From Clostridia bacterium (lineage in GTDB: Bacteria > Bacillota > Clostridia > Monoglobales > Monoglobaceae): DNA of 50,341 nt. Location: assembly GCA_017546165.1 (NCBI GenBank), contig JAFYXL010000006.1, forward strand, positions 1 to 50,341. Direction: 5' to 3'. Positions 1-50,341 of this stretch are shown here, in pieces. Below the pieces are notes generated by a model. It did not search any database, had not been told where the DNA came from, and saw only the letters and a program-made list of their open reading frames with translations. The translations under genes and the position numbers were made by a program. Within the stretch, counting starts at the first letter, position 1, and each line of letters starts with the position of its first letter.

Positions 1-521
1 GTAGAAATTGTGTAAAGAAGCTTTATATTTTTATGTTCTTTAAGAAGTTCTTCCAATTTGTCGGTATCAAGACCGTCATCAAGAACAGGAACACCAAAAA
101 GTTCCGCATTGTAAGAACGGAAACAGTTGAGTCCCCCGATAAAACTCGGCTCTTCACATACAACGCCGTCACCGGGGTTGATAAGCGCTTTTGAGCACAG
201 GTCAATCCCCTGCTGACCGCCGCTGACAATAATTAAATCGTCATCTTCTTTTAAAACGCCTTGCTTTTGCAAACGCTCCTTTGTCCACCGGCGGAGTGGT
301 GCATAGCCTTCGGTAATACCATAACTAAGTGCAGTTGCACCCTCAGTTTCAAGAACTTCCTTTGCTATTTTTGCAAATTCATTCTTCGGGTAAAGCTTTG
401 GGTCGGGGGCACCACCTGCAAAGCTAATGATATCAGGTTTTGCAAGCATTTTAAAGATTTCTCTTATAGCGGATGCTTCCAGGTGTTTTACCTTATCTGA
501 AAATTTTGTTGTAATATCCAT
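1..521 (-). CDS. PLP-dependent class I/II aminotransferase, N-terminal part (cut by window edge)
   Basis: Reading back from an ATG at 521 gives about 173 residues that run off the window start, so the C-terminal part with the catalytic lysine is not visible. The visible part has the features of fold-type I aminotransferases of the 2-aminoadipate/MocR-like group: an early ISFAGGAPDPKLYP segment, an LSYGITEGYAPLRRW segment and an IIVSGGQQGIDL segment before a conserved EEPSF stretch. Such enzymes move amino groups between amino acids and 2-oxo acids in the cytoplasm using pyridoxal phosphate; the substrate cannot be read from this fragment. A GGGATTG ribosome site lies before the ATG. It follows gltX by 46 bp with no promoter or terminator visible, so it is probably the last visible gene of the long operon. 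Family call is firm, substrate unknown. Confidence 0.85.
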   Translation of the reverse strand, partial: MDITTKFSDKVKHLEASAIREIFKMLAKPDIISFAGGAPDPKLYPKNEFAKIAKEVLETEGATALSYGITEGYAPLRRWTKERLQKQGVLKEDDDLIIVSGGQQGIDLCSKALINPGDGVVCEEPSFIGGLNCFRSYNAELFGVPVLDDGLDTDKLEELLKEHKNIKLLYTIS

Positions 522-567
522 TTAAATCAATCCCATCATTCAGTTTATAGTCAATTCTGCTGAGCTA

Positions 568-2025
568 TTACTTTGAAAGTTGCTCAATGCCCTTGTTTAT
601 ACGGGCAATTGTCTCATTCTTGCCCAGAATATGCGCAAGCTCAACACCGCCGCCCGGTGTAAAGGCTTTGCCTGAAACTGCCACTCTCACGGGCCACAAA
701 ATTCTGCCGTTTTTAAGTTCAAGTTTTTCAACAAGTGCAATCAATGCATCGTGAATATTCTCTTTTGTCCAATCCTCAATCCCCTCAAGCACAGGCAATG
801 CCTCTTTCAATGCTTCAAGTGAATTTTCAGGGTTGGTCTTCATCTTTTTGTGAGTATAAAGTTCGTTGTCATATTCAGGAAGATTGTCAAAAAAGTCAAC
901 CTGCTCAGGAATGTCTGAGAGCTTTTCGCATCTTGGCTGTAACAGTTCTGAAACCAACTTAAGGTCAATATCTGGATTCTTAATAACACCTTCATAGAAA
1001 GGTGCTGCCAACTCGTGAAATTTTTCAGCAGATAATTCTCTGATATACTCGCCATTAAGCCACGCAAGTTTCTTCTCATCAAAAATTGCAGGGGATTTAC
1101 TGATACCCTTTACATCAAAAGCCTCAATCAAATCCTCCATAGTAAACTTTTCTCTTTCATCGCCGGGTGCCCAGCCAAGAAGTGCGATATAGTTTACAAT
1201 TGCCTCTTTCAAATATCCTTTTTCAATAAAATCCTCATAAGATGCGTCGCCGTGACGTTTTGAAAGTTTGTTGTTTGCATCCTTCATAACAGGTGATACG
1301 TGAATATATTTAGGAATCTCCCAACCAAACGCCTCATACAAAAGATTGTATTTGGGAGTTGATGAAAGATACTCGCTGCCACGAATGATATGAGTAATAT
1401 TCATAAGGTGGTCATCAATTACGTTAGCAAAATTGTAGGTTGGAAGACCATCAGCTTTAAGTAACACGTTATCATCAAGGATTGCGTTCTCAACCGAGAT
1501 TTCGCCAAATACCTCATCCTGGAAAGAAGTCTTTCCTGTTTTTGGCATTTTTTGACGAATAACATAAGGAACACCTGCATCAAGCTTTGCCTGAATTTCT
1601 TCTTTGGAAAGTTTGCTGCAAAGTCCGTCATACTTGGTAGGTACCTTCATTGCTGTTTGTCTTGCTCTCAAATCCTCCAGACGTTCCTTGTCACAGAAAC
1701 AATAATATGCGTGGCCGCTCTCAACCAGTTTTTCAGCATATTCCTTGTAAAGTCCACGTCTTTCGCTTTGAATGTAAGGGCCAAACTCACCGCCGATATC
1801 CGGACCTTCATCGTGAATAAGTCCCGTGTCCTTCATTGTTCTGTATATTACATCAACTGCTCCTTCAACGTATCTTTCCTGGTCTGTATCTTCAATTCTT
1901 AAAATGAACTTACCACCGTTTGACTTTGCCAAAAGATATGCGTAAAGGGCTGTTCTTAAATTTCCTATATGCATATAACCCGTTGGGCTTGGTGCAAATC
2001 TTGTTCTTACTTCATTTGTATTCAT
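568..2025 (-). CDS. gltX: Glutamyl-tRNA synthetase
   Basis: Charges tRNA-Glu with glutamate using ATP in the cytoplasm. The 485-residue product starts with the class I synthetase N-terminus ([18 protein letters not shown]-type motif at residues 19-22), has the IEDTDQERY segment and a KLSKR version of the KMSKS loop at about 253-257, followed by the alpha-helical anticodon-binding part. Length fits the bacterial family. The reading frame is open 10 codons further to a TTG at 2055, but the ATG at 2025 follows GAAAGGA and matches where the family begins, so I place the start there. It lies 44 bp downstream of hpt in the same orientation without a visible promoter. Whether it also charges tRNA-Gln, as in bacteria that use GatCAB, cannot be decided here. 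Confidence 0.96.
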
Positions 2026-2069
2026 TATCTGTTCAATCCTTTCCGTTATGTTCAAAATGAGTGATGTCT

Positions 2070-2600
2070 TTATTCAACCTCTATGTATCCGATATATGGC
2101 AGATTCCTGTATTTTTCAGCATAATCAAGACCATAACCGATAACAAATTCATCAGGAATTTCAAAGCCGAGATAGTCAATTGTGATTTCACATTCACGCC
2201 TGTCCGGTTTACTGAGGCAAGAACAAAGTTTAAGTGCTTTTGGATTTCTCGCACTCAAAAGTTTGAACACCTCACGCATTGTAAATCCGCTGTCGATTAT
2301 ATCCTCAACCACAATTACATTTTCACCATTTATATCTGTTTCAATGTCCTTGGTAATTTTTACTTCACCTGAAGTTTCAGTCCCTCTGCCATAGCTTTCA
2401 GCCTTAAGGAAGTAAACCTCCGTATCAAGATTTATCTTTTTGATAAGGTCACTCATAAACATAAATGATCCCTTAAGCACACCAACAATGATTACCTTTT
2501 CCCCTGCAAACTCATTATTGATCTGCTCCGCGATTTCTCCCACACGTTTATCAAGTGCTGGCTCATCTATTAAAACCTTGTGATTACTCAATATTTCCAT
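2070..2600 (-). CDS. hpt: Hypoxanthine phosphoribosyltransferase
   Basis: Purine salvage enzyme that joins hypoxanthine or guanine to PRPP to give IMP or GMP. The 176-residue protein has the PRPP-binding motif [12 protein letters not shown] near residues 95-106, an early [10 protein letters not shown] stretch (the GxLKGS loop) and the C-terminal [14 protein letters not shown] segment of the HGPRT family. I start it at the ATG at 2600, which is preceded by GGTGATTGAAT; a TTG two codons earlier is possible. The start overlaps the 3' end of tilS by 17 bp, so the two are translationally linked. tilS-hpt is a common pair in Bacillota, where ftsH usually follows; here gltX follows instead. Confidence 0.95.
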
Positions 2601-3987
2601 ATTCAATCACCAATGCCCTCTCTGAATCTTTTGTTAATTTATATTTCTCACTAACGCGATTTCCCACAATGGCAACCACCTCATCCCCTGTACAAATCAA
2701 AGGAATTTTGTCTCTATCCTTTTGGGGTATCTTTTCGTCAATGAAAATCTTTTTTACCTTTTTTGTTCTGCCGTCTGCAAACCAAGCAAGCCTGTCACCA
2801 CTTCTGCGATTCCGTAAAAATAGTGGTTGATTACCTAATTTATCGAGGTCGGCTGCTATCTCATTTATTTTAAGCTTATAGGTTTTTGCGCTTTCCTCAC
2901 GAAGTGAAATATTTTTCCCAATACCTTCAAGATACACACTTTCACCAACACTTACTTCTTCAAAAAAACCATCTGCACTCAACTCAACCGCTTTATTGTC
3001 AAGTGGGCCCCTGAAGGTAAGCCAACCATAATTGATTTCTGCTTTTAATCCTTCAGGAAGGTCAATTGATGTTCCCGTGGGCTTGTCAAGTATATCAAAA
3101 ATATCATCTATATGTTTGCGTTCAAGCTTTACGTCCCCTGCTGACTTTCGCGCAGCAATCCTTATAATTCTTGCACCAATAGCCCTATCCACCATTTTAA
3201 AAGACTCTATATGAATGGCATTAGGGGTCTTGCCCGGCAGTGGACTTCCAAGCCTGTCAAACAAACGTTTTGCATAACCATTTATAAACTTTGAATCTTC
3301 ATCCGCGCTGTTTGCGAGCCTGATTAATGAGTCAGATACTTTTGAGTTAAATTCCTTTTCAAGATAGGGTATAAGCTCATTTCTGATTTTGTTTCTCGTA
3401 TAATCATTATCAAAGTTAGTAGCATCTGTGCAATACTTTAACTCATTTTCGTTGCAATAGTCCTCTATGTCGGTCCTTGATACATCTAAAATTGGACGTA
3501 TAACAGCATCCTCTCTCACATATGAAATGCCGCCCAGCCCATCAATACCTGTTCCACGGATAATCCTCATAAACACAGTTTCAGCATTGTCATTTTTGTT
3601 ATGGGCAGTTGCGATTTTGTTAAAGCCGTGTACCTTTTTAAGTTCGGCGAAAAAATTATATCTGACAAACCTGCCCGCCTCTTCCACAGTTAATTTTTTT
3701 GCATTTGCCAGCGCACCTACGTCCTCGTGCTTTACAAAGAACGGGATACCCAACTTCTCACAAAACTCTTTGACATATCTCTCGTCACTGTCTGCCGCCT
3801 CACCGCGAAGTCCGTGATTAACGTGAGCGCAAGCGATATCAAATCCGAGATCCGCTTTCAGATTGTTTAAAATGTGAAGCAGGCAAATTGAATCTGCTCC
3901 CCCTGAAACCGCAACAAGAACTTTGTCGCCTTTGTCAATCATATTATATCTGTAAATTGTCTGCAAAACCAATTGACTAATATTCAC
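2584..3987 (-). CDS. tilS: tRNA(Ile)-lysidine synthetase
   Basis: Attaches lysine to C34 of the CAU-anticodon tRNA-Ile so that it reads AUA instead of AUG. The 467-residue protein has the N-type ATP pyrophosphatase loop SGGADS at residues 28-33, then HVNHGLRG and the RYNFF and ATAHNKNDNAET segments of the TilS catalytic domain, followed by the all-alpha middle and a C-terminal domain with LFLRNRRSGDRL. I choose the GTG at 3987 because GGAG lies nine bases ahead of it; the open frame continues to a TTG at 4026 inside dnaB. With the GTG start, tilS overlaps the dnaB 3' end by 11 bp, which suggests coupled translation. Confidence 0.95.
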   Translation of the reverse strand: MNISQLVLQTIYRYNMIDKGDKVLVAVSGGADSICLLHILNNLKADLGFDIACAHVNHGLRGEAADSDERYVKEFCEKLGIPFFVKHEDVGALANAKKLTVEEAGRFVRYNFFAELKKVHGFNKIATAHNKNDNAETVFMRIIRGTGIDGLGGISYVREDAVIRPILDVSRTDIEDYCNENELKYCTDATNFDNDYTRNKIRNELIPYLEKEFNSKVSDSLIRLANSADEDSKFINGYAKRLFDRLGSPLPGKTPNAIHIESFKMVDRAIGARIIRIAARKSAGDVKLERKHIDDIFDILDKPTGTSIDLPEGLKAEINYGWLTFRGPLDNKAVELSADGFFEEVSVGESVYLEGIGKNISLREESAKTYKLKINEIAADLDKLGNQPLFLRNRRSGDRLAWFADGRTKKVKKIFIDEKIPQKDRDKIPLICTGDEVVAIVGNRVSEKYKLTKDSERALVIEYGNIE

Positions 3988-5323
3988 GGTTTCCACTCCA
4001 GTTCGAGAATTTTGTATATTCACCAAGCCAAGTCAGGTTTTCATAACCTGTCTCACCATTTCTGTGCTTCGCAAAAATACATTTTGTCTTGTTTGGCTCT
4101 TCAGCTTCTTCGTTATAATAACCTTCACGATATAAAAACATTACCATATCTGCATCCTGCTCAATTGAACCGGATTCTCTCAGGTCACTAAGGGCGGGCT
4201 CTTTAACATCACGTTTTTCAACTGAACGGTTAAGCTGTGAAAGGGCAATTACCGGAATATTCAAATCCTTTGACAATATTTTGAGAGAACGTGAAATTTC
4301 CGCAACTTCTTGCTGACGATTTCCATCGCCACCCTTTGAACTTATCAACTGAATATAATCGATAACAACCATGCCCAGATTTTTTTCAAGTTTCAGCTTG
4401 CGGCATCTTGCACATATTTCAGAAACGGTAATCGATGATGTGTCATCGATGTAAATATTTGCACGGCTCAAAACATCCACCGCTTCGCCTATTTTTTCCC
4501 ATTCCTCATCTTTTATATTGCCCTTTTTAAGAGACTCTGAATTCACCATTGCTTCACTTGAGAGCATACGGTTTGCCAATTGAATACCCGGCATTTCAAG
4601 ATTGAATATAGCAACGGTTATCCCACTTGAAATTGCGGCATTTTGGGCAATATTCAGCGCAAAACTGGTTTTACCCATACCTGGACGAGCTGCAATCAGT
4701 ATAAGTTCTGACCCATGAAAACCTGCCGTGCGTCTATCTACATCAATAAATCCTGTTGATATGCCTGTTACTTCCTCATCATTTTCAGAAAGCTCTGCTA
4801 ATTTTTCAACACTTTGTCCAAGATATGTTCTGATATGAACAGGACCATTTGATGTGCGTTCCTGTGATATATCAATAATTGATTGTTCAGTCTGGCCAAG
4901 AATTGTTTCAATATCCTCGTCACCTCTGTAACACTGTTCCGAAACACCCTCCGCCACCTTTATAAGTTGCCTGAGTGTTGCTTTTTCAGACACAATTTGC
5001 GCATAGTGTTTCACATTTCTTGTGGTGGGAACTACATTCATTGTTTCCATAACAAAGGAAAGTCCCCCCACTGCGTCAAAACTGCCGCGAAGGGTCAACT
5101 GTTCCTTTATTGTTACAATATCAATGGGTTTGCCCATATTGTAAAGGTCAACTATAGCAAGATATAATTCCTTGTGTCGGTCAATATAAAAATCATCAGC
5201 TTTACAAAGACCCATTACATCCGGGATACATTGCATATCAAGCAGCATAGCACCCAAAACGGACTGTTCAGCTTCACGGCTGAATGGCATAGTCCTCTCA
5301 AACCCGGAAAGTTCTGCATTCAT
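3977..5323 (-). CDS. dnaB: Replicative DNA helicase DnaB (DnaC in Bacillus naming)
   Basis: Hexameric helicase that unwinds the duplex at the replication fork. The 448-residue protein has the helical N-terminal domain (PFSREAEQSVLGAML), a linker helix, and a RecA-like motor with Walker A ARPGMGKTS near residues 212-220, Walker B MVVIDYIQLI and the DLRESGSIEQDADMV segment typical of the family. The ATG at 5323 sits five bases after GGAGG, which decides the start over a TTG four codons upstream. It lies between rplI and tilS in one direction. rplI-dnaB linkage behind gdpP is a widely conserved Bacillota arrangement. No intein or insertion is seen, and length is normal. Confidence 0.97.
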   Translation of the reverse strand: MNAELSGFERTMPFSREAEQSVLGAMLLDMQCIPDVMGLCKADDFYIDRHKELYLAIVDLYNMGKPIDIVTIKEQLTLRGSFDAVGGLSFVMETMNVVPTTRNVKHYAQIVSEKATLRQLIKVAEGVSEQCYRGDEDIETILGQTEQSIIDISQERTSNGPVHIRTYLGQSVEKLAELSENDEEVTGISTGFIDVDRRTAGFHGSELILIAARPGMGKTSFALNIAQNAAISSGITVAIFNLEMPGIQLANRMLSSEAMVNSESLKKGNIKDEEWEKIGEAVDVLSRANIYIDDTSSITVSEICARCRKLKLEKNLGMVVIDYIQLISSKGGDGNRQQEVAEISRSLKILSKDLNIPVIALSQLNRSVEKRDVKEPALSDLRESGSIEQDADMVMFLYREGYYNEEAEEPNKTKCIFAKHRNGETGYENLTWLGEYTKFSNWSGNREY

Positions 5324-5374
5324 TTTTTCCTCCAATGCGGCTCCCTCCCTCTTTTAATATCAAAAAAATTTACC

Positions 5375-5824
5375 TTACTTTTCTTCTGTTACACTTACCC
5401 TGAACTTACCCACAACACCTGGATAGAGCTTTACCGGAACCTCAGTTGTTCCGCAGGTTTTTATTCCATCTTTAAGATCCATTTTGCGTTTATCAATTTC
5501 AAGCTTGAACTGTGCTTTTAATGCCTCAGATATATCCTTTGAGGTAATGGAGCCAAAAAGCTTGCCGCCTGCTCCTGCCTTTGCAGACAATTTTACAACA
5601 ATGTCCTCCATACGCTTTGCAATATTACGTGCTTTTTCTTCTTCCATATTCTTGTGAAATGCAGCTGCCTCTTTTTTACCTTCAAATTCATTCATAGCTT
5701 GTTTGTTGGCTTCCTTTGCAAGACCCTTGGGAAGCAAAAAGTTTCTTGCGTAACCATCACTTACGTTTATGAGGTCACCCTTTTTCCCTTGCGCCTTTAC
5801 ATCCTGTAATAAAATTACCTTCAT
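5375..5824 (-). CDS. rplI: Large ribosomal subunit protein bL9
   Basis: Binds domain V of 23S rRNA near the L1 stalk and helps keep the reading frame during translation. The 149-residue product has the family N-terminus ([17 protein letters not shown]), the [20 protein letters not shown]-binding stretch, a long charged connecting helix around residues 45-75 and a C-terminal domain with [12 protein letters not shown]. The length is the usual one. A strong AGGAGG site precedes the ATG. It starts 16 bp after gdpP and is followed by dnaB after about 50 bp, so all three should be on one transcript. Confidence 0.97.
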
Positions 5825-5840
5825 TATATTTCCTCCTATG

Positions 5841-7853
5841 CTACTGACTTATTGCCTCATCAATGGCGTTTTTAAGCATTTCATCTGCCTCTTCAATTGT
5901 CACATCATCAAGCTGGGCGCCGGCAATTGTAATATGTCCGCCTCCCCCAAGTTTTTCAAGGATCACCTGAACATTTATAGTTTCAAGGGAACGACCACTG
6001 ATTAATACTCTGTTGCCCACTTTTGCAAGAACAAACGCCGCCTCGATGTCTGAAATATCCAAGAGTTCGTCAGCTGCCTGAGCAACAGTAACCGTCATAT
6101 TGGGGCATTCCTCATAGAGATATGAGAATGCAATGTTATCTTTGTAAACCACTGCGCTTTTGATTATATCCGCTTTTGCAATATAATTCTTAAGATCTGT
6201 TTTAAAAAGTCTGCGAACGTTTACTGTATCAACACCCATACGTCTAAGGTATGATGCAGCCTCAAAAGTACGAACACCTGCCTTAAAGGTAAAGCCTTTG
6301 GTATCCATAAAAATGCCTGCATACAGGGCTTCTGCTTCCTGCTTGGTAAGTCTTTGTCCATCCTGAATGTATTGAAAAATTTCGGTTATCATTTCACAGG
6401 TTGACGAAGCATATGGTTCGTGATATACCAGCACCGCATTTTCAATAAAATCTTCTGATCTTCTGTGATGGTCAATGAGTACGATGTTTTTTGCAAATTT
6501 AAGTATCTCAGGACATTCAACCATACTTGGTCTGTGAACATCCACTACAACCACCAAGGAATCCTGGCTATATATATTGAGTGCCTGTTCTGCAGTAATA
6601 AATGCTTCTTCATATTCTGAAACATTTGAAAACTCGTCAATCAATACCTTGGCATTACTTGTGTCGCTGTTTGTAATAACAAACGCATCTTTTCCACGGC
6701 TTTTAACTGCCCTCAGAAGTCCGATAGCTGCACCGGTACAATCCATATCTGAATTTTTATGGCCCATAATAATGACCTTGTCTGAATGGTCTATAAGCTC
6801 ACGTAGTGCGTGTGCCACAACTCTCGCCTTAACTTTGGTGCGTTTCTCAACCTCACGAGTCTTTGCACCAAAAAATGTAAAGTTCACAGCATCACGGATT
6901 ACCACCTGGTCACCACCACGGCCAAGCGCCATATCAATAGCAAGCTTTGCAAACTTGTCATTCTCAGTTACATCTTCACCTGACTTACCAACACCAATGC
7001 TAAGTGTTACAGGAATCTTATTTTCGTGGTTTATTGAACGGACTTCATCAAGAATACTGAACCTGTTTCCCATAATCTTTTCAAAATCCTTGTGGGAAAA
7101 GAATGCTATGAACTTATCCCTCTCGTACTTTTTGAGAATACCGTTCCCAAGTGTAACCCAGGTGTTGATTTTTTGTTCTATCTCACTAAGAAGTGCACCG
7201 TGATTAGATTCTGCTGTTTCTTTCAGCACTTCATCATAGTTGTCAATAATGACAACGCACTCTATCATTTTTTCGTCTTCACGAAGTTTGATTGCATTAA
7301 TTTCATCTGTCTTATCAATAAAATAAAACACAACCAGATTGTTTGTGCTGCCGGCCTTGTTGTTGCTATGTGCGACGTTGCCCCAAACCTCATAATGGTT
7401 CTCACCTATAGTAAGATTAAAATGTGTCTGTTCTTCGTTTTCAGCAAACTTTGTTGCCTTTATTTCAGGAATAAAATCACTTATGACTTTCCCGAAGAGA
7501 GTTTCCTCTCCTACAACCTTGCTGAACTGATCATTGTACCAGGTTATACTTCCCGTCATATCCGTTATAACAAGGGGAGCAGGATAGTTAAAAAGTGTTC
7601 CTCTTGAATTGTCATTAAGACAAAAATTCAGGTCTGCAATATACTTTATAAACTTTTTCTGAGACCTCTTAATAACCAGCATCTCAATTATTGAAACTGA
7701 TACAGCAAGCAAAATCCCCCAGACTGCTTCAGGGCGTTCTTTTATTGCAAGAACAAATCCAAAGGTCAGGAATAAAACTGCATAAATCACAAGCCTTATA
7801 TATCTGCTTTTGCTATTGAAAAAGCTCTTAGCTGCCGTATTATCCTTCTTCAT
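5841..7853 (-). CDS. gdpP: Cyclic-di-AMP phosphodiesterase of the GdpP/YybT type
   Basis: Membrane enzyme that hydrolyses the second messenger c-di-AMP, which controls potassium, osmolyte and cell wall balance. The 670-residue product has two N-terminal membrane helices (about residues 13-32 and 38-55), a PAS-like sensor (around 70-150), a degenerate GGDEF domain (about 165-295), then a DHH domain with [15 protein letters not shown] and the [10 protein letters not shown] signature, and a DHHA1 domain ending in [12 protein letters not shown]. The open frame extends 22 codons upstream to 7919, but that would overlap the previous gene; the ATG at 7853 follows GGAGG at good distance. Gene order DUF2232-gdpP-rplI-dnaB is conserved in Bacillota. 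All metal-binding motifs look intact, so it should be active. Confidence 0.95.
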
Positions 7854-7869
7854 ACCACACCTCCAACAC

Positions 7870-8862
7870 TCAGTCTTCCCTGCCGTAATTTCCAATTTGA
7901 CGGAAGTCACGTCCAGCATCTAATATCCCAACTATAATCAATACATTTGAAATAATATTCATCAATGCACTTCCAAGGAAAAATATAAGTAAATATATAC
8001 CAAATCTTGCAACAGAGGATTTAATTTTAGTTTTTAATTTGTAATCTGCAACAGAAAGTCCACAAACACCAAGAATTGTGTAAAGCACCATAACCACATT
8101 AGCAATGAGCGACCACAAAACCGACTTATTATCCATAAAAATATAGATGGTGTAAAATATAACCGCAATAATACTCATACTGCGTGGAGCTTTGAGCATC
8201 GAAAAAGGAACACTGTCAATATTTGCAAGATGTGCCCTTTTAATCACAAAGCCTGAAACCCGTATTATTATGTAGCCCGTAATCATTGAACTTATAATAA
8301 CAAAAGATGGGAAGTAAAGTCTTATTGTGGTTTCCATTGCTGAAATCAACATATCCGAGAACTGCTGTGGTGAAACCTTCAAACTTTCATCAAGATTCTC
8401 ACCCATAGAGTTTATTAATTCAGACATAGTAGCCTCAACTTGTGTCATAACCTGGGAAAACATCTCTTCAATTCCGTTACCTATAATCAGTTCAATCACC
8501 GCAAGCTGAAATATCCAACCAATACACACAGCCATACAGGTTGAGCAAAGCGTTATAAAAAACGGTCTTCTTCTGCCCAGCAAATAACCCGCAACTGCAC
8601 CGGGAACACAGGACATAAGAATCATCGATATAGCTGATATAATATTGCCATCAATCAAAATTGAAACAACAAAAACAACTACAAACGATGGTAGTAATAC
8701 CTTTAAATTATTACGTGCAGCAAGTGCTGCAAGGGGAATTCCGCAAACAAATACCCCAGCCATAGAAAACAGTGGCATATATCGTGTAAGCATCATAAGT
8801 ATGGCAGTCAAAGCCACCATCATAGCACCTTCACGCAATGCTCTGGTACTTTCTTTTTTCAT
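7870..8862 (-). CDS. DUF2232 (YybS-like) multi-spanning membrane protein
   Basis: The 330-residue protein is strongly hydrophobic with about seven or eight membrane segments; it opens with a short basic stretch, then ALTAILMMLTRYMPLFSMAGVFVCGIPLAALAAR. By composition, length and position directly before gdpP it matches the DUF2232/YybS family, whose fold resembles the substrate-binding (S) subunits of ECF transporters. No ligand is known from the sequence. It is the first gene of the operon: a consensus promoter lies about 75 bp upstream and AGGAG stands eight bases before the ATG. The constant linkage with gdpP suggests a shared role in membrane or osmotic physiology, but that is inference. 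Confidence 0.85.
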   Translation of the reverse strand: MKKESTRALREGAMMVALTAILMMLTRYMPLFSMAGVFVCGIPLAALAARNNLKVLLPSFVVVFVVSILIDGNIISAISMILMSCVPGAVAGYLLGRRRPFFITLCSTCMAVCIGWIFQLAVIELIIGNGIEEMFSQVMTQVEATMSELINSMGENLDESLKVSPQQFSDMLISAMETTIRLYFPSFVIISSMITGYIIIRVSGFVIKRAHLANIDSVPFSMLKAPRSMSIIAVIFYTIYIFMDNKSVLWSLIANVVMVLYTILGVCGLSVADYKLKTKIKSSVARFGIYLLIFFLGSALMNIISNVLIIVGILDAGRDFRQIGNYGRED

Positions 8863-8936
8863 ATAATATTCTCCTGTATCTCAAGTCAAAGTGCCATATG
8901 CCGATACTTTTCGCATTTTACATAGTATATTAGATT

Positions 8937-8965
8937 ATTATACCAAATAACTCTTTTTTTTTCAA
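8937..8965 (-). promoter_or_regulatory. Sigma-A promoter of the DUF2232-gdpP-rplI-dnaB operon
   Basis: On the minus strand TTGAAA (8960-8965) and TATAAT (8937-8942) are separated by exactly 17 bp, with an A-tract just after the -35 box. Transcription would begin near 8930, giving a leader of roughly 70 bases before the ATG at 8862. No promoter as good is seen further down, so this probably serves the whole run to the window start. Confidence 0.85.
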
Positions 8966-9000
8966 CTGTTTTAGGGAATTTTTTTAACTTTTGCTAATGT

Positions 9001-9045
9001 AAATCAAAAAGCCTGAAAACTACTGATTTAACTGCATTTTCAGGC
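9001..9045 (-). terminator. Rho-independent terminator of the amidohydrolase gene
   Basis: A perfect 9-bp stem GCCTGAAAA/TTTTCAGGC (9011-9019 with 9037-9045) with a 17-base loop is followed on the minus strand by TTTTTGATTT. It starts 16 bp after the stop codon at 9062 and sits just upstream of the promoter of the next operon, so it separates the two units. Confidence 0.85.
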
Positions 9046-9061
9046 AAAATTTGATTTTTAT

Positions 9062-10666
9062 TTATATGTTTTTACCGCCAATGTAGGTTTCTGCAACCAA
9101 TATTTTCCGTATTTGCTTAGGAGTCTTCCCTAAGATAGAATTTGATAGCACAACCAAATCTGCAAGTTTACCCACTTCAAGACTCCCTTTTATTTTTTCC
9201 TCAAAGGAAGCATACGCACCAAAATAAGTGTACCCCTTGAGAGCACGCATAAATCCTATCTTTTGTTCTTCTCCAATTACCCGGTCTGACGACAAATCAC
9301 ATCTCTCCATAGCAGCAGCAACGCCAAACAAAGGTTCAAGTTCTTCAATTACCAACGCATCTGAGCCAAACGGAGTAATTATACCACACTCTTCAAACCT
9401 TTTAAGCGGAATTACCTCATTCAATCTATTGCCATAATACTTTTCAAAGACGTTGCCCCAAACCGAAATAAACCCCGGATTGGGAATAGGCAAAACACCA
9501 AGTTTTTTAATTCGTGGCATAAGTCTTTCCGGGCACAGAAAACAATGCTCAATTCTATGCCTTGGGTCTTTTCTTGGGAATAACTCCATAGCCTTTTCGT
9601 ATGAATTAAGGACCATTTCAATAGCTCTGTCACCTGCCGCGTGAGCAGTAAGTTGAAACCCTGCCCGATGGGCACTTATGAAAATTTCATCAAGTTCCTG
9701 TTGAGTAAAAGATGTTGGAAAAATTTCATTTTTTGTCAGTATTGGTTCGTATGTGGCACAAGTCCCACCCACCGCAGAGCCATCAGCCATTATTTTAATA
9801 GGGCCCTTCTTAAGCATTTCGTCACCAAAGCCGGTATAAAACCCTGATTTGACTGCATCTTTTGCATTTTCAATCTGTGCTTCTTTCCCAAAAAGAGTCC
9901 ACAGCATAGTATATACACGATTTTTAAGCACCCCTAAGTCTCTTGCCTTCTGCAGGCTGCGATATGTTGCAGTAGCAAAACCTCCTGCATCGTGAGAGCT
10001 CGTAATACCGGCTCTCAGCAGCCTTTTGCAAAACTTTTCAATTCCCGAAATCAGCACTTCATCATCCGGTAAAAGAGGGGACTTTTCAAGCATCATAAAG
10101 TGTGCAGCTTCCTTTAAAAGCCCTGTTTCTTTTCCGTTTTTATCTCTATCAACGTGCTCATCAGGCAGCTTTACTCTATCCTTTTCTGCTAATTTCAGGG
10201 CACTTGAATTACACACACTCATATGTCCGCTTTTATGGACAAGCATAACAGGATTGTGAGGAGCAATCTCATCAAGTTCTGATAGCGTTATATGTCTCAT
10301 TTCTGAAAGTTCTTCCTGGCTGTAGCCGCTACCCACAATCCACTCATCCGGCAATGCCTCTTTAACTGCACGCTTAATCTTTTCGAGAATATCTGATACT
10401 GTTTTGATACCATCTTTTGATGTCAGCATTATTTCTTTGCCGGATTTCGCCTCCGCAACTGCCATATGGATATGACAATCAATAAACCCAGGAAGTACCG
10501 CACAACCATTGAGGTCAACAGTTTCAGTTTCTTCATCAATATACTTAAGAGCTTTGTGAGTGCTGCCCACAAAAGTTATTTTATCATCCTCTATCATTAT
10601 CGCCTGATGTATGCTGCTTGCTTTATCTACTGTGATTACCTCGCCATTATAAAAAAGCTTTTTCAT
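9062..10666 (-). CDS. Metal-dependent amidohydrolase, YtcJ-like (amidohydrolase 3)
   Basis: The 534-residue protein belongs to the amidohydrolase superfamily. It has a beta-sandwich start (MKKLFYNGEVITVDKASS), the first metal ligands in GFIDCHIHM at about 58-66, an H in the QLTAHAAGDRAIE segment, HRIEHCFL further on, FGSDALV near the catalytic Asp, and the closing GKLADLVVLS. The layout matches the YtcJ/NfdA-like group of exo-enzymes that remove N-formyl, N-acyl or related groups from small molecules, but the substrate is not predictable. There is no signal peptide, so it should be cytoplasmic. AAAGGACGGG precedes the ATG. It stands alone between two terminators; only a weak promoter is seen upstream. 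It is probably a scavenging enzyme. Confidence 0.88.
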   Translation of the reverse strand: MKKLFYNGEVITVDKASSIHQAIMIEDDKITFVGSTHKALKYIDEETETVDLNGCAVLPGFIDCHIHMAVAEAKSGKEIMLTSKDGIKTVSDILEKIKRAVKEALPDEWIVGSGYSQEELSEMRHITLSELDEIAPHNPVMLVHKSGHMSVCNSSALKLAEKDRVKLPDEHVDRDKNGKETGLLKEAAHFMMLEKSPLLPDDEVLISGIEKFCKRLLRAGITSSHDAGGFATATYRSLQKARDLGVLKNRVYTMLWTLFGKEAQIENAKDAVKSGFYTGFGDEMLKKGPIKIMADGSAVGGTCATYEPILTKNEIFPTSFTQQELDEIFISAHRAGFQLTAHAAGDRAIEMVLNSYEKAMELFPRKDPRHRIEHCFLCPERLMPRIKKLGVLPIPNPGFISVWGNVFEKYYGNRLNEVIPLKRFEECGIITPFGSDALVIEELEPLFGVAAAMERCDLSSDRVIGEEQKIGFMRALKGYTYFGAYASFEEKIKGSLEVGKLADLVVLSNSILGKTPKQIRKILVAETYIGGKNI

Positions 10667-10790
10667 TTATTTCCCGTCCTTTACATAGCTTTACATTTTA
10701 TTTTATACAAAAAACAGTAAAAAAATTCCTATATATAAACTTTTGTCAAATATCCTACGATATGTGAGTGATTTTTTTGCTGGAATATAA

Positions 10791-10823
10791 AAAACACACC
10801 GGAACTTTTCTCCGATGTGTTTT
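10791..10823 (-). terminator. Rho-independent terminator closing the accessory locus
   Basis: Arms 10791-10803 and 10811-10823 pair over 13 bp with one C-A mismatch, with a 7-base loop, and are followed on the minus strand by TTTTATATT. It begins 14 bp after the stop of the small membrane protein gene. On the plus strand a T-rich stretch also follows, but no plus-strand gene ends here. Confidence 0.85.
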
Positions 10824-10836
10824 GATGTTTTTTATA

Positions 10837-11277
10837 TTATTTTTTTGAGGTTCTATTCCACTTGCTTGGTCTATATATCCAGGGAACAATACAAATCATA
10901 ACAAGCATAATTAAGTTTACAATAAAAGCAGATCCAAGTTTGGTTTCGCCCAAAAGTGTAAACATTTTATATGGCAAAAACAGATATGTATAAACCGGTT
11001 CCAGATTAAAATAAGCCATAACCAGATTCACTGTTGCAAATATCAAAAATACACTTATGTTAATTTTATAATATCTCTTCTTTTTGGTATATTTCCTTTG
11101 CAAGCGAAGCAGTCTTAATATATACAAAAAATGTATAGCCAGGCAAATAAACATTGACCCCAGCGCAATTGTTCCTGTCACTTTTTTCAAAATGACGGTC
11201 AAAATAAAAGTGGTCAGAGCTGCTAAAACGATTTCGGATGTAAAATACTGAACCAATCTTTTGCAAAAAGTTCTCAT
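10837..11277 (-). CDS. Small four-helix membrane protein of unknown function
   Basis: I do not recognise a family. The 146-residue product has four predicted membrane helices (about residues 14-32, 38-55, 73-90 and 112-131), a basic loop between helices 2 and 3 (RLLRLQRKYTKKKRYYK) and a basic tail, which suggests both ends and that loop face the cytoplasm. GGAGGG lies at good distance before the ATG. It follows the stalk-domain gene by 18 bp and is the last gene before a terminator, so it is probably the final gene of the accessory unit that begins at 13963. A role in anchoring or exporting the secreted partners is possible but only a guess from position. Confidence 0.7.
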   Translation of the reverse strand: MRTFCKRLVQYFTSEIVLAALTTFILTVILKKVTGTIALGSMFICLAIHFLYILRLLRLQRKYTKKKRYYKINISVFLIFATVNLVMAYFNLEPVYTYLFLPYKMFTLLGETKLGSAFIVNLIMLVMICIVPWIYRPSKWNRTSKK

Positions 11278-11295
11278 TGGTGTTAGCCCTCCAAA

Positions 11296-11760
11296 TTAAG
11301 AATTTTTGTCGGTAATTATTACTGTTGAAGTTGCATCATCCCAATCAACATTTTTGCCCAATGCCTCAGATATAGCACGAACAGGCACCAAGGTTGTTCC
11401 TTCGCCCACAACCTGTGGCGGAACATCAAGCTCAATAATTTTGGTCTCGCCTGTTAATAGGTCTGTTATGCCAAAACTTTTTTGACCAATTTCCATTGAG
11501 ATAACATTTGTTTCAAAAGTAGCAATTATAAGTTCGATTTCGCCTACCCACTGAACTTCTGCTCCCAGTGTTTCATAAATCTTACGCATAGGAACCATAG
11601 TTCTTTGGTCAATAAGCCGTGCCGGCTCGTCAAACTCTATTACCTCGCCATTGATTGTAACAGTAACCACTCTTTCAGCAAAAACACTGCCAACAGACAA
11701 GGTGCCGAACACCAATATTAATAAAAGTACTGTTGCAATAAATCCCTTTGTTTTTTTCAC
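11296..11760 (-). CDS. Secreted stalk-domain protein (copper amine oxidase N-terminal-like)
   Basis: The 154-residue product starts with a clear signal peptide (MKKTKG, hydrophobic core, cleavage near VFAE at 26-29) and is otherwise a single copper-amine-oxidase-N-like domain. Two family hallmarks are seen: RTMVPMRKIYETLGAEVQW at about 73-91 and TTLVPVRAISEALGKNVDWD at about 121-140, closing with TSTVIIT. These domains are common in Clostridia at the cell surface, often next to enzymes or wall-binding modules; here it stands alone, with no enzyme attached. The start is GTG at 11760, after AAGGAG. A large hairpin with a U-tract ends just upstream and no promoter is seen in between, so expression probably depends on read-through from the peptide and beta-helix genes. 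Confidence 0.85.
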   Translation of the reverse strand: MKKTKGFIATVLLLILVFGTLSVGSVFAERVVTVTINGEVIEFDEPARLIDQRTMVPMRKIYETLGAEVQWVGEIELIIATFETNVISMEIGQKSFGITDLLTGETKIIELDVPPQVVGEGTTLVPVRAISEALGKNVDWDDATSTVIITDKNS

Positions 11761-11781
11761 AGCAGATTCTCCTTCTTATAA

Positions 11782-11836
11782 AAACTGTCCGCACTAGGGC
11801 CTCTGCCAACCGGCAGGCTACCCAGGCGGACTGTTT
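11782..11836 (-). terminator. Long hairpin with U-tract between peptide and stalk-domain genes (terminator or attenuator)
   Basis: Outer arms 11782-11792 and 11826-11836 pair over 11 bp with one mismatch, and an inner CTGCC/GGCAG stem (11803-11807 with 11812-11816, loop AACC) plus GGG/CCC pairing extends it to about 55 bases. On the minus strand it is followed by GTTTTTATAAG. It lies directly before the ribosome site of the stalk-domain gene, so full termination would silence the two downstream genes; partial read-through is more likely. Confidence 0.75.
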
Positions 11837-11849
11837 CTAAATTCAAATT

Positions 11850-12020
11850 TTATTCAAGAATATTAACTTCGTCACTGAGATCTGTATCTAAATCACCATA
11901 GTTCATTGTACCGGCATTAAAGCCAACAGCCTCAAGAACACTTGTCAATGCACTTGTTGTAACAACGTCTTCAGCATCAAACATACAGATTTCTACTTCA
12001 GGAGCAATATATGTTTTCAT
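11850..12020 (-). CDS. 56-residue conserved-looking peptide of unknown function
   Basis: The peptide opens with MKTYIAPEVEICMFDAEDVVTTSA and ends in an acidic tail (GDLDTDLSDEVNILE), with 13 acidic and only one basic residue overall by my count. The opening, a basic start then Y-x-x-P-x-hydrophobic-E and an acidic DVVTTS segment, resembles many short unassigned ORFs in Clostridia, but I know of no proven function. It has no signal peptide or membrane helix. I start it at the second ATG (12020), which follows AAGGA at nine bases; the first ATG at 12038 has no ribosome site. It lies 38 bp behind the beta-helix gene and is followed by the hairpin. A leader-plus-core peptide (RiPP-like) reading is possible, but no modifying enzyme is nearby. 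Confidence 0.65.
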   Translation of the reverse strand: MKTYIAPEVEICMFDAEDVVTTSALTSVLEAVGFNAGTMNYGDLDTDLSDEVNILE

Positions 12021-12058
12021 ATAATCAAATCCTTTCATATAAGATTGGGTGGACCTTC

Positions 12059-13963
12059 TTAGTCCGCAATAACCTTTGTAAACTGTGCTGCAGTTACCAC
12101 TTTCGCATCGCCTGCAATTATTGAGTTATCAACAACTACATAAGGAATACAAACTATAACTGTATCAAAGTCACTAGCAGGAATACCTGTTATTTGAGTG
12201 TTGAATAAGCCCTCTGCATCCTTAAGTGTTGTAGCTGCATTCTGGCTAACAACAACTTTCTTACCCAGCTTGTTGCTCTGCTTATAAACGTACATACCGA
12301 AAGTTTCAACGTCCTTTGTTGCCCAATCCTTGTAGAATGCATTAAATACGATTGTTGCTTCAGTAGCAGCTTCATTTTTACCACCATCAGCGCTGATTGT
12401 CCAAGGCTTAGATACTACTACTCCGTAAGAGCCATCTGCATTTAAAACTGCTTCATAACCATCCTTACAAAAAGCAGACACATCGCTTGAAAATGTACCG
12501 CCGGAAACAGACACAACATTAGTGGTTTTTTCGTCAACTTCCAGTGCGCCGATGGTACCACCGGTAACGGTTGTGGTGCGTGCAGCAACACTTTCAGAAC
12601 CACTGTGTACAAAAATATTCTCGATAGTACCGCCCGCAACAGTTAAAGCACCGTGGGTATCCATCCAATCGTTGATAGTAGCTCCGTCATTGATAATCAG
12701 AGTACCGCTGTTACCAACAGAATAGCCTTCCGCTGCACCCCCTGCATTATTGAAACTGAAGGTACCGCCGTTAATGGTTGCAGTAGAGTTGATGGTATCA
12801 TAACCATTCCACAAAGCCATATCACCAACAAATGTACCACCGTTTACAACAAGAGCGCCCTGATTCAATATTGCATAACCAAATTGAGTGTTGTTAACAA
12901 TACCGCCGCCTTCAACGGAATCCTTGATAGTCACAGTATCACCGGTTGTAATATAGAGAACAAAGTTTCTTCCCTCTGGCAAACTGCCTGCGGTGATTGT
13001 ATATCCATTCAGATCAAGCGTAATGTTCTTATTACCTTCTACCTTGAGCATGTCATCAACTGTTACATCACGGATAAGAAGTATTGTATCGCCGTCTTTT
13101 GCATAATCAAAGGCATCAGCAAGGTCCAAAAGTAATGCATCACCTATTCTGGCAACACTTTCTCTGATAGTTGGCTCAGATTCATCAATTTTAGTAACAT
13201 TGGTTGCATCACTTATTCTAACCTCACCGGTTGCTGAGCTGTTAACAACAATATAAACGCCGTAGCAAGTCTCGGTCTCGCGAGATGCGATAATTTCACC
13301 GCCTGTAATTGTTACGATTGTGCCATCAGCTATATTAACTGTGTCATTGTTAAGATAAATAACTGCACTCGTATTTGCTGTAACATTTTCTGTTTCTTCA
13401 ATGGTATTGTGTCCGTGAAGTATTGAGTCCGTAACATTTACAGCAGTATCAGTTCCCCAAATATTGAGTGCAGAAAAACCTTTGAGGTTACAGTTGGTTA
13501 TATTAACAACCGCATTATCTGCTTTACCAGGCAAGTTTAATGCATATGTAGGAAGTCCTTCAACATTAACATTCTCTAAGTTAAGAACACCTGTAGCATT
13601 GTAGTTTATGCCTCTTTCAAACAAACCGTTTGATGCATCTTCTGTTACTGTAAGATTTTTAATAGTAACAGTTGCATTCCCTGCATCATTAACAATGTCA
13701 ATACATCTGGAATCGCCTTTAACTGTAATAGTGTTATTTTTTCCATCAATAGTAAGTGCTTTATCTATTGTCAGTCTCTTTTCAATCTGTGCGTTTGTCA
13801 AAAGCTCGATTACGCTGCCGTTTTCGGCTGCTTCAACTGCCTCTTCCACTGTTCCATACGGAACAGCTCCAATTTGTGCTTCGTTTCCATCCGCAAATGC
13901 TGTCAGTCCCATTGCACATACGATCATAGAAATCGCAACAATAGCAACTAATAGTTTTTTCAT
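12059..13963 (-). CDS. Large secreted beta-helix-like repeat protein
   Basis: The 634-residue product has a signal peptide (MKKLLVAIVAISMIVCAMGLTAFADG, cleavage near residue 24). Residues 30-500 look like a right-handed parallel beta-helix of the pectate-lyase-like or surface-adhesin type: a start YGTVEEAVEAAENGSVIELL, then many short turns such as INGGTFSF, VNGGTFVGD, VAGGTIENI, VTGGTIGAL and VSGGTFSSD spaced by 20-30 residues. No catalytic residues of a known lyase are evident. The last 130 residues form a separate domain (from KPWTISADGG) without cysteines. There is no LPXTG, SLH or other wall anchor, so it is either released or held by another protein. AAAGGAGATG precedes the ATG and a perfect consensus promoter lies 50 bp upstream, so strong expression is expected. 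Confidence 0.85.
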   Translation of the reverse strand: MKKLLVAIVAISMIVCAMGLTAFADGNEAQIGAVPYGTVEEAVEAAENGSVIELLTNAQIEKRLTIDKALTIDGKNNTITVKGDSRCIDIVNDAGNATVTIKNLTVTEDASNGLFERGINYNATGVLNLENVNVEGLPTYALNLPGKADNAVVNITNCNLKGFSALNIWGTDTAVNVTDSILHGHNTIEETENVTANTSAVIYLNNDTVNIADGTIVTITGGEIIASRETETCYGVYIVVNSSATGEVRISDATNVTKIDESEPTIRESVARIGDALLLDLADAFDYAKDGDTILLIRDVTVDDMLKVEGNKNITLDLNGYTITAGSLPEGRNFVLYITTGDTVTIKDSVEGGGIVNNTQFGYAILNQGALVVNGGTFVGDMALWNGYDTINSTATINGGTFSFNNAGGAAEGYSVGNSGTLIINDGATINDWMDTHGALTVAGGTIENIFVHSGSESVAARTTTVTGGTIGALEVDEKTTNVVSVSGGTFSSDVSAFCKDGYEAVLNADGSYGVVVSKPWTISADGGKNEAATEATIVFNAFYKDWATKDVETFGMYVYKQSNKLGKKVVVSQNAATTLKDAEGLFNTQITGIPASDFDTVIVCIPYVVVDNSIIAGDAKVVTAAQFTKVIAD

Positions 13964-14016
13964 TTTTACATCTCCTTTTTTTACTTCAGGGACACTTTCC
14001 CCATTCTTACCCTCTT

Positions 14017-14045
14017 ATTATAAATAAATATTTCCATAATGTCAA
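14017..14045 (-). promoter_or_regulatory. Perfect consensus sigma-A promoter of the beta-helix protein gene
   Basis: On the minus strand TTGACA (14040-14045) and TATAAT (14017-14022) are separated by 17 bp, matching the consensus at all 12 positions. The leader would be about 47 bases and carries AAAGGAG before the ATG at 13963. It is the strongest-looking promoter in the window and points to abundant expression of the secreted protein. Confidence 0.9.
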
Positions 14046-14064
14046 TTACTTCTTAGCTTTTCTT

Positions 14065-14103
14065 TAAAAAAACACACCCGGATTTTTCGACAAAATCCGG
14101 GTG
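14065..14103 (-). terminator. Rho-independent terminator of gpmI
   Basis: A perfect 12-bp stem (14075-14086 with 14092-14103) with a 5-base loop is followed on the minus strand by GTGTTTTTTT. It begins 11 bp after the gpmI stop and lies just ahead of the beta-helix promoter, so the glycolytic unit and the accessory locus are separate transcripts. Confidence 0.92.
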
Positions 14104-14113
14104 CGATTTTTGT

Positions 14114-15649
14114 TTATTTTGCCAACAGACTTTCACCTGTCATTTCTTCAGGTTTTTCAAGTCCCATAAGTTCAAGAAGAGTTGGTGCGAGATCGGCCAG
14201 ACGGCCATTTTTAAGTTTTAACCCCTCTTCTGCACCAATCATAACAAGCGGTACAACATTAGTCGTATGAGCTGTAAATACGTCATTTGTTGTGTAGTCA
14301 AGCATCTGGTCTGCGTTACCGTGATCAGCTGTCACAAGTGCAACGCCGCCCATTTTCAAAATTGAGTCAATTGTTCTGCCAAGGCAGGTATCAACTGTTT
14401 CAACTGCTTTAACTGCAGCATCAAATACACCTGTATGACCTACCATATCACAGTTTGCAAAGTTGAGAACAATCACATCATAATTACCGCTTTCGATACG
14501 CTTTAAAGCCTCGTCAGTTACTTCAACAGCACTCATCTCAGGCTGAAGGTCATAGGTTGCAACTTTTGGGGAATTAATGAGAGCTCTGTCCTCGCCATCA
14601 TAAACCGCTTCAACGCCGCCGTTAAAGAAAAATGTAACGTGCGCATACTTTTCTGTCTCAGCAATTCTAAGTTGGCGAAGGCCCTTGCGACTGATGTATT
14701 CACCAAAAGTATTGGTCAATGTCTGAGGTTTAAATGCAACATCAACATTAGGCATTGACGCATCATACTGTGTCATACAAACAAAGTAAGTATTAAAGAA
14801 CATTCTTTCAAAACCGCTGAATTCAGGGTCAACAATTGTTCTTGATATTTCTCTTGCACGGTCAGGTCTGAAGTTGAAAAATACAACAGAGTCATTCTCT
14901 GAAATTGTGCCAAGAGCGTTGCCATCCTGATCAGTAATAACAGTTGGCACAACAAACTCATCAGTAACATTGTCGTTGTATGACTTCTTTATAGCATTTA
15001 CAGCGGAGGTATCCTTGTTACCCTCGCCCTCAACCATTGCCTTGTAAGCTTTCTCAACGCGTTCCCAACGATTGTCACGGTCCATAGCGTAGTATCTGCC
15101 CATAACAGATGCGATTGCGCCTGTACCGATTTCTCTGATTTTTGCAACAAGAGCTTCAACAAAATCTGCACCTGATGTTGGAGAAACGTCACGTCCATCC
15201 ATAAAGCAATGAACAAAAACTTTATCAAGACCGTTCTTTTTAGCCATTTCCAAAAGGCCATAAAGATGATTAATGTGGCTATGAACACCACCGTCTGATA
15301 AAAGGCCCATTAAATGTAGAGAAGAATCATTCTTTTTGCAGTTTTCAACTGCAGCCATCAATGCTTCGTTTCCAAAAAAATCACCGTCTGTAATTGATTT
15401 TGTAATCCTTGTAAGTTCCTGATAAACTATACGGCCCGCACCAATATTAGTGTGACCAACTTCAGAATTACCCATCTGTCCCTCAGGAAGACCTACATCC
15501 ATACCTGATGCGTGGATAATGGAGTTTGGACATTCCTTTAAGTATTTGTCCATATTAGGAGTTTTGGCTGTGTAAATTGCGTTACCCTCGTGACGTTCAT
15601 TTACACCATAGCCGTCCATTATAATAAGTGCATATGGTTTTTTACTCAT
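14114..15649 (-). CDS. gpmI: 2,3-bisphosphoglycerate-independent phosphoglycerate mutase
   Basis: Glycolytic enzyme that interconverts 3- and 2-phosphoglycerate through a phosphoserine intermediate with two Mn ions. The 511-residue protein starts with KKPYALIIMDGYGVNE (first metal Asp), has the catalytic serine in GQMGNSEVGHTNIGAGR near residue 60, HCFMDGRDVSPTSG, and the second metal cluster in VLNFANCDMVGHTG and VTADHGNADQM. Length fits the family. The open frame extends 21 codons upstream, but the ATG at 15649 follows AGAAAGGA and matches the known N-terminus. It lies third after pgk and tpiA, with a hairpin and a possible own promoter between it and tpiA. Confidence 0.97.
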   Translation of the reverse strand: MSKKPYALIIMDGYGVNERHEGNAIYTAKTPNMDKYLKECPNSIIHASGMDVGLPEGQMGNSEVGHTNIGAGRIVYQELTRITKSITDGDFFGNEALMAAVENCKKNDSSLHLMGLLSDGGVHSHINHLYGLLEMAKKNGLDKVFVHCFMDGRDVSPTSGADFVEALVAKIREIGTGAIASVMGRYYAMDRDNRWERVEKAYKAMVEGEGNKDTSAVNAIKKSYNDNVTDEFVVPTVITDQDGNALGTISENDSVVFFNFRPDRAREISRTIVDPEFSGFERMFFNTYFVCMTQYDASMPNVDVAFKPQTLTNTFGEYISRKGLRQLRIAETEKYAHVTFFFNGGVEAVYDGEDRALINSPKVATYDLQPEMSAVEVTDEALKRIESGNYDVIVLNFANCDMVGHTGVFDAAVKAVETVDTCLGRTIDSILKMGGVALVTADHGNADQMLDYTTNDVFTAHTTNVVPLVMIGAEEGLKLKNGRLADLAPTLLELMGLEKPEEMTGESLLAK

Positions 15650-15689
15650 TATCTGTATCCTTTCTGTTTGCGAGATTAAACTTTTGTTC

Positions 15690-15717
15690 ATTGTATTAAT
15701 AGTAATACCCAAAACAA
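15690..15717 (-). promoter_or_regulatory. Possible internal promoter for gpmI
   Basis: On the minus strand TTGTTT (15712-15717) and TACAAT (15690-15695) are separated by 16 bp, directly after the hairpin that follows tpiA. The match is moderate. If real, gpmI can be transcribed apart from pgk-tpiA. Confidence 0.4.
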
Positions 15718-15739
15718 GGGCGAATCTTTCATTCGCCCT
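15711..15739 (-). terminator. Hairpin between tpiA and gpmI (weak terminator or processing site)
   Basis: A perfect 9-bp stem AGGGCGAAT/ATTCGCCCT (15717-15725 with 15731-15739) with loop CTTTC is followed on the minus strand by TGTTTTGGG. The U-run is short, so termination is probably partial; it may instead protect the 3' end of the pgk-tpiA message. Confidence 0.6.
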
Positions 15740-15757
15740 CGTATGATTTACTTTTTA

Positions 15758-16510
15758 TTACTGTGCTGCTTTTACAATTACTGCAAAATCCTCACTCTTA
15801 AGGCTTGCACCACCGATAAGACCGCCGTCAATATCGTTCTTCGCAAGAAGCTCAGCAGCGTTGCCTGCATTCATACTTCCGCCGTACTGAATTGTAACCT
15901 CTTTAGCACACTTGTCGCAGTAAAGGTCAGCAAAAATCTTTCTGATACCTTCGCAAACTTCCTGTGCCTGCTGGGCAGTAGCAGTTTTACCTGTACCGAT
16001 AGCCCAGATAGGTTCATATGCAATAACAACCTTTTTTGCATCTTCAGCAGCAATACCTGCAAAAGCCTTCTTAACCTGAATTGCAATAAGATCCATTGTG
16101 ATACCTGCTTCTCTTTCTTCAAGGCTTTCACCAACACATACAATCGGGATAAGGCCCTTTTCCAAAGCCTTTTTGGTTTTGAGGTTTACTGTTTCATCAG
16201 TTTCAGCAAAGTACTGTCTTCTTTCTGAGTGACCGATAATAACATAATCAACGCCCAAATCCATAAGCATATCAGCGCTTACTTCGCCTGTAAATGCACC
16301 CTTGTCCTCAAAATGAAGATTTTCAGCACCGATTTTAACGTGTGTGTCTTTTGCCGCACGTACTGCTTCTGAAAGGCATACGTAAGGTGTGCAGCAAACC
16401 ACTTCACACTTTGCGCCCTCTGTGGCAGCAGCAACCTCTTTAACAAAATCATATGTTTCACTTGGAAGCTTGTTCATCTTCCAGTTACCTGCAATAATAT
16501 ACTTACCCAT
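15758..16510 (-). CDS. tpiA: Triosephosphate isomerase
   Basis: Interconverts dihydroxyacetone phosphate and glyceraldehyde 3-phosphate. The 250-residue TIM barrel has the substrate Lys in AGNWKMNK (residues 7-14), the electrophilic His in [11 protein letters not shown], the catalytic base in [17 protein letters not shown] and the phosphate-binding GGSMNAGNA and GLIGGASL loops. All active-site residues are present and length is normal. GGGAG precedes the ATG. It starts 29 bp after pgk with no promoter between. Confidence 0.97.
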
Positions 16511-16539
16511 TTTAAATTTCTCCCTTATCTTTTGAATTA

Positions 16540-17730
16540 TTACTTATTGTTAATAGCTACAACGCCTGGAAGGTCTTTACCCTCTAAGAATTCAAGTGAA
16601 GCGCCGCCGCCTGTTGAAATGTGGCTCATCTTGTCGCCAAGACCTGCCTGGTTAACAGCTGCAACACTGTCGCCGCCGCCAATGATTGTAGTTGCATCAA
16701 GGTCTGCAAGCATCAAAGCAATTGCATTTGTACCTTTTGCAAAGTTAGGCATTTCAAATACGCCCATAGGACCGTTCCATACAACAGTCTTTGCATCTTT
16801 GAGTGCATCCTTGTAAAGTTCGATTGTCTTTTCGCCGATATCAAGACCCTGCCAGCCTGCTTCAATCTCGCCACGGCCAACTGTCTTCTTCTCTGCATCG
16901 TTATCAAAAGCCTTTGCAACAACAGTATCAACAGGGATAAGAAGCTTAACGCCCTTTTCTTCTGCTTTTGCCATCATTTCTTTTGCGTAATCAAGATAGT
17001 CAGCCTCAAGGAGTGAATCACCTACTTCTTCACCGAGAGCCTTCATAAATGTGTATGCCATGCCGCCGCCGATAATGAGTGTATCCACCTTTTCCAAAAG
17101 GTTGTTGATTACAGAAATCTTTGATGAAACCTTTGAGCCGCCAAGAACAGCAACAAGTGGTCTTACAGGATTGTTTACAGCATTGCCGAGGTATTCGATT
17201 TCCTTGTTGATAAGGTAACCGCCAACAGCCTGGTCAACATACTGAGTAACACCAACATTTGAGCAGTGAGCACGATGTGCTGTACCAAATGCATCATTTA
17301 CAAAAATATCGCAAAGTGAAGCAAGTTCTTTGCTGAACTCATCAATATTCTTTGTTTCTTCTGCTCTGTATCTTGTGTTTTCAAGAAGAACTACATCGCC
17401 ATCATTCATTGAAGCTACTGCATTTTTTGCATTTTCTCCAACAACTGTATCATCAGCTGCAAAGATAACCTCTTTGCCAAGATGTTCAGAAAGACGCTTT
17501 GCAACAGGTGCAAGTGAAAGTTCAGGTTTTGGTTCGCCCTTTGGTTTGCCCATATGTGAGCAGAGTATAACTTTTGCACCATCGCCAATCAATTTTTTAA
17601 TTGTAGGAAGTGCACCTACGATACGAGTTTCATCAGTGATAACGCCATCTTTAATCGGAACATTGAAGTCACAACGAACCAATACACGTTTGCCCTTTGG
17701 GCAGATATCATCAACTGTTTTTTTGTTCAT
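16540..17730 (-). CDS. pgk: Phosphoglycerate kinase
   Basis: Transfers phosphate from 1,3-bisphosphoglycerate to ADP, the first ATP-forming step of lower glycolysis. The 396-residue protein starts [23 protein letters not shown] and has [19 protein letters not shown], the [15 protein letters not shown] segment of the hinge and nucleotide domain, WNGPMGVFE and the GGGDSVAAV phosphate loop. The frame is open 27 codons upstream to 17811, but that stretch overlaps the promoter; the ATG at 17730 follows GGAGGG and fits the family N-terminus. It is first in pgk-tpiA-gpmI. The usual upstream gap gene is not here. Confidence 0.97.
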
Positions 17731-17782
17731 CTTTGAACCCTCCATATATTTTATCATTTTTTTGTAAATAATTATATCCCTT

Positions 17783-17811
17783 ATTTTACTCCATTTGGGA
17801 AAAATTATCAA
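17783..17811 (-). promoter_or_regulatory. Sigma-A promoter of the pgk-tpiA(-gpmI) operon
   Basis: On the minus strand TTGATA (17806-17811) and TAAAAT (17783-17788) are separated by 17 bp. The spacer and -35 edge are covered by one arm of a 12-bp inverted repeat, which suggests that a repressor or activator works here. Confidence 0.8.
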
Positions 17812-17835
17812 GTGTTTTTGTTAAATTTTTCCCAA
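17795..17835. promoter_or_regulatory. 12-bp perfect inverted repeat over the pgk promoter (possible operator)
   Basis: TTGGGAAAAATT at 17795-17806 and its exact reverse complement at 17824-17835 are 17 bp apart, so the arm centres lie 29 bp apart, close to three helical turns. One arm fills the promoter spacer and touches the -35 box; the other lies upstream. It is not followed by a U-tract on either strand, so a terminator reading is poor. The binding protein is unknown. Confidence 0.55.
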
Positions 17836-17871
17836 TATCTCTTAACTTTCTGATAATTAGTGAAAATAACT

Positions 17872-18744
17872 CTAATTTAGCTTTTTTGTATTCTCAACAG
17901 CTACATCAATTATTTCAAAAAGGTCATCTACTGACATATCGCCGCTGACTGTAAGTCTTGTAAAATGCTCAATGCCGGATTTTACATTGTTTGCAAGATA
18001 ATCCTGACCGCTTTCGGCATAGTTTACCAATATTTGCATCCTGTATCCTGCGTAACGTGCCAAATTTGAAGTTGTCTGGTTGTAACCCCCAAAAGGATAT
18101 GAAAATACAAAACAATTCTTGCCTAAATTACGTTCAATCAAGTATCTTGAAATTCTGAGTTCCTCCTGAAGTTCAGCCGGTGAAATCTGTGTCATATTTC
18201 GATGGGTGTGGGAATGTGAGTGTATATCTATTATCCCGCTCTCCTGCATTTCACGCGCCTGTTCCCAGGTGAAGTGCGAATTTGAAACAACCCCATCTTC
18301 AGCTTTTGCTCCAACAGTTGAGGTCACAATAAAAATCGTTGCAGGGATATTGAGTTTTTTGAGGATTGGATATGCAATTTCATAATTACTCAGATACCCG
18401 TCATCAAATGTAACAATAATGGGATTTTCAGGCAGTTCCTTCCCACGCTCAGTGGAATTATAGTAATCCGCAACCAATATGGGAGTATATCCCCTATCCA
18501 ATATGCCCATCATATGTTCTTCAAAAAGCTTCGGAGTTATATTGGCTCCCTCGCTTCCTTTTGGGTAGATTTCAGCAATATTGTGATACATAAGAACAGG
18601 AATTATAACGTCCTCCTCAGTTACAGCATCTTCGCCATCCACTTCGACTGTTGTTTGTTGTTCCTCTGCAAAATAAATATTTGCATTGAAGACACTCAAA
18701 ATCACAATAAGGATAATTGCAAGTATTCTTTTTTTATGAGTCAT
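17872..18744 (-). CDS. Secreted or membrane-anchored polysaccharide deacetylase (NodB domain)
   Basis: The 290-residue protein starts with a basic stretch and a hydrophobic segment (about residues 6-25), so it is exported. The NodB domain holds the metal/catalytic pair in VTFDDGYLSNY (Asp near 114-115) and a HSHTHRNM metal motif, with VPVLMYHNIAE before it as in the PdaB/YheN-like group. Such enzymes remove N-acetyl or other acyl groups from peptidoglycan or surface glycans. I choose the ATG at 18744, which follows GAGGTG by eight bases; a GTG three codons earlier is less likely. It starts 17 bp downstream of rho. The sequence ends 141 bp before pgk with no clear terminator. Confidence 0.9.
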   Translation of the reverse strand: MTHKKRILAIILIVILSVFNANIYFAEEQQTTVEVDGEDAVTEEDVIIPVLMYHNIAEIYPKGSEGANITPKLFEEHMMGILDRGYTPILVADYYNSTERGKELPENPIIVTFDDGYLSNYEIAYPILKKLNIPATIFIVTSTVGAKAEDGVVSNSHFTWEQAREMQESGIIDIHSHSHTHRNMTQISPAELQEELRISRYLIERNLGKNCFVFSYPFGGYNQTTSNLARYAGYRMQILVNYAESGQDYLANNVKSGIEHFTRLTVSGDMSVDDLFEIIDVAVENTKKLN

Positions 18745-18760
18745 TTGAGTCACCTCATTC

Positions 18761-20098
18761 TTAACCTAGTGTTTTAAGCAACTTTTCAATCAGTTGTTTA
18801 TTGTTATCTGTTTTAGTAAGCAAATTTAGTATATTTTCGGTCACTTCGGATGTGCTTTTATTGCTGTAAGCCTTGCGGACGCTTCGAATGGCCTCTAACT
18901 CTTCTGCTGTCATTAAAAGTTCCTCGTGACGGGTTCCGGATTTCGAAATATCCATTGCAGGGAAAATGCGTTTTTCCTGCAATCCGCAGTCTAACCTTAT
19001 TTCCATATTGCCCGTTCCCTTGAATTCCTCAAAAATAACATCGTCCATACGACTTCCTGTTTCAACCAAAGCTGTGGCCAAGATGGTAAGGCTTCCGCCC
19101 TCTTCAATGTTTCGTGCGGCACCGAAAAACCGTTTAGGTTTAAACAGTGCACCCGGGTCAAGACCACCCGAAAGGGTTCTTCCTGATGGTTGAACGGTCA
19201 GATTATACGCACGCGCAAGCCTTGTGATGCTATCAAGCAAAATCACAACATCTTTTTTGTGTTCCACAAGTCTTTTTGCACGTTCAAGAACTATCTCCGC
19301 AACCTTTGTATGATTTGCAGGGTCCTCATCAAAGGTAGAATATATCACATCACCTTTGATTGAACGCTGCATATCGGTAACCTCCTCAGGACGCTCATCA
19401 ATAAGCAACATAATAAGACAAACATCCGGGTTATTCTCGGTTATGCTATTGGCAATATTTTTAAGCAATGTTGTCTTTCCTGCCTTGGGAGGTGCTACAA
19501 TTATACCACGCTGACCCTTGCCTATAGGTGAGCATAAATCAATAAGACGTGTTGAAAAGTCTTCTTTCCCTCTTTCCAGACGCAATCTCTCGTCAGGGTA
19601 AATGGGGGTCAGGTCATCAAAGGCCTTGCGATGGATTGAAACATCCACCTTGTCGCCATTTACCGTCTGCACATAAAGAAGTGCCTGATACCGCTCCCCC
19701 TCGTGCTGCATGCGGGTATTTCCTTCAATGAAATCACCCGTTTTCAGATTGAATCTGCGTATCTGATTGGCAGAGACATATACATCATTCTCTCCGGATT
19801 GGTAATTATTGCTACGCAAAAACCCATAACCATCCGCCAAAACTTCAAGAACTCCACTCATAAGATTTGTACGTCTAACCGGGTCGGTATATACAATTCC
19901 ATCTTCATGTATTTCAGAAGATTGAGTTTCCTCTTTTTTAACTATCTCTTGTTTTGGATTAGTTTCAGATGTTTTTACTTCATTTATTTTTTCTATAAGT
20001 TCATTCTTTTTATAGCTACTTATCTTTTTAATACCACATTTTACTGCTACTTGTTGCAATTCTTTCAATTTAAGCTTTTTCAGTTCAACGGTATTCAC
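18761..20098 (-). CDS. rho: Transcription termination factor Rho
   Basis: Hexameric RNA helicase that ends transcription at Rho-dependent sites. The 445-residue product has the Rho-N helical domain ([21 protein letters not shown]), a short acidic/lysine linker, the RNA-binding cold-shock fold ([20 protein letters not shown]) and the motor with Walker [12 protein letters not shown], Walker [18 protein letters not shown] and the Q/R loops [14 protein letters not shown]. The start is a GTG at 20098 behind AGGGGAAATAGA; the frame continues to a TTG inside the CvpA gene. The start lies one base past the CvpA stop region, so translation is probably coupled. Length is slightly above the E. coli protein. 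Confidence 0.96.
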
Positions 20099-20099
20099 T

Positions 20100-20723
20100 C
20101 TATTTCCCCTTTCCCAAGAAGTCAAGTATTATATTGTTCTCATATATCTCAGACGCAAAGGTCGAATTTTCAATCTCATAGGTAAGTCTGCTTTGCGGGT
20201 CAATTGGTGAAAACAAGATAAGCACCGCACTTAAAATATACAATACTAAAACACCTATAAGACCGCCAAGTACAGCTCCGCCAAGACGGTTGAATTGTTT
20301 TATTATAGGAAGTTTTGTGAAAAGTCCCAGCAAATTACCCACAACTCGAATTATAATTTTGCTCAGGATAAGAACGATAACAAATGCAAGAATATTTATA
20401 ATAAGTAAGGCAATCGACTCAGATATTCCCAATGCAACACTCTGCACGCCGTCATTCACATACTTTGACAATATACCAAAGGAGCCCTGGCCCATACTGT
20501 CGGCAAAATTTTCTGCTATGTACTTTTGTCCTATTATTTCCACCAACTTATCGTAAATTGGTGTCTTAATCAACAAATCCGAAATCACCAGATATAGGAA
20601 AAACGATATTGCCAATGAAATGATATATGAGGCCACCCTCACAAAAGATTTCATAAAACCGGATTTGTAACCTGACCAGGTAAAGAATGCAACTATAGCC
20701 AAAACACAAATATCTGCCAACAT
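20100..20723 (-). CDS. CvpA-family membrane protein
   Basis: The 207-residue protein has four hydrophobic segments and the CvpA-family opening ([37 protein letters not shown]), including the WSGYKSGF turn typical of this family. Founding members affect colicin V production and others work in envelope stress or wall maintenance; a biochemical role is not settled. AGGTG lies before the ATG. It sits 10 bp after the DUF5711-like gene and just ahead of rho, so it should be cotranscribed with both. Confidence 0.85.
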
Positions 20724-20733
20724 ACTTTTTCAC

Positions 20734-21831
20734 CTATCTTATTTTCATAATTTCTGCACTGTCTCCGCCTAATGACAGCATTTTATCCCGTCCGGCAAAA
20801 ACCTCTATATCTTTTACATCCTTGCTTGCTTTGATTTCCTTTTTAACTCTACCCTTAGGGGTAATACGTACTATGCCGTCACGTTTTGCGGCAACTATAC
20901 ATTCGCCATTTGCATCAATGGCAAAAATCTCACTTTCGGCATCATAACTGCCCCGTTTTTTTCCGTTTGATGAGTAACTTTCAAGAACAATACTGTTGAG
21001 TCCGCTGTCAAATGCAAAAACCATATTGTTTTCATTTTCAATATTACATTCAACAGGCTTTCTACCTCCAAAATCAATCGCAAAACGTTGTCTTCCTGAG
21101 CGTTTGTATGCATAGACGCCTCTATCCGAAACCGCAATAAGCGTTCCGTTGTCACGATACTTCAGCTTCATAACTATACCTTCAAGTTCAGCTATGCACT
21201 CAGGCTCTTTGTCAGAACTTGGATCAATCATAATAATTCTGCTGTAAACTTTGTCCTTGTCTGTGGTCAGCTGTGCCACCGCAAGTTTGTTGTTATCCGA
21301 AACATCGATGTCCCCTATGTAACCTGTACCGCTATGCCATCTGAACTTCTCGTTTCCATTCTTATTAAACAGCATAACCATACCCTTGTATCCAAGTTCA
21401 TCCGTTGCAATGGCTACATAACCATTATTATTCATTTTTGCAGACAATATTTCGTTTTCTGTTTCAATTTGTGCAACTAATTTTTCCTTTTCAAAAGTTC
21501 TGACCGTCTTACCATTTATGTCAGCAAGCATAAAATAACGCCCATTTACCCAAATTTGAGGTGAAGCTGTGGCAGCCACAACACTCCAGGCTTCTCTGCC
21601 TCTTTTATCAATAGCAAAGACCCCCTCATTGTTTACAAGCAACATCTCATTGCCATAATCCACCATATCATATTCCACACCTGTCTGAAAGTTAAGTCTT
21701 ACAGTTTCAGTTGAGGAAAAGAATTCTCCTACCTCTGGATTGGATACTATCATAACAACAATAACTGCAAAAATTGCAATCACTGCCAATACTCTTTTTT
21801 TATTAAATGCGTTTTTTATACTAACTTTCAT
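20734..21831 (-). CDS. Membrane-anchored beta-propeller-like protein (DUF5711-like)
   Basis: The 365-residue product has one N-terminal membrane helix (about residues 14-30) after a basic start, then a long region of short beta-strands without cysteines. Repeated units with patterns such as LLVNNEGVFAIDKRGREAWS, VMLFNKNGNEKFRWH and VYAYKRSGRQRFAI recur every 40-50 residues, as in propeller proteins of the PQQ/DUF5711 type. The bulk would be outside the cell, tethered to the membrane. The function is unknown. It lies between truA and the CvpA-like gene with short gaps, so it is part of the same transcript. Family name rests on overall pattern and context, not on a diagnostic motif. Confidence 0.65.
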   Translation of the reverse strand: MKVSIKNAFNKKRVLAVIAIFAVIVVMIVSNPEVGEFFSSTETVRLNFQTGVEYDMVDYGNEMLLVNNEGVFAIDKRGREAWSVVAATASPQIWVNGRYFMLADINGKTVRTFEKEKLVAQIETENEILSAKMNNNGYVAIATDELGYKGMVMLFNKNGNEKFRWHSGTGYIGDIDVSDNNKLAVAQLTTDKDKVYSRIIMIDPSSDKEPECIAELEGIVMKLKYRDNGTLIAVSDRGVYAYKRSGRQRFAIDFGGRKPVECNIENENNMVFAFDSGLNSIVLESYSSNGKKRGSYDAESEIFAIDANGECIVAAKRDGIVRITPKGRVKKEIKASKDVKDIEVFAGRDKMLSLGGDSAEIMKIR

Positions 21832-21859
21832 TAGTCTGCCACTCCAAACTTATGGATTC

Positions 21860-22606
21860 TTAATATAATACTTTTTTTAGAAAAAGTCCCTCAGGAGGTG
21901 CTGTCATTCCCGCCCTCCGTCGGTCACCGCTTTTTATAATTTCCTTTATATCTTCAGGACAAATACGCCCCATACCCACTTCAATCAAAGTGCCTGCAAT
22001 AATCCGCACCATATTATATAGAAAAGCGTTGGCCTCAACCTCAATTTCAATCTGCTGGGACCATTCTGTGCTTTGCCTTACAATACATTCAGAAATTGTA
22101 CGCACCGTAGTCTTTTGTGAGCCACCCGCCGCCATAAATGCCGAAAAATCATGAGTTCCCTCAAAAAATTTTGCTGCATCTTTCATCTTTTCCAGTTCAA
22201 GCTTGTACGGTACAAACCAACTATATTTTGAAGTAAATGGGTTTTCAATATTAGAATTCCAAATTTTATATATGTACCTTTTACCCGTTGACGAGAATCT
22301 CGCATTAAAATCATCATCTGTCTGCCATGCAGACACTGCCGCAATCGAATCCTCGGTAAGATGATTGTTTATGGCATAAGGAAGTCTTTCAACAGGTATT
22401 TTGGTATTACTTTTAAAGTTAAAGACAAACTCAAGTGCGTGAACACCTGCATCAGTACGGCTGCAACCGCAAACTGAAACTTCTTCACCTGTAAGTTCAG
22501 AAAGAACCGTTTCAATCCGCTCCTGAACAGTTATTCCATTCTTTTGAAACTGCCAACCGTGATATTTGGCACCATCATACATAATTTTTACCGCTATATT
22601 AATCAT
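21860..22606 (-). CDS. truA: tRNA pseudouridine(38-40) synthase
   Basis: Isomerises uridines 38, 39 and 40 in the anticodon arm of many tRNAs. The 248-residue protein has the N-terminal VKIMYDGAKYHGWQFQ strand, the catalytic aspartate in GCSRTDAGVHALEF near residue 52, and the C-terminal FLYNMVRIIAGTLIEVG segment of the TruA family. Length is normal. The ATG overlaps the ecfT stop as ATGA, so the two are coupled. ecfA1-ecfA2-ecfT-truA is a common order in Bacillota, usually inside the ribosomal protein cluster; here it stands apart from it. Confidence 0.96.
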   Translation of the reverse strand: MINIAVKIMYDGAKYHGWQFQKNGITVQERIETVLSELTGEEVSVCGCSRTDAGVHALEFVFNFKSNTKIPVERLPYAINNHLTEDSIAAVSAWQTDDDFNARFSSTGKRYIYKIWNSNIENPFTSKYSWFVPYKLELEKMKDAAKFFEGTHDFSAFMAAGGSQKTTVRTISECIVRQSTEWSQQIEIEVEANAFLYNMVRIIAGTLIEVGMGRICPEDIKEIIKSGDRRRAGMTAPPEGLFLKKVLY

Positions 22607-23421
22607 ACAAGACCCAACCTACCGCTTAATATATTAGTCAGTATAATGATGGCTGTAAACAAAATTATTGCGCCAAAACCAAAACCATCACGATAAGACA
22701 TTTTCAGTGCACGAAGTCTTGTGCGGTTTTCACCGCCACGATAACATCTGCATTCCATAGCAACTGCCAGATCATCTGCACGTCTGAAGGCACTAATAAA
22801 CAGCGGAATCAAAATAGGTATCATCGCCTTTGCTCGGGAAATCAGGTTTCCGCTTTCAAAATCTGCGCCACGTGCGGTCTGTGCTTTTATAATCTTGTCG
22901 GTTTCTTCCAAAAGGGTTGGTACAAATCTCAGCGCAATTGTCATCATCATTGCAAGTTCGTGAGCCGGCACGCCGATTCTTTTTAAAGGAGAAAGAAGAT
23001 TTTCAATACCATCCGTTAATGCAATTGGGGAAGTTGTAAGTGTCAGAAGCGATGTTCCAAGCACTAAGAAAAATAATCTGAGCACCATAAATATCGCCAA
23101 GGTTATACCCTCATAAGTAATAGTCAAAAAACCCCACTGCCAAGCAACCCTTCCGTTTGTTAAAAACAAATTAAAAAGAGCAGTTATTGCTACAAACATC
23201 ATTATTGGTTTAAGTCCTCTAAGTACAAACTTCACAGGAATTTTTGAAGAAAACACACAAAGAGCTGTAAAAATTGCAAGTGCAGCATATCCTAAAAAGC
23301 TTTTAATGAGGAATATGACCGTAATATATATCACTATGCAAAGAATCTTAGTTCTTGGGTCTAAATTGTGAATGAATGATTTTCCCGGAAAGTATTGACC
23401 AAGTGTTATATCCTTCAGCAT
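22603..23421 (-). CDS. ecfT: ECF transporter transmembrane subunit EcfT
   Basis: Scaffold subunit that joins the two ATPases to exchangeable substrate-binding (S) proteins for uptake of vitamins and metals. The 272-residue protein has about five or six membrane segments, the opening SFIHNLDPRTKILCIV, and the cytoplasmic coupling-helix motif ARGADF near residue 180. ecfA2 ends four bases upstream, and the gene end overlaps truA by 4 bp. The ribosome site (AAGAG) is weak, in line with coupled translation. No S protein gene is in the window, so this is a shared (group II) module. Confidence 0.93.
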   Translation of the reverse strand: MLKDITLGQYFPGKSFIHNLDPRTKILCIVIYITVIFLIKSFLGYAALAIFTALCVFSSKIPVKFVLRGLKPIMMFVAITALFNLFLTNGRVAWQWGFLTITYEGITLAIFMVLRLFFLVLGTSLLTLTTSPIALTDGIENLLSPLKRIGVPAHELAMMMTIALRFVPTLLEETDKIIKAQTARGADFESGNLISRAKAMIPILIPLFISAFRRADDLAVAMECRCYRGGENRTRLRALKMSYRDGFGFGAIILFTAIIILTNILSGRLGLV

Positions 23422-23425
23422 TTTA

Positions 23426-24280
23426 TCAACTCTTTTCTGATTTTAGTATTCTTTCAATTTCAGCCCTTGCCATTTCAACGGTATAGATTCCCTCAGCAAT
23501 AGGGAATCCCGCTTCACTGAGCCGGCTGCAGACTTCCGTAATCTGCGGTACAGAAAGGCCTATTCTTTTTAGTTCTTCTGAATGTTTGAAAATCTCTGCT
23601 GTTTTATCAAACATTGCAAGCTCACCGTGATTCATTACAACAATCCTGTCTGTGAGATTTGCCAAATCCTCCATACTGTGCGAAACAAGGATAACCGTGA
23701 TTCCAAGTCTTTGGTGCATATCCTTGATTTTACACAAAATCTCATCTCTGCCTGCAGGATCAAGTCCTGCTGTTGGCTCATCAAGTATGAGGATCTCCGG
23801 TTCCATTGCAAGAACTCCCGCAATTGCTACTCTACGTTTTTGACCGCCTGAAAGTTCAAAGGGTGACTTTTCCAGCAATTCATCCCCAATTCCCACAAGA
23901 TTCGCCGCAAAAAAAACGCGGCGCTTAATCTCATCCTCTGAAAGTCCCATGTTAGACGGACCAAAGGCAATATCTTTAAACACGGTCTCTTCAAACAACT
24001 GATACTCCGGATACTGCATAACAAGACCTGTCTTGAATCGCATTTTCCTCATATCGCAATTCTTTGCGTAAAGTTCCTGCCCGTCTATCGCAATCTTGCC
24101 TGAAGTAGGTTTTACTATGCCGGCAATCATCTGAATAAGAGTTGACTTGCCTGAACCTGTATGTCCCATAAGACCTATAAATTCGCCCGAATTCAAAGTG
24201 AGATTCACATTCTTTACAGCCGCCTTTTCAAAGGGGCCGTCACTCATATAGGTGTAACATATGTCGCTTAATTTAATCAT
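23426..24280 (-). CDS. ecfA2: ECF transporter ATPase EcfA2
   Basis: One of the two ATP-hydrolysing subunits of the shared ECF vitamin transporter. The 284-residue ABC protein has Walker [10 protein letters not shown] near residues 38-46, a Q-loop at [13 protein letters not shown], signature [13 protein letters not shown], Walker [15 protein letters not shown] and switch His in [10 protein letters not shown] take the ATG at 24280, which has AGGAGG eight bases ahead, over a GTG three codons upstream. The start overlaps the ecfA1 end by 8 bp. Confidence 0.94.
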
Positions 24281-25148
24281 TTGTTGCACCTCCTTTTGAG
24301 TTATACACAGACATTACTTTATTTACGCATTCGTCAATAGTAAGTATATTCGCGTCAAAATCAAGACCCGATTTCTTCAAAAGGAAGCACAACTCAGTAG
24401 TCTGAGGTACATCAAGACCTATTTTTTTAAGCTCTTCAACACGGGAAAACACCTCTTTGGGTGCGCCTTCCATTATTGATTTGCCGTGATCCATAACAAT
24501 AACTCTGTCAGCCTCTGCTGCTTCCTCCATAAAATGGGTAATCATAACAACCGTCATATTTTCTTCACGGTTGAGTTTCTTTACGGTTTCCATTATTTCA
24601 CGTCTGCCAACAGGGTCAAGCATCGCTGTGGGCTCGTCCATAACAAGAACGTCCGGCTTCATCGCAAGAATACCTGCAATAGCAATTCTCTGTTTTTGAC
24701 CGCCCGAAAGCATATGGGGTGCGTGTTCTTTATACTCGGTCATATTTACGGCATCAAGAGCATATTCTACCCTCTTTTTGATTTCAGCCTGTGGCACACC
24801 TAAATTTTCCGGGGCAAAAGCCACATCTTCCTCAACAATGGTTGCAACCAACTGATTGTCAGGATTCTGAAACACCATGCCTACCCTCTGCCGAATTTTA
24901 TAAAGCAAATTTTCGTCAGCGGTATCAAACCCCTCAACGGTAACATTTCCTGTTTGGGGAACCAAAATTGCGTTAAGATGTTTCGCAAGAGTTGATTTTC
25001 CCGACCCATTATGGCCCAGAACAGCAAGAAACTCCCCTCGTCTTACATTTAGGGTAATCCCCTTTAAGACCTGTGCTGTGTCTGTTTCTTCATACAAAAA
25101 CTCAACATTATTTACATCAATTACTGTATCTTTTGTATTTGTGTCCAA
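24273..25148 (-). CDS. ecfA1: ECF transporter ATPase EcfA1
   Basis: The partner ATPase of EcfA2. The 291-residue protein has Walker [16 protein letters not shown], a Q-loop at [20 protein letters not shown] (the NPDNQ pattern is typical of EcfA1), signature [13 protein letters not shown], Walker [15 protein letters not shown] and switch His in [13 protein letters not shown]. The start is a TTG at 25148, preceded by AGGTGA, with no ATG in range. It lies 26 bp after the methyltransferase gene and overlaps ecfA2 at its end. Confidence 0.94.
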
Positions 25149-25174
25149 ACTATCACCTGCTCTTACAGTTAATT

Positions 25175-26050
25175 TTACTTACTTTGCCAACGTCCCGAAT
25201 ATCCGCAAGGAAGTCTTAAATCATTATTGGTAATCGGGAGTCCTACCTCATCCACAGATACACTGCCGCCAAACTTCTTTTTTAGGGTCATTTTCAATAT
25301 ATTATCAAGCACGCCGCCTGAGAGACCTGTTGTGTATGAGTTTATAAGGAAAAACAAAGGATTATCAGACAAAACCTCCATACATAACTTGACTAATCCA
25401 AAAAGTTCATCCTCTATTTTCCACACTTCACCTGAGGGCCCTCTGCCATAGGACGGAGGGTCCATAATCACGGCATCATATTTACGACCCCTACGTATTT
25501 CACGCTCAGTGAACTTCTTTACATCATCTACAATGTATCTTATAGGTCTTTCCTCAAGTCCTGAAAGTCTGGCATTTTCTTTTGCCCAAGACACCATACC
25601 CTTTGATGCGTCAACGTGACAAACCGACGCACCTGCTGCCGATGCAGCCATAGTAGCACCGCCTGTATATGCAAAAAGGTTGAGAACATTTACATCATCG
25701 CGGCCTGACTTTTTAATTATGTCAGAAAACCAGTCCCAGTTTGCTGCCTGTTCAGGGAATAGTCCGGTATGCTTAAATCCCATCATTTTGATACCAAAAG
25801 TCAAATTGCCGTAATCAATTGTCCAACTGTCAGGAAGACCTTTTCGGCTTTCCCAATGGCCTCCTCCGGTATTACTTCTGAAATAATGGGCATCCGGATT
25901 TCTCCAGGCACTATGCATATCTTCCTTTGAAATGTCCCATACAATTTGCGGGTCAGGACGTCTTAAGATAATTTTTCCCCATCTTTCAAGCTTTTCACCA
26001 TTTTTGGCATCAAGCAACTCATAATCTTTCCATTTATCTGCTAAAAACAT
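25175..26050 (-). CDS. Class I SAM-dependent methyltransferase, RlmI/YccW-like (COG1092 type)
   Basis: The 291-residue protein has a beta-rich N-terminal part (residues 1-110) with [20 protein letters not shown] and [11 protein letters not shown], then a Rossmann methyltransferase domain: motif [21 protein letters not shown], an acidic VCHVDAS end of strand 2, and motif [16 protein letters not shown]. This is the layout of the RlmI/RlmK-C-like group that makes 5-methylcytosine or related marks in rRNA, but the catalytic cysteine expected for m5C enzymes of that group is not obvious and the PUA domain is missing. The exact target is therefore open. AGAGGAAACC precedes the ATG. It lies between mrp and ecfA1. 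Confidence 0.8.
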
Positions 26051-26074
26051 AGGTTTCCTCTTTTGTTTTATATT

Positions 26075-26914
26075 TTAGGCATTTACAATATTCTTTATTT
26101 TTTCAATTGCATCACTTAGCCATTCCTTGCCGTCAATATCCTCAATTCTTCCCGCATCGCACTTTGCTGCAATATCAGGGCGCATAGGAATTTTCCCAAG
26201 AGCATCAAGTCCTGAATTTGCCGCAATATCATCAAGATGGCTTTCACCAAACATTTTTATCTTTTCGTGACACTCAGGGCACTCAATATAACTCATATTC
26301 TCAACAATTCCAAGAATTGGAATATCCATCAACTTTGCCATATTTACCGCTTTTTCCACAATCATTGAAACAAGTTCCTGTGGTGATGTAACAACAATAA
26401 TTCCATCAACCGGAAGAGATTGAAAAACAGTAAGGGGAACATCACCTGTGCCCGGTGGCATATCCACAAACATACAGTCAACGTCCTCCCAGATAACATC
26501 TGTCCAGAATTGCTTTACTGTACCCCCAATAACAGGACCGCGCCATACAACAGGGTCTGTTTCATTTTCCAACAAAAGATTAAGTGATATAATCTTTGTA
26601 CCTTTTGAACTGATTACCGGTAAAATTCCATAATCATTGCCTGTAGCCTTTTCACTTATACCAAAAAGTTTAGGGATTGATGGTCCTGTAATATCCGCAT
26701 CAAGCACAGCGCATTTAAGCCCTTCCTTTTGTACGCCTGCCGCCAAAAGTGATGTAACAAGTGACTTGCCTACTCCGCCTTTGCCACTGACAATTCCTAT
26801 AACCTTTTTTACATTACTCATTGAATTTTGTGGTGCAAGAAGACTTTGCGGCTGTGTTCTTGATGAGCATTCCTCTCCGCAAGATGAACAGTTGTGTGTA
26901 CAATTTTCGCTCAT
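26075..26914 (-). CDS. Mrp/NBP35-family Fe-S cluster carrier ATPase
   Basis: P-loop NTPase that carries and transfers iron-sulfur clusters. The 279-residue protein has a deviant Walker A GKGGVGKS near residues 44-51, DADITGPSIPKL, MFVDMPPGTGDVPLTV and a CPECH pair near 213-216 (the CxxC that bridges the dimer cluster). It also has an N-terminal cluster C5-x3-C9-x2-C12-x3-C16 with many Ser, as in eukaryotic NBP35 but unlike the short E. coli ApbC. AAAGGATG precedes the ATG. It follows the S41 protease gene by 21 bp in one direction. Confidence 0.92.
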   Translation of the reverse strand: MSENCTHNCSSCGEECSSRTQPQSLLAPQNSMSNVKKVIGIVSGKGGVGKSLVTSLLAAGVQKEGLKCAVLDADITGPSIPKLFGISEKATGNDYGILPVISSKGTKIISLNLLLENETDPVVWRGPVIGGTVKQFWTDVIWEDVDCMFVDMPPGTGDVPLTVFQSLPVDGIIVVTSPQELVSMIVEKAVNMAKLMDIPILGIVENMSYIECPECHEKIKMFGESHLDDIAANSGLDALGKIPMRPDIAAKCDAGRIEDIDGKEWLSDAIEKIKNIVNA

Positions 26915-26935
26915 TTCTTATCATCCTTTCATACT

Positions 26936-28381
26936 TTAAAATATATCAATCGCTGTCTGAAGTTGGTCATCAACCTCCACTTTTAAGGTCTTAAGTGTAT
27001 CATACAAATTCATCTGGGTTGTTATATCCAAAACTCCGTATGGGAAAAGACCTTTTACCTTTTGATAGGTGTTTACTGCAATCTTAAGATTTTCATCATA
27101 GATTTCATTTACTTCTCCAATGAATAATCCCATTTCTTTCAGCATTCTTTTTGCAAGTTCTACCTCTTTACCGCTATCACCAATACGATAAGTTTTCGCC
27201 AACTTAAACATATCAAACTTTGACATATCAATCGGCTCTGTTGAGTTTTTAATCTTTACATCAGGAATTATTCCTTCTTTATGAATATTATTACCCATAG
27301 GGGTCAAATAATAAGCAGATGTATATTTTATAATTCCGCCGTTTGCAAGCTGGCTCATTGTTTGAACTGTGCCTTTGCCAAAAGTTTTTTCGCCAACTGA
27401 TTTTGCAGCGCCATTCTCACACAAAGCTGCAGTCAGCACTTCAGATGCACTGGCGCTCATACCGTTAATGAGAATAACTACCTTAAAATCCCCACCTTTG
27501 CCCGATGCTCTGTATTCCTTATTCAAAATATTAACTTTATGGTCCTCGGTTGTTATTACTGCGCCTTTTTTCAAAAACAAATCAGCAATTTCAATAGCCT
27601 GATTTAAATATCCGCCGCCATTATCACGAACATCAATTATTATGTTGTTTATTCCCTCAAGTTTTATAGCATTTAGTGCTTCACCAAACTTGTCAGCAGA
27701 TGTTTCAGTAAAGGAATAAATTCTTATCTTGCCGATTTTTTTGCCCTCATCTTCAATTATTTCATAATCAACAGGATTTAGAACAACCTTTTCACGTTTT
27801 ATATTGAAACTAAGGGGTTCTGAAATCCCTGAACGCAAAATTTTAATTTTTACCCAGGTACCTTCCTTGCCGCGAACATTATCAAGGGCTGCCTCAAAAT
27901 CCATACCGCGAAAGTCGATGTTGTCAGCACCGATAATAATGTCCCCAGCTCTGACGCCTGCCTTTTCTGCAGGAGAACCCGGAATCGGCTCCGACACAAT
28001 AATGGAACCACCGCTGGAAAACACGTTTACGCCTATACCCGTAACTTCCTCATTCAAGTCCTGAAGGAACTTTTTGCCCTCTTCCTCATTATAATATACC
28101 GAATTTTCATCAATAGAAGAAAGCATAGCCTTTAAAACATCTTCATAAAGTTCAGGATTGTCCTTAAATACTGCTTCAAATGCTGCTTTGTAAAGGCTCT
28201 CTTTATTGACTTCCTGATATCTTGAAAGGATAGTTAAATTATTTATAATCTTTTCAATCTCTTTCGTCAATGCTACATTTTCAGTTTCCGCCGCAGAATT
28301 TTCAGCAAAAACTGTGAAGCTCGCAAATGAAATTGTTATTATCAAAAGCCATAAAATCGACTTTTTAACAATATTTCTCAT
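26936..28381 (-). CDS. S41-family C-terminal processing protease (CtpA-like) with PG-binding domain
   Basis: Exported serine protease that trims or degrades envelope proteins. The 481-residue product has a signal or anchor helix (about residues 5-25), a PDZ domain near 100-190 (GIGVNVFSSGGSIIVSEPIPGSPAEKAGVRAGD), the catalytic serine in NGMSASASEVLTAAL at about 306-320 and the lysine in GEKTFGKGTVQTM near 336, followed by a C-terminal peptidoglycan-binding-like domain from about 400. The annotated frame also opens at an ATG four codons earlier, but that sits directly on AAGGAG with no spacing, so I take the ATG at 28381. Sporulating bacteria use such proteases (CtpB) to signal between forespore and mother cell; whether this is one is unknown. 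Confidence 0.9.
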   Translation of the reverse strand: MRNIVKKSILWLLIITISFASFTVFAENSAAETENVALTKEIEKIINNLTILSRYQEVNKESLYKAAFEAVFKDNPELYEDVLKAMLSSIDENSVYYNEEEGKKFLQDLNEEVTGIGVNVFSSGGSIIVSEPIPGSPAEKAGVRAGDIIIGADNIDFRGMDFEAALDNVRGKEGTWVKIKILRSGISEPLSFNIKREKVVLNPVDYEIIEDEGKKIGKIRIYSFTETSADKFGEALNAIKLEGINNIIIDVRDNGGGYLNQAIEIADLFLKKGAVITTEDHKVNILNKEYRASGKGGDFKVVILINGMSASASEVLTAALCENGAAKSVGEKTFGKGTVQTMSQLANGGIIKYTSAYYLTPMGNNIHKEGIIPDVKIKNSTEPIDMSKFDMFKLAKTYRIGDSGKEVELAKRMLKEMGLFIGEVNEIYDENLKIAVNTYQKVKGLFPYGVLDITTQMNLYDTLKTLKVEVDDQLQTAIDIF

Positions 28382-28408
28382 AATTTCAGTCATCTCCTTA
28401 TGCTTAAT

Positions 28409-28783
28409 TTATCTTAAAAATTCCATACATAAAATCCTATAGCCATATCCGTTTTTACCAACAAGAACCTTGACAGGGCTGTCCAAAAGGTATCCGTTTA
28501 TTACATTCATTGTAAGTTTCTGCCCTTTTGAACCATATATGTTATTTATATTTAACCCAATGGCACGATACTCAATATCACGGGTCAAATTTATGTTATA
28601 GCTTCCGTTTGTTGGTACAACATTAAGCAATATCGCTGCATTGTTTTGTGTATCACAAACATAAATTGTTGCATTATAATATCTTATATCATTAAAAATC
28701 ATTTTGTAGTCTGCCGCAAAAGCAGAAACACTTTGAAAAGTTATTAAAATCGCCGCAATAATACTAAAAAGCCTTTTCTTCAT
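28409..28783 (-). CDS. Small secreted protein of unknown function
   Basis: The 124-residue product has a clear signal peptide (MKKRLFSIIAAILITFQSVSAFAADY, cleavage near residue 24) and a mature part of about 100 residues with short strands, one YVCDTQNNAAILLNVV stretch and a NGYGYRILCMEFLR end. I know no matching family. GGAG lies six bases before the ATG at 28783, which I prefer to an ATG four codons upstream. It lies between argS and the S41 protease with gaps of about 27 bp, so it may be a substrate or partner of the protease. That is only suggested by position. Confidence 0.75.
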   Translation of the reverse strand: MKKRLFSIIAAILITFQSVSAFAADYKMIFNDIRYYNATIYVCDTQNNAAILLNVVPTNGSYNINLTRDIEYRAIGLNINNIYGSKGQKLTMNVINGYLLDSPVKVLVGKNGYGYRILCMEFLR

Positions 28784-28809
28784 ATTTTTCTCCATTCACT
28801 GAATTAAAA

Positions 28810-30510
28810 CTACATTTTTTCAGGAGCTTCAATCTTAAGCATATTAAGTACACCTTCAATAACAATGCGCACACTATCACAAAGCTTAAGACGTGCATCC
28901 ATAAGTTTTTCATCATCCGCCTTTACTCTGCATGAGTTATAGAAGGTATGGAATGATGATGCAAGATCAATTACATATCTTGTAATCTTTGCAGGCTCAC
29001 GGCTCTCTGCCGCAGCTCTAATTTCTTCAGGCAGTTCTGAAAGTTTCTTCAAAAGTTCAAGTTCCTCTTCCATTGTAAGGACATCCGCAGAAATCTCACT
29101 ATACTTCTTAACAGAGATTCCCTCTTCTTTAAGAAGTCTTATAATACTGCAAATTCTTGCGTGAGCATACTGAACATAATAAACAGGGTTCTCGCTATCC
29201 TGCTTTACCGCAAGGTCCAAATCAAAGTCAAGATGACTTCCTGCCATACGCATATTAAATAAAAATCTTGCTGCATCCACCGATACGTCATCCAAAAGGT
29301 CTGAAAGTGTGATTGCCTTACCTGTACGTTTTGACATTCTTACAGCCTCGCCGTCACGGGTCAGGCGAACAAGCTGCATAATTGAAACCTCAAACTTGTC
29401 AGGGTCAATGCCAACTGCAGCAAGAGCCGCTTTCATACGTGCAATATGTCCGTGGTGGTCTGCTCCCCATACATCAATCGCAAGGTCAAATTCACGGGTC
29501 TCAAGTTTGTTAATGTGATATGCAATATCTGCCGCAAAATATGTTGGGATACCATTTTGACGGACTAAAACCTCGTTCTTTTCAAGGCCCATTTTTTCAC
29601 AATTAAGCCAGACTGCACCTTCTTCTTCGTAGGTATAGCCGGCATCAGTCAGGCGGTCAATAGCTTCTTTTACCTTGCCATTTTTATGAAGTTCACTCTC
29701 TCTGAACCATACATCATAAAAAATACGATATTTTTCAAGATCACCTTTAAGAGCATCCACATTTTTCTCAAGTGCATAGGCAACCAAGGCTTTTTTTCGA
29801 CTTTCGGAGTCAGAATCCAGATACTTGTCCCCCTCAATTGCAATAAACGCTTTTGCGTGTTCCCTTATATCATCACCGTGGTAGCCATCCTCAGGGAATT
29901 CAACAGCATCTTCACCCTGGAGCTCCTGAATATATCTCGCCTCAAGTGACTTGCCAAACTTTTCAATCTGATTGCCTGCATCGTTAACATAGAACTCACG
30001 GCTTACTTCATATCCGGCATATTCCATAACACTTGCCATACAATCCCCCAAAGCACCACCACGTGCATTACCCATATGCATAGGACCTGTTGGATTGGCA
30101 CTTACAAATTCAATCATTACCTTTTTGCCTTTACCTATATCAATACGACCATAATCCTTGCCCTCTGTTTCAATGGCACGGATAACCTCATACAGTCTGT
30201 TATTTGAAAGATAAAAATTTATAAAACCTGCGCCTGCAACCTCAATTTTTTCAATCTCGCCGCCAACAGAAATATTTTCAGCAATAGCCTCGGCAATAGC
30301 TCGAGGTGACATACGGAGTGCCTTTGCAAGGAGCATTGCAATATTACACGCAAAGTCGCCGTGTTGCTTGTCCTTTGGCACTTCAAGGTGTACCATTTTG
30401 CCAACTTCAATTTTCTCAGCCGAATTAAGCTTTCCCGCATCCTGCGCAGCCTTAAACGCGATTTCAATTGCCGCCGCTATTGTCTTTTTGGAATTTTCAA
30501 TAATATTCAT
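28810..30510 (-). CDS. argS: Arginyl-tRNA synthetase
   Basis: Charges tRNA-Arg. The 566-residue class I synthetase has an N-terminal additional domain (residues 1-115), the HIGH-type motif HMGN at 145-148 within ANPTGPMHMGNARGGALGD, a KMSKS-type VRMSKRTGKAIT loop near 375, and an alpha-helical anticodon-binding domain with a C-terminal VLNMLKIEAPEKM. All family parts are present and length is normal. AGGAG precedes the ATG. The upstream gap to the DUF1934 gene is 46 bp, with no T-box-like leader, so control by uncharged tRNA is not seen here. Confidence 0.97.
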   Translation of the reverse strand: MNIIENSKKTIAAAIEIAFKAAQDAGKLNSAEKIEVGKMVHLEVPKDKQHGDFACNIAMLLAKALRMSPRAIAEAIAENISVGGEIEKIEVAGAGFINFYLSNNRLYEVIRAIETEGKDYGRIDIGKGKKVMIEFVSANPTGPMHMGNARGGALGDCMASVMEYAGYEVSREFYVNDAGNQIEKFGKSLEARYIQELQGEDAVEFPEDGYHGDDIREHAKAFIAIEGDKYLDSDSESRKKALVAYALEKNVDALKGDLEKYRIFYDVWFRESELHKNGKVKEAIDRLTDAGYTYEEEGAVWLNCEKMGLEKNEVLVRQNGIPTYFAADIAYHINKLETREFDLAIDVWGADHHGHIARMKAALAAVGIDPDKFEVSIMQLVRLTRDGEAVRMSKRTGKAITLSDLLDDVSVDAARFLFNMRMAGSHLDFDLDLAVKQDSENPVYYVQYAHARICSIIRLLKEEGISVKKYSEISADVLTMEEELELLKKLSELPEEIRAAAESREPAKITRYVIDLASSFHTFYNSCRVKADDEKLMDARLKLCDSVRIVIEGVLNMLKIEAPEKM

Positions 30511-30556
30511 AAGTTTGTTTCTCCTGTCCTTTTTCGTATAAAGTATATTTAGAGTC

Positions 30557-31000
30557 TTAATTTGTGGTTTTTGTCACCGTAAGATTAAGACGATTTTTCA
30601 AATAATCACGGTTGTCAATATCCAGTATATATTCAATATTGACCTTGCCACCCTGGTCGTCCATCTTACTCTCAAGCAGTGTAGGATTTACGCCAACAGG
30701 GATTACCCCATATGGAGTAGCATAACTGCAGAGACACTTTTCGCCACGGCGAAAAACCATCTTGCTGTTATATTTGCCTGTGCGGGTCATACTGACAGAA
30801 TCCTCTGATACCTTTATGGTTGTAGTGGTATCCTCAAAGCCCGTAAGCTCACTTTCCTGATATATTATATAAAACTTGCCGTTTTTCTCAGCAAACTTGC
30901 CTTGGGTTTGAAGTTCTATCTCATTAACCTCTTCATCCCCATCAATATTTTGCAAAGTTTTAAGGGATATCATTGCATTTTCTTTCATTTTAATTTTCAT
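30557..31000 (-). CDS. DUF1934 (YwiB-like) protein
   Basis: The 147-residue product is a small beta-barrel-like protein of the DUF1934/YwiB family, recognised by the ISLKTLQNIDGDEEVNEIELQTQGKF start, the FYIIYQESELTGFEDTTTTIKV core and the MTRTGKYNSKMVFRRGEK strand. It resembles lipocalin-like folds, but no ligand is known. Family members are commonly found directly before argS in Bacillota, as here. The start is uncertain: an ATG at 31030 has only a weak ribosome site, the ATG at 31000 is very close to AAAGG and one at 30988 is also possible. I use 31000 as the best fit to the family. Confidence 0.8.
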   Translation of the reverse strand: MKIKMKENAMISLKTLQNIDGDEEVNEIELQTQGKFAEKNGKFYIIYQESELTGFEDTTTTIKVSEDSVSMTRTGKYNSKMVFRRGEKCLCSYATPYGVIPVGVNPTLLESKMDDQGGKVNIEYILDIDNRDYLKNRLNLTVTKTTN

Positions 31001-31092
31001 AGCCTTTCTATCTGTAGTAATTGAAAACATATCTATGCACTCTCATATAGGATCCATAAGATGCATAAAAAATTCAGTCACATAAATATTCT

Positions 31093-31899
31093 CTAATACC
31101 TTTCAATATCAATTTTGCCTACATCCTCACATATGGGTTTGCTTAAAAACATACTTCCAAGCTTTGCAAAATCCTCGGTTGAATCACTGACAAAGTACTT
31201 GTATTCACCTGTTGTCTTATCATTTAACATACCGGTACTTTTCAAAAACTCATAAGCACTGTGTGCCGCTGTTGCCCCGGAATCTATAAGCAATATCTCG
31301 TCTCCCATAATCTTTTGGATTACATCCTTTAAAATCGGATAATGGGTACACCCCAAAATAAGGGTATCTACATCCTTTTTTCTAATTTCTTCAAGATATT
31401 CACGGGCAATGATTTCCGTTACTTCAGAATCCATATACCCATTTTCAACAAGGGGTACAAACATAGGACACGCCTTTTGAAAAACCTGAGCATCAGGGTT
31501 AAGCTTTTTTATATCCTCAACATACTTGCCATACTTAACGGTTGCAGCAGTTCCAAGTATTCCAATGCGTCCGTTTTTGGTGCTCTCTACCGCTTTTTTT
31601 GATGCAGGCTGAACAACCCCCATTATTTTAGTGTCAAGTTCATCCCCTATCCAGGGAAGAACCGCACTGCTGGCTGTTCCACAAGCAATTATTATCATCT
31701 TTATATCAAAGCTTCTTAGAAAACGTATGTCTTGTCTAACATACTTCATCAAAGTTTCCTGGCTGCGGCTACCATATGGAACTCTGCCGGTATCACCAAA
31801 ATATATTACATCTTCGCCCGGCATTATACTCATAATTTCTTTTACACAACTAAGTCCGCCAAGACCTGAATCAAAAACACCAATCGGCCTGTTATCCAT
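31093..31899 (-). CDS. murI: Glutamate racemase
   Basis: Makes D-glutamate for the peptidoglycan stem peptide. The 268-residue protein has the FDSGLGGLSCVKEI opening (residues 9-22), the first catalytic cysteine in IACGTASSAVLP near 73 and the second in LILGCTHYPIL near 184. Length is normal. GAGAGGAAAG stands before the ATG. It follows ddl by about 80 bp, so two wall precursor genes lie together at the start of the long run. The gap contains no convincing promoter. Confidence 0.96.
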   Translation of the reverse strand: MDNRPIGVFDSGLGGLSCVKEIMSIMPGEDVIYFGDTGRVPYGSRSQETLMKYVRQDIRFLRSFDIKMIIIACGTASSAVLPWIGDELDTKIMGVVQPASKKAVESTKNGRIGILGTAATVKYGKYVEDIKKLNPDAQVFQKACPMFVPLVENGYMDSEVTEIIAREYLEEIRKKDVDTLILGCTHYPILKDVIQKIMGDEILLIDSGATAAHSAYEFLKSTGMLNDKTTGEYKYFVSDSTEDFAKLGSMFLSKPICEDVGKIDIERY

Positions 31900-31978
31900 T
31901 TAAATCTTTCCTCTCATTTAGCATCCATATCAAAATATCTGAAAAACTTGTTTAAATAATATAGTTAACCCGCTAAAT

Positions 31979-33031
31979 TTAGTCCTCTCTCGTAAGCGCA
32001 AATTTAATGTGCTTGCTAATTACCTCACTCATCAAAAGTCCCGAATTTTCCCAAAGTTTTGGGTACATACTGATTGGAGTGAAACCGGGGATTGTATTTA
32101 TCTCATTCAAAATTATCTCCCCTGTTGTTTTTTCTACAAAAAAATCGACTCTTGAATGTCCACGACATTCGCAAATTTTATATGCTTTTATTGCATACTC
32201 CTTTATTTTTTCCTCTGTCTCCTTATCCACCGGCGACGGAATCATAAGCTGTGAGTTTTCATCCTCATACTTTGCTTCAAAATCATAAAATTCCTTTGCA
32301 GGCTTGATTTCACCAAGTACGTCTGCAGTTCTTGGACTTAAATTGCCCATAACAGCACATTCAACCTCACGTGCATTGATGGCCTCTTCAATCAATACCT
32401 TGTAATCGTGTTCCAAAGCAAGTGCGATACCCTTTTCCAATTCTTCTCTGTCTCCGGCCTTTGTTACACCTACTGATGAACCGGCAGATGATGGCTTGAT
32501 AAACATAGGATAGCCAAGCTTTTTCTCTATCATCTCAAAATCAGGTGTGTCACCGATTTTCAATTCAACCCAATTCGCTTGAGGAATACCCGCTTTTTCG
32601 AAGAGTATCTTTGCGATGCACTTATCCATACAAGCAGCACTACCAATAACGCCGCTTCCAACATAAGGAATACCTGCAAGCTCGCAAAGTCCCTGGATTG
32701 TGCCATCCTCACCATTTTTGCCGTGGAGAACCGGATATACCACATCTATATCTATCTTTTCAACTTTTTCACCAAGCTTTAAAAGTGCCTTGTGGGTACG
32801 GTCAGGGGAAATAATCGCCGGGGTTGTTTTGCCCATTTCCCACTTGTGATTTCTTATGTCATCTGTTTCGCCTTCAAAATAGAGCCACTCGCCCTCATTT
32901 GTAATACCAACGGCGTGAACATCATATTTCTCACGGTCGATGTTTTCCAGCACCGCCGATGCTGAAACCTCCGATACGCTATGCTCGGATGAAACGCCGC
33001 CAAATAAAACACATACACTTAACTTCTTCAT
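31979..33031 (-). CDS. ddl: D-alanine--D-alanine ligase
   Basis: Joins two D-Ala residues with ATP for the peptidoglycan stem peptide. The 350-residue ATP-grasp protein has the VLFGGVSSEHSVSEVSA start (residues 8-24), VVYPVLHGKNGEDGTIQGL, the PSSAGSSVGVTK nucleotide loop, EEAINAREVECAVMG and the C-terminal EIILNEINTIPGFTP metal and substrate loop. The HGKNGEDG and F/Y-type loop features fit a Ddl rather than a D-Lac or D-Ser ligase. It has its own promoter just upstream and is the first gene of the minus-strand run. Confidence 0.95.
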   Translation of the reverse strand: MKKLSVCVLFGGVSSEHSVSEVSASAVLENIDREKYDVHAVGITNEGEWLYFEGETDDIRNHKWEMGKTTPAIISPDRTHKALLKLGEKVEKIDIDVVYPVLHGKNGEDGTIQGLCELAGIPYVGSGVIGSAACMDKCIAKILFEKAGIPQANWVELKIGDTPDFEMIEKKLGYPMFIKPSSAGSSVGVTKAGDREELEKGIALALEHDYKVLIEEAINAREVECAVMGNLSPRTADVLGEIKPAKEFYDFEAKYEDENSQLMIPSPVDKETEEKIKEYAIKAYKICECRGHSRVDFFVEKTTGEIILNEINTIPGFTPISMYPKLWENSGLLMSEVISKHIKFALTRED

Positions 33032-33052
33032 TTTACATCTATCCTTTATATA

Positions 33053-33081
33053 ATTTTAACTCCCATCATTCAAAAAATCAA
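33053..33081 (-). promoter_or_regulatory. Sigma-A promoter of ddl
   Basis: On the minus strand TTGATT (33076-33081) and TAAAAT (33053-33058) are 17 bp apart, placing the start about 15 bases ahead of the ribosome site. Its upstream edge lies only 4 bp from the spoIIR promoter on the other strand, so the two face away from each other. Confidence 0.7.
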
Positions 33082-33084
33082 TAT

Positions 33085-33113
33085 GTATAAATATCCTTAT
33101 TTATGTTAATAAT
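33085..33113 (+). promoter_or_regulatory. Sigma-F-like forespore promoter of spoIIR
   Basis: GTATA (33085-33089) and GTTAATAAT (33105-33113) are 15 bp apart. This follows the sigma-F pattern of GYWTA and GGNRANAHT with a single mismatch (second G to T). spoIIR is a known sigma-F target in Bacillus, which supports the call. Confidence 0.65.
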
Positions 33114-33145
33114 CTCCTCATAAAATATGGAAAGGATTTGAAATA

Positions 33146-33772
33146 ATGAGATATATAAGCAAATCAAAACTATTCTTTTTAATATCTGTACTTACTTTAA
33201 TTTTTGCACTGACTATAACATATGCCAAAAATGTAGGAAATAACATAAGTAATGCGGTCCTCAGACTTCATATAATTGCAAACAGTAATTCAGCCTGCGA
33301 CCAGGATTTGAAACTCTGTGTCCGTGACAGAATTATCTCTGAGGCAGGAGAGTTTTTTTCTAACTGTCAAAACCTTGATGATGCAATCCGTATAACAAAT
33401 GAGCGCTCGCAGGAAATCAAAAAAATCGCCGAAAGTGAAATCCAAGACTATGGTTTTGACTATCCTGTCAAAGTTTCAATAGGGAACTTTGCTTTTCCTA
33501 CTAAATCTTACGGCGATGTAACCCTGCCAAGCGGAAGATACACAGCTCTTCGCATTGAAATAGGTGAAGCAAAAGGTGAAAACTGGTGGTGTGTTATGTA
33601 CCCACCCCTTTGCTTTGCCGATGGAGTACTTTCTGTAACAGACGCTGCAAAAACTCAACTTAAGTCTGACTTGGAACAGTCAGAATACAACCTGATAACC
33701 CAAAAAGATTCCGGCGCCATTCCTGTTGAACTACGGTTTAAAATAGTGGAAATTTTCCAAAATATATTTTAG
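33146..33772 (+). CDS. spoIIR: Stage II sporulation protein R
   Basis: Signal protein made in the forespore and secreted into the space between the two membranes, where it triggers the SpoIIGA protease to activate pro-sigma-E in the mother cell. The 208-residue product has an N-terminal helix (about 9-27) and the family core: [29 protein letters not shown], then [35 protein letters not shown]. The [14 protein letters not shown] stretch is diagnostic. AAAGGA lies ahead of the ATG and a sigma-F-like promoter upstream. It stands alone on the plus strand and its stop overlaps that of tsaD. It shows that the organism belongs to a spore-forming line. Confidence 0.94.
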
Positions 33773-34773
33773 CCGAGAGCCAGATTGGCAATTGCATTAA
33801 GGGACATATCTGCAAGCTTGCCTGCCCTATACTCATAATATGCCGCGCAACCTATCATTGCCGCATTGTCGGTACAAAGTTTCATTGAAGGGCAAACAAA
33901 TTCCATATTATTTTCATGTGCCAGCCTTTCACATCTTTCACGGAGCGGTCGGTTGGCCGCAACGCCCCCCGCCAAAGCAATCCGCTTGGTCTTATATTTT
34001 TTTGCACATTCAATCAAATGCCCGCTCAAAACATCTATCACCGCATTTTGGAAAGATGCTGCAATATCCGCTTTGTTTATTTCAAGGCCCTTTTGCTCAG
34101 CATTGTGGATATAATTTATAACGGCTGTTTTAACACCACTAAAACTAAAGTCAAATCCGCTATCTCCCATATTAACTCTGGGGAACCGAATCGCATCAGG
34201 ATTTCCGGATTTTGCACATTCTTGAATTGCAGGCCCGCCGGGATATCCAAGGCCAAGGACTCTTGAAACCTTGTCAAAAGCCTCTCCGGCTGCATCATCA
34301 CCTGTTTTTGCAAGGACTTCGTATGTATTATAATCCTTTACATAAACAATATGGCTGTGGCCGCCTGATGCTACAAGACAAATAAAGGGCGGTTTAAAAT
34401 CAGGATACTCAATATAATTGGCACAAATATGTCCTTTTATATGATGCACAGGTATAAGGGGCTTTTTGGCGGCAAAGGCCAAAGCTTTTGCTGTTGATAC
34501 CCCTACAAGCAATGCCCCAACCAGTCCCGGGCCATATGTCACCGCAATAGCATCAACCTCACTTAAGCTAACCTCAGCTTCAGCTAATGCTATGTCTATT
34601 ACATCGCTTATGTTTTCTATATGCTTTCTTGATGCAACCTCGGGAACAACCCCACCAAAGGCTTTGTGGAGGTCTATCTGTGTGTTGATTACATTTGAAA
34701 GTACTTTTGTTCCGTCTTCAACAACAGCTGCCGCTGTCTCATCGCAGGAACTCTCAATTGCAAGTATTTTCAT
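33769..34773 (-). CDS. tsaD: tRNA N6-adenosine threonylcarbamoyltransferase subunit TsaD
   Basis: Catalyses transfer of the threonylcarbamoyl group to A37 of tRNAs that read ANN codons. The 334-residue protein has the [17 protein letters not shown] start, the metal pair H111 and H115 in [27 protein letters not shown] and the C-terminal [13 protein letters not shown] and [15 protein letters not shown] motifs of the Kae1/Qri7/TsaD family. AGGAGG precedes the ATG. It is the last gene of the secA run. The donor, threonylcarbamoyl-AMP, would be made by the Sua5 domain two genes upstream; TsaB and TsaE, needed in the bacterial complex, are not in the window. Confidence 0.96.
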
Positions 34774-34792
34774 ATTTAAGTTATACCTCCTT

Positions 34793-35227
34793 TTAAATTT
34801 TTATCTTCATTAAAATTGCATCTTCCTTATTCTCGTAATACAGCTTTCTTAATCCTACTTCTGAAAAACCCATTTTTTTGTAAAGTTCCCGTGCTGCAAA
34901 ATTTGAAACCCGGACCTCAAGATTTACTTCAAAGATATTTTCTTTTTTACAAACTTTCAGCATCTCTGAAATTAAACCTTCACCAATACCCTGGCGACGG
35001 AAATCTTTGTGAACTGCAACATCAATAATGTCTGCACCGCCGCAAATATTCCAAAGTCCCATATAACCAAGAACGGTCTTGCCATCAACCGCTACAATGT
35101 ATATAGCAATCTTGTTTTCAAGCTCTTTTAAAAATGTAGTTTTGGCATATCCTGAGTTGAAACACTGTTCTTCAATCTTAACCAACCCTTCAATATGCTC
35201 TTCTTTCATAGGTACAAATTCAATCAT
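34793..35227 (-). CDS. rimI: Ribosomal protein bS18 alanine N-acetyltransferase-like GNAT protein
   Basis: Acetyltransferase of the GNAT fold. The 144-residue protein has the [23 protein letters not shown] start, the acetyl-CoA loop [18 protein letters not shown] (the R/Q-x-x-G-x-G/A motif) and the [29 protein letters not shown] end typical of RimI. In bacteria RimI usually sits between tsaB and tsaD; here it lies between the Sua5 fusion (overlap ATGA at 35224-35227) and tsaD, 19 bp away. The target is by analogy the N-terminus of bS18, but GNAT targets are hard to fix from sequence. Confidence 0.85.
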
Positions 35228-36645
35228 AATTTTATCTTTTCTATCAATTCTTTAATCTCTCTTGCGCAACTTCTGTAAACTTCCATATCTCCGCCATAAG
35301 GGTCCTTGACATCCTTCTCTTCCCCTACAAACCCGGATATGGTAATTACATTTTCAAAGCCCACAAGACTTTTCTTATGGGAATCAGTCATCGTAAGTAC
35401 AATGTCTGAATTCTCAATTAATTCGGGGGTCAATTGTCTTGGAATATGATTTTTGATATCTGTGCCAAGCTCTGCTGCTGCCTTTACAGCATTTTCTTCA
35501 GCACTTGATTGATTTACAAACAATCCTGCAGAAATTGCAACTGCATTTTTGTGTGATATGTTGAAAATCCCCTCAGCCATTGCACTACGACAGGTATTGC
35601 CCGTACAGACAAACAGCACGGATTTTGCCGATTTTGCATCAATAATTCTTGCCGCCGCCGCTTTGTAAAGGCGGTTTTTTACAGCTCTCCAAAGTCCCTG
35701 TTCCGGAATTTCAGGAGCGTATATTTCTCTTACTCCCAGTGCATCACATTCACGAAGTGCATCAAAAAGCCTGTTTGCAGCAGACTTTGGGTCATCCTTG
35801 CCTCCAAGGGAAATCACATTTATACCCTTTGGCATATACTCAATAAATTCATCAAACACAAGTACTGAAACCGAATTCACCTTGCTGCGTTTTTCCAAAA
35901 ACCCGGCAACATCTGTTACATTACCTTTTAAAATGAATGTTTGACCTTTAGGCGAATAGTGTTTATATTTCATTCCCGGTGCTTTTGGAATGCCGTCGTC
36001 TTTTAGTTCACTTGACACCAGCACATCGCCCAAAACTTCACTTAGTTCCTCAACGGATATGCCACCCGGACGCAATACTGTGGGAATATCGGAAGTTAAA
36101 TCAATGACCGTAGATTCAACCCCTACCCGTGAGTTTTCACCTTTGATAATTCCCGCAACTCTACCATTCATATCTTCAAAAACGTGTTCAAAGTTTGTAG
36201 GACTTGGTCTGCCTGAAATATTAGCACTTGGCGCCGCAACAGGCACTCCACACTCCTTCAGAAAATCCCTTGCAATTTTGTTTTCCGGAATTCTGATACC
36301 AACAGTATCAAGTCCGGCTGATACTTCAGCAGGGATACAAGCCTTCTTCTTAAGAATCATAGTGATAGGACCTGGACAGAACTTTTCCGCCAGGAGCTTT
36401 GCTGTGTGTGGTATATTCTCCACAAATTCCTCTGCTTCTGAAAAATCTGCAATATGAACAATCAACGGATTATCCGACGGTCTTCCCTTGGCTGTAAAAA
36501 TTTTCTTTACCGCCAGGGAATCAAGGGCGTTTGCGCCCAGTCCATAGACCGTTTCGGTAGGAAAAATCACAGTTTCGCCTGACCTTATCAGTGTGGCTGC
36601 CGACTTTATACCCTCTCTTGTGTTTTCAAAAATTCTTGTTTCCAA
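35224..36645 (-). CDS. Fusion of threonylcarbamoyl-AMP synthase (Sua5) and YwlE-like protein-arginine phosphatase
   Basis: A 473-residue two-enzyme protein in one uninterrupted frame. Residues 1-210 are a YrdC/TsaC domain (IRSGETVIFPTETVYGLGANA, KGRPSDNPLIVHI, SANISGRPSPT) that makes threonylcarbamoyl-AMP from threonine, bicarbonate and ATP; residues 215-335 carry the Sua5 linker KAPGMKYKHYSP and its C-terminal Rossmann domain. Residues 341-473 are a low-molecular-weight phosphatase domain: SVLFVCTGNTCRSAMAE with C347, T351 and R353, and DPYGGD with D448. Thr in the loop is the mark of YwlE-type phosphoarginine specificity, where tyrosine phosphatases have Ile or Leu. The start is a TTG at 36645 with GGAG ahead. 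It overlaps rimI by 4 bp. In Bacillus the two activities are separate nearby genes (ywlC and ywlE). Confidence 0.88.
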   Translation of the reverse strand: METRIFENTREGIKSAATLIRSGETVIFPTETVYGLGANALDSLAVKKIFTAKGRPSDNPLIVHIADFSEAEEFVENIPHTAKLLAEKFCPGPITMILKKKACIPAEVSAGLDTVGIRIPENKIARDFLKECGVPVAAPSANISGRPSPTNFEHVFEDMNGRVAGIIKGENSRVGVESTVIDLTSDIPTVLRPGGISVEELSEVLGDVLVSSELKDDGIPKAPGMKYKHYSPKGQTFILKGNVTDVAGFLEKRSKVNSVSVLVFDEFIEYMPKGINVISLGGKDDPKSAANRLFDALRECDALGVREIYAPEIPEQGLWRAVKNRLYKAAAARIIDAKSAKSVLFVCTGNTCRSAMAEGIFNISHKNAVAISAGLFVNQSSAEENAVKAAAELGTDIKNHIPRQLTPELIENSDIVLTMTDSHKKSLVGFENVITISGFVGEEKDVKDPYGGDMEVYRSCAREIKELIEKIKL

Positions 36646-36670
36646 ATGAATACATCTCCGAAAAAATTCT

Positions 36671-37747
36671 CTAACTTTCTGCCTGTAATTTTAGCTTTTC
36701 GCTCTGGTCTGTTGTAATTAGTGCATCAATGACTTCATCAATGTCACCATTCATAATAGCTTCAATCTTGTATAATGTAAGTCCGATACGGTGATCTGAA
36801 ACACGGCCCTGTGGGAAGTTGTATGTTCTTATTCTTTCACTTCTGTCACCTGTACCAACCTGACTCTTTCTATCTGCCGCAATTGCGTCCTGCTGTTTTT
36901 GGAGTTCCGCCTCATAAAGTCTTGAACGCAGCACCTTTAACGCTTTGTCCTTGTTTTTATGTTGTGAACGCTCGTCCTGACATTCAACAATAACACCTGT
37001 AGGGATATGTGTAATACGAATTGCAGATTCGGTCTTGTTGATATGCTGACCACCGGCACCACTTGCACGGAATGTATCTATCTGAAGATCTGCAGGATTA
37101 ATCTCAAAGTCAACTTCTTCGGCTTCAGGCAGCACCGCAACGGTAACTGTTGAAGTGTGAATTCTACCTTGAGATTCGGTTTCAGGCACACGCTGAACAC
37201 GATGAACACCGCTCTCAAATTTAAGTCGGCTGTAGGCACCCTGTCCCTCAATCATAAACGATACTTCCTTAATTCCGCCTATACCAATTTCGCTAAGATT
37301 CATAATTTCTGTCTTCCAGCGTTTTGATTCGGCATACATTGTGTACATTCTGTAAAGGTCAGCTGCAAAAAGTGCCGCCTCATCACCGCCTGCACCACCA
37401 CGGATTTCAACGATAACGTTTTTGTCATCGTTGGGGTCCTTTGGCAGAAGCAATATCTTTAGTTCTTCCTCTATTCGCTCAATATTCGCCTTTGCCTCTT
37501 TGATCTCCTCGTTGAGCATCTCTTTGAACTCTTTATCTGTATCAGGATCATCAAGCATCATCTCGGCGTCGTCAATTGTATTTTTGTTGGTCTTATATTC
37601 CTTGTACTTCTCAACAATAGGAGTCATATCTGAATGTTCCTTGCAAAGCTTGCGCCAATTATCCATATCTGCCATAACGGCCGGGTCACTTATCTTTGCT
37701 GCAAGCTCCTCGTGTTGTTGTTCTATAAATGATAATTTTTCAAACAT
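36671..37747 (-). CDS. prfA: Peptide chain release factor 1
   Basis: Ends translation at UAA and UAG. The 358-residue protein has the helical domain 1, the stop-codon tripeptide of RF1 (PET at about 188-190, within [17 protein letters not shown]) and the peptidyl-transfer GGQ at 232-234 ([13 protein letters not shown]). Both diagnostic motifs are intact. It follows prfB by 18 bp; having RF1 and RF2 next to each other is less common than RF1 with prmC. The gene prmC, which methylates the GGQ glutamine, is not in this window. Confidence 0.97.
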
Positions 37748-37765
37748 ATTTTACTTCCTTTCACT

Positions 37766-38885
37766 TTAACCTTCAAGTTCACCGCGCGAAAGAGCCGTCA
37801 AGTATGAATCAATAAATCCATCCAAATCCCCATCCATAACTGCTCCTGTATTTCCTGTTTCAAAATTGGTTCGATGGTCCTTTACCATACTATACGGGTG
37901 GAATACGTAGGAACGTATCTGGCTGCCCCAACCAATCTCCATTTGAACACCCTTGAGGTCCTCAATCTTTTCCTTTTGTTCGCGTTCTGCAATCTCCACC
38001 AGTTTTGACTTAAGCATCTTCATAGCCATATCACGATTTTTATGTTGCGAACGTTCGTTCTGACAGGTTACCACAACCCCGGTGGGGATATGGGTAATAC
38101 GTATCGCAGACTCTGTCTTGTTGATATGCTGACCGCCTGCTCCGCTTGCACGATATGTGTCAACTTTTAAGTCCTCAGGGTTTATATTAATTTCGATATC
38201 ATCATCAATTTCCGGCATAACGTCCAGTGACGCAAAAGATGTATGTCTTCTGCCTGATGAATCAAATGGTGAAATTCGCACTAACCGATGAACACCCTTT
38301 TCACACTTAGCATATCCGTAAGCATTAAGACCTTCTATCTGAAAGGTCACACTCTTGATGCCTGCTTCTTCACCATCAAGATAATCAATGGTTTCTGTCT
38401 TAAATCCACGGCGTTCTGCCCAGCGTGTGTACATACGGTAAAGCATTTCACACCAATCCTGAGCCTCTGTTCCTCCTGCTCCTGCGTGAAGAGTAAGGAT
38501 TGCGTTGCTTGAATCATACTTTCCTGAAAGCAAGGTTTCAAGCTTCATTGAGTTTAAATTTTCTGAAAGCTGTTTAAATCCATCCTTAACCTCGTCTAAA
38601 ACACTTATATCATTTTCCTCAATAGCAAGTGCAACAAGGGTAGTCAAATCCTCCCAGGATGAGTAAAGCATTTCATATCTTTCAAGCTTTGCTTTCAGAC
38701 CCTTTATCTTTTGCATAGTCTTGCCTGCACTTTCCATATCGCTGTAAAAGTCAGGCGCCATTGTTTTTTGGTCAAGCTCTGAGATTTCTTCCATAGTTTT
38801 TTCTATGTTAAAGTGAATCCCTCAAATCTGTAATATCTTTTTTCATTCCATCAAGCTCAAGCTTGTATTCATCAAACTCTATCAC
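37766..38885 (-). CDS. prfB: Peptide chain release factor 2, with programmed +1 frameshift
   Basis: Ends translation at UGA and UAA. Two frames must be joined. Frame one starts at a GTG at 38885 behind GAAGGA and reads 25 codons ending DLRDSL, where CTT (38811-38813) is followed by the stop TAA. Skipping one base gives AAC and the second frame from 38809, reading [16 protein letters not shown] into the open frame that ends at 37766. The joined product is 372 residues, with the RF2 codon-reading motif SPF ([14 protein letters not shown]) and GGQ ([13 protein letters not shown]). The site is at codon 26 as in E. coli prfB, but the stop is TAA. Without the shift only a 25-residue peptide is made. 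secA lies 31 bp upstream. Confidence 0.93.
38807..38813 (-). other. Programmed +1 ribosomal frameshift site in prfB (CTT TAA C)
   Basis: On the minus strand CTT, TAA and C follow each other at codons 25-26 of the short upstream frame. An internal Shine-Dalgarno-like GAGGGA lies four bases before CTT, as in known RF2 sites, though it is weaker than the AGGGGG of E. coli. The P-site tRNA-Leu slips from CUU to UUU or UUA when RF2 is scarce. Here UAA, read by both RF1 and RF2, replaces the more usual UGA. Confidence 0.9.
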
Positions 38886-38915
38886 ATTATCACATCCTTC
38901 AAGTTTTAATGTCTT

Positions 38916-41672
38916 TTAATTTTGGTCTTTTCCAAGACAACAATGTTTATATTTCTTTCCGCTACCGCAAGGACAAAGATCATTTCTGCCAATTTTTTCA
39001 GTCTTTACAACAGGCTTTTTCTGGACAGTGCCATCTCCGCCCAGGTTTTCCGCCATAGGCTTTGCAACCTGCTTGCGTTCAATCTTTGATTGCGGAACCA
39101 CGTGGAACAACATTTTGATTGTTTCTTCCTTGATTGCGGCAATCATCTCATCAAACATATCCATAGCTTCAAACTTATATTCAACAACCGGATCTCTTTG
39201 TGCATACGCACGCAAATTGATACCCTGGCGGAGCTGTTCCATACTATCTATGTGATCCATCCACTTTGCATCAACCGTACGGAGAAGAATTATACGTTCA
39301 ACCTCGCGAATACTGTCTCCAAACAACTCCTCTTGAATTTTATATTTTTCAACGGCCTTTTCCTGAACCATCTCTGTAGCTGACTCAACTGTCATATGAT
39401 CAATATCGTGAGGATCAAACTCAAGGTCACCTTCTTTAAAAGGTCCAAACTCTTCTGCAAGTTGTTCACGTATTGATTGCCACTGCCATTCCTCTGCCTC
39501 TTTATATCCGCCTGTATTACGTGTAATGATATTTTCAATGACGCTGCCCATCATTTTGATGATTGTAGCTTTTAAATCAACACCATCCAAAACTTCATTA
39601 CGCTGAGTGTAAATCATTTCACGCTGTTGATTGTTTACATCGTCATAATTAAGTACGTGCTTTCTGATACTGAAGTTTCTGCCCTCAACCCTTGACTGCG
39701 CTGTCTCAATTGAGCCTGAAACCAGCTTGCTTTCAATAGCTTCATCTTCGCCAAAGCCTACCATTTCCATTATCCGGTTTATCTTATCTGCCGCAAAAAG
39801 ACGCATAAGATCATCTTCAAGTGACAAAAAGAATCTTGACTTACCTACATCGCCCTGACGACCTGCTCTACCTCTCAGCTGATTGTCTATACGTCTGCTT
39901 TCGTGACGTTCGGTGCCTATTATATAAAGGCCTCCCGCTGCCAGAACTTCTGCCTGTTCAGGCTCGATTTGAGCCTTGTATTTGTTGTTTAACTCGGTAA
40001 AGGTCTTTCTTGCGTTGATTATCTCTTCATCCTGAGTTTCAGCAAAGCCTGTAGCCTGAACTATAAGCTCAGGGGCAAATCCCAGATTCTCCATTTCTTT
40101 TTTTGCCATAAACTCAGCATTACCGCCAAGAACAATATCTGTACCTCGGCCCGCCATATTGGTTGCGATTGTAACCGCTCCCTTCTTGCCGGCCTGAGCA
40201 ACAATTTCTGCTTCCTTCTCGTGCATCTTTGCGTTAAGAACATTATGCTTGATGCCTTTTTTCTTCAGCATACGGCTTAAGAGTTCCGACTTTTCGATTG
40301 AAACCGTACCTATAAGCACAGGCTGACCAATCGCGTGAGCCGACTCAACTTCGGCAATTACCGCATTGAATTTTGCCCGTTCGGTTTTGTAAATGATATC
40401 AGGCAGGTCTGTTCTTTGCATAGGTTTGTTGGTTGGAATAACCAAAACATCCAAACGATAAATTTCCTGAAATTCTTCCTCTTCAGTCTGCGCTGTACCT
40501 GTCATACCTGAAAGTTTGCCGTAAAGACGGAAGAAATTCTGAAAAGTAATTGTAGCAAGAGTTTTGCTCTCATTTTCAACTTTTACGTGTTCTTTGGCCT
40601 CAATTGCCTGATGCAATCCGTCACTATAACGACGGCCAAACATCAAACGGCCTGTAAACTCATCCACAATGATTACCTGTCCGTCCTTGACAACATAATC
40701 TTTGTCACGTTTCATAACACCGTTGGCCTTGATTGCCTGATTTATGTGATGTGAAATTGTCATATTTTCAGGGTCTGTTAAATTTTCAATACCAAAAGCC
40801 TTTTCCGCCTTTTTCACACCTTCGGGAGTAAGAACTGCGGATTTTGCCTTTTCATCAACAATATAATCTACATCTGCATAAACTTCTTCAGCCTCTTCCT
40901 TGCTGTCTGTTTCAACTACACGACGACATTTAAGTCCCTTGGCAAACAAATCCGCCTGCTCGTAAAGTGCAGTTGATTTTTCACCTACACCTGAAATAAT
41001 CAGCGGTGTTCTTGCCTCATCAACCAGAATACTATCTACTTCGTCCACGATTGCATAATTGTGACCCCTCTGAACCCTGTCCTCTTTGTAGATAGCCATA
41101 TTGTCACGGAGATAGTCAAACCCCATCTCATTGTTTGTACCATATGTGATGTCGGCATTATACGCTTCACGTCTTTGGGCATTATCCTTTTCGTGAATAA
41201 TAAGCCCCACTGAAAGACCAAGGAAATTGTAAAGCTTGCCCATCCACTCACTATCACGTTTTGCAAGATAGTCATTTACCGTTACAATATGCACACCTTT
41301 GCCGGAAAGTGCGTTCAGGTACGCCGGCAAAGTAGCCACCAAAGTCTTACCTTCACCTGTTCGCATTTCGGCAATTCTGCCCTGATGAAGAACAATACCA
41401 CCGATAATCTGGACAGGGAAATGCTTCATTCCTAGAACTCTAGCCGATGCCTCTCGGCAAACAGCAAATGCCTCGGGAAGTATATCTTCCAATGTTTCAC
41501 CTTTGTCTAATCTTTCTTTAAAAATATCTGTCATTTCACGGAGCTGTTCATCTGTCTTTTTTGACATTTCGTCTTCAAAAGCAAGCACCTGCTCCATAAC
41601 AGGTTTAATTCTCTTTAGTTCGCGGTCGCTGTATGTGCCAACAACCTTTTCAATCAAGCTTTTAAAACTCAT
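38916..41672 (-). CDS. secA: Preprotein translocase ATPase SecA
   Basis: Motor that pushes secretory proteins through SecYEG. The 918-residue protein has Walker [14 protein letters not shown] near residue 100, the DEAD-like [19 protein letters not shown], the preprotein cross-linking and helical wing domains, the second motor half with [12 protein letters not shown] and NMAGRGTDI, and the C-terminal zinc motif [13 protein letters not shown] that binds SecB or ribosomes. Length is normal for a full SecA1. GGAGG precedes the ATG, and it has its own promoter. secA-prfB is a conserved pair in Bacillota. Confidence 0.98.
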
Positions 41673-41721
41673 CTTTTAGACCTCCAATTTTGCATTCGGG
41701 CATACGAATACAATTATAATT

Positions 41722-41750
41722 AGTATAGCACACTTTTCTGAAAGTTACAA
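41722..41750 (-). promoter_or_regulatory. Sigma-A promoter of secA
   Basis: On the minus strand TTGTAA (41745-41750) and TATACT (41722-41727) are separated by 17 bp. The -35 box lies inside a TTACAAG-C-CTTGTAA inverted repeat (41745-41759), which could be a regulator site. It is the only promoter seen for the run down to tsaD. Confidence 0.8.
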
Positions 41751-41759
41751 GCCTTGTAA
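41745..41759. promoter_or_regulatory. TTACAAGCCTTGTAA inverted repeat over the secA -35 region
   Basis: A perfect 7-bp inverted repeat with one central base. Its left arm includes the complement of the secA -35 box. The ten bases TTACAAGCCT recur at 41795-41804, just before the TATACT box that may serve the next plus-strand gene. A bound protein could act on both divergent genes; none is known to me. Confidence 0.4.
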
Positions 41760-41849
41760 CAAAATATTAACAAGAATTTGGAATATATTTCAAATTACAA
41801 GCCTATACTATTTTAGATATAACTTTATCCGAAAGGAGAATTTAAAAAT

Positions 41850-42134
41850 ATGACACTTGAGCTTGCCCAAAACATTATGTTTTTTCGTTTCAAAACCCAA
41901 AAACTCACACAAGAAGATAAACTGCACTTGGAAAAACTCCGCCTACTTCGCGAAGATATCGAAGACAGCAAAAACAAGCTGAAATCTGCACAAGATAACT
42001 TCAACAATGTAACCGAGCCCAAGCTCATTGACTTCTATATTTACAAAATCCAGGCAGAACAAAGCAGATTTTCACAATTACTCGCCGAATACCGCAACGA
42101 AGAGAAAATCCTCTCCTGCGCCTCGTCTCAATAA
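41850..42134 (+). CDS. DUF2508 (YaaL-like) small helical protein
   Basis: The 94-residue protein is charged, helical and likely coiled-coil. It matches the DUF2508 family by LREDIEDSKNKLKSAQDNFNNVTEPKLIDFYIYKIQAEQSRFSQLLAEY, including the conserved N-F-x-x-V-T-x-P-x-L-I-D-x-x-I-Y core near residues 50-65. No function is established. It has no signal peptide or membrane helix. AAGGAG stands 11 bases before the ATG. A possible -10 (TATACT at 41804-41809) lies upstream, but no good -35 is seen. It is divergent from secA and followed by a tRNA gene on the same strand. In Bacillus the homologue yaaL sits next to bofA and recR; that context is not kept here. Confidence 0.78.
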   Translation: MTLELAQNIMFFRFKTQKLTQEDKLHLEKLRLLREDIEDSKNKLKSAQDNFNNVTEPKLIDFYIYKIQAEQSRFSQLLAEYRNEEKILSCASSQ

Positions 42135-42173
42135 CACAAATTCAAAAAATTTTAAACTTTTTTCAAAATTCAC

Positions 42174-42202
42174 TTGCATTTTACAAAAATGTGTGCTAGA
42201 AT
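42174..42202 (+). promoter_or_regulatory. Promoter of the tRNA-Arg gene
   Basis: TTGCAT (42174-42179) and TAGAAT (42197-42202) are 17 bp apart, placing the start about 33 bases before the mature tRNA. Together with the terminator at 42320 this makes the tRNA gene a separate unit. Confidence 0.75.
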
Positions 42203-42241
42203 ATATATTCGTTGGCGGCAGATATTATGTTTGTCAGCTAT

Positions 42242-42318
42242 GCGCCAGTAGCTCAGCTGGATAGAGTGACTGGCTACGAACCAGTAGGTCAGGGGTTCGA
42301 GTCCCTTCTGGCGCACCA
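42242..42318 (+). tRNA. tRNA-Arg (anticodon ACG)
   Basis: A 77-base cloverleaf with a perfect acceptor stem GCGCCAG/CTGGCGC, D arm AGCTCAGCTGGATAGAGT, anticodon stem ACTGG/CCAGT with loop CTACGAA (anticodon ACG at 42276-42278), T arm with GGTTCGAGTCC and an encoded CCA end. The A34 of ACG would be changed to inosine by TadA so that CGT, CGC and CGA are read. Confidence 0.97.
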
Positions 42319-42319
42319 G

Positions 42320-42358
42320 AAAAACGGCAATTTTCTATTGAAAGTTGCCGTTTTTTGT
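42320..42358 (+). terminator. Rho-independent terminator of the tRNA-Arg gene
   Basis: A 10-bp stem AAAACGGCAA/TTGCCGTTTT (42321-42330 with 42345-42354) with a 14-base loop is followed by TTTTTTG. It starts two bases after the CCA end. Confidence 0.9.
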
Positions 42359-42395
42359 TTTTAATCCAATTTCAGATTTTGTTAATATTTTTTTG

Positions 42396-42424
42396 TTTAC
42401 AATATTATTTTTTTTTGTTATAAT
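42396..42424 (+). promoter_or_regulatory. Sigma-A promoter of the SLH-glycosidase gene
   Basis: TTTACA (42396-42401) and TATAAT (42419-42424) are separated by 17 bp that are almost all T. The start would be near 42431, giving a leader of about 45 bases with AGGAG at 42461. Confidence 0.78.
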
Positions 42425-42475
42425 TAGTTTGTTATATTAATTTTAACTACGATTAATTACAGGAGATTTTTGGCT

Positions 42476-45034
42476 ATGAAACTTAAAAGATTTATTTCAG
42501 CTTTGACATTATTTATATTTATCCTCACTCCTGTCGGGGCGTCAGCATCAGTGCTTGGCTCATCAAAAATAAATGGATATACCACTCAAATAGGCGAAGG
42601 AACTTACTTTACCCATAATGTATTTTACAGCGACCAAAGCGGTGTAGGCAAACAGTCTGAGAATTATATAGTATATACTCCAAACAGTACCGTTCTTCCA
42701 ACCATCACAAGTGGCGCTGCCCTTTATGGGACCAGTACCATTTCGAATGAAATAAACCGTCTTGAGTCCTTAGGCAATGACATAATCGGCGGCAGTAATG
42801 CTGATTTCTTTTCACTCCAGACAGGTGTACCTATGAGCAACGCGATCGTTGATGGCAAAATTCTCACAAAAGATGCATCCGGTCAGGATGCAATAGGCAT
42901 TATGCCTGACGGAACTGCATTTATATCCTATTTCTCCCTAAACTCTGTTTTGATTAAGAAAGACGGAACCGAAGCAAATATTTATAACATCAACAAATAC
43001 CGTCAGCCATATGCAATTTATATGATGACAAGTGACTTTGGAACTGAAACCCGAAACACCACTAAAGGTATTGACGTAATTTTAAACCCAATAGACGGCG
43101 AAATGAAAATCGGCACAAAAATGACTGCTGTAGTGGAAAAGATAAATGAACAGACCTCTTCTGCCCCTATCCCAAAGGGCAAGATTGTTATCACAATAGA
43201 TGCAAAAGCTCCCTCTGAATTTCTTGACCCAATTAAATCACTTGAAGTTGGTGAAGAAGTTACTCTTTCATTCAGTGCAAACGGTGACAGCCGCTGGAAC
43301 GATGTTGCGCTTGGCATGGGCAGTGTTGGAGGCAGACTCTTGATAAACGGCGAGGTAAATCCAAACCTTGAGGCAGGTGCTGCACCCCGTACCGCTATAG
43401 GCATAAAAGAGGATGGTGCAATAGTGCTTTACACAATCGATGGCCGCCAATCCGGTCATAGTTATGGTGTTCAACTTAAAACTTTGGCAAAACGTATGCA
43501 GGAATTAGGCTGCAAAGAAGCTCTTAACTTGGACGGTGGCGGTTCTACCCAAATATCTGTGCAGCTGCCGGGAAATGATAATCCAAGTCTTGCAAACAAA
43601 CCATCCGACGGCAAAGAACGCAAGGTTTCAACCTTTTTCTTCTTTAAGAATACTGCCAAAAAAACGGGAACTGCAGAAATGCTACACATTTACCCTAAGA
43701 GCAATTATGTGCTGACAGGTGCAAGTCTTGACCTCGAAGTAAAAGCAAGTGACTCAGGTTTTCACAAAACCACTGTTCCGTCAGACACTAAATTCTTTGT
43801 AGAGGAAGGCAAAAACAGTACCGTCACAAATTCAGGTAAATTTACCGCGCAGGAAAATGGCGTAGTGAAAGTATTTGCCCAATCAGGTAATATACAGACT
43901 TCCATCGACATAACTTGTCTTGAAACACCTACTGACATCATCGTAAAAAACGAATCCAATAACACTCAGGTTAAAACCCTTAACCTTACACCGGGCAGCG
44001 CTGTTAATCTTACCGCTGAAGGTTATGGCGGTTATAACAAACTTGCAGCAGAGGATAAGGACTTTATCTGGCAAGCAGATGCAGGGATTGGTGAAATTTC
44101 ATCTTCAGGCCAGTTTAAGGCATCCGATAAATACGGAGCAACCGGAAACATAACCGTTTCTGCAGGCAATAAGAAAGTAAACATTCCTACCACCCTTGCA
44201 AAGCCTGACAAATCTGACAAGAATGCATATCCTGTTATTGACATCAAAACCGACGGCGACAAATTTATCGCAAGAATTTCTTGCGCATATAATATAAATA
44301 CCGAAAAATCTGGTATCATTGTCAAACTTGACGGAAAAGTCACAGATTTTGAATATAACGAGCAATCAGGCGAAGCTACGGGTAACATTCCTGAAGGTTG
44401 CGGAAAAATAACAGTCTTTGCCACTAATATTTTTGGTTATACTTCTTTTAATACCCTTTCTTCCAAATTCGTTATGGAAAAAGCTCCATTTACGGATACA
44501 ATCGGGCATTGGGCAGAAGATATCCTGGGATATATGTATAACCAAAAAATTATCAATGGTGATGCAACCGACGGCACACTTAAATTCAATCCTCAAAAAC
44601 CGATGACCCGTTCAGAATTTGCTGTTATGATAACAAATTATCTGAGATTAAATCCGGAGGATTATCAGAATGTAGTTCTCCCATACAGCGACCTTGAAGC
44701 AATTCCGTTTTGGGCGCTTAACAGCTTTAAGGCCCTCTATAAAGAAGGAATTGTGAAAGGCAGATATGTTTCTGATACCGAAAGTTGCGCAGACCCCCTC
44801 TCCACCATCACCCGTAGTGAAGCCGCAACAATTGTAGCACGAACACAGCCACAAGGTCTTTTTAAAATAACTTTTGACGCATCGGACAAATCCGACATTC
44901 CGGCTTGGGCAGAGGATGGTATAACTACCCTCATAACACTTGGGGCAATGAAAGGTTACGAAGATGGTAGTCTTAAGCCCCTTAACACTCTCACCAAGGC
45001 TGAAGCTGCAAAAATACTATACTCAGTAATGTAA
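42476..45034 (+). CDS. SLH-anchored phosphodiester glycosidase (NAGPA-domain) surface protein
   Basis: A secreted protein of 852 residues. A signal peptide (KLKRFISALTLFIFILTPVGASAS) leads to an N-acetylglucosamine-1-phosphodiester alpha-N-acetylglucosaminidase (NAGPA/DUF2233) domain at about 90-385, with IGGSNADFFSLQTGVPMS and the family motif LNLDGGGSTQISVQ near 350. Members of this fold hydrolyse sugar-phosphodiester links. Residues 400-660 hold bacterial-Ig-like strands, and three SLH domains at about 672-730, 735-790 and 795-852 (each with a WA-type start and an ITRSEAA-type end) bind pyruvylated wall polymer. The ATG at 42476 follows AGGAG; a TTG two codons earlier is too close to it. 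It probably remodels a teichoic-acid-like or other wall glycan. The actual substrate is unknown. Confidence 0.9.
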   Translation: MKLKRFISALTLFIFILTPVGASASVLGSSKINGYTTQIGEGTYFTHNVFYSDQSGVGKQSENYIVYTPNSTVLPTITSGAALYGTSTISNEINRLESLGNDIIGGSNADFFSLQTGVPMSNAIVDGKILTKDASGQDAIGIMPDGTAFISYFSLNSVLIKKDGTEANIYNINKYRQPYAIYMMTSDFGTETRNTTKGIDVILNPIDGEMKIGTKMTAVVEKINEQTSSAPIPKGKIVITIDAKAPSEFLDPIKSLEVGEEVTLSFSANGDSRWNDVALGMGSVGGRLLINGEVNPNLEAGAAPRTAIGIKEDGAIVLYTIDGRQSGHSYGVQLKTLAKRMQELGCKEALNLDGGGSTQISVQLPGNDNPSLANKPSDGKERKVSTFFFFKNTAKKTGTAEMLHIYPKSNYVLTGASLDLEVKASDSGFHKTTVPSDTKFFVEEGKNSTVTNSGKFTAQENGVVKVFAQSGNIQTSIDITCLETPTDIIVKNESNNTQVKTLNLTPGSAVNLTAEGYGGYNKLAAEDKDFIWQADAGIGEISSSGQFKASDKYGATGNITVSAGNKKVNIPTTLAKPDKSDKNAYPVIDIKTDGDKFIARISCAYNINTEKSGIIVKLDGKVTDFEYNEQSGEATGNIPEGCGKITVFATNIFGYTSFNTLSSKFVMEKAPFTDTIGHWAEDILGYMYNQKIINGDATDGTLKFNPQKPMTRSEFAVMITNYLRLNPEDYQNVVLPYSDLEAIPFWALNSFKALYKEGIVKGRYVSDTESCADPLSTITRSEAATIVARTQPQGLFKITFDASDKSDIPAWAEDGITTLITLGAMKGYEDGSLKPLNTLTKAEAAKILYSVM

Positions 45035-45079
45035 ATTGTTTAAAAGATATAACATTTAAGGAACAGGAGGAAACGCAAA

Positions 45080-46438
45080 ATGATTGATGAGATTTTGGCT
45101 TTAATACAGAATAAGGAATTTTTTAAGTTGCGAAGTACTCTGTCCGAAATGAATGCTCCGGATATCGCACTTATTTTTGATGAACTTCCGGAAGACTCCA
45201 CCATCAAGCTTTTTAGGCTTTTGCCAAAAGAACTTGCAGCCGACACCTTTGTCGAGATGGAGCCTGACACACAGGAACATCTGATAAGTACTTTCAGCGA
45301 TAAGGAACTCCGTGAAGTGCTTGACGAAATGTACGTGGATGATACTGTTGATATCATCGAGGAGATGCCGGCAAATGTAGTTAAACGTATTTTGAGACAA
45401 TCTGACCCTGAAACCCGTGGCCATATAAACAAAATACTTAACTATCCGAAAGACAGTGCCGGCAGCATTATGACAATTGAGTATGTCAACCTAAAGGCAG
45501 ATATGACTGTCAGTCAGGCTTTTGACCGTATCCGTGCCACTGGTGTTGACAAGGAAACAATTTACACCTGCTATGTAACAGACTCAAACCGTCATTTGAT
45601 TGGTATAACAACCGTGAAAGAGCTTCTTCTTTGTGACCCAAAAGTCACCATTGGCGATATGATGGAAACCAATGTCATTTTTGTTGATACCTTTGAAGAT
45701 AAGGAAAACGTTGCAAACCTTTTTGACAAGTACGACTTTTTGGCAATGCCTGTAGTCGATAAGGAAACAAGGCTCGTAGGTATTATTACATTCGACGACG
45801 TAATCGACGTCATCCAGGAAGAACACACTGAAGATATTGAAAAAATGGCGGCTATTTTGCCATCTGAAAAGCCCTACCTGAAAACCGATATATGGGAACT
45901 ATTTAAAAACAGAATTCCCTGGCTGCTACTTCTTATGCTGTCCTCTACATTTACCGGCGGTATAATCAGCAGCTTTGAGAACACCCTGTCCGCCTGTGTG
46001 ATTCTTACTGCATTTATCCCTATGCTGATGGGCACAGGCGGTAACTCAGGCGGTCAAAGTTCTGTTACCATCATTCGCGCGCTCTCTTTAAATGATGTGG
46101 AAATGAAAGACATTTTCAAGATTTTAAGAAAAGAGGCCGGCGTTGCGCTTCTTTGCGGAACTACTCTTGCTGTTGTAAATTTCGCAAAGATGATGATTAT
46201 TGATCAAGGTGCAATTCTTGCCTCAGGTCAGGACCCTATAATGGTGGCACTTGTAGTGTCTTTAACACTTGTTGTTACTGTTGTTTGTGCAAAACTTGCA
46301 GGTTGCGCTCTGCCCATCTTGGTTAAACGTATTGGTTTTGACCCTGCAGTTATGGCAAGCCCGTTTGTCACAACAATTGTTGATGCAATATCTTTGCTTA
46401 TTTATTTTGAAATCGCAATGTCTATTTTGCACTTTTAG
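45080..46438 (+). CDS. mgtE: Magnesium transporter MgtE
   Basis: Mg2+ channel of the inner membrane that closes when cytoplasmic Mg2+ is high. The 452-residue protein has the N-domain of superhelical repeats (residues 1-130, LPKELAADTFVEMEPDTQEHLI), two CBS domains (about 135-250, MTIEYVNLKADMTVSQAF and MAMPVVDKETRLVGIITFDDVID), a plug helix and five membrane helices with the pore segment MLMGTGGNSGGQSSVT. All family parts are present. AGGAGG precedes the ATG. It follows the SLH gene by 45 bp, with no M-box (ykoK-type) riboswitch and no promoter in the gap, so it may be read from the promoter of that gene. Confidence 0.96.
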   Translation: MIDEILALIQNKEFFKLRSTLSEMNAPDIALIFDELPEDSTIKLFRLLPKELAADTFVEMEPDTQEHLISTFSDKELREVLDEMYVDDTVDIIEEMPANVVKRILRQSDPETRGHINKILNYPKDSAGSIMTIEYVNLKADMTVSQAFDRIRATGVDKETIYTCYVTDSNRHLIGITTVKELLLCDPKVTIGDMMETNVIFVDTFEDKENVANLFDKYDFLAMPVVDKETRLVGIITFDDVIDVIQEEHTEDIEKMAAILPSEKPYLKTDIWELFKNRIPWLLLLMLSSTFTGGIISSFENTLSACVILTAFIPMLMGTGGNSGGQSSVTIIRALSLNDVEMKDIFKILRKEAGVALLCGTTLAVVNFAKMMIIDQGAILASGQDPIMVALVVSLTLVVTVVCAKLAGCALPILVKRIGFDPAVMASPFVTTIVDAISLLIYFEIAMSILHF

Positions 46439-46446
46439 TTTTATAC

Positions 46447-46496
46447 AAATAACAAAAGAAGGACGAATTTAAAAATTCGTCCTTCTTTTGTTATTT
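46447..46496. terminator. Strong bidirectional terminator between mgtE and the MATE genes
   Basis: Arms 46448-46469 and 46474-46495 are exact reverse complements over 22 bp, with a 4-base loop, A-rich on the left and T-rich on the right. It ends transcripts from both sides: mgtE stops 9 bases before it and the stop of the MATE gene touches its right edge. Confidence 0.95.
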
Positions 46497-47848
46497 TAAA
46501 ATTCTCTTCTGAATATCTTTCTTTTAACAATCAGATAAGCAATAATCATAGCTATAGACGAGCATCCCCAGGAAATTGAATAAGATGTATAGACCATCTC
46601 AAGCGTGGGATTAAAAGGATATGCCACAAACATCCAAAGAAGCCTCAATCCACATATGCAAACTGAATTTATTACTGTTGGCACCGTTGCCCTGCCCATC
46701 CCTTTAAGCACTCCGTTAAGAACCTGACTTGGCACATACAAAGTATAACTGCAAGCCACAAATGCAAGCTTTATCATTCCCATTCTGACAACCGCTTCCC
46801 GTGAGGTATCGTCCGCAAAAAGGCCAAGCATTATCGGCCCTGCTTCTCTCATCACAAACAAGAAAAGTAATGAACTTGCGATTCCTATAATCATTGCAAC
46901 CTTGGTGACAGATGTAATTCTATCTGGTTTTTTTGCACCCATATTCTGCCCCACAAAGCTGACAGCACCTTGTTCAACGGCTGAAAGAACCAAAAATCCG
47001 AAGTTCTCTACATTCGTAGCGGCTACGCTTCCTGCCATAGCCAGCTTGCCAAATGAATTTATTGCCGATTGTATTATTACATTTGACGTACTGAACATAA
47101 CTCCGTTAAGTCCGGACGGTATGCCCGTTGCAGCGATTTTGCCAAGTTCACGTCTATAAATACGCAGTTTTGAAAACTGAAGTTTGAACTCTGTATCAGT
47201 ATGAGTCAAAATTCGCACCACAACAATGGCAGAAATCAACTGCGAAGCAACTGTTCCGATTGCTACACCCAAAACCCCAAGTTTCAGTACAAGAACACAA
47301 AATAGATTTAATGCCACATTTACAAGGCCTGCACCCAACAAGATGTAGAGGGGTCTCTTTGTATCACCTGCAGCACGCAAAACTGCAGAACCAAAGTTAT
47401 AAACCATAGATGCAGGTGAACCCATAAAAAACACTTGCATATAAAGTGTTGCAAGATCAATTACGTCATCAGGTGTTTCCATAATTTTCAAAAAGGGCCT
47501 GGAACAAAAAAGACCAACCATTGCCAAAAACACACCTGAAATAACAGCAAGGGTAATTGATGTATGTATAGCCCGGTTAAGCCCTTCCCAGTTATTAGCT
47601 CCGTAATATCGTGCACAGACCACATTTGTACCAATTGCAAGACCCAAAAACAGATGTAATATGAGATTGGTCAGTGACGAAGTAGAGCCAACTGCCGCAA
47701 GTGCCGCATCGCCAACAAACGTCCCAACCACCATAGTATCCGCCGTGTTGTAAAGTTGTTGCAGCCACCCTGAAAGTATTATAGGAACTATAAAAGTAAA
47801 ATATTTTTTAAAAACCGACCCCTCAGCAAGGTTTGTTCCAAACTTCAT
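46496..47848 (-). CDS. MATE-family efflux transporter, copy 2 of a tandem pair
   Basis: The 450-residue protein has 12 membrane helices and the MATE-family layout: SILSGWLQQLYNTADTMVVG-type first helix, two homologous halves, and PSGLNGVMFSTSNV in the middle. Such proteins export cationic compounds or drugs with Na+ or H+ coupling, or other substrates such as lipids or sugars in the DinF and NorM groups; the substrate cannot be told. GGAGG precedes the ATG. It is closely related to the upstream MATE gene 22 bp away, so the pair most likely arose by tandem duplication. It ends at the bidirectional terminator. Confidence 0.93.
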   Translation of the reverse strand: MKFGTNLAEGSVFKKYFTFIVPIILSGWLQQLYNTADTMVVGTFVGDAALAAVGSTSSLTNLILHLFLGLAIGTNVVCARYYGANNWEGLNRAIHTSITLAVISGVFLAMVGLFCSRPFLKIMETPDDVIDLATLYMQVFFMGSPASMVYNFGSAVLRAAGDTKRPLYILLGAGLVNVALNLFCVLVLKLGVLGVAIGTVASQLISAIVVVRILTHTDTEFKLQFSKLRIYRRELGKIAATGIPSGLNGVMFSTSNVIIQSAINSFGKLAMAGSVAATNVENFGFLVLSAVEQGAVSFVGQNMGAKKPDRITSVTKVAMIIGIASSLLFLFVMREAGPIMLGLFADDTSREAVVRMGMIKLAFVACSYTLYVPSQVLNGVLKGMGRATVPTVINSVCICGLRLLWMFVAYPFNPTLEMVYTSYSISWGCSSIAMIIAYLIVKRKIFRREF

Positions 47849-47870
47849 TTATTTTCCTCCATAGAATGCT

Positions 47871-49217
47871 CTAGTTCTTTGGACCAACAAATTCTTTTCT
47901 CTTTACAATATAGTATGCTATCCCCATAGCAATCCCCGACGCAGTCCAGGAAAGTGGAAATGAATAATAAACCATTTCCAGCGTTGGATTAAGCGGCCAC
48001 ACTGTGGTAACCCACAAAACGCGAAGAACGCATATGCCTATAATATTAATAACCGTAGGAAGAATAGCCTTTCCCATTCCCCTAAGAGCCCCACCGTATA
48101 TCACACTTGGAACATACAATGCATAGACGCTAAGGGCATTATAAAACTGAACCAACCCGATTTCTACCACCTTTGCATCCTTAGTAAAGACCCCTATAAC
48201 CCACTCTGCCTTCCACACCAAGGCGGTTGTGAAAATAATCATCGTAACTGCAGAAAATAAAAGTGCTACATTTACTGTTTTTTTAACTCTGTCATACTTT
48301 TGTGCGCCCATATTCTGGCCTACAAAGCTGATAACCCCTTGCTCGCCGGCTGTAATCAAAAGATGACAAAATCCCATAAAAGTCCAGCCTACGCTGTGGG
48401 CAGCCACAGTGAGTTTGCCAAAGCTATTGACTGCGCTTTGGGTTAGCGCATTGGAAAGACTAAACAAAATACCATTCAAACCGGAGGGCAATCCTATTGC
48501 AAGAATCATAATCAATTCTTTTTTGAAAGTACGTAATTTTGAAAATCTAAACCTTGGCTCTGCAGCTTTCTGCATAAAAATTGCTATTACCGCAATAGCA
48601 GAAAGAACTTGAGAAGCAATTGTACCAATAGCAACACCTACCACATCCAATCCAAATCCAATAACACATATAAGGTTGAGTATAACATTTACAATGCCGG
48701 CAACCGTCAGTATATAAAGCGGCCGCTTGGTATCCCCCAAGGCCCGCAGTACTGCTGAGCCGAAGTTATAAATCAAAGTGGCAGGCACACCCAGGAAATA
48801 AAGTTTCATATAAAGTGCAGCAGGTTTTATGATATCAGACGGGGTCCCCATAAGGCTAAGAAAGTATTCTGAACCAAACCAACCCACAAATGTCAGCGGT
48901 ATGCCCAGCACTATTCCCAAAACGACAGAAGTGTAGAGGGCGCGTTCAATCCCTTCTTTATTTTCGGATCCAAAAAAACGGGCACAAACAACATTTGTAC
49001 CAACAGAAAGTCCAATAAAAAGAGTAACTATCAAATTTGTCAAAACGGTGGTTGCACCAACTGCCGCAAGGGCTGTATCCCCTGCAAATCGACCTACCAC
49101 TATGGTATCTGCCGTATTATAAAGTTGCTGTAAAAACCCTGACAAAATCACAGGGACAACAAACAGACAAAACTTTTTAAAAATAGAGCCTTCCGTAAGG
49201 TTTGTACCTAGTTTCAA
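47871..49217 (-). CDS. MATE-family efflux transporter, copy 1 of a tandem pair
   Basis: The 448-residue protein has 12 membrane helices and shares its opening with the next gene: GTNLTEGSIFKKF against GTNLAEGSVFKKY, followed by QQLYNTADTIVVG in both, and similar blocks throughout. It differs more in the region of helices 6-8, which suggests changed substrate choice. The start is a TTG at 49217, with AGGA ahead at 11 bases; no better start is in frame. A consensus promoter lies 34 bp upstream. The pair may work as separate pumps or as a heterodimer; MATE proteins normally act as monomers. Confidence 0.92.
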   Translation of the reverse strand: MKLGTNLTEGSIFKKFCLFVVPVILSGFLQQLYNTADTIVVGRFAGDTALAAVGATTVLTNLIVTLFIGLSVGTNVVCARFFGSENKEGIERALYTSVVLGIVLGIPLTFVGWFGSEYFLSLMGTPSDIIKPAALYMKLYFLGVPATLIYNFGSAVLRALGDTKRPLYILTVAGIVNVILNLICVIGFGLDVVGVAIGTIASQVLSAIAVIAIFMQKAAEPRFRFSKLRTFKKELIMILAIGLPSGLNGILFSLSNALTQSAVNSFGKLTVAAHSVGWTFMGFCHLLITAGEQGVISFVGQNMGAQKYDRVKKTVNVALLFSAVTMIIFTTALVWKAEWVIGVFTKDAKVVEIGLVQFYNALSVYALYVPSVIYGGALRGMGKAILPTVINIIGICVLRVLWVTTVWPLNPTLEMVYYSFPLSWTASGIAMGIAYYIVKRKEFVGPKN

Positions 49218-49250
49218 TCCAAATCACGTCCTAAGAAATTTTTCATAGTT

Positions 49251-49279
49251 ATTTTACCTCTTTTACCTCCTTTTGTCAA
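49251..49279 (-). promoter_or_regulatory. Sigma-A promoter of the MATE pair
   Basis: On the minus strand TTGACA (49274-49279) and TAAAAT (49251-49256) are separated by 17 bp. The leader would be only about 27 bases. It lies back to back with the cotJ promoter, 34 bp away. Confidence 0.85.
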
Positions 49280-49312
49280 CTCACTAACGGGGTTTTAAAA
49301 TTTGTTTTTGTA

Positions 49313-49340
49313 ACAATTTGTCGCTTTTTTTCATAAGCTA
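49313..49340 (+). promoter_or_regulatory. Mother-cell sporulation promoter of cotJABC (sigma-E or sigma-K type)
   Basis: AC (49313-49314) and CATAAGCTA (49332-49340, pattern CATANNNTA) are 17 bp apart. This is the sigma-K pattern. The -10 is also close to sigma-E, which drives cotJ in Bacillus, but the ATA-type -35 of sigma-E is not seen. The start would be near 49346, about 33 bases before cotJA. Confidence 0.55.
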
Positions 49341-49378
49341 TATTGTAGTTCTAATTTTATGAAAGGAATGGTAAAATT

Positions 49379-49564
49379 ATGGCAAATTTCCCTCAATTTA
49401 CTCCTGAAGGCTACGCATATGTTCCCATTCAGATTGCCAATGACAGGAACTTATATTCGCCTGAAAACGGGCTTGTTCGGGGAACAATCTTCCCAACCCT
49501 CGACTTACCCTTGGGCGTTTACGGAAACCAGGATCTCACACGGGAGGTAGAACTCAATGACTGA
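49379..49564 (+). CDS. cotJA: Spore coat-associated protein CotJA
   Basis: The 61-residue protein has the CotJA core: AYVPIQIANDRNLYSPENGL and GTIFPTLDLPLGVY, where AYVP, LYSPE and GTIFP are the family marks. It is part of the inner coat protein set of the spore, assembled in the mother cell with CotJC. AAAGGAATGG precedes the ATG at 49379. The frame overlaps cotJB by 8 bp (ATGACTGA), so translation is coupled. The order cotJA-cotJB-cotJC matches Bacillus and Clostridia. Confidence 0.93.
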   Translation: MANFPQFTPEGYAYVPIQIANDRNLYSPENGLVRGTIFPTLDLPLGVYGNQDLTREVELND

Positions 49565-49802
49565 ACGCGAAAAATTAATGAAACAAATCAGAGAGTATTC
49601 ATTTGCAGCGCTGGAATGGAATCTTTATCTTGACACCCATCCAAACAGCAAGATGGCTCTAGGTTATTTCAGAGATATGAGCCGTAAGGCGACCGAACTC
49701 AAAAAACTATATGCCGAAAAATTTGGACCAATCACAGCATCAGACGTCAACAGCGACACAGAGTGGACCTGGGTAACACAGCCCTGGCCTTGGTCAAATT
49801 AA
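49557..49802 (+). CDS. cotJB: Spore coat protein CotJB
   Basis: The 81-residue protein has the CotJB family features: REKLMKQIREYSFAALEWNLYLDTHP near the start, ALGYFRDM, and a Trp-rich end (EWTWVTQPWPW) near residues 70-80. It is a coat component made with CotJA and CotJC. GGAGG lies nine bases before the ATG. It is followed by cotJC after 14 bp. Confidence 0.93.
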   Translation: MTEREKLMKQIREYSFAALEWNLYLDTHPNSKMALGYFRDMSRKATELKKLYAEKFGPITASDVNSDTEWTWVTQPWPWSN

Positions 49803-49816
49803 GGAGGTATTAGTTT

Positions 49817-50341
49817 ATGTGGAATTATCAAAAAAGATTGCAATACCCAATAAATATTAAAAATCCAAACCCAAAACTCGCCAGCTTTATCGTGAGCCAA
49901 TACGGCGGACCACACGGCGAATCCGGTGCAGCTATGCGTTATCTGTCACAACGCTTTTCAATGCCAAACGGCATAACCAAAGCCACATTGACAGATATTG
50001 GCACTGAAGAACTTGCTCACTTGGAAATGGTGGGTACACTCATCCATCAGTTAACAAAAAACGCAACAACAACCGAAATCGAAAACAGTCCTATGGCGCC
50101 ATACTTCATTGACCACGGCAAGGGCGTATATGCTATTTCGGCAGGCGGAAACCCATTCAAAGCCGAAACATTTTCAGTTACCGGCGACCCCATAGCTGAC
50201 CTTGTTGAAGATTTGGCAGCAGAACAAAAAGCTCGTGCAACCTATGACAATATTTTAAGAGTGTCAAACGACCCCGATGTAAATGACGTAATAAAATTCC
50301 TGCGCGAACGTGAAGTTGTTCACTTCCAACGTTTTGGCGAA
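49817..50341 (+). CDS. cotJC: Spore coat protein CotJC (manganese catalase family), cut by window edge
   Basis: The 175 residues seen are the N-terminal main part of a ferritin-like di-manganese protein. The visible metal-ligand region includes GPHGESGAAMRYLSQRF, TEELAHLEMVGTLIHQL and a second helix set with EDLAAEQKARATYDNILR and REREVVHFQRFGE at the edge. The E-x-x-H pattern (EELAHLE, EVVHFQ) is typical of manganese catalases. AAGGAGG precedes the ATG. In spores it forms part of the coat and may remove peroxide. The last residues, about 15-20, lie beyond the window. Confidence 0.94.
   Translation, partial: MWNYQKRLQYPINIKNPNPKLASFIVSQYGGPHGESGAAMRYLSQRFSMPNGITKATLTDIGTEELAHLEMVGTLIHQLTKNATTTEIENSPMAPYFIDHGKGVYAISAGGNPFKAETFSVTGDPIADLVEDLAAEQKARATYDNILRVSNDPDVNDVIKFLREREVVHFQRFGE

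Follow-up and report, generated by a model that had tools for sequence, protein, structure and literature searches.

A Sua5-YwlE fusion in Clostridia as a possible link between t6A synthesis and protein arginine dephosphorylation

Introduction

In every domain of life the decoding of ANN codons depends on the tRNA modification t6A, and phosphorylation on arginine labels proteins for ClpCP. A described system in which the two meet is the control of TsaD by McsB and YwlE in Bacillus subtilis (Ogura, 2020; PMC7546277). According to that study, which also gives the requirement for t6A in ANN-codon decoding, TsaD is phosphorylated on Arg282 and its degradation proceeds through ClpCP. Disruption of ywlE destabilizes the protein, and disruption of mcsB or clpC, overproduction of ywlE or the substitution R282K stabilizes it. 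This one B. subtilis study links t6A with arginine phosphorylation through TsaD.

The enzyme that acts just before TsaD is the threonylcarbamoyl-AMP synthase Sua5/TsaC2 (6f87, 3aje, 9d3h), which combines a YrdC and a Sua5_C domain and carries the linker motif KAPGMKYKHYSP. Proteins in which such domains are joined to others have been described: in TsaN (TsaD-TsaC-SUA5-TcdA; 8ide) Sua5/YrdC is joined to another pathway domain, and in TobZ and HypF YrdC is joined to a Kae1-like domain (PMC9654439). None of these three contains a phosphatase of the McsB system.

Here we describe a clostridial protein that shares YrdC, Sua5_C and the linker motif with Sua5/TsaC2 and, unlike that enzyme, has a C-terminal phosphatase domain. 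With YwlE (1zgg, 4kk3, 4pic) this domain has in common the CTGNTCRS P-loop, a Thr at the PX5 position, the DP acid motif and the fold. The players are the same four as in B. subtilis, namely McsB, YwlE, ClpC and TsaD, but whereas YwlE is a free 150-aa protein and ywlE a separate gene in B. subtilis, its counterpart here is the C-terminal domain of Sua5, encoded beside tsaD. No description of a Sua5-YwlE fusion, or of an LMWP pseudophosphatase beside Sua5, was recognized in a search of titles, abstracts and some passages of the open-access literature.

The fusion gene and its domains

The window, by which we mean the whole stretch of 50,341 nt that was analysed, carries the fusion gene on its minus strand (35224..36645), as it does every other feature whose coordinates in the window are given below. 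The gene is a single continuous frame of 473 aa with a TTG start codon, and 10 nt ahead of this codon the sequence contains a Shine-Dalgarno-like CGGAG (36656..36660). From its amino terminus the protein comprises a YrdC/Sua5 domain (PF01300, 200 bits; residues 19-194, 36064..36591), a Sua5_C domain (PF03481, 112 bits; residues 196-331, 35653..36060) and an LMWPc, or YwlE-type phosphatase, domain (PF01451, 89.5 bits; residues 343-470, 35236..35619). All three Pfam scores lie far above cut-off, and the NCBIfam equivalog cut-off for L-threonylcarbamoyladenylate synthase is passed as well (TIGR00057, 224 bits against 123.2). These matches bear out the original prediction that one 473-residue frame holds a complete threonylcarbamoyl-AMP synthase and a complete low-molecular-weight phosphatase (LMWP). 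The fusion of YrdC, Sua5_C and LMWPc in one frame is real. An assembly artefact or a chance joining is ruled out, as all three domains occur in 117 of the best 120 proteins listed (the window's own included; relatives at 53-80% identity) and the two genes are fused in 33 of the 38 genomes of the window's family. The remaining three of those 120 proteins are 340-aa Sua5 proteins without LMWPc.

Sua5/TsaC2 structures are the closest solved relatives for residues 13-338 and the best PDB matches of this half by both sequence and fold. The motifs PTETV, KGRP.DNPL, APSAN.SGRPSPT and PGMKY.HY, which we take to be the ATP- and threonine-site residues of Sua5/TsaC2, are conserved throughout an alignment of 82 rows, and the genome contains this single Sua5. 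For residues 339-471 the best solved relatives are 4egs and the YwlE structures 4eti, 1zgg and 4kk3, and this half possesses the LMW-PTP fold, the C(X)5R(S/T) loop and the DP acid. The P-loop reads C347-TGNT351-C-R353-S354 (35584..35607), with Thr351 at PX5, and the general acid is Asp448 of a DPYGG motif (35302..35304) that aligns with DPFGG of YwlE. An AlphaFold model of the whole protein (pLDDT 91.5, pTM 0.85) matches the folds of Sua5 (6f89, 3aje) and YwlE (4kk3).

Gene neighbourhood and a proposed role at TsaD

Overlapping the fusion gene by 4 nt is rimI (34793..35227; TIGR01575, 125 bits against a cut-off of 86.4), and 19 nt past rimI lies tsaD (33769..34773; TIGR03723, 444.6 bits against 296.1). 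A prfA-like release factor gene (36671..37747), named from the GAGGQ motif in its translation, is located 25 nt upstream of the fusion, which gives the cluster order prfA-[sua5-ywlE]-rimI-tsaD. Among the fused loci of the window's family, the prfA-like gene is the upstream neighbour in 29 of 30, and rimI and tsaD follow downstream in 30 and 25 of 30, tsaD not being found within about 1.5 kb downstream in the other five. In other families tsaD was found at 20 of 57 loci, with flanks of varying length. TsaB is also present in the window's genome.

The original prediction had named a search for McsB as a check. The genome (1.34 Mb in 54 contigs, 88% complete) does contain one (PF00217, at G000:C2), which scores 399.4 bits against a cut-off of 385 with NF002194 and falls below the cut-off of the Bacillus-type model NF053707 (365.5 against 500). 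Its gene is accompanied by ctsR and a mcsA-like gene, and an 824-aa Clp ATPase that passes no NCBIfam cut-off adjoins ctsR-mcsA-mcsB. Of the 51 genomes of the order, 44 contain McsB, among them all 38 of the family, and all 29 McsB sequences examined from the order retain xEEDH and the CP[TS]N Cys.

As judged from its sequence, the 473-aa protein is likely to be a two-headed enzyme, with one half making threonylcarbamoyl-AMP, the precursor of t6A, and the other predicted to remove the phosphoarginine tags added by McsB. TsaD, the next t6A enzyme, would probably be the main substrate of the phosphatase and would thereby be spared degradation through ClpC, and the tether to Sua5 may serve to steer the phosphatase to it. 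The Sua5-YwlE link would then have a concrete reason, because TsaD, encoded nearby here, is a McsB/YwlE/ClpCP target in the B. subtilis study (PMC7546277). That control, together with the presence of tsaD downstream of the fusions, leads us to propose that the phosphatase acts at the hand-over from TsaC2 to TsaD. All 42 TsaD sequences compared share the residue that is Arg278 in the window's protein, and its equivalence to B. subtilis Arg282 is a guess.

A two-headed threonylcarbamoyl-AMP synthase and phosphoarginine phosphatase that protects TsaD is, as a whole, the best explanation of these data, and we consider its chance of being correct to be about even. The evidence for a functional link is the status of TsaD as a McsB/YwlE target, the recurrence of the fusion in other lineages and the persistence of the pairing after loss of the phosphatase residues. 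The position of the fusion beside tsaD, its recurrence and the retained pseudophosphatase constitute independent evolutionary evidence for a tie between t6A and arginine phosphorylation, and the fusion offers a single purifiable protein with which that tie can be tested.

Spread and origin of the fusion

A stop or frameshift between the domains in close relatives had been named as an observation that would speak against a genuine fusion. No such stop is present in the window's genus, where all nine genomes examined are fused. In the wider family, by contrast, sua5 and LMWP are separate overlapping genes in two of the 38 genomes (G011, G012) and split in one, and the fusion state of two more (G030, G031) could not be judged. 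The reading first put forward is therefore upheld in its two complete domains, in Thr351 and in McsB, and is qualified by family members in which the genes are unfused or split. A stop in G033 (L007) was dismissed as evidence of this kind, as it lies at the C-terminus, two codons before the position of the window's own stop. At the split locus (L119 of G017), the gene next after Sua5 is convergent and unrelated, and the LMWP is on another contig; the cause may be a gene split, a replacement or a mistake in binning.

No fusion was found outside the window's family among the other genomes of the order (51 genomes in total). In a listing of the class, at least 16 rows that span both domains are free of stops (13 from the family, plus G259, G135 and G183), and at least 40 run through stops and represent adjacent in-frame genes. 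Another fused locus is that of Clostridiaceae UBA4839 (L247). Long Sua5 frames in G316, G129, G148, G311, G388, G094, G053, G382 and G222 were considered as further fusions and all proved to be separate genes. A quick LG+G4 tree was built from 146 Sua5 domains (of 172 rows, after 26 duplicates or near-copies were dropped), and on it the fused label changes nine times, at least eight of these changes being forced by starred branches, with gains of the fusion not distinguishable from losses. By the named loci L243 and L244, the window's group belongs with Clostridia MAGs of ruminant colon.

The many adjacent in-frame pairs indicate that sua5 followed by ywlE is the ancestral layout, and the fusion would have arisen by loss of the stop between the two neighbouring genes. 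Such an origin is also the core of one alternative, namely that the fusion is neutral, that the two enzymes work independently and that recurrence reflects only how often the genes touch. The class listing agrees with this account, with 40 separate in-frame pairs against 16 fused rows and gaps of 0-200 nt between unfused sua5 and ywlE in the 33 loci measured, as do the two unfused genomes and the split one in the family. Close packing alone does make fusions, because YwlE-type domains are also joined to the products of other neighbours, a RimI-like GNAT at four loci (L101-L104) and RpiB at two (L105, L106), in the same way as in the window and with a partner other than Sua5. (Six YwlE frames of 290-370 aa had been suspected as RpiB fusions; two are, and the other four are the RimI fusions.) We regard neutral joining as plausible, with a probability clearly below even, in view of what is retained when the phosphatase decays.

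A decayed phosphatase beside Sua5 in family f31

The relevant genomes belong to a family that we label f31 and that is probably Lachnospiraceae, because three named Lachnospira/Lachnospiraceae loci, which have the motif LFxEPxNxKA discussed below, nest inside it on the tree. Related fused proteins carry the names Mediterraneibacter and Tyzzerella. A strong LMWP match was found in 61 of 120 sampled f31 genomes. The LMWP lies behind sua5 in 52 of these and in the same frame in eight (partially so in G423), and one has no Sua5 on the locus. Many of the LMWPs behind or fused to Sua5 have a dead P-loop (loci L151-L212; for example L155:442-1950 and L147:1471-1932), and one genome (G454) has two dead copies, 91% identical, on different contigs (L180, L185).

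McsB was found in 30 of the 120 genomes, and its sequence was examined in 29 of them (G482 was left out). We scored McsB as intact if it had kept both the position-2 Glu of xEEDH and the CPTN Cys, these being what we take to be its catalytic motifs, and the LMWP loop as intact if C-x-x-N-x-x-R-[ST] and the acid Asp were present. On this basis the loop is intact in five of six genomes with a motif-intact McsB, in none of seven with a decayed McsB and in four of 48 without McsB; the P-loop Cys is lost in 36 of the last group. A first division by score, made after the loops had been seen, gave five intact and eight decayed McsB proteins, and the motif rule moves G463, in which both McsB motifs are kept and the LMWP loop is dead, to the intact class. 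G486 has intact McsB motifs and no strong LMWP match. A tree-corrected test on nine starred pairs, underpowered and enriched for hand-picked McsB-less genomes, gave 2.8 pairs in the expected direction, 0 in the opposite direction and 6.2 without difference (p = 0.25). LMWP activity seems to follow McsB in f31, and the link to Sua5 seems to persist without McsB. Many f31 McsB proteins (L218-L241) read NGDDH and [FY]PTN instead, with the Glu and Cys lost in frames that are still open, and are likely to be pseudokinases by their sequences.

Neutral joining does not sit well with the behaviour of the inactive domains. Family f31 keeps dead-loop LMWPs behind or fused to sua5 with NG86 dN/dS values of 0.046-0.205 in the six pairs with finite, mostly saturated dS (12 of 20 LMWP pairs gave no finite dS), an intact-loop pair giving 0.075; these low values argue for selection on something other than catalysis. 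Moreover, the 120 listed relatives of the G437 fusion (Mediterraneibacter-type) are all Sua5-LMWPc fusions with all three Pfam domains, and none retains the complete catalytic set, the Cys being kept in 29. Where these pseudophosphatases are named, they are called, for example, threonylcarbamoyl-AMP synthase, and the added domain has therefore been overlooked. Since the phosphatase remains next to or fused with Sua5 after its catalytic residues are lost, the link itself probably matters; and because the fusion recurs and outlives that loss, physical pairing of Sua5 and YwlE may well bring a benefit of its own.

The same observations support a second alternative, in which the LMWP fold serves Sua5 chiefly as a structural or regulatory partner, and the hydrolysis of phosphoarginine is an extra function that can be separated from this role. 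In f31, 60 of the 61 strong LMWP matches are next to or fused with sua5, and loss of the P-loop Cys is the rule in McsB-less genomes. The active site is flanked by a conserved motif, LFxEPxNxKA, that survives the decay of the loop and was not seen in the sequences of other families compared; the dead LMWP domain also retains the YwlE fold in a model (4pic, TM 0.84). Against a partner role, Sua5 does without an LMWP in many genomes (for example G048-G050), and the model of a dead-loop fusion (P0205) reaches a pTM of 0.57, which means that no fixed arrangement of the domains is predicted. A rigid Sua5-LMWP interface common to both fusions is accordingly unsupported (pTM 0.85 for the window's protein against 0.57). 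A mainly structural or regulatory role appears credible to us, with a probability below even. A combined version, in which the YwlE fold is a dedicated partner of Sua5, repeatedly joined to it and useful to t6A synthesis without catalysis, that across Lachnospiraceae has survived decay or loss of McsB as a pseudophosphatase, and in which the window's family unites both roles and so joins arginine phosphorylation with t6A, we would place only a little short of an even chance.

McsB and the specificity of the phosphatase half

Within the window's order, 43 of the 44 genomes that have McsB also have a YwlE-type LMWP (the exception is G030), as does one of the seven that lack McsB (G003). Among 391 genomes of the class, with shared ancestry ignored, 211 have both proteins, 54 McsB only, 26 the YwlE-type protein only and 100 neither. 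Leaving out 26 weak McsB matches, by a cut-off (E = 1e-36) chosen after the list had been seen, changes these counts to 210, 29, 27 and 125. Intact loops also occur in genomes with no McsB or a weak match to it (G200, G260, G345, G359, G201, G375, G103, G193, G120), some of which are incomplete and others not; several in which no McsB was detected, among them G120, G193 and G375, have completeness values of 99-100%. Four McsB-less loci of another family, f20 (L129, L136, L138, L139), have CTSN[TI]CRS loops behind sua5, with the Gly changed to Ser and, in two of the four, the Thr at PX5 changed to Ile.

The PX5 residue of the P-loop governs selectivity, Thr favouring phosphoarginine and Ile phosphotyrosine, according to PMC8001253. 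The original prediction had singled out Thr351 of the CTGNTCRS loop as a mark of phosphoarginine phosphatases, and the sequence agrees: PX5 is Thr351 and not the Ile of phosphotyrosine LMW-PTPs. Among the matches listed, the P-loop Cys, Asn, Arg and Ser and the acid Asp are kept in all 117 full-length relatives, and PX5 is Thr in 116 and Ser in one. It is very improbable that this half acts as an ordinary phosphotyrosine phosphatase, and this reading is dismissed on Thr351 and family context: the domain shares a Pfam family with those enzymes, and the only NCBIfam models that match it are of phosphotyrosine phosphatase and arsenate reductase, but every one of these matches is far below cut-off, PX5 is Thr where the genome's other LMWP has Ile, and YwlE-type domains are associated with McsB across genomes. 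That second LMWP of the window's genome (L002:1471-1932) has the loop CHGNICRS and is likely to be of the phosphotyrosine type.
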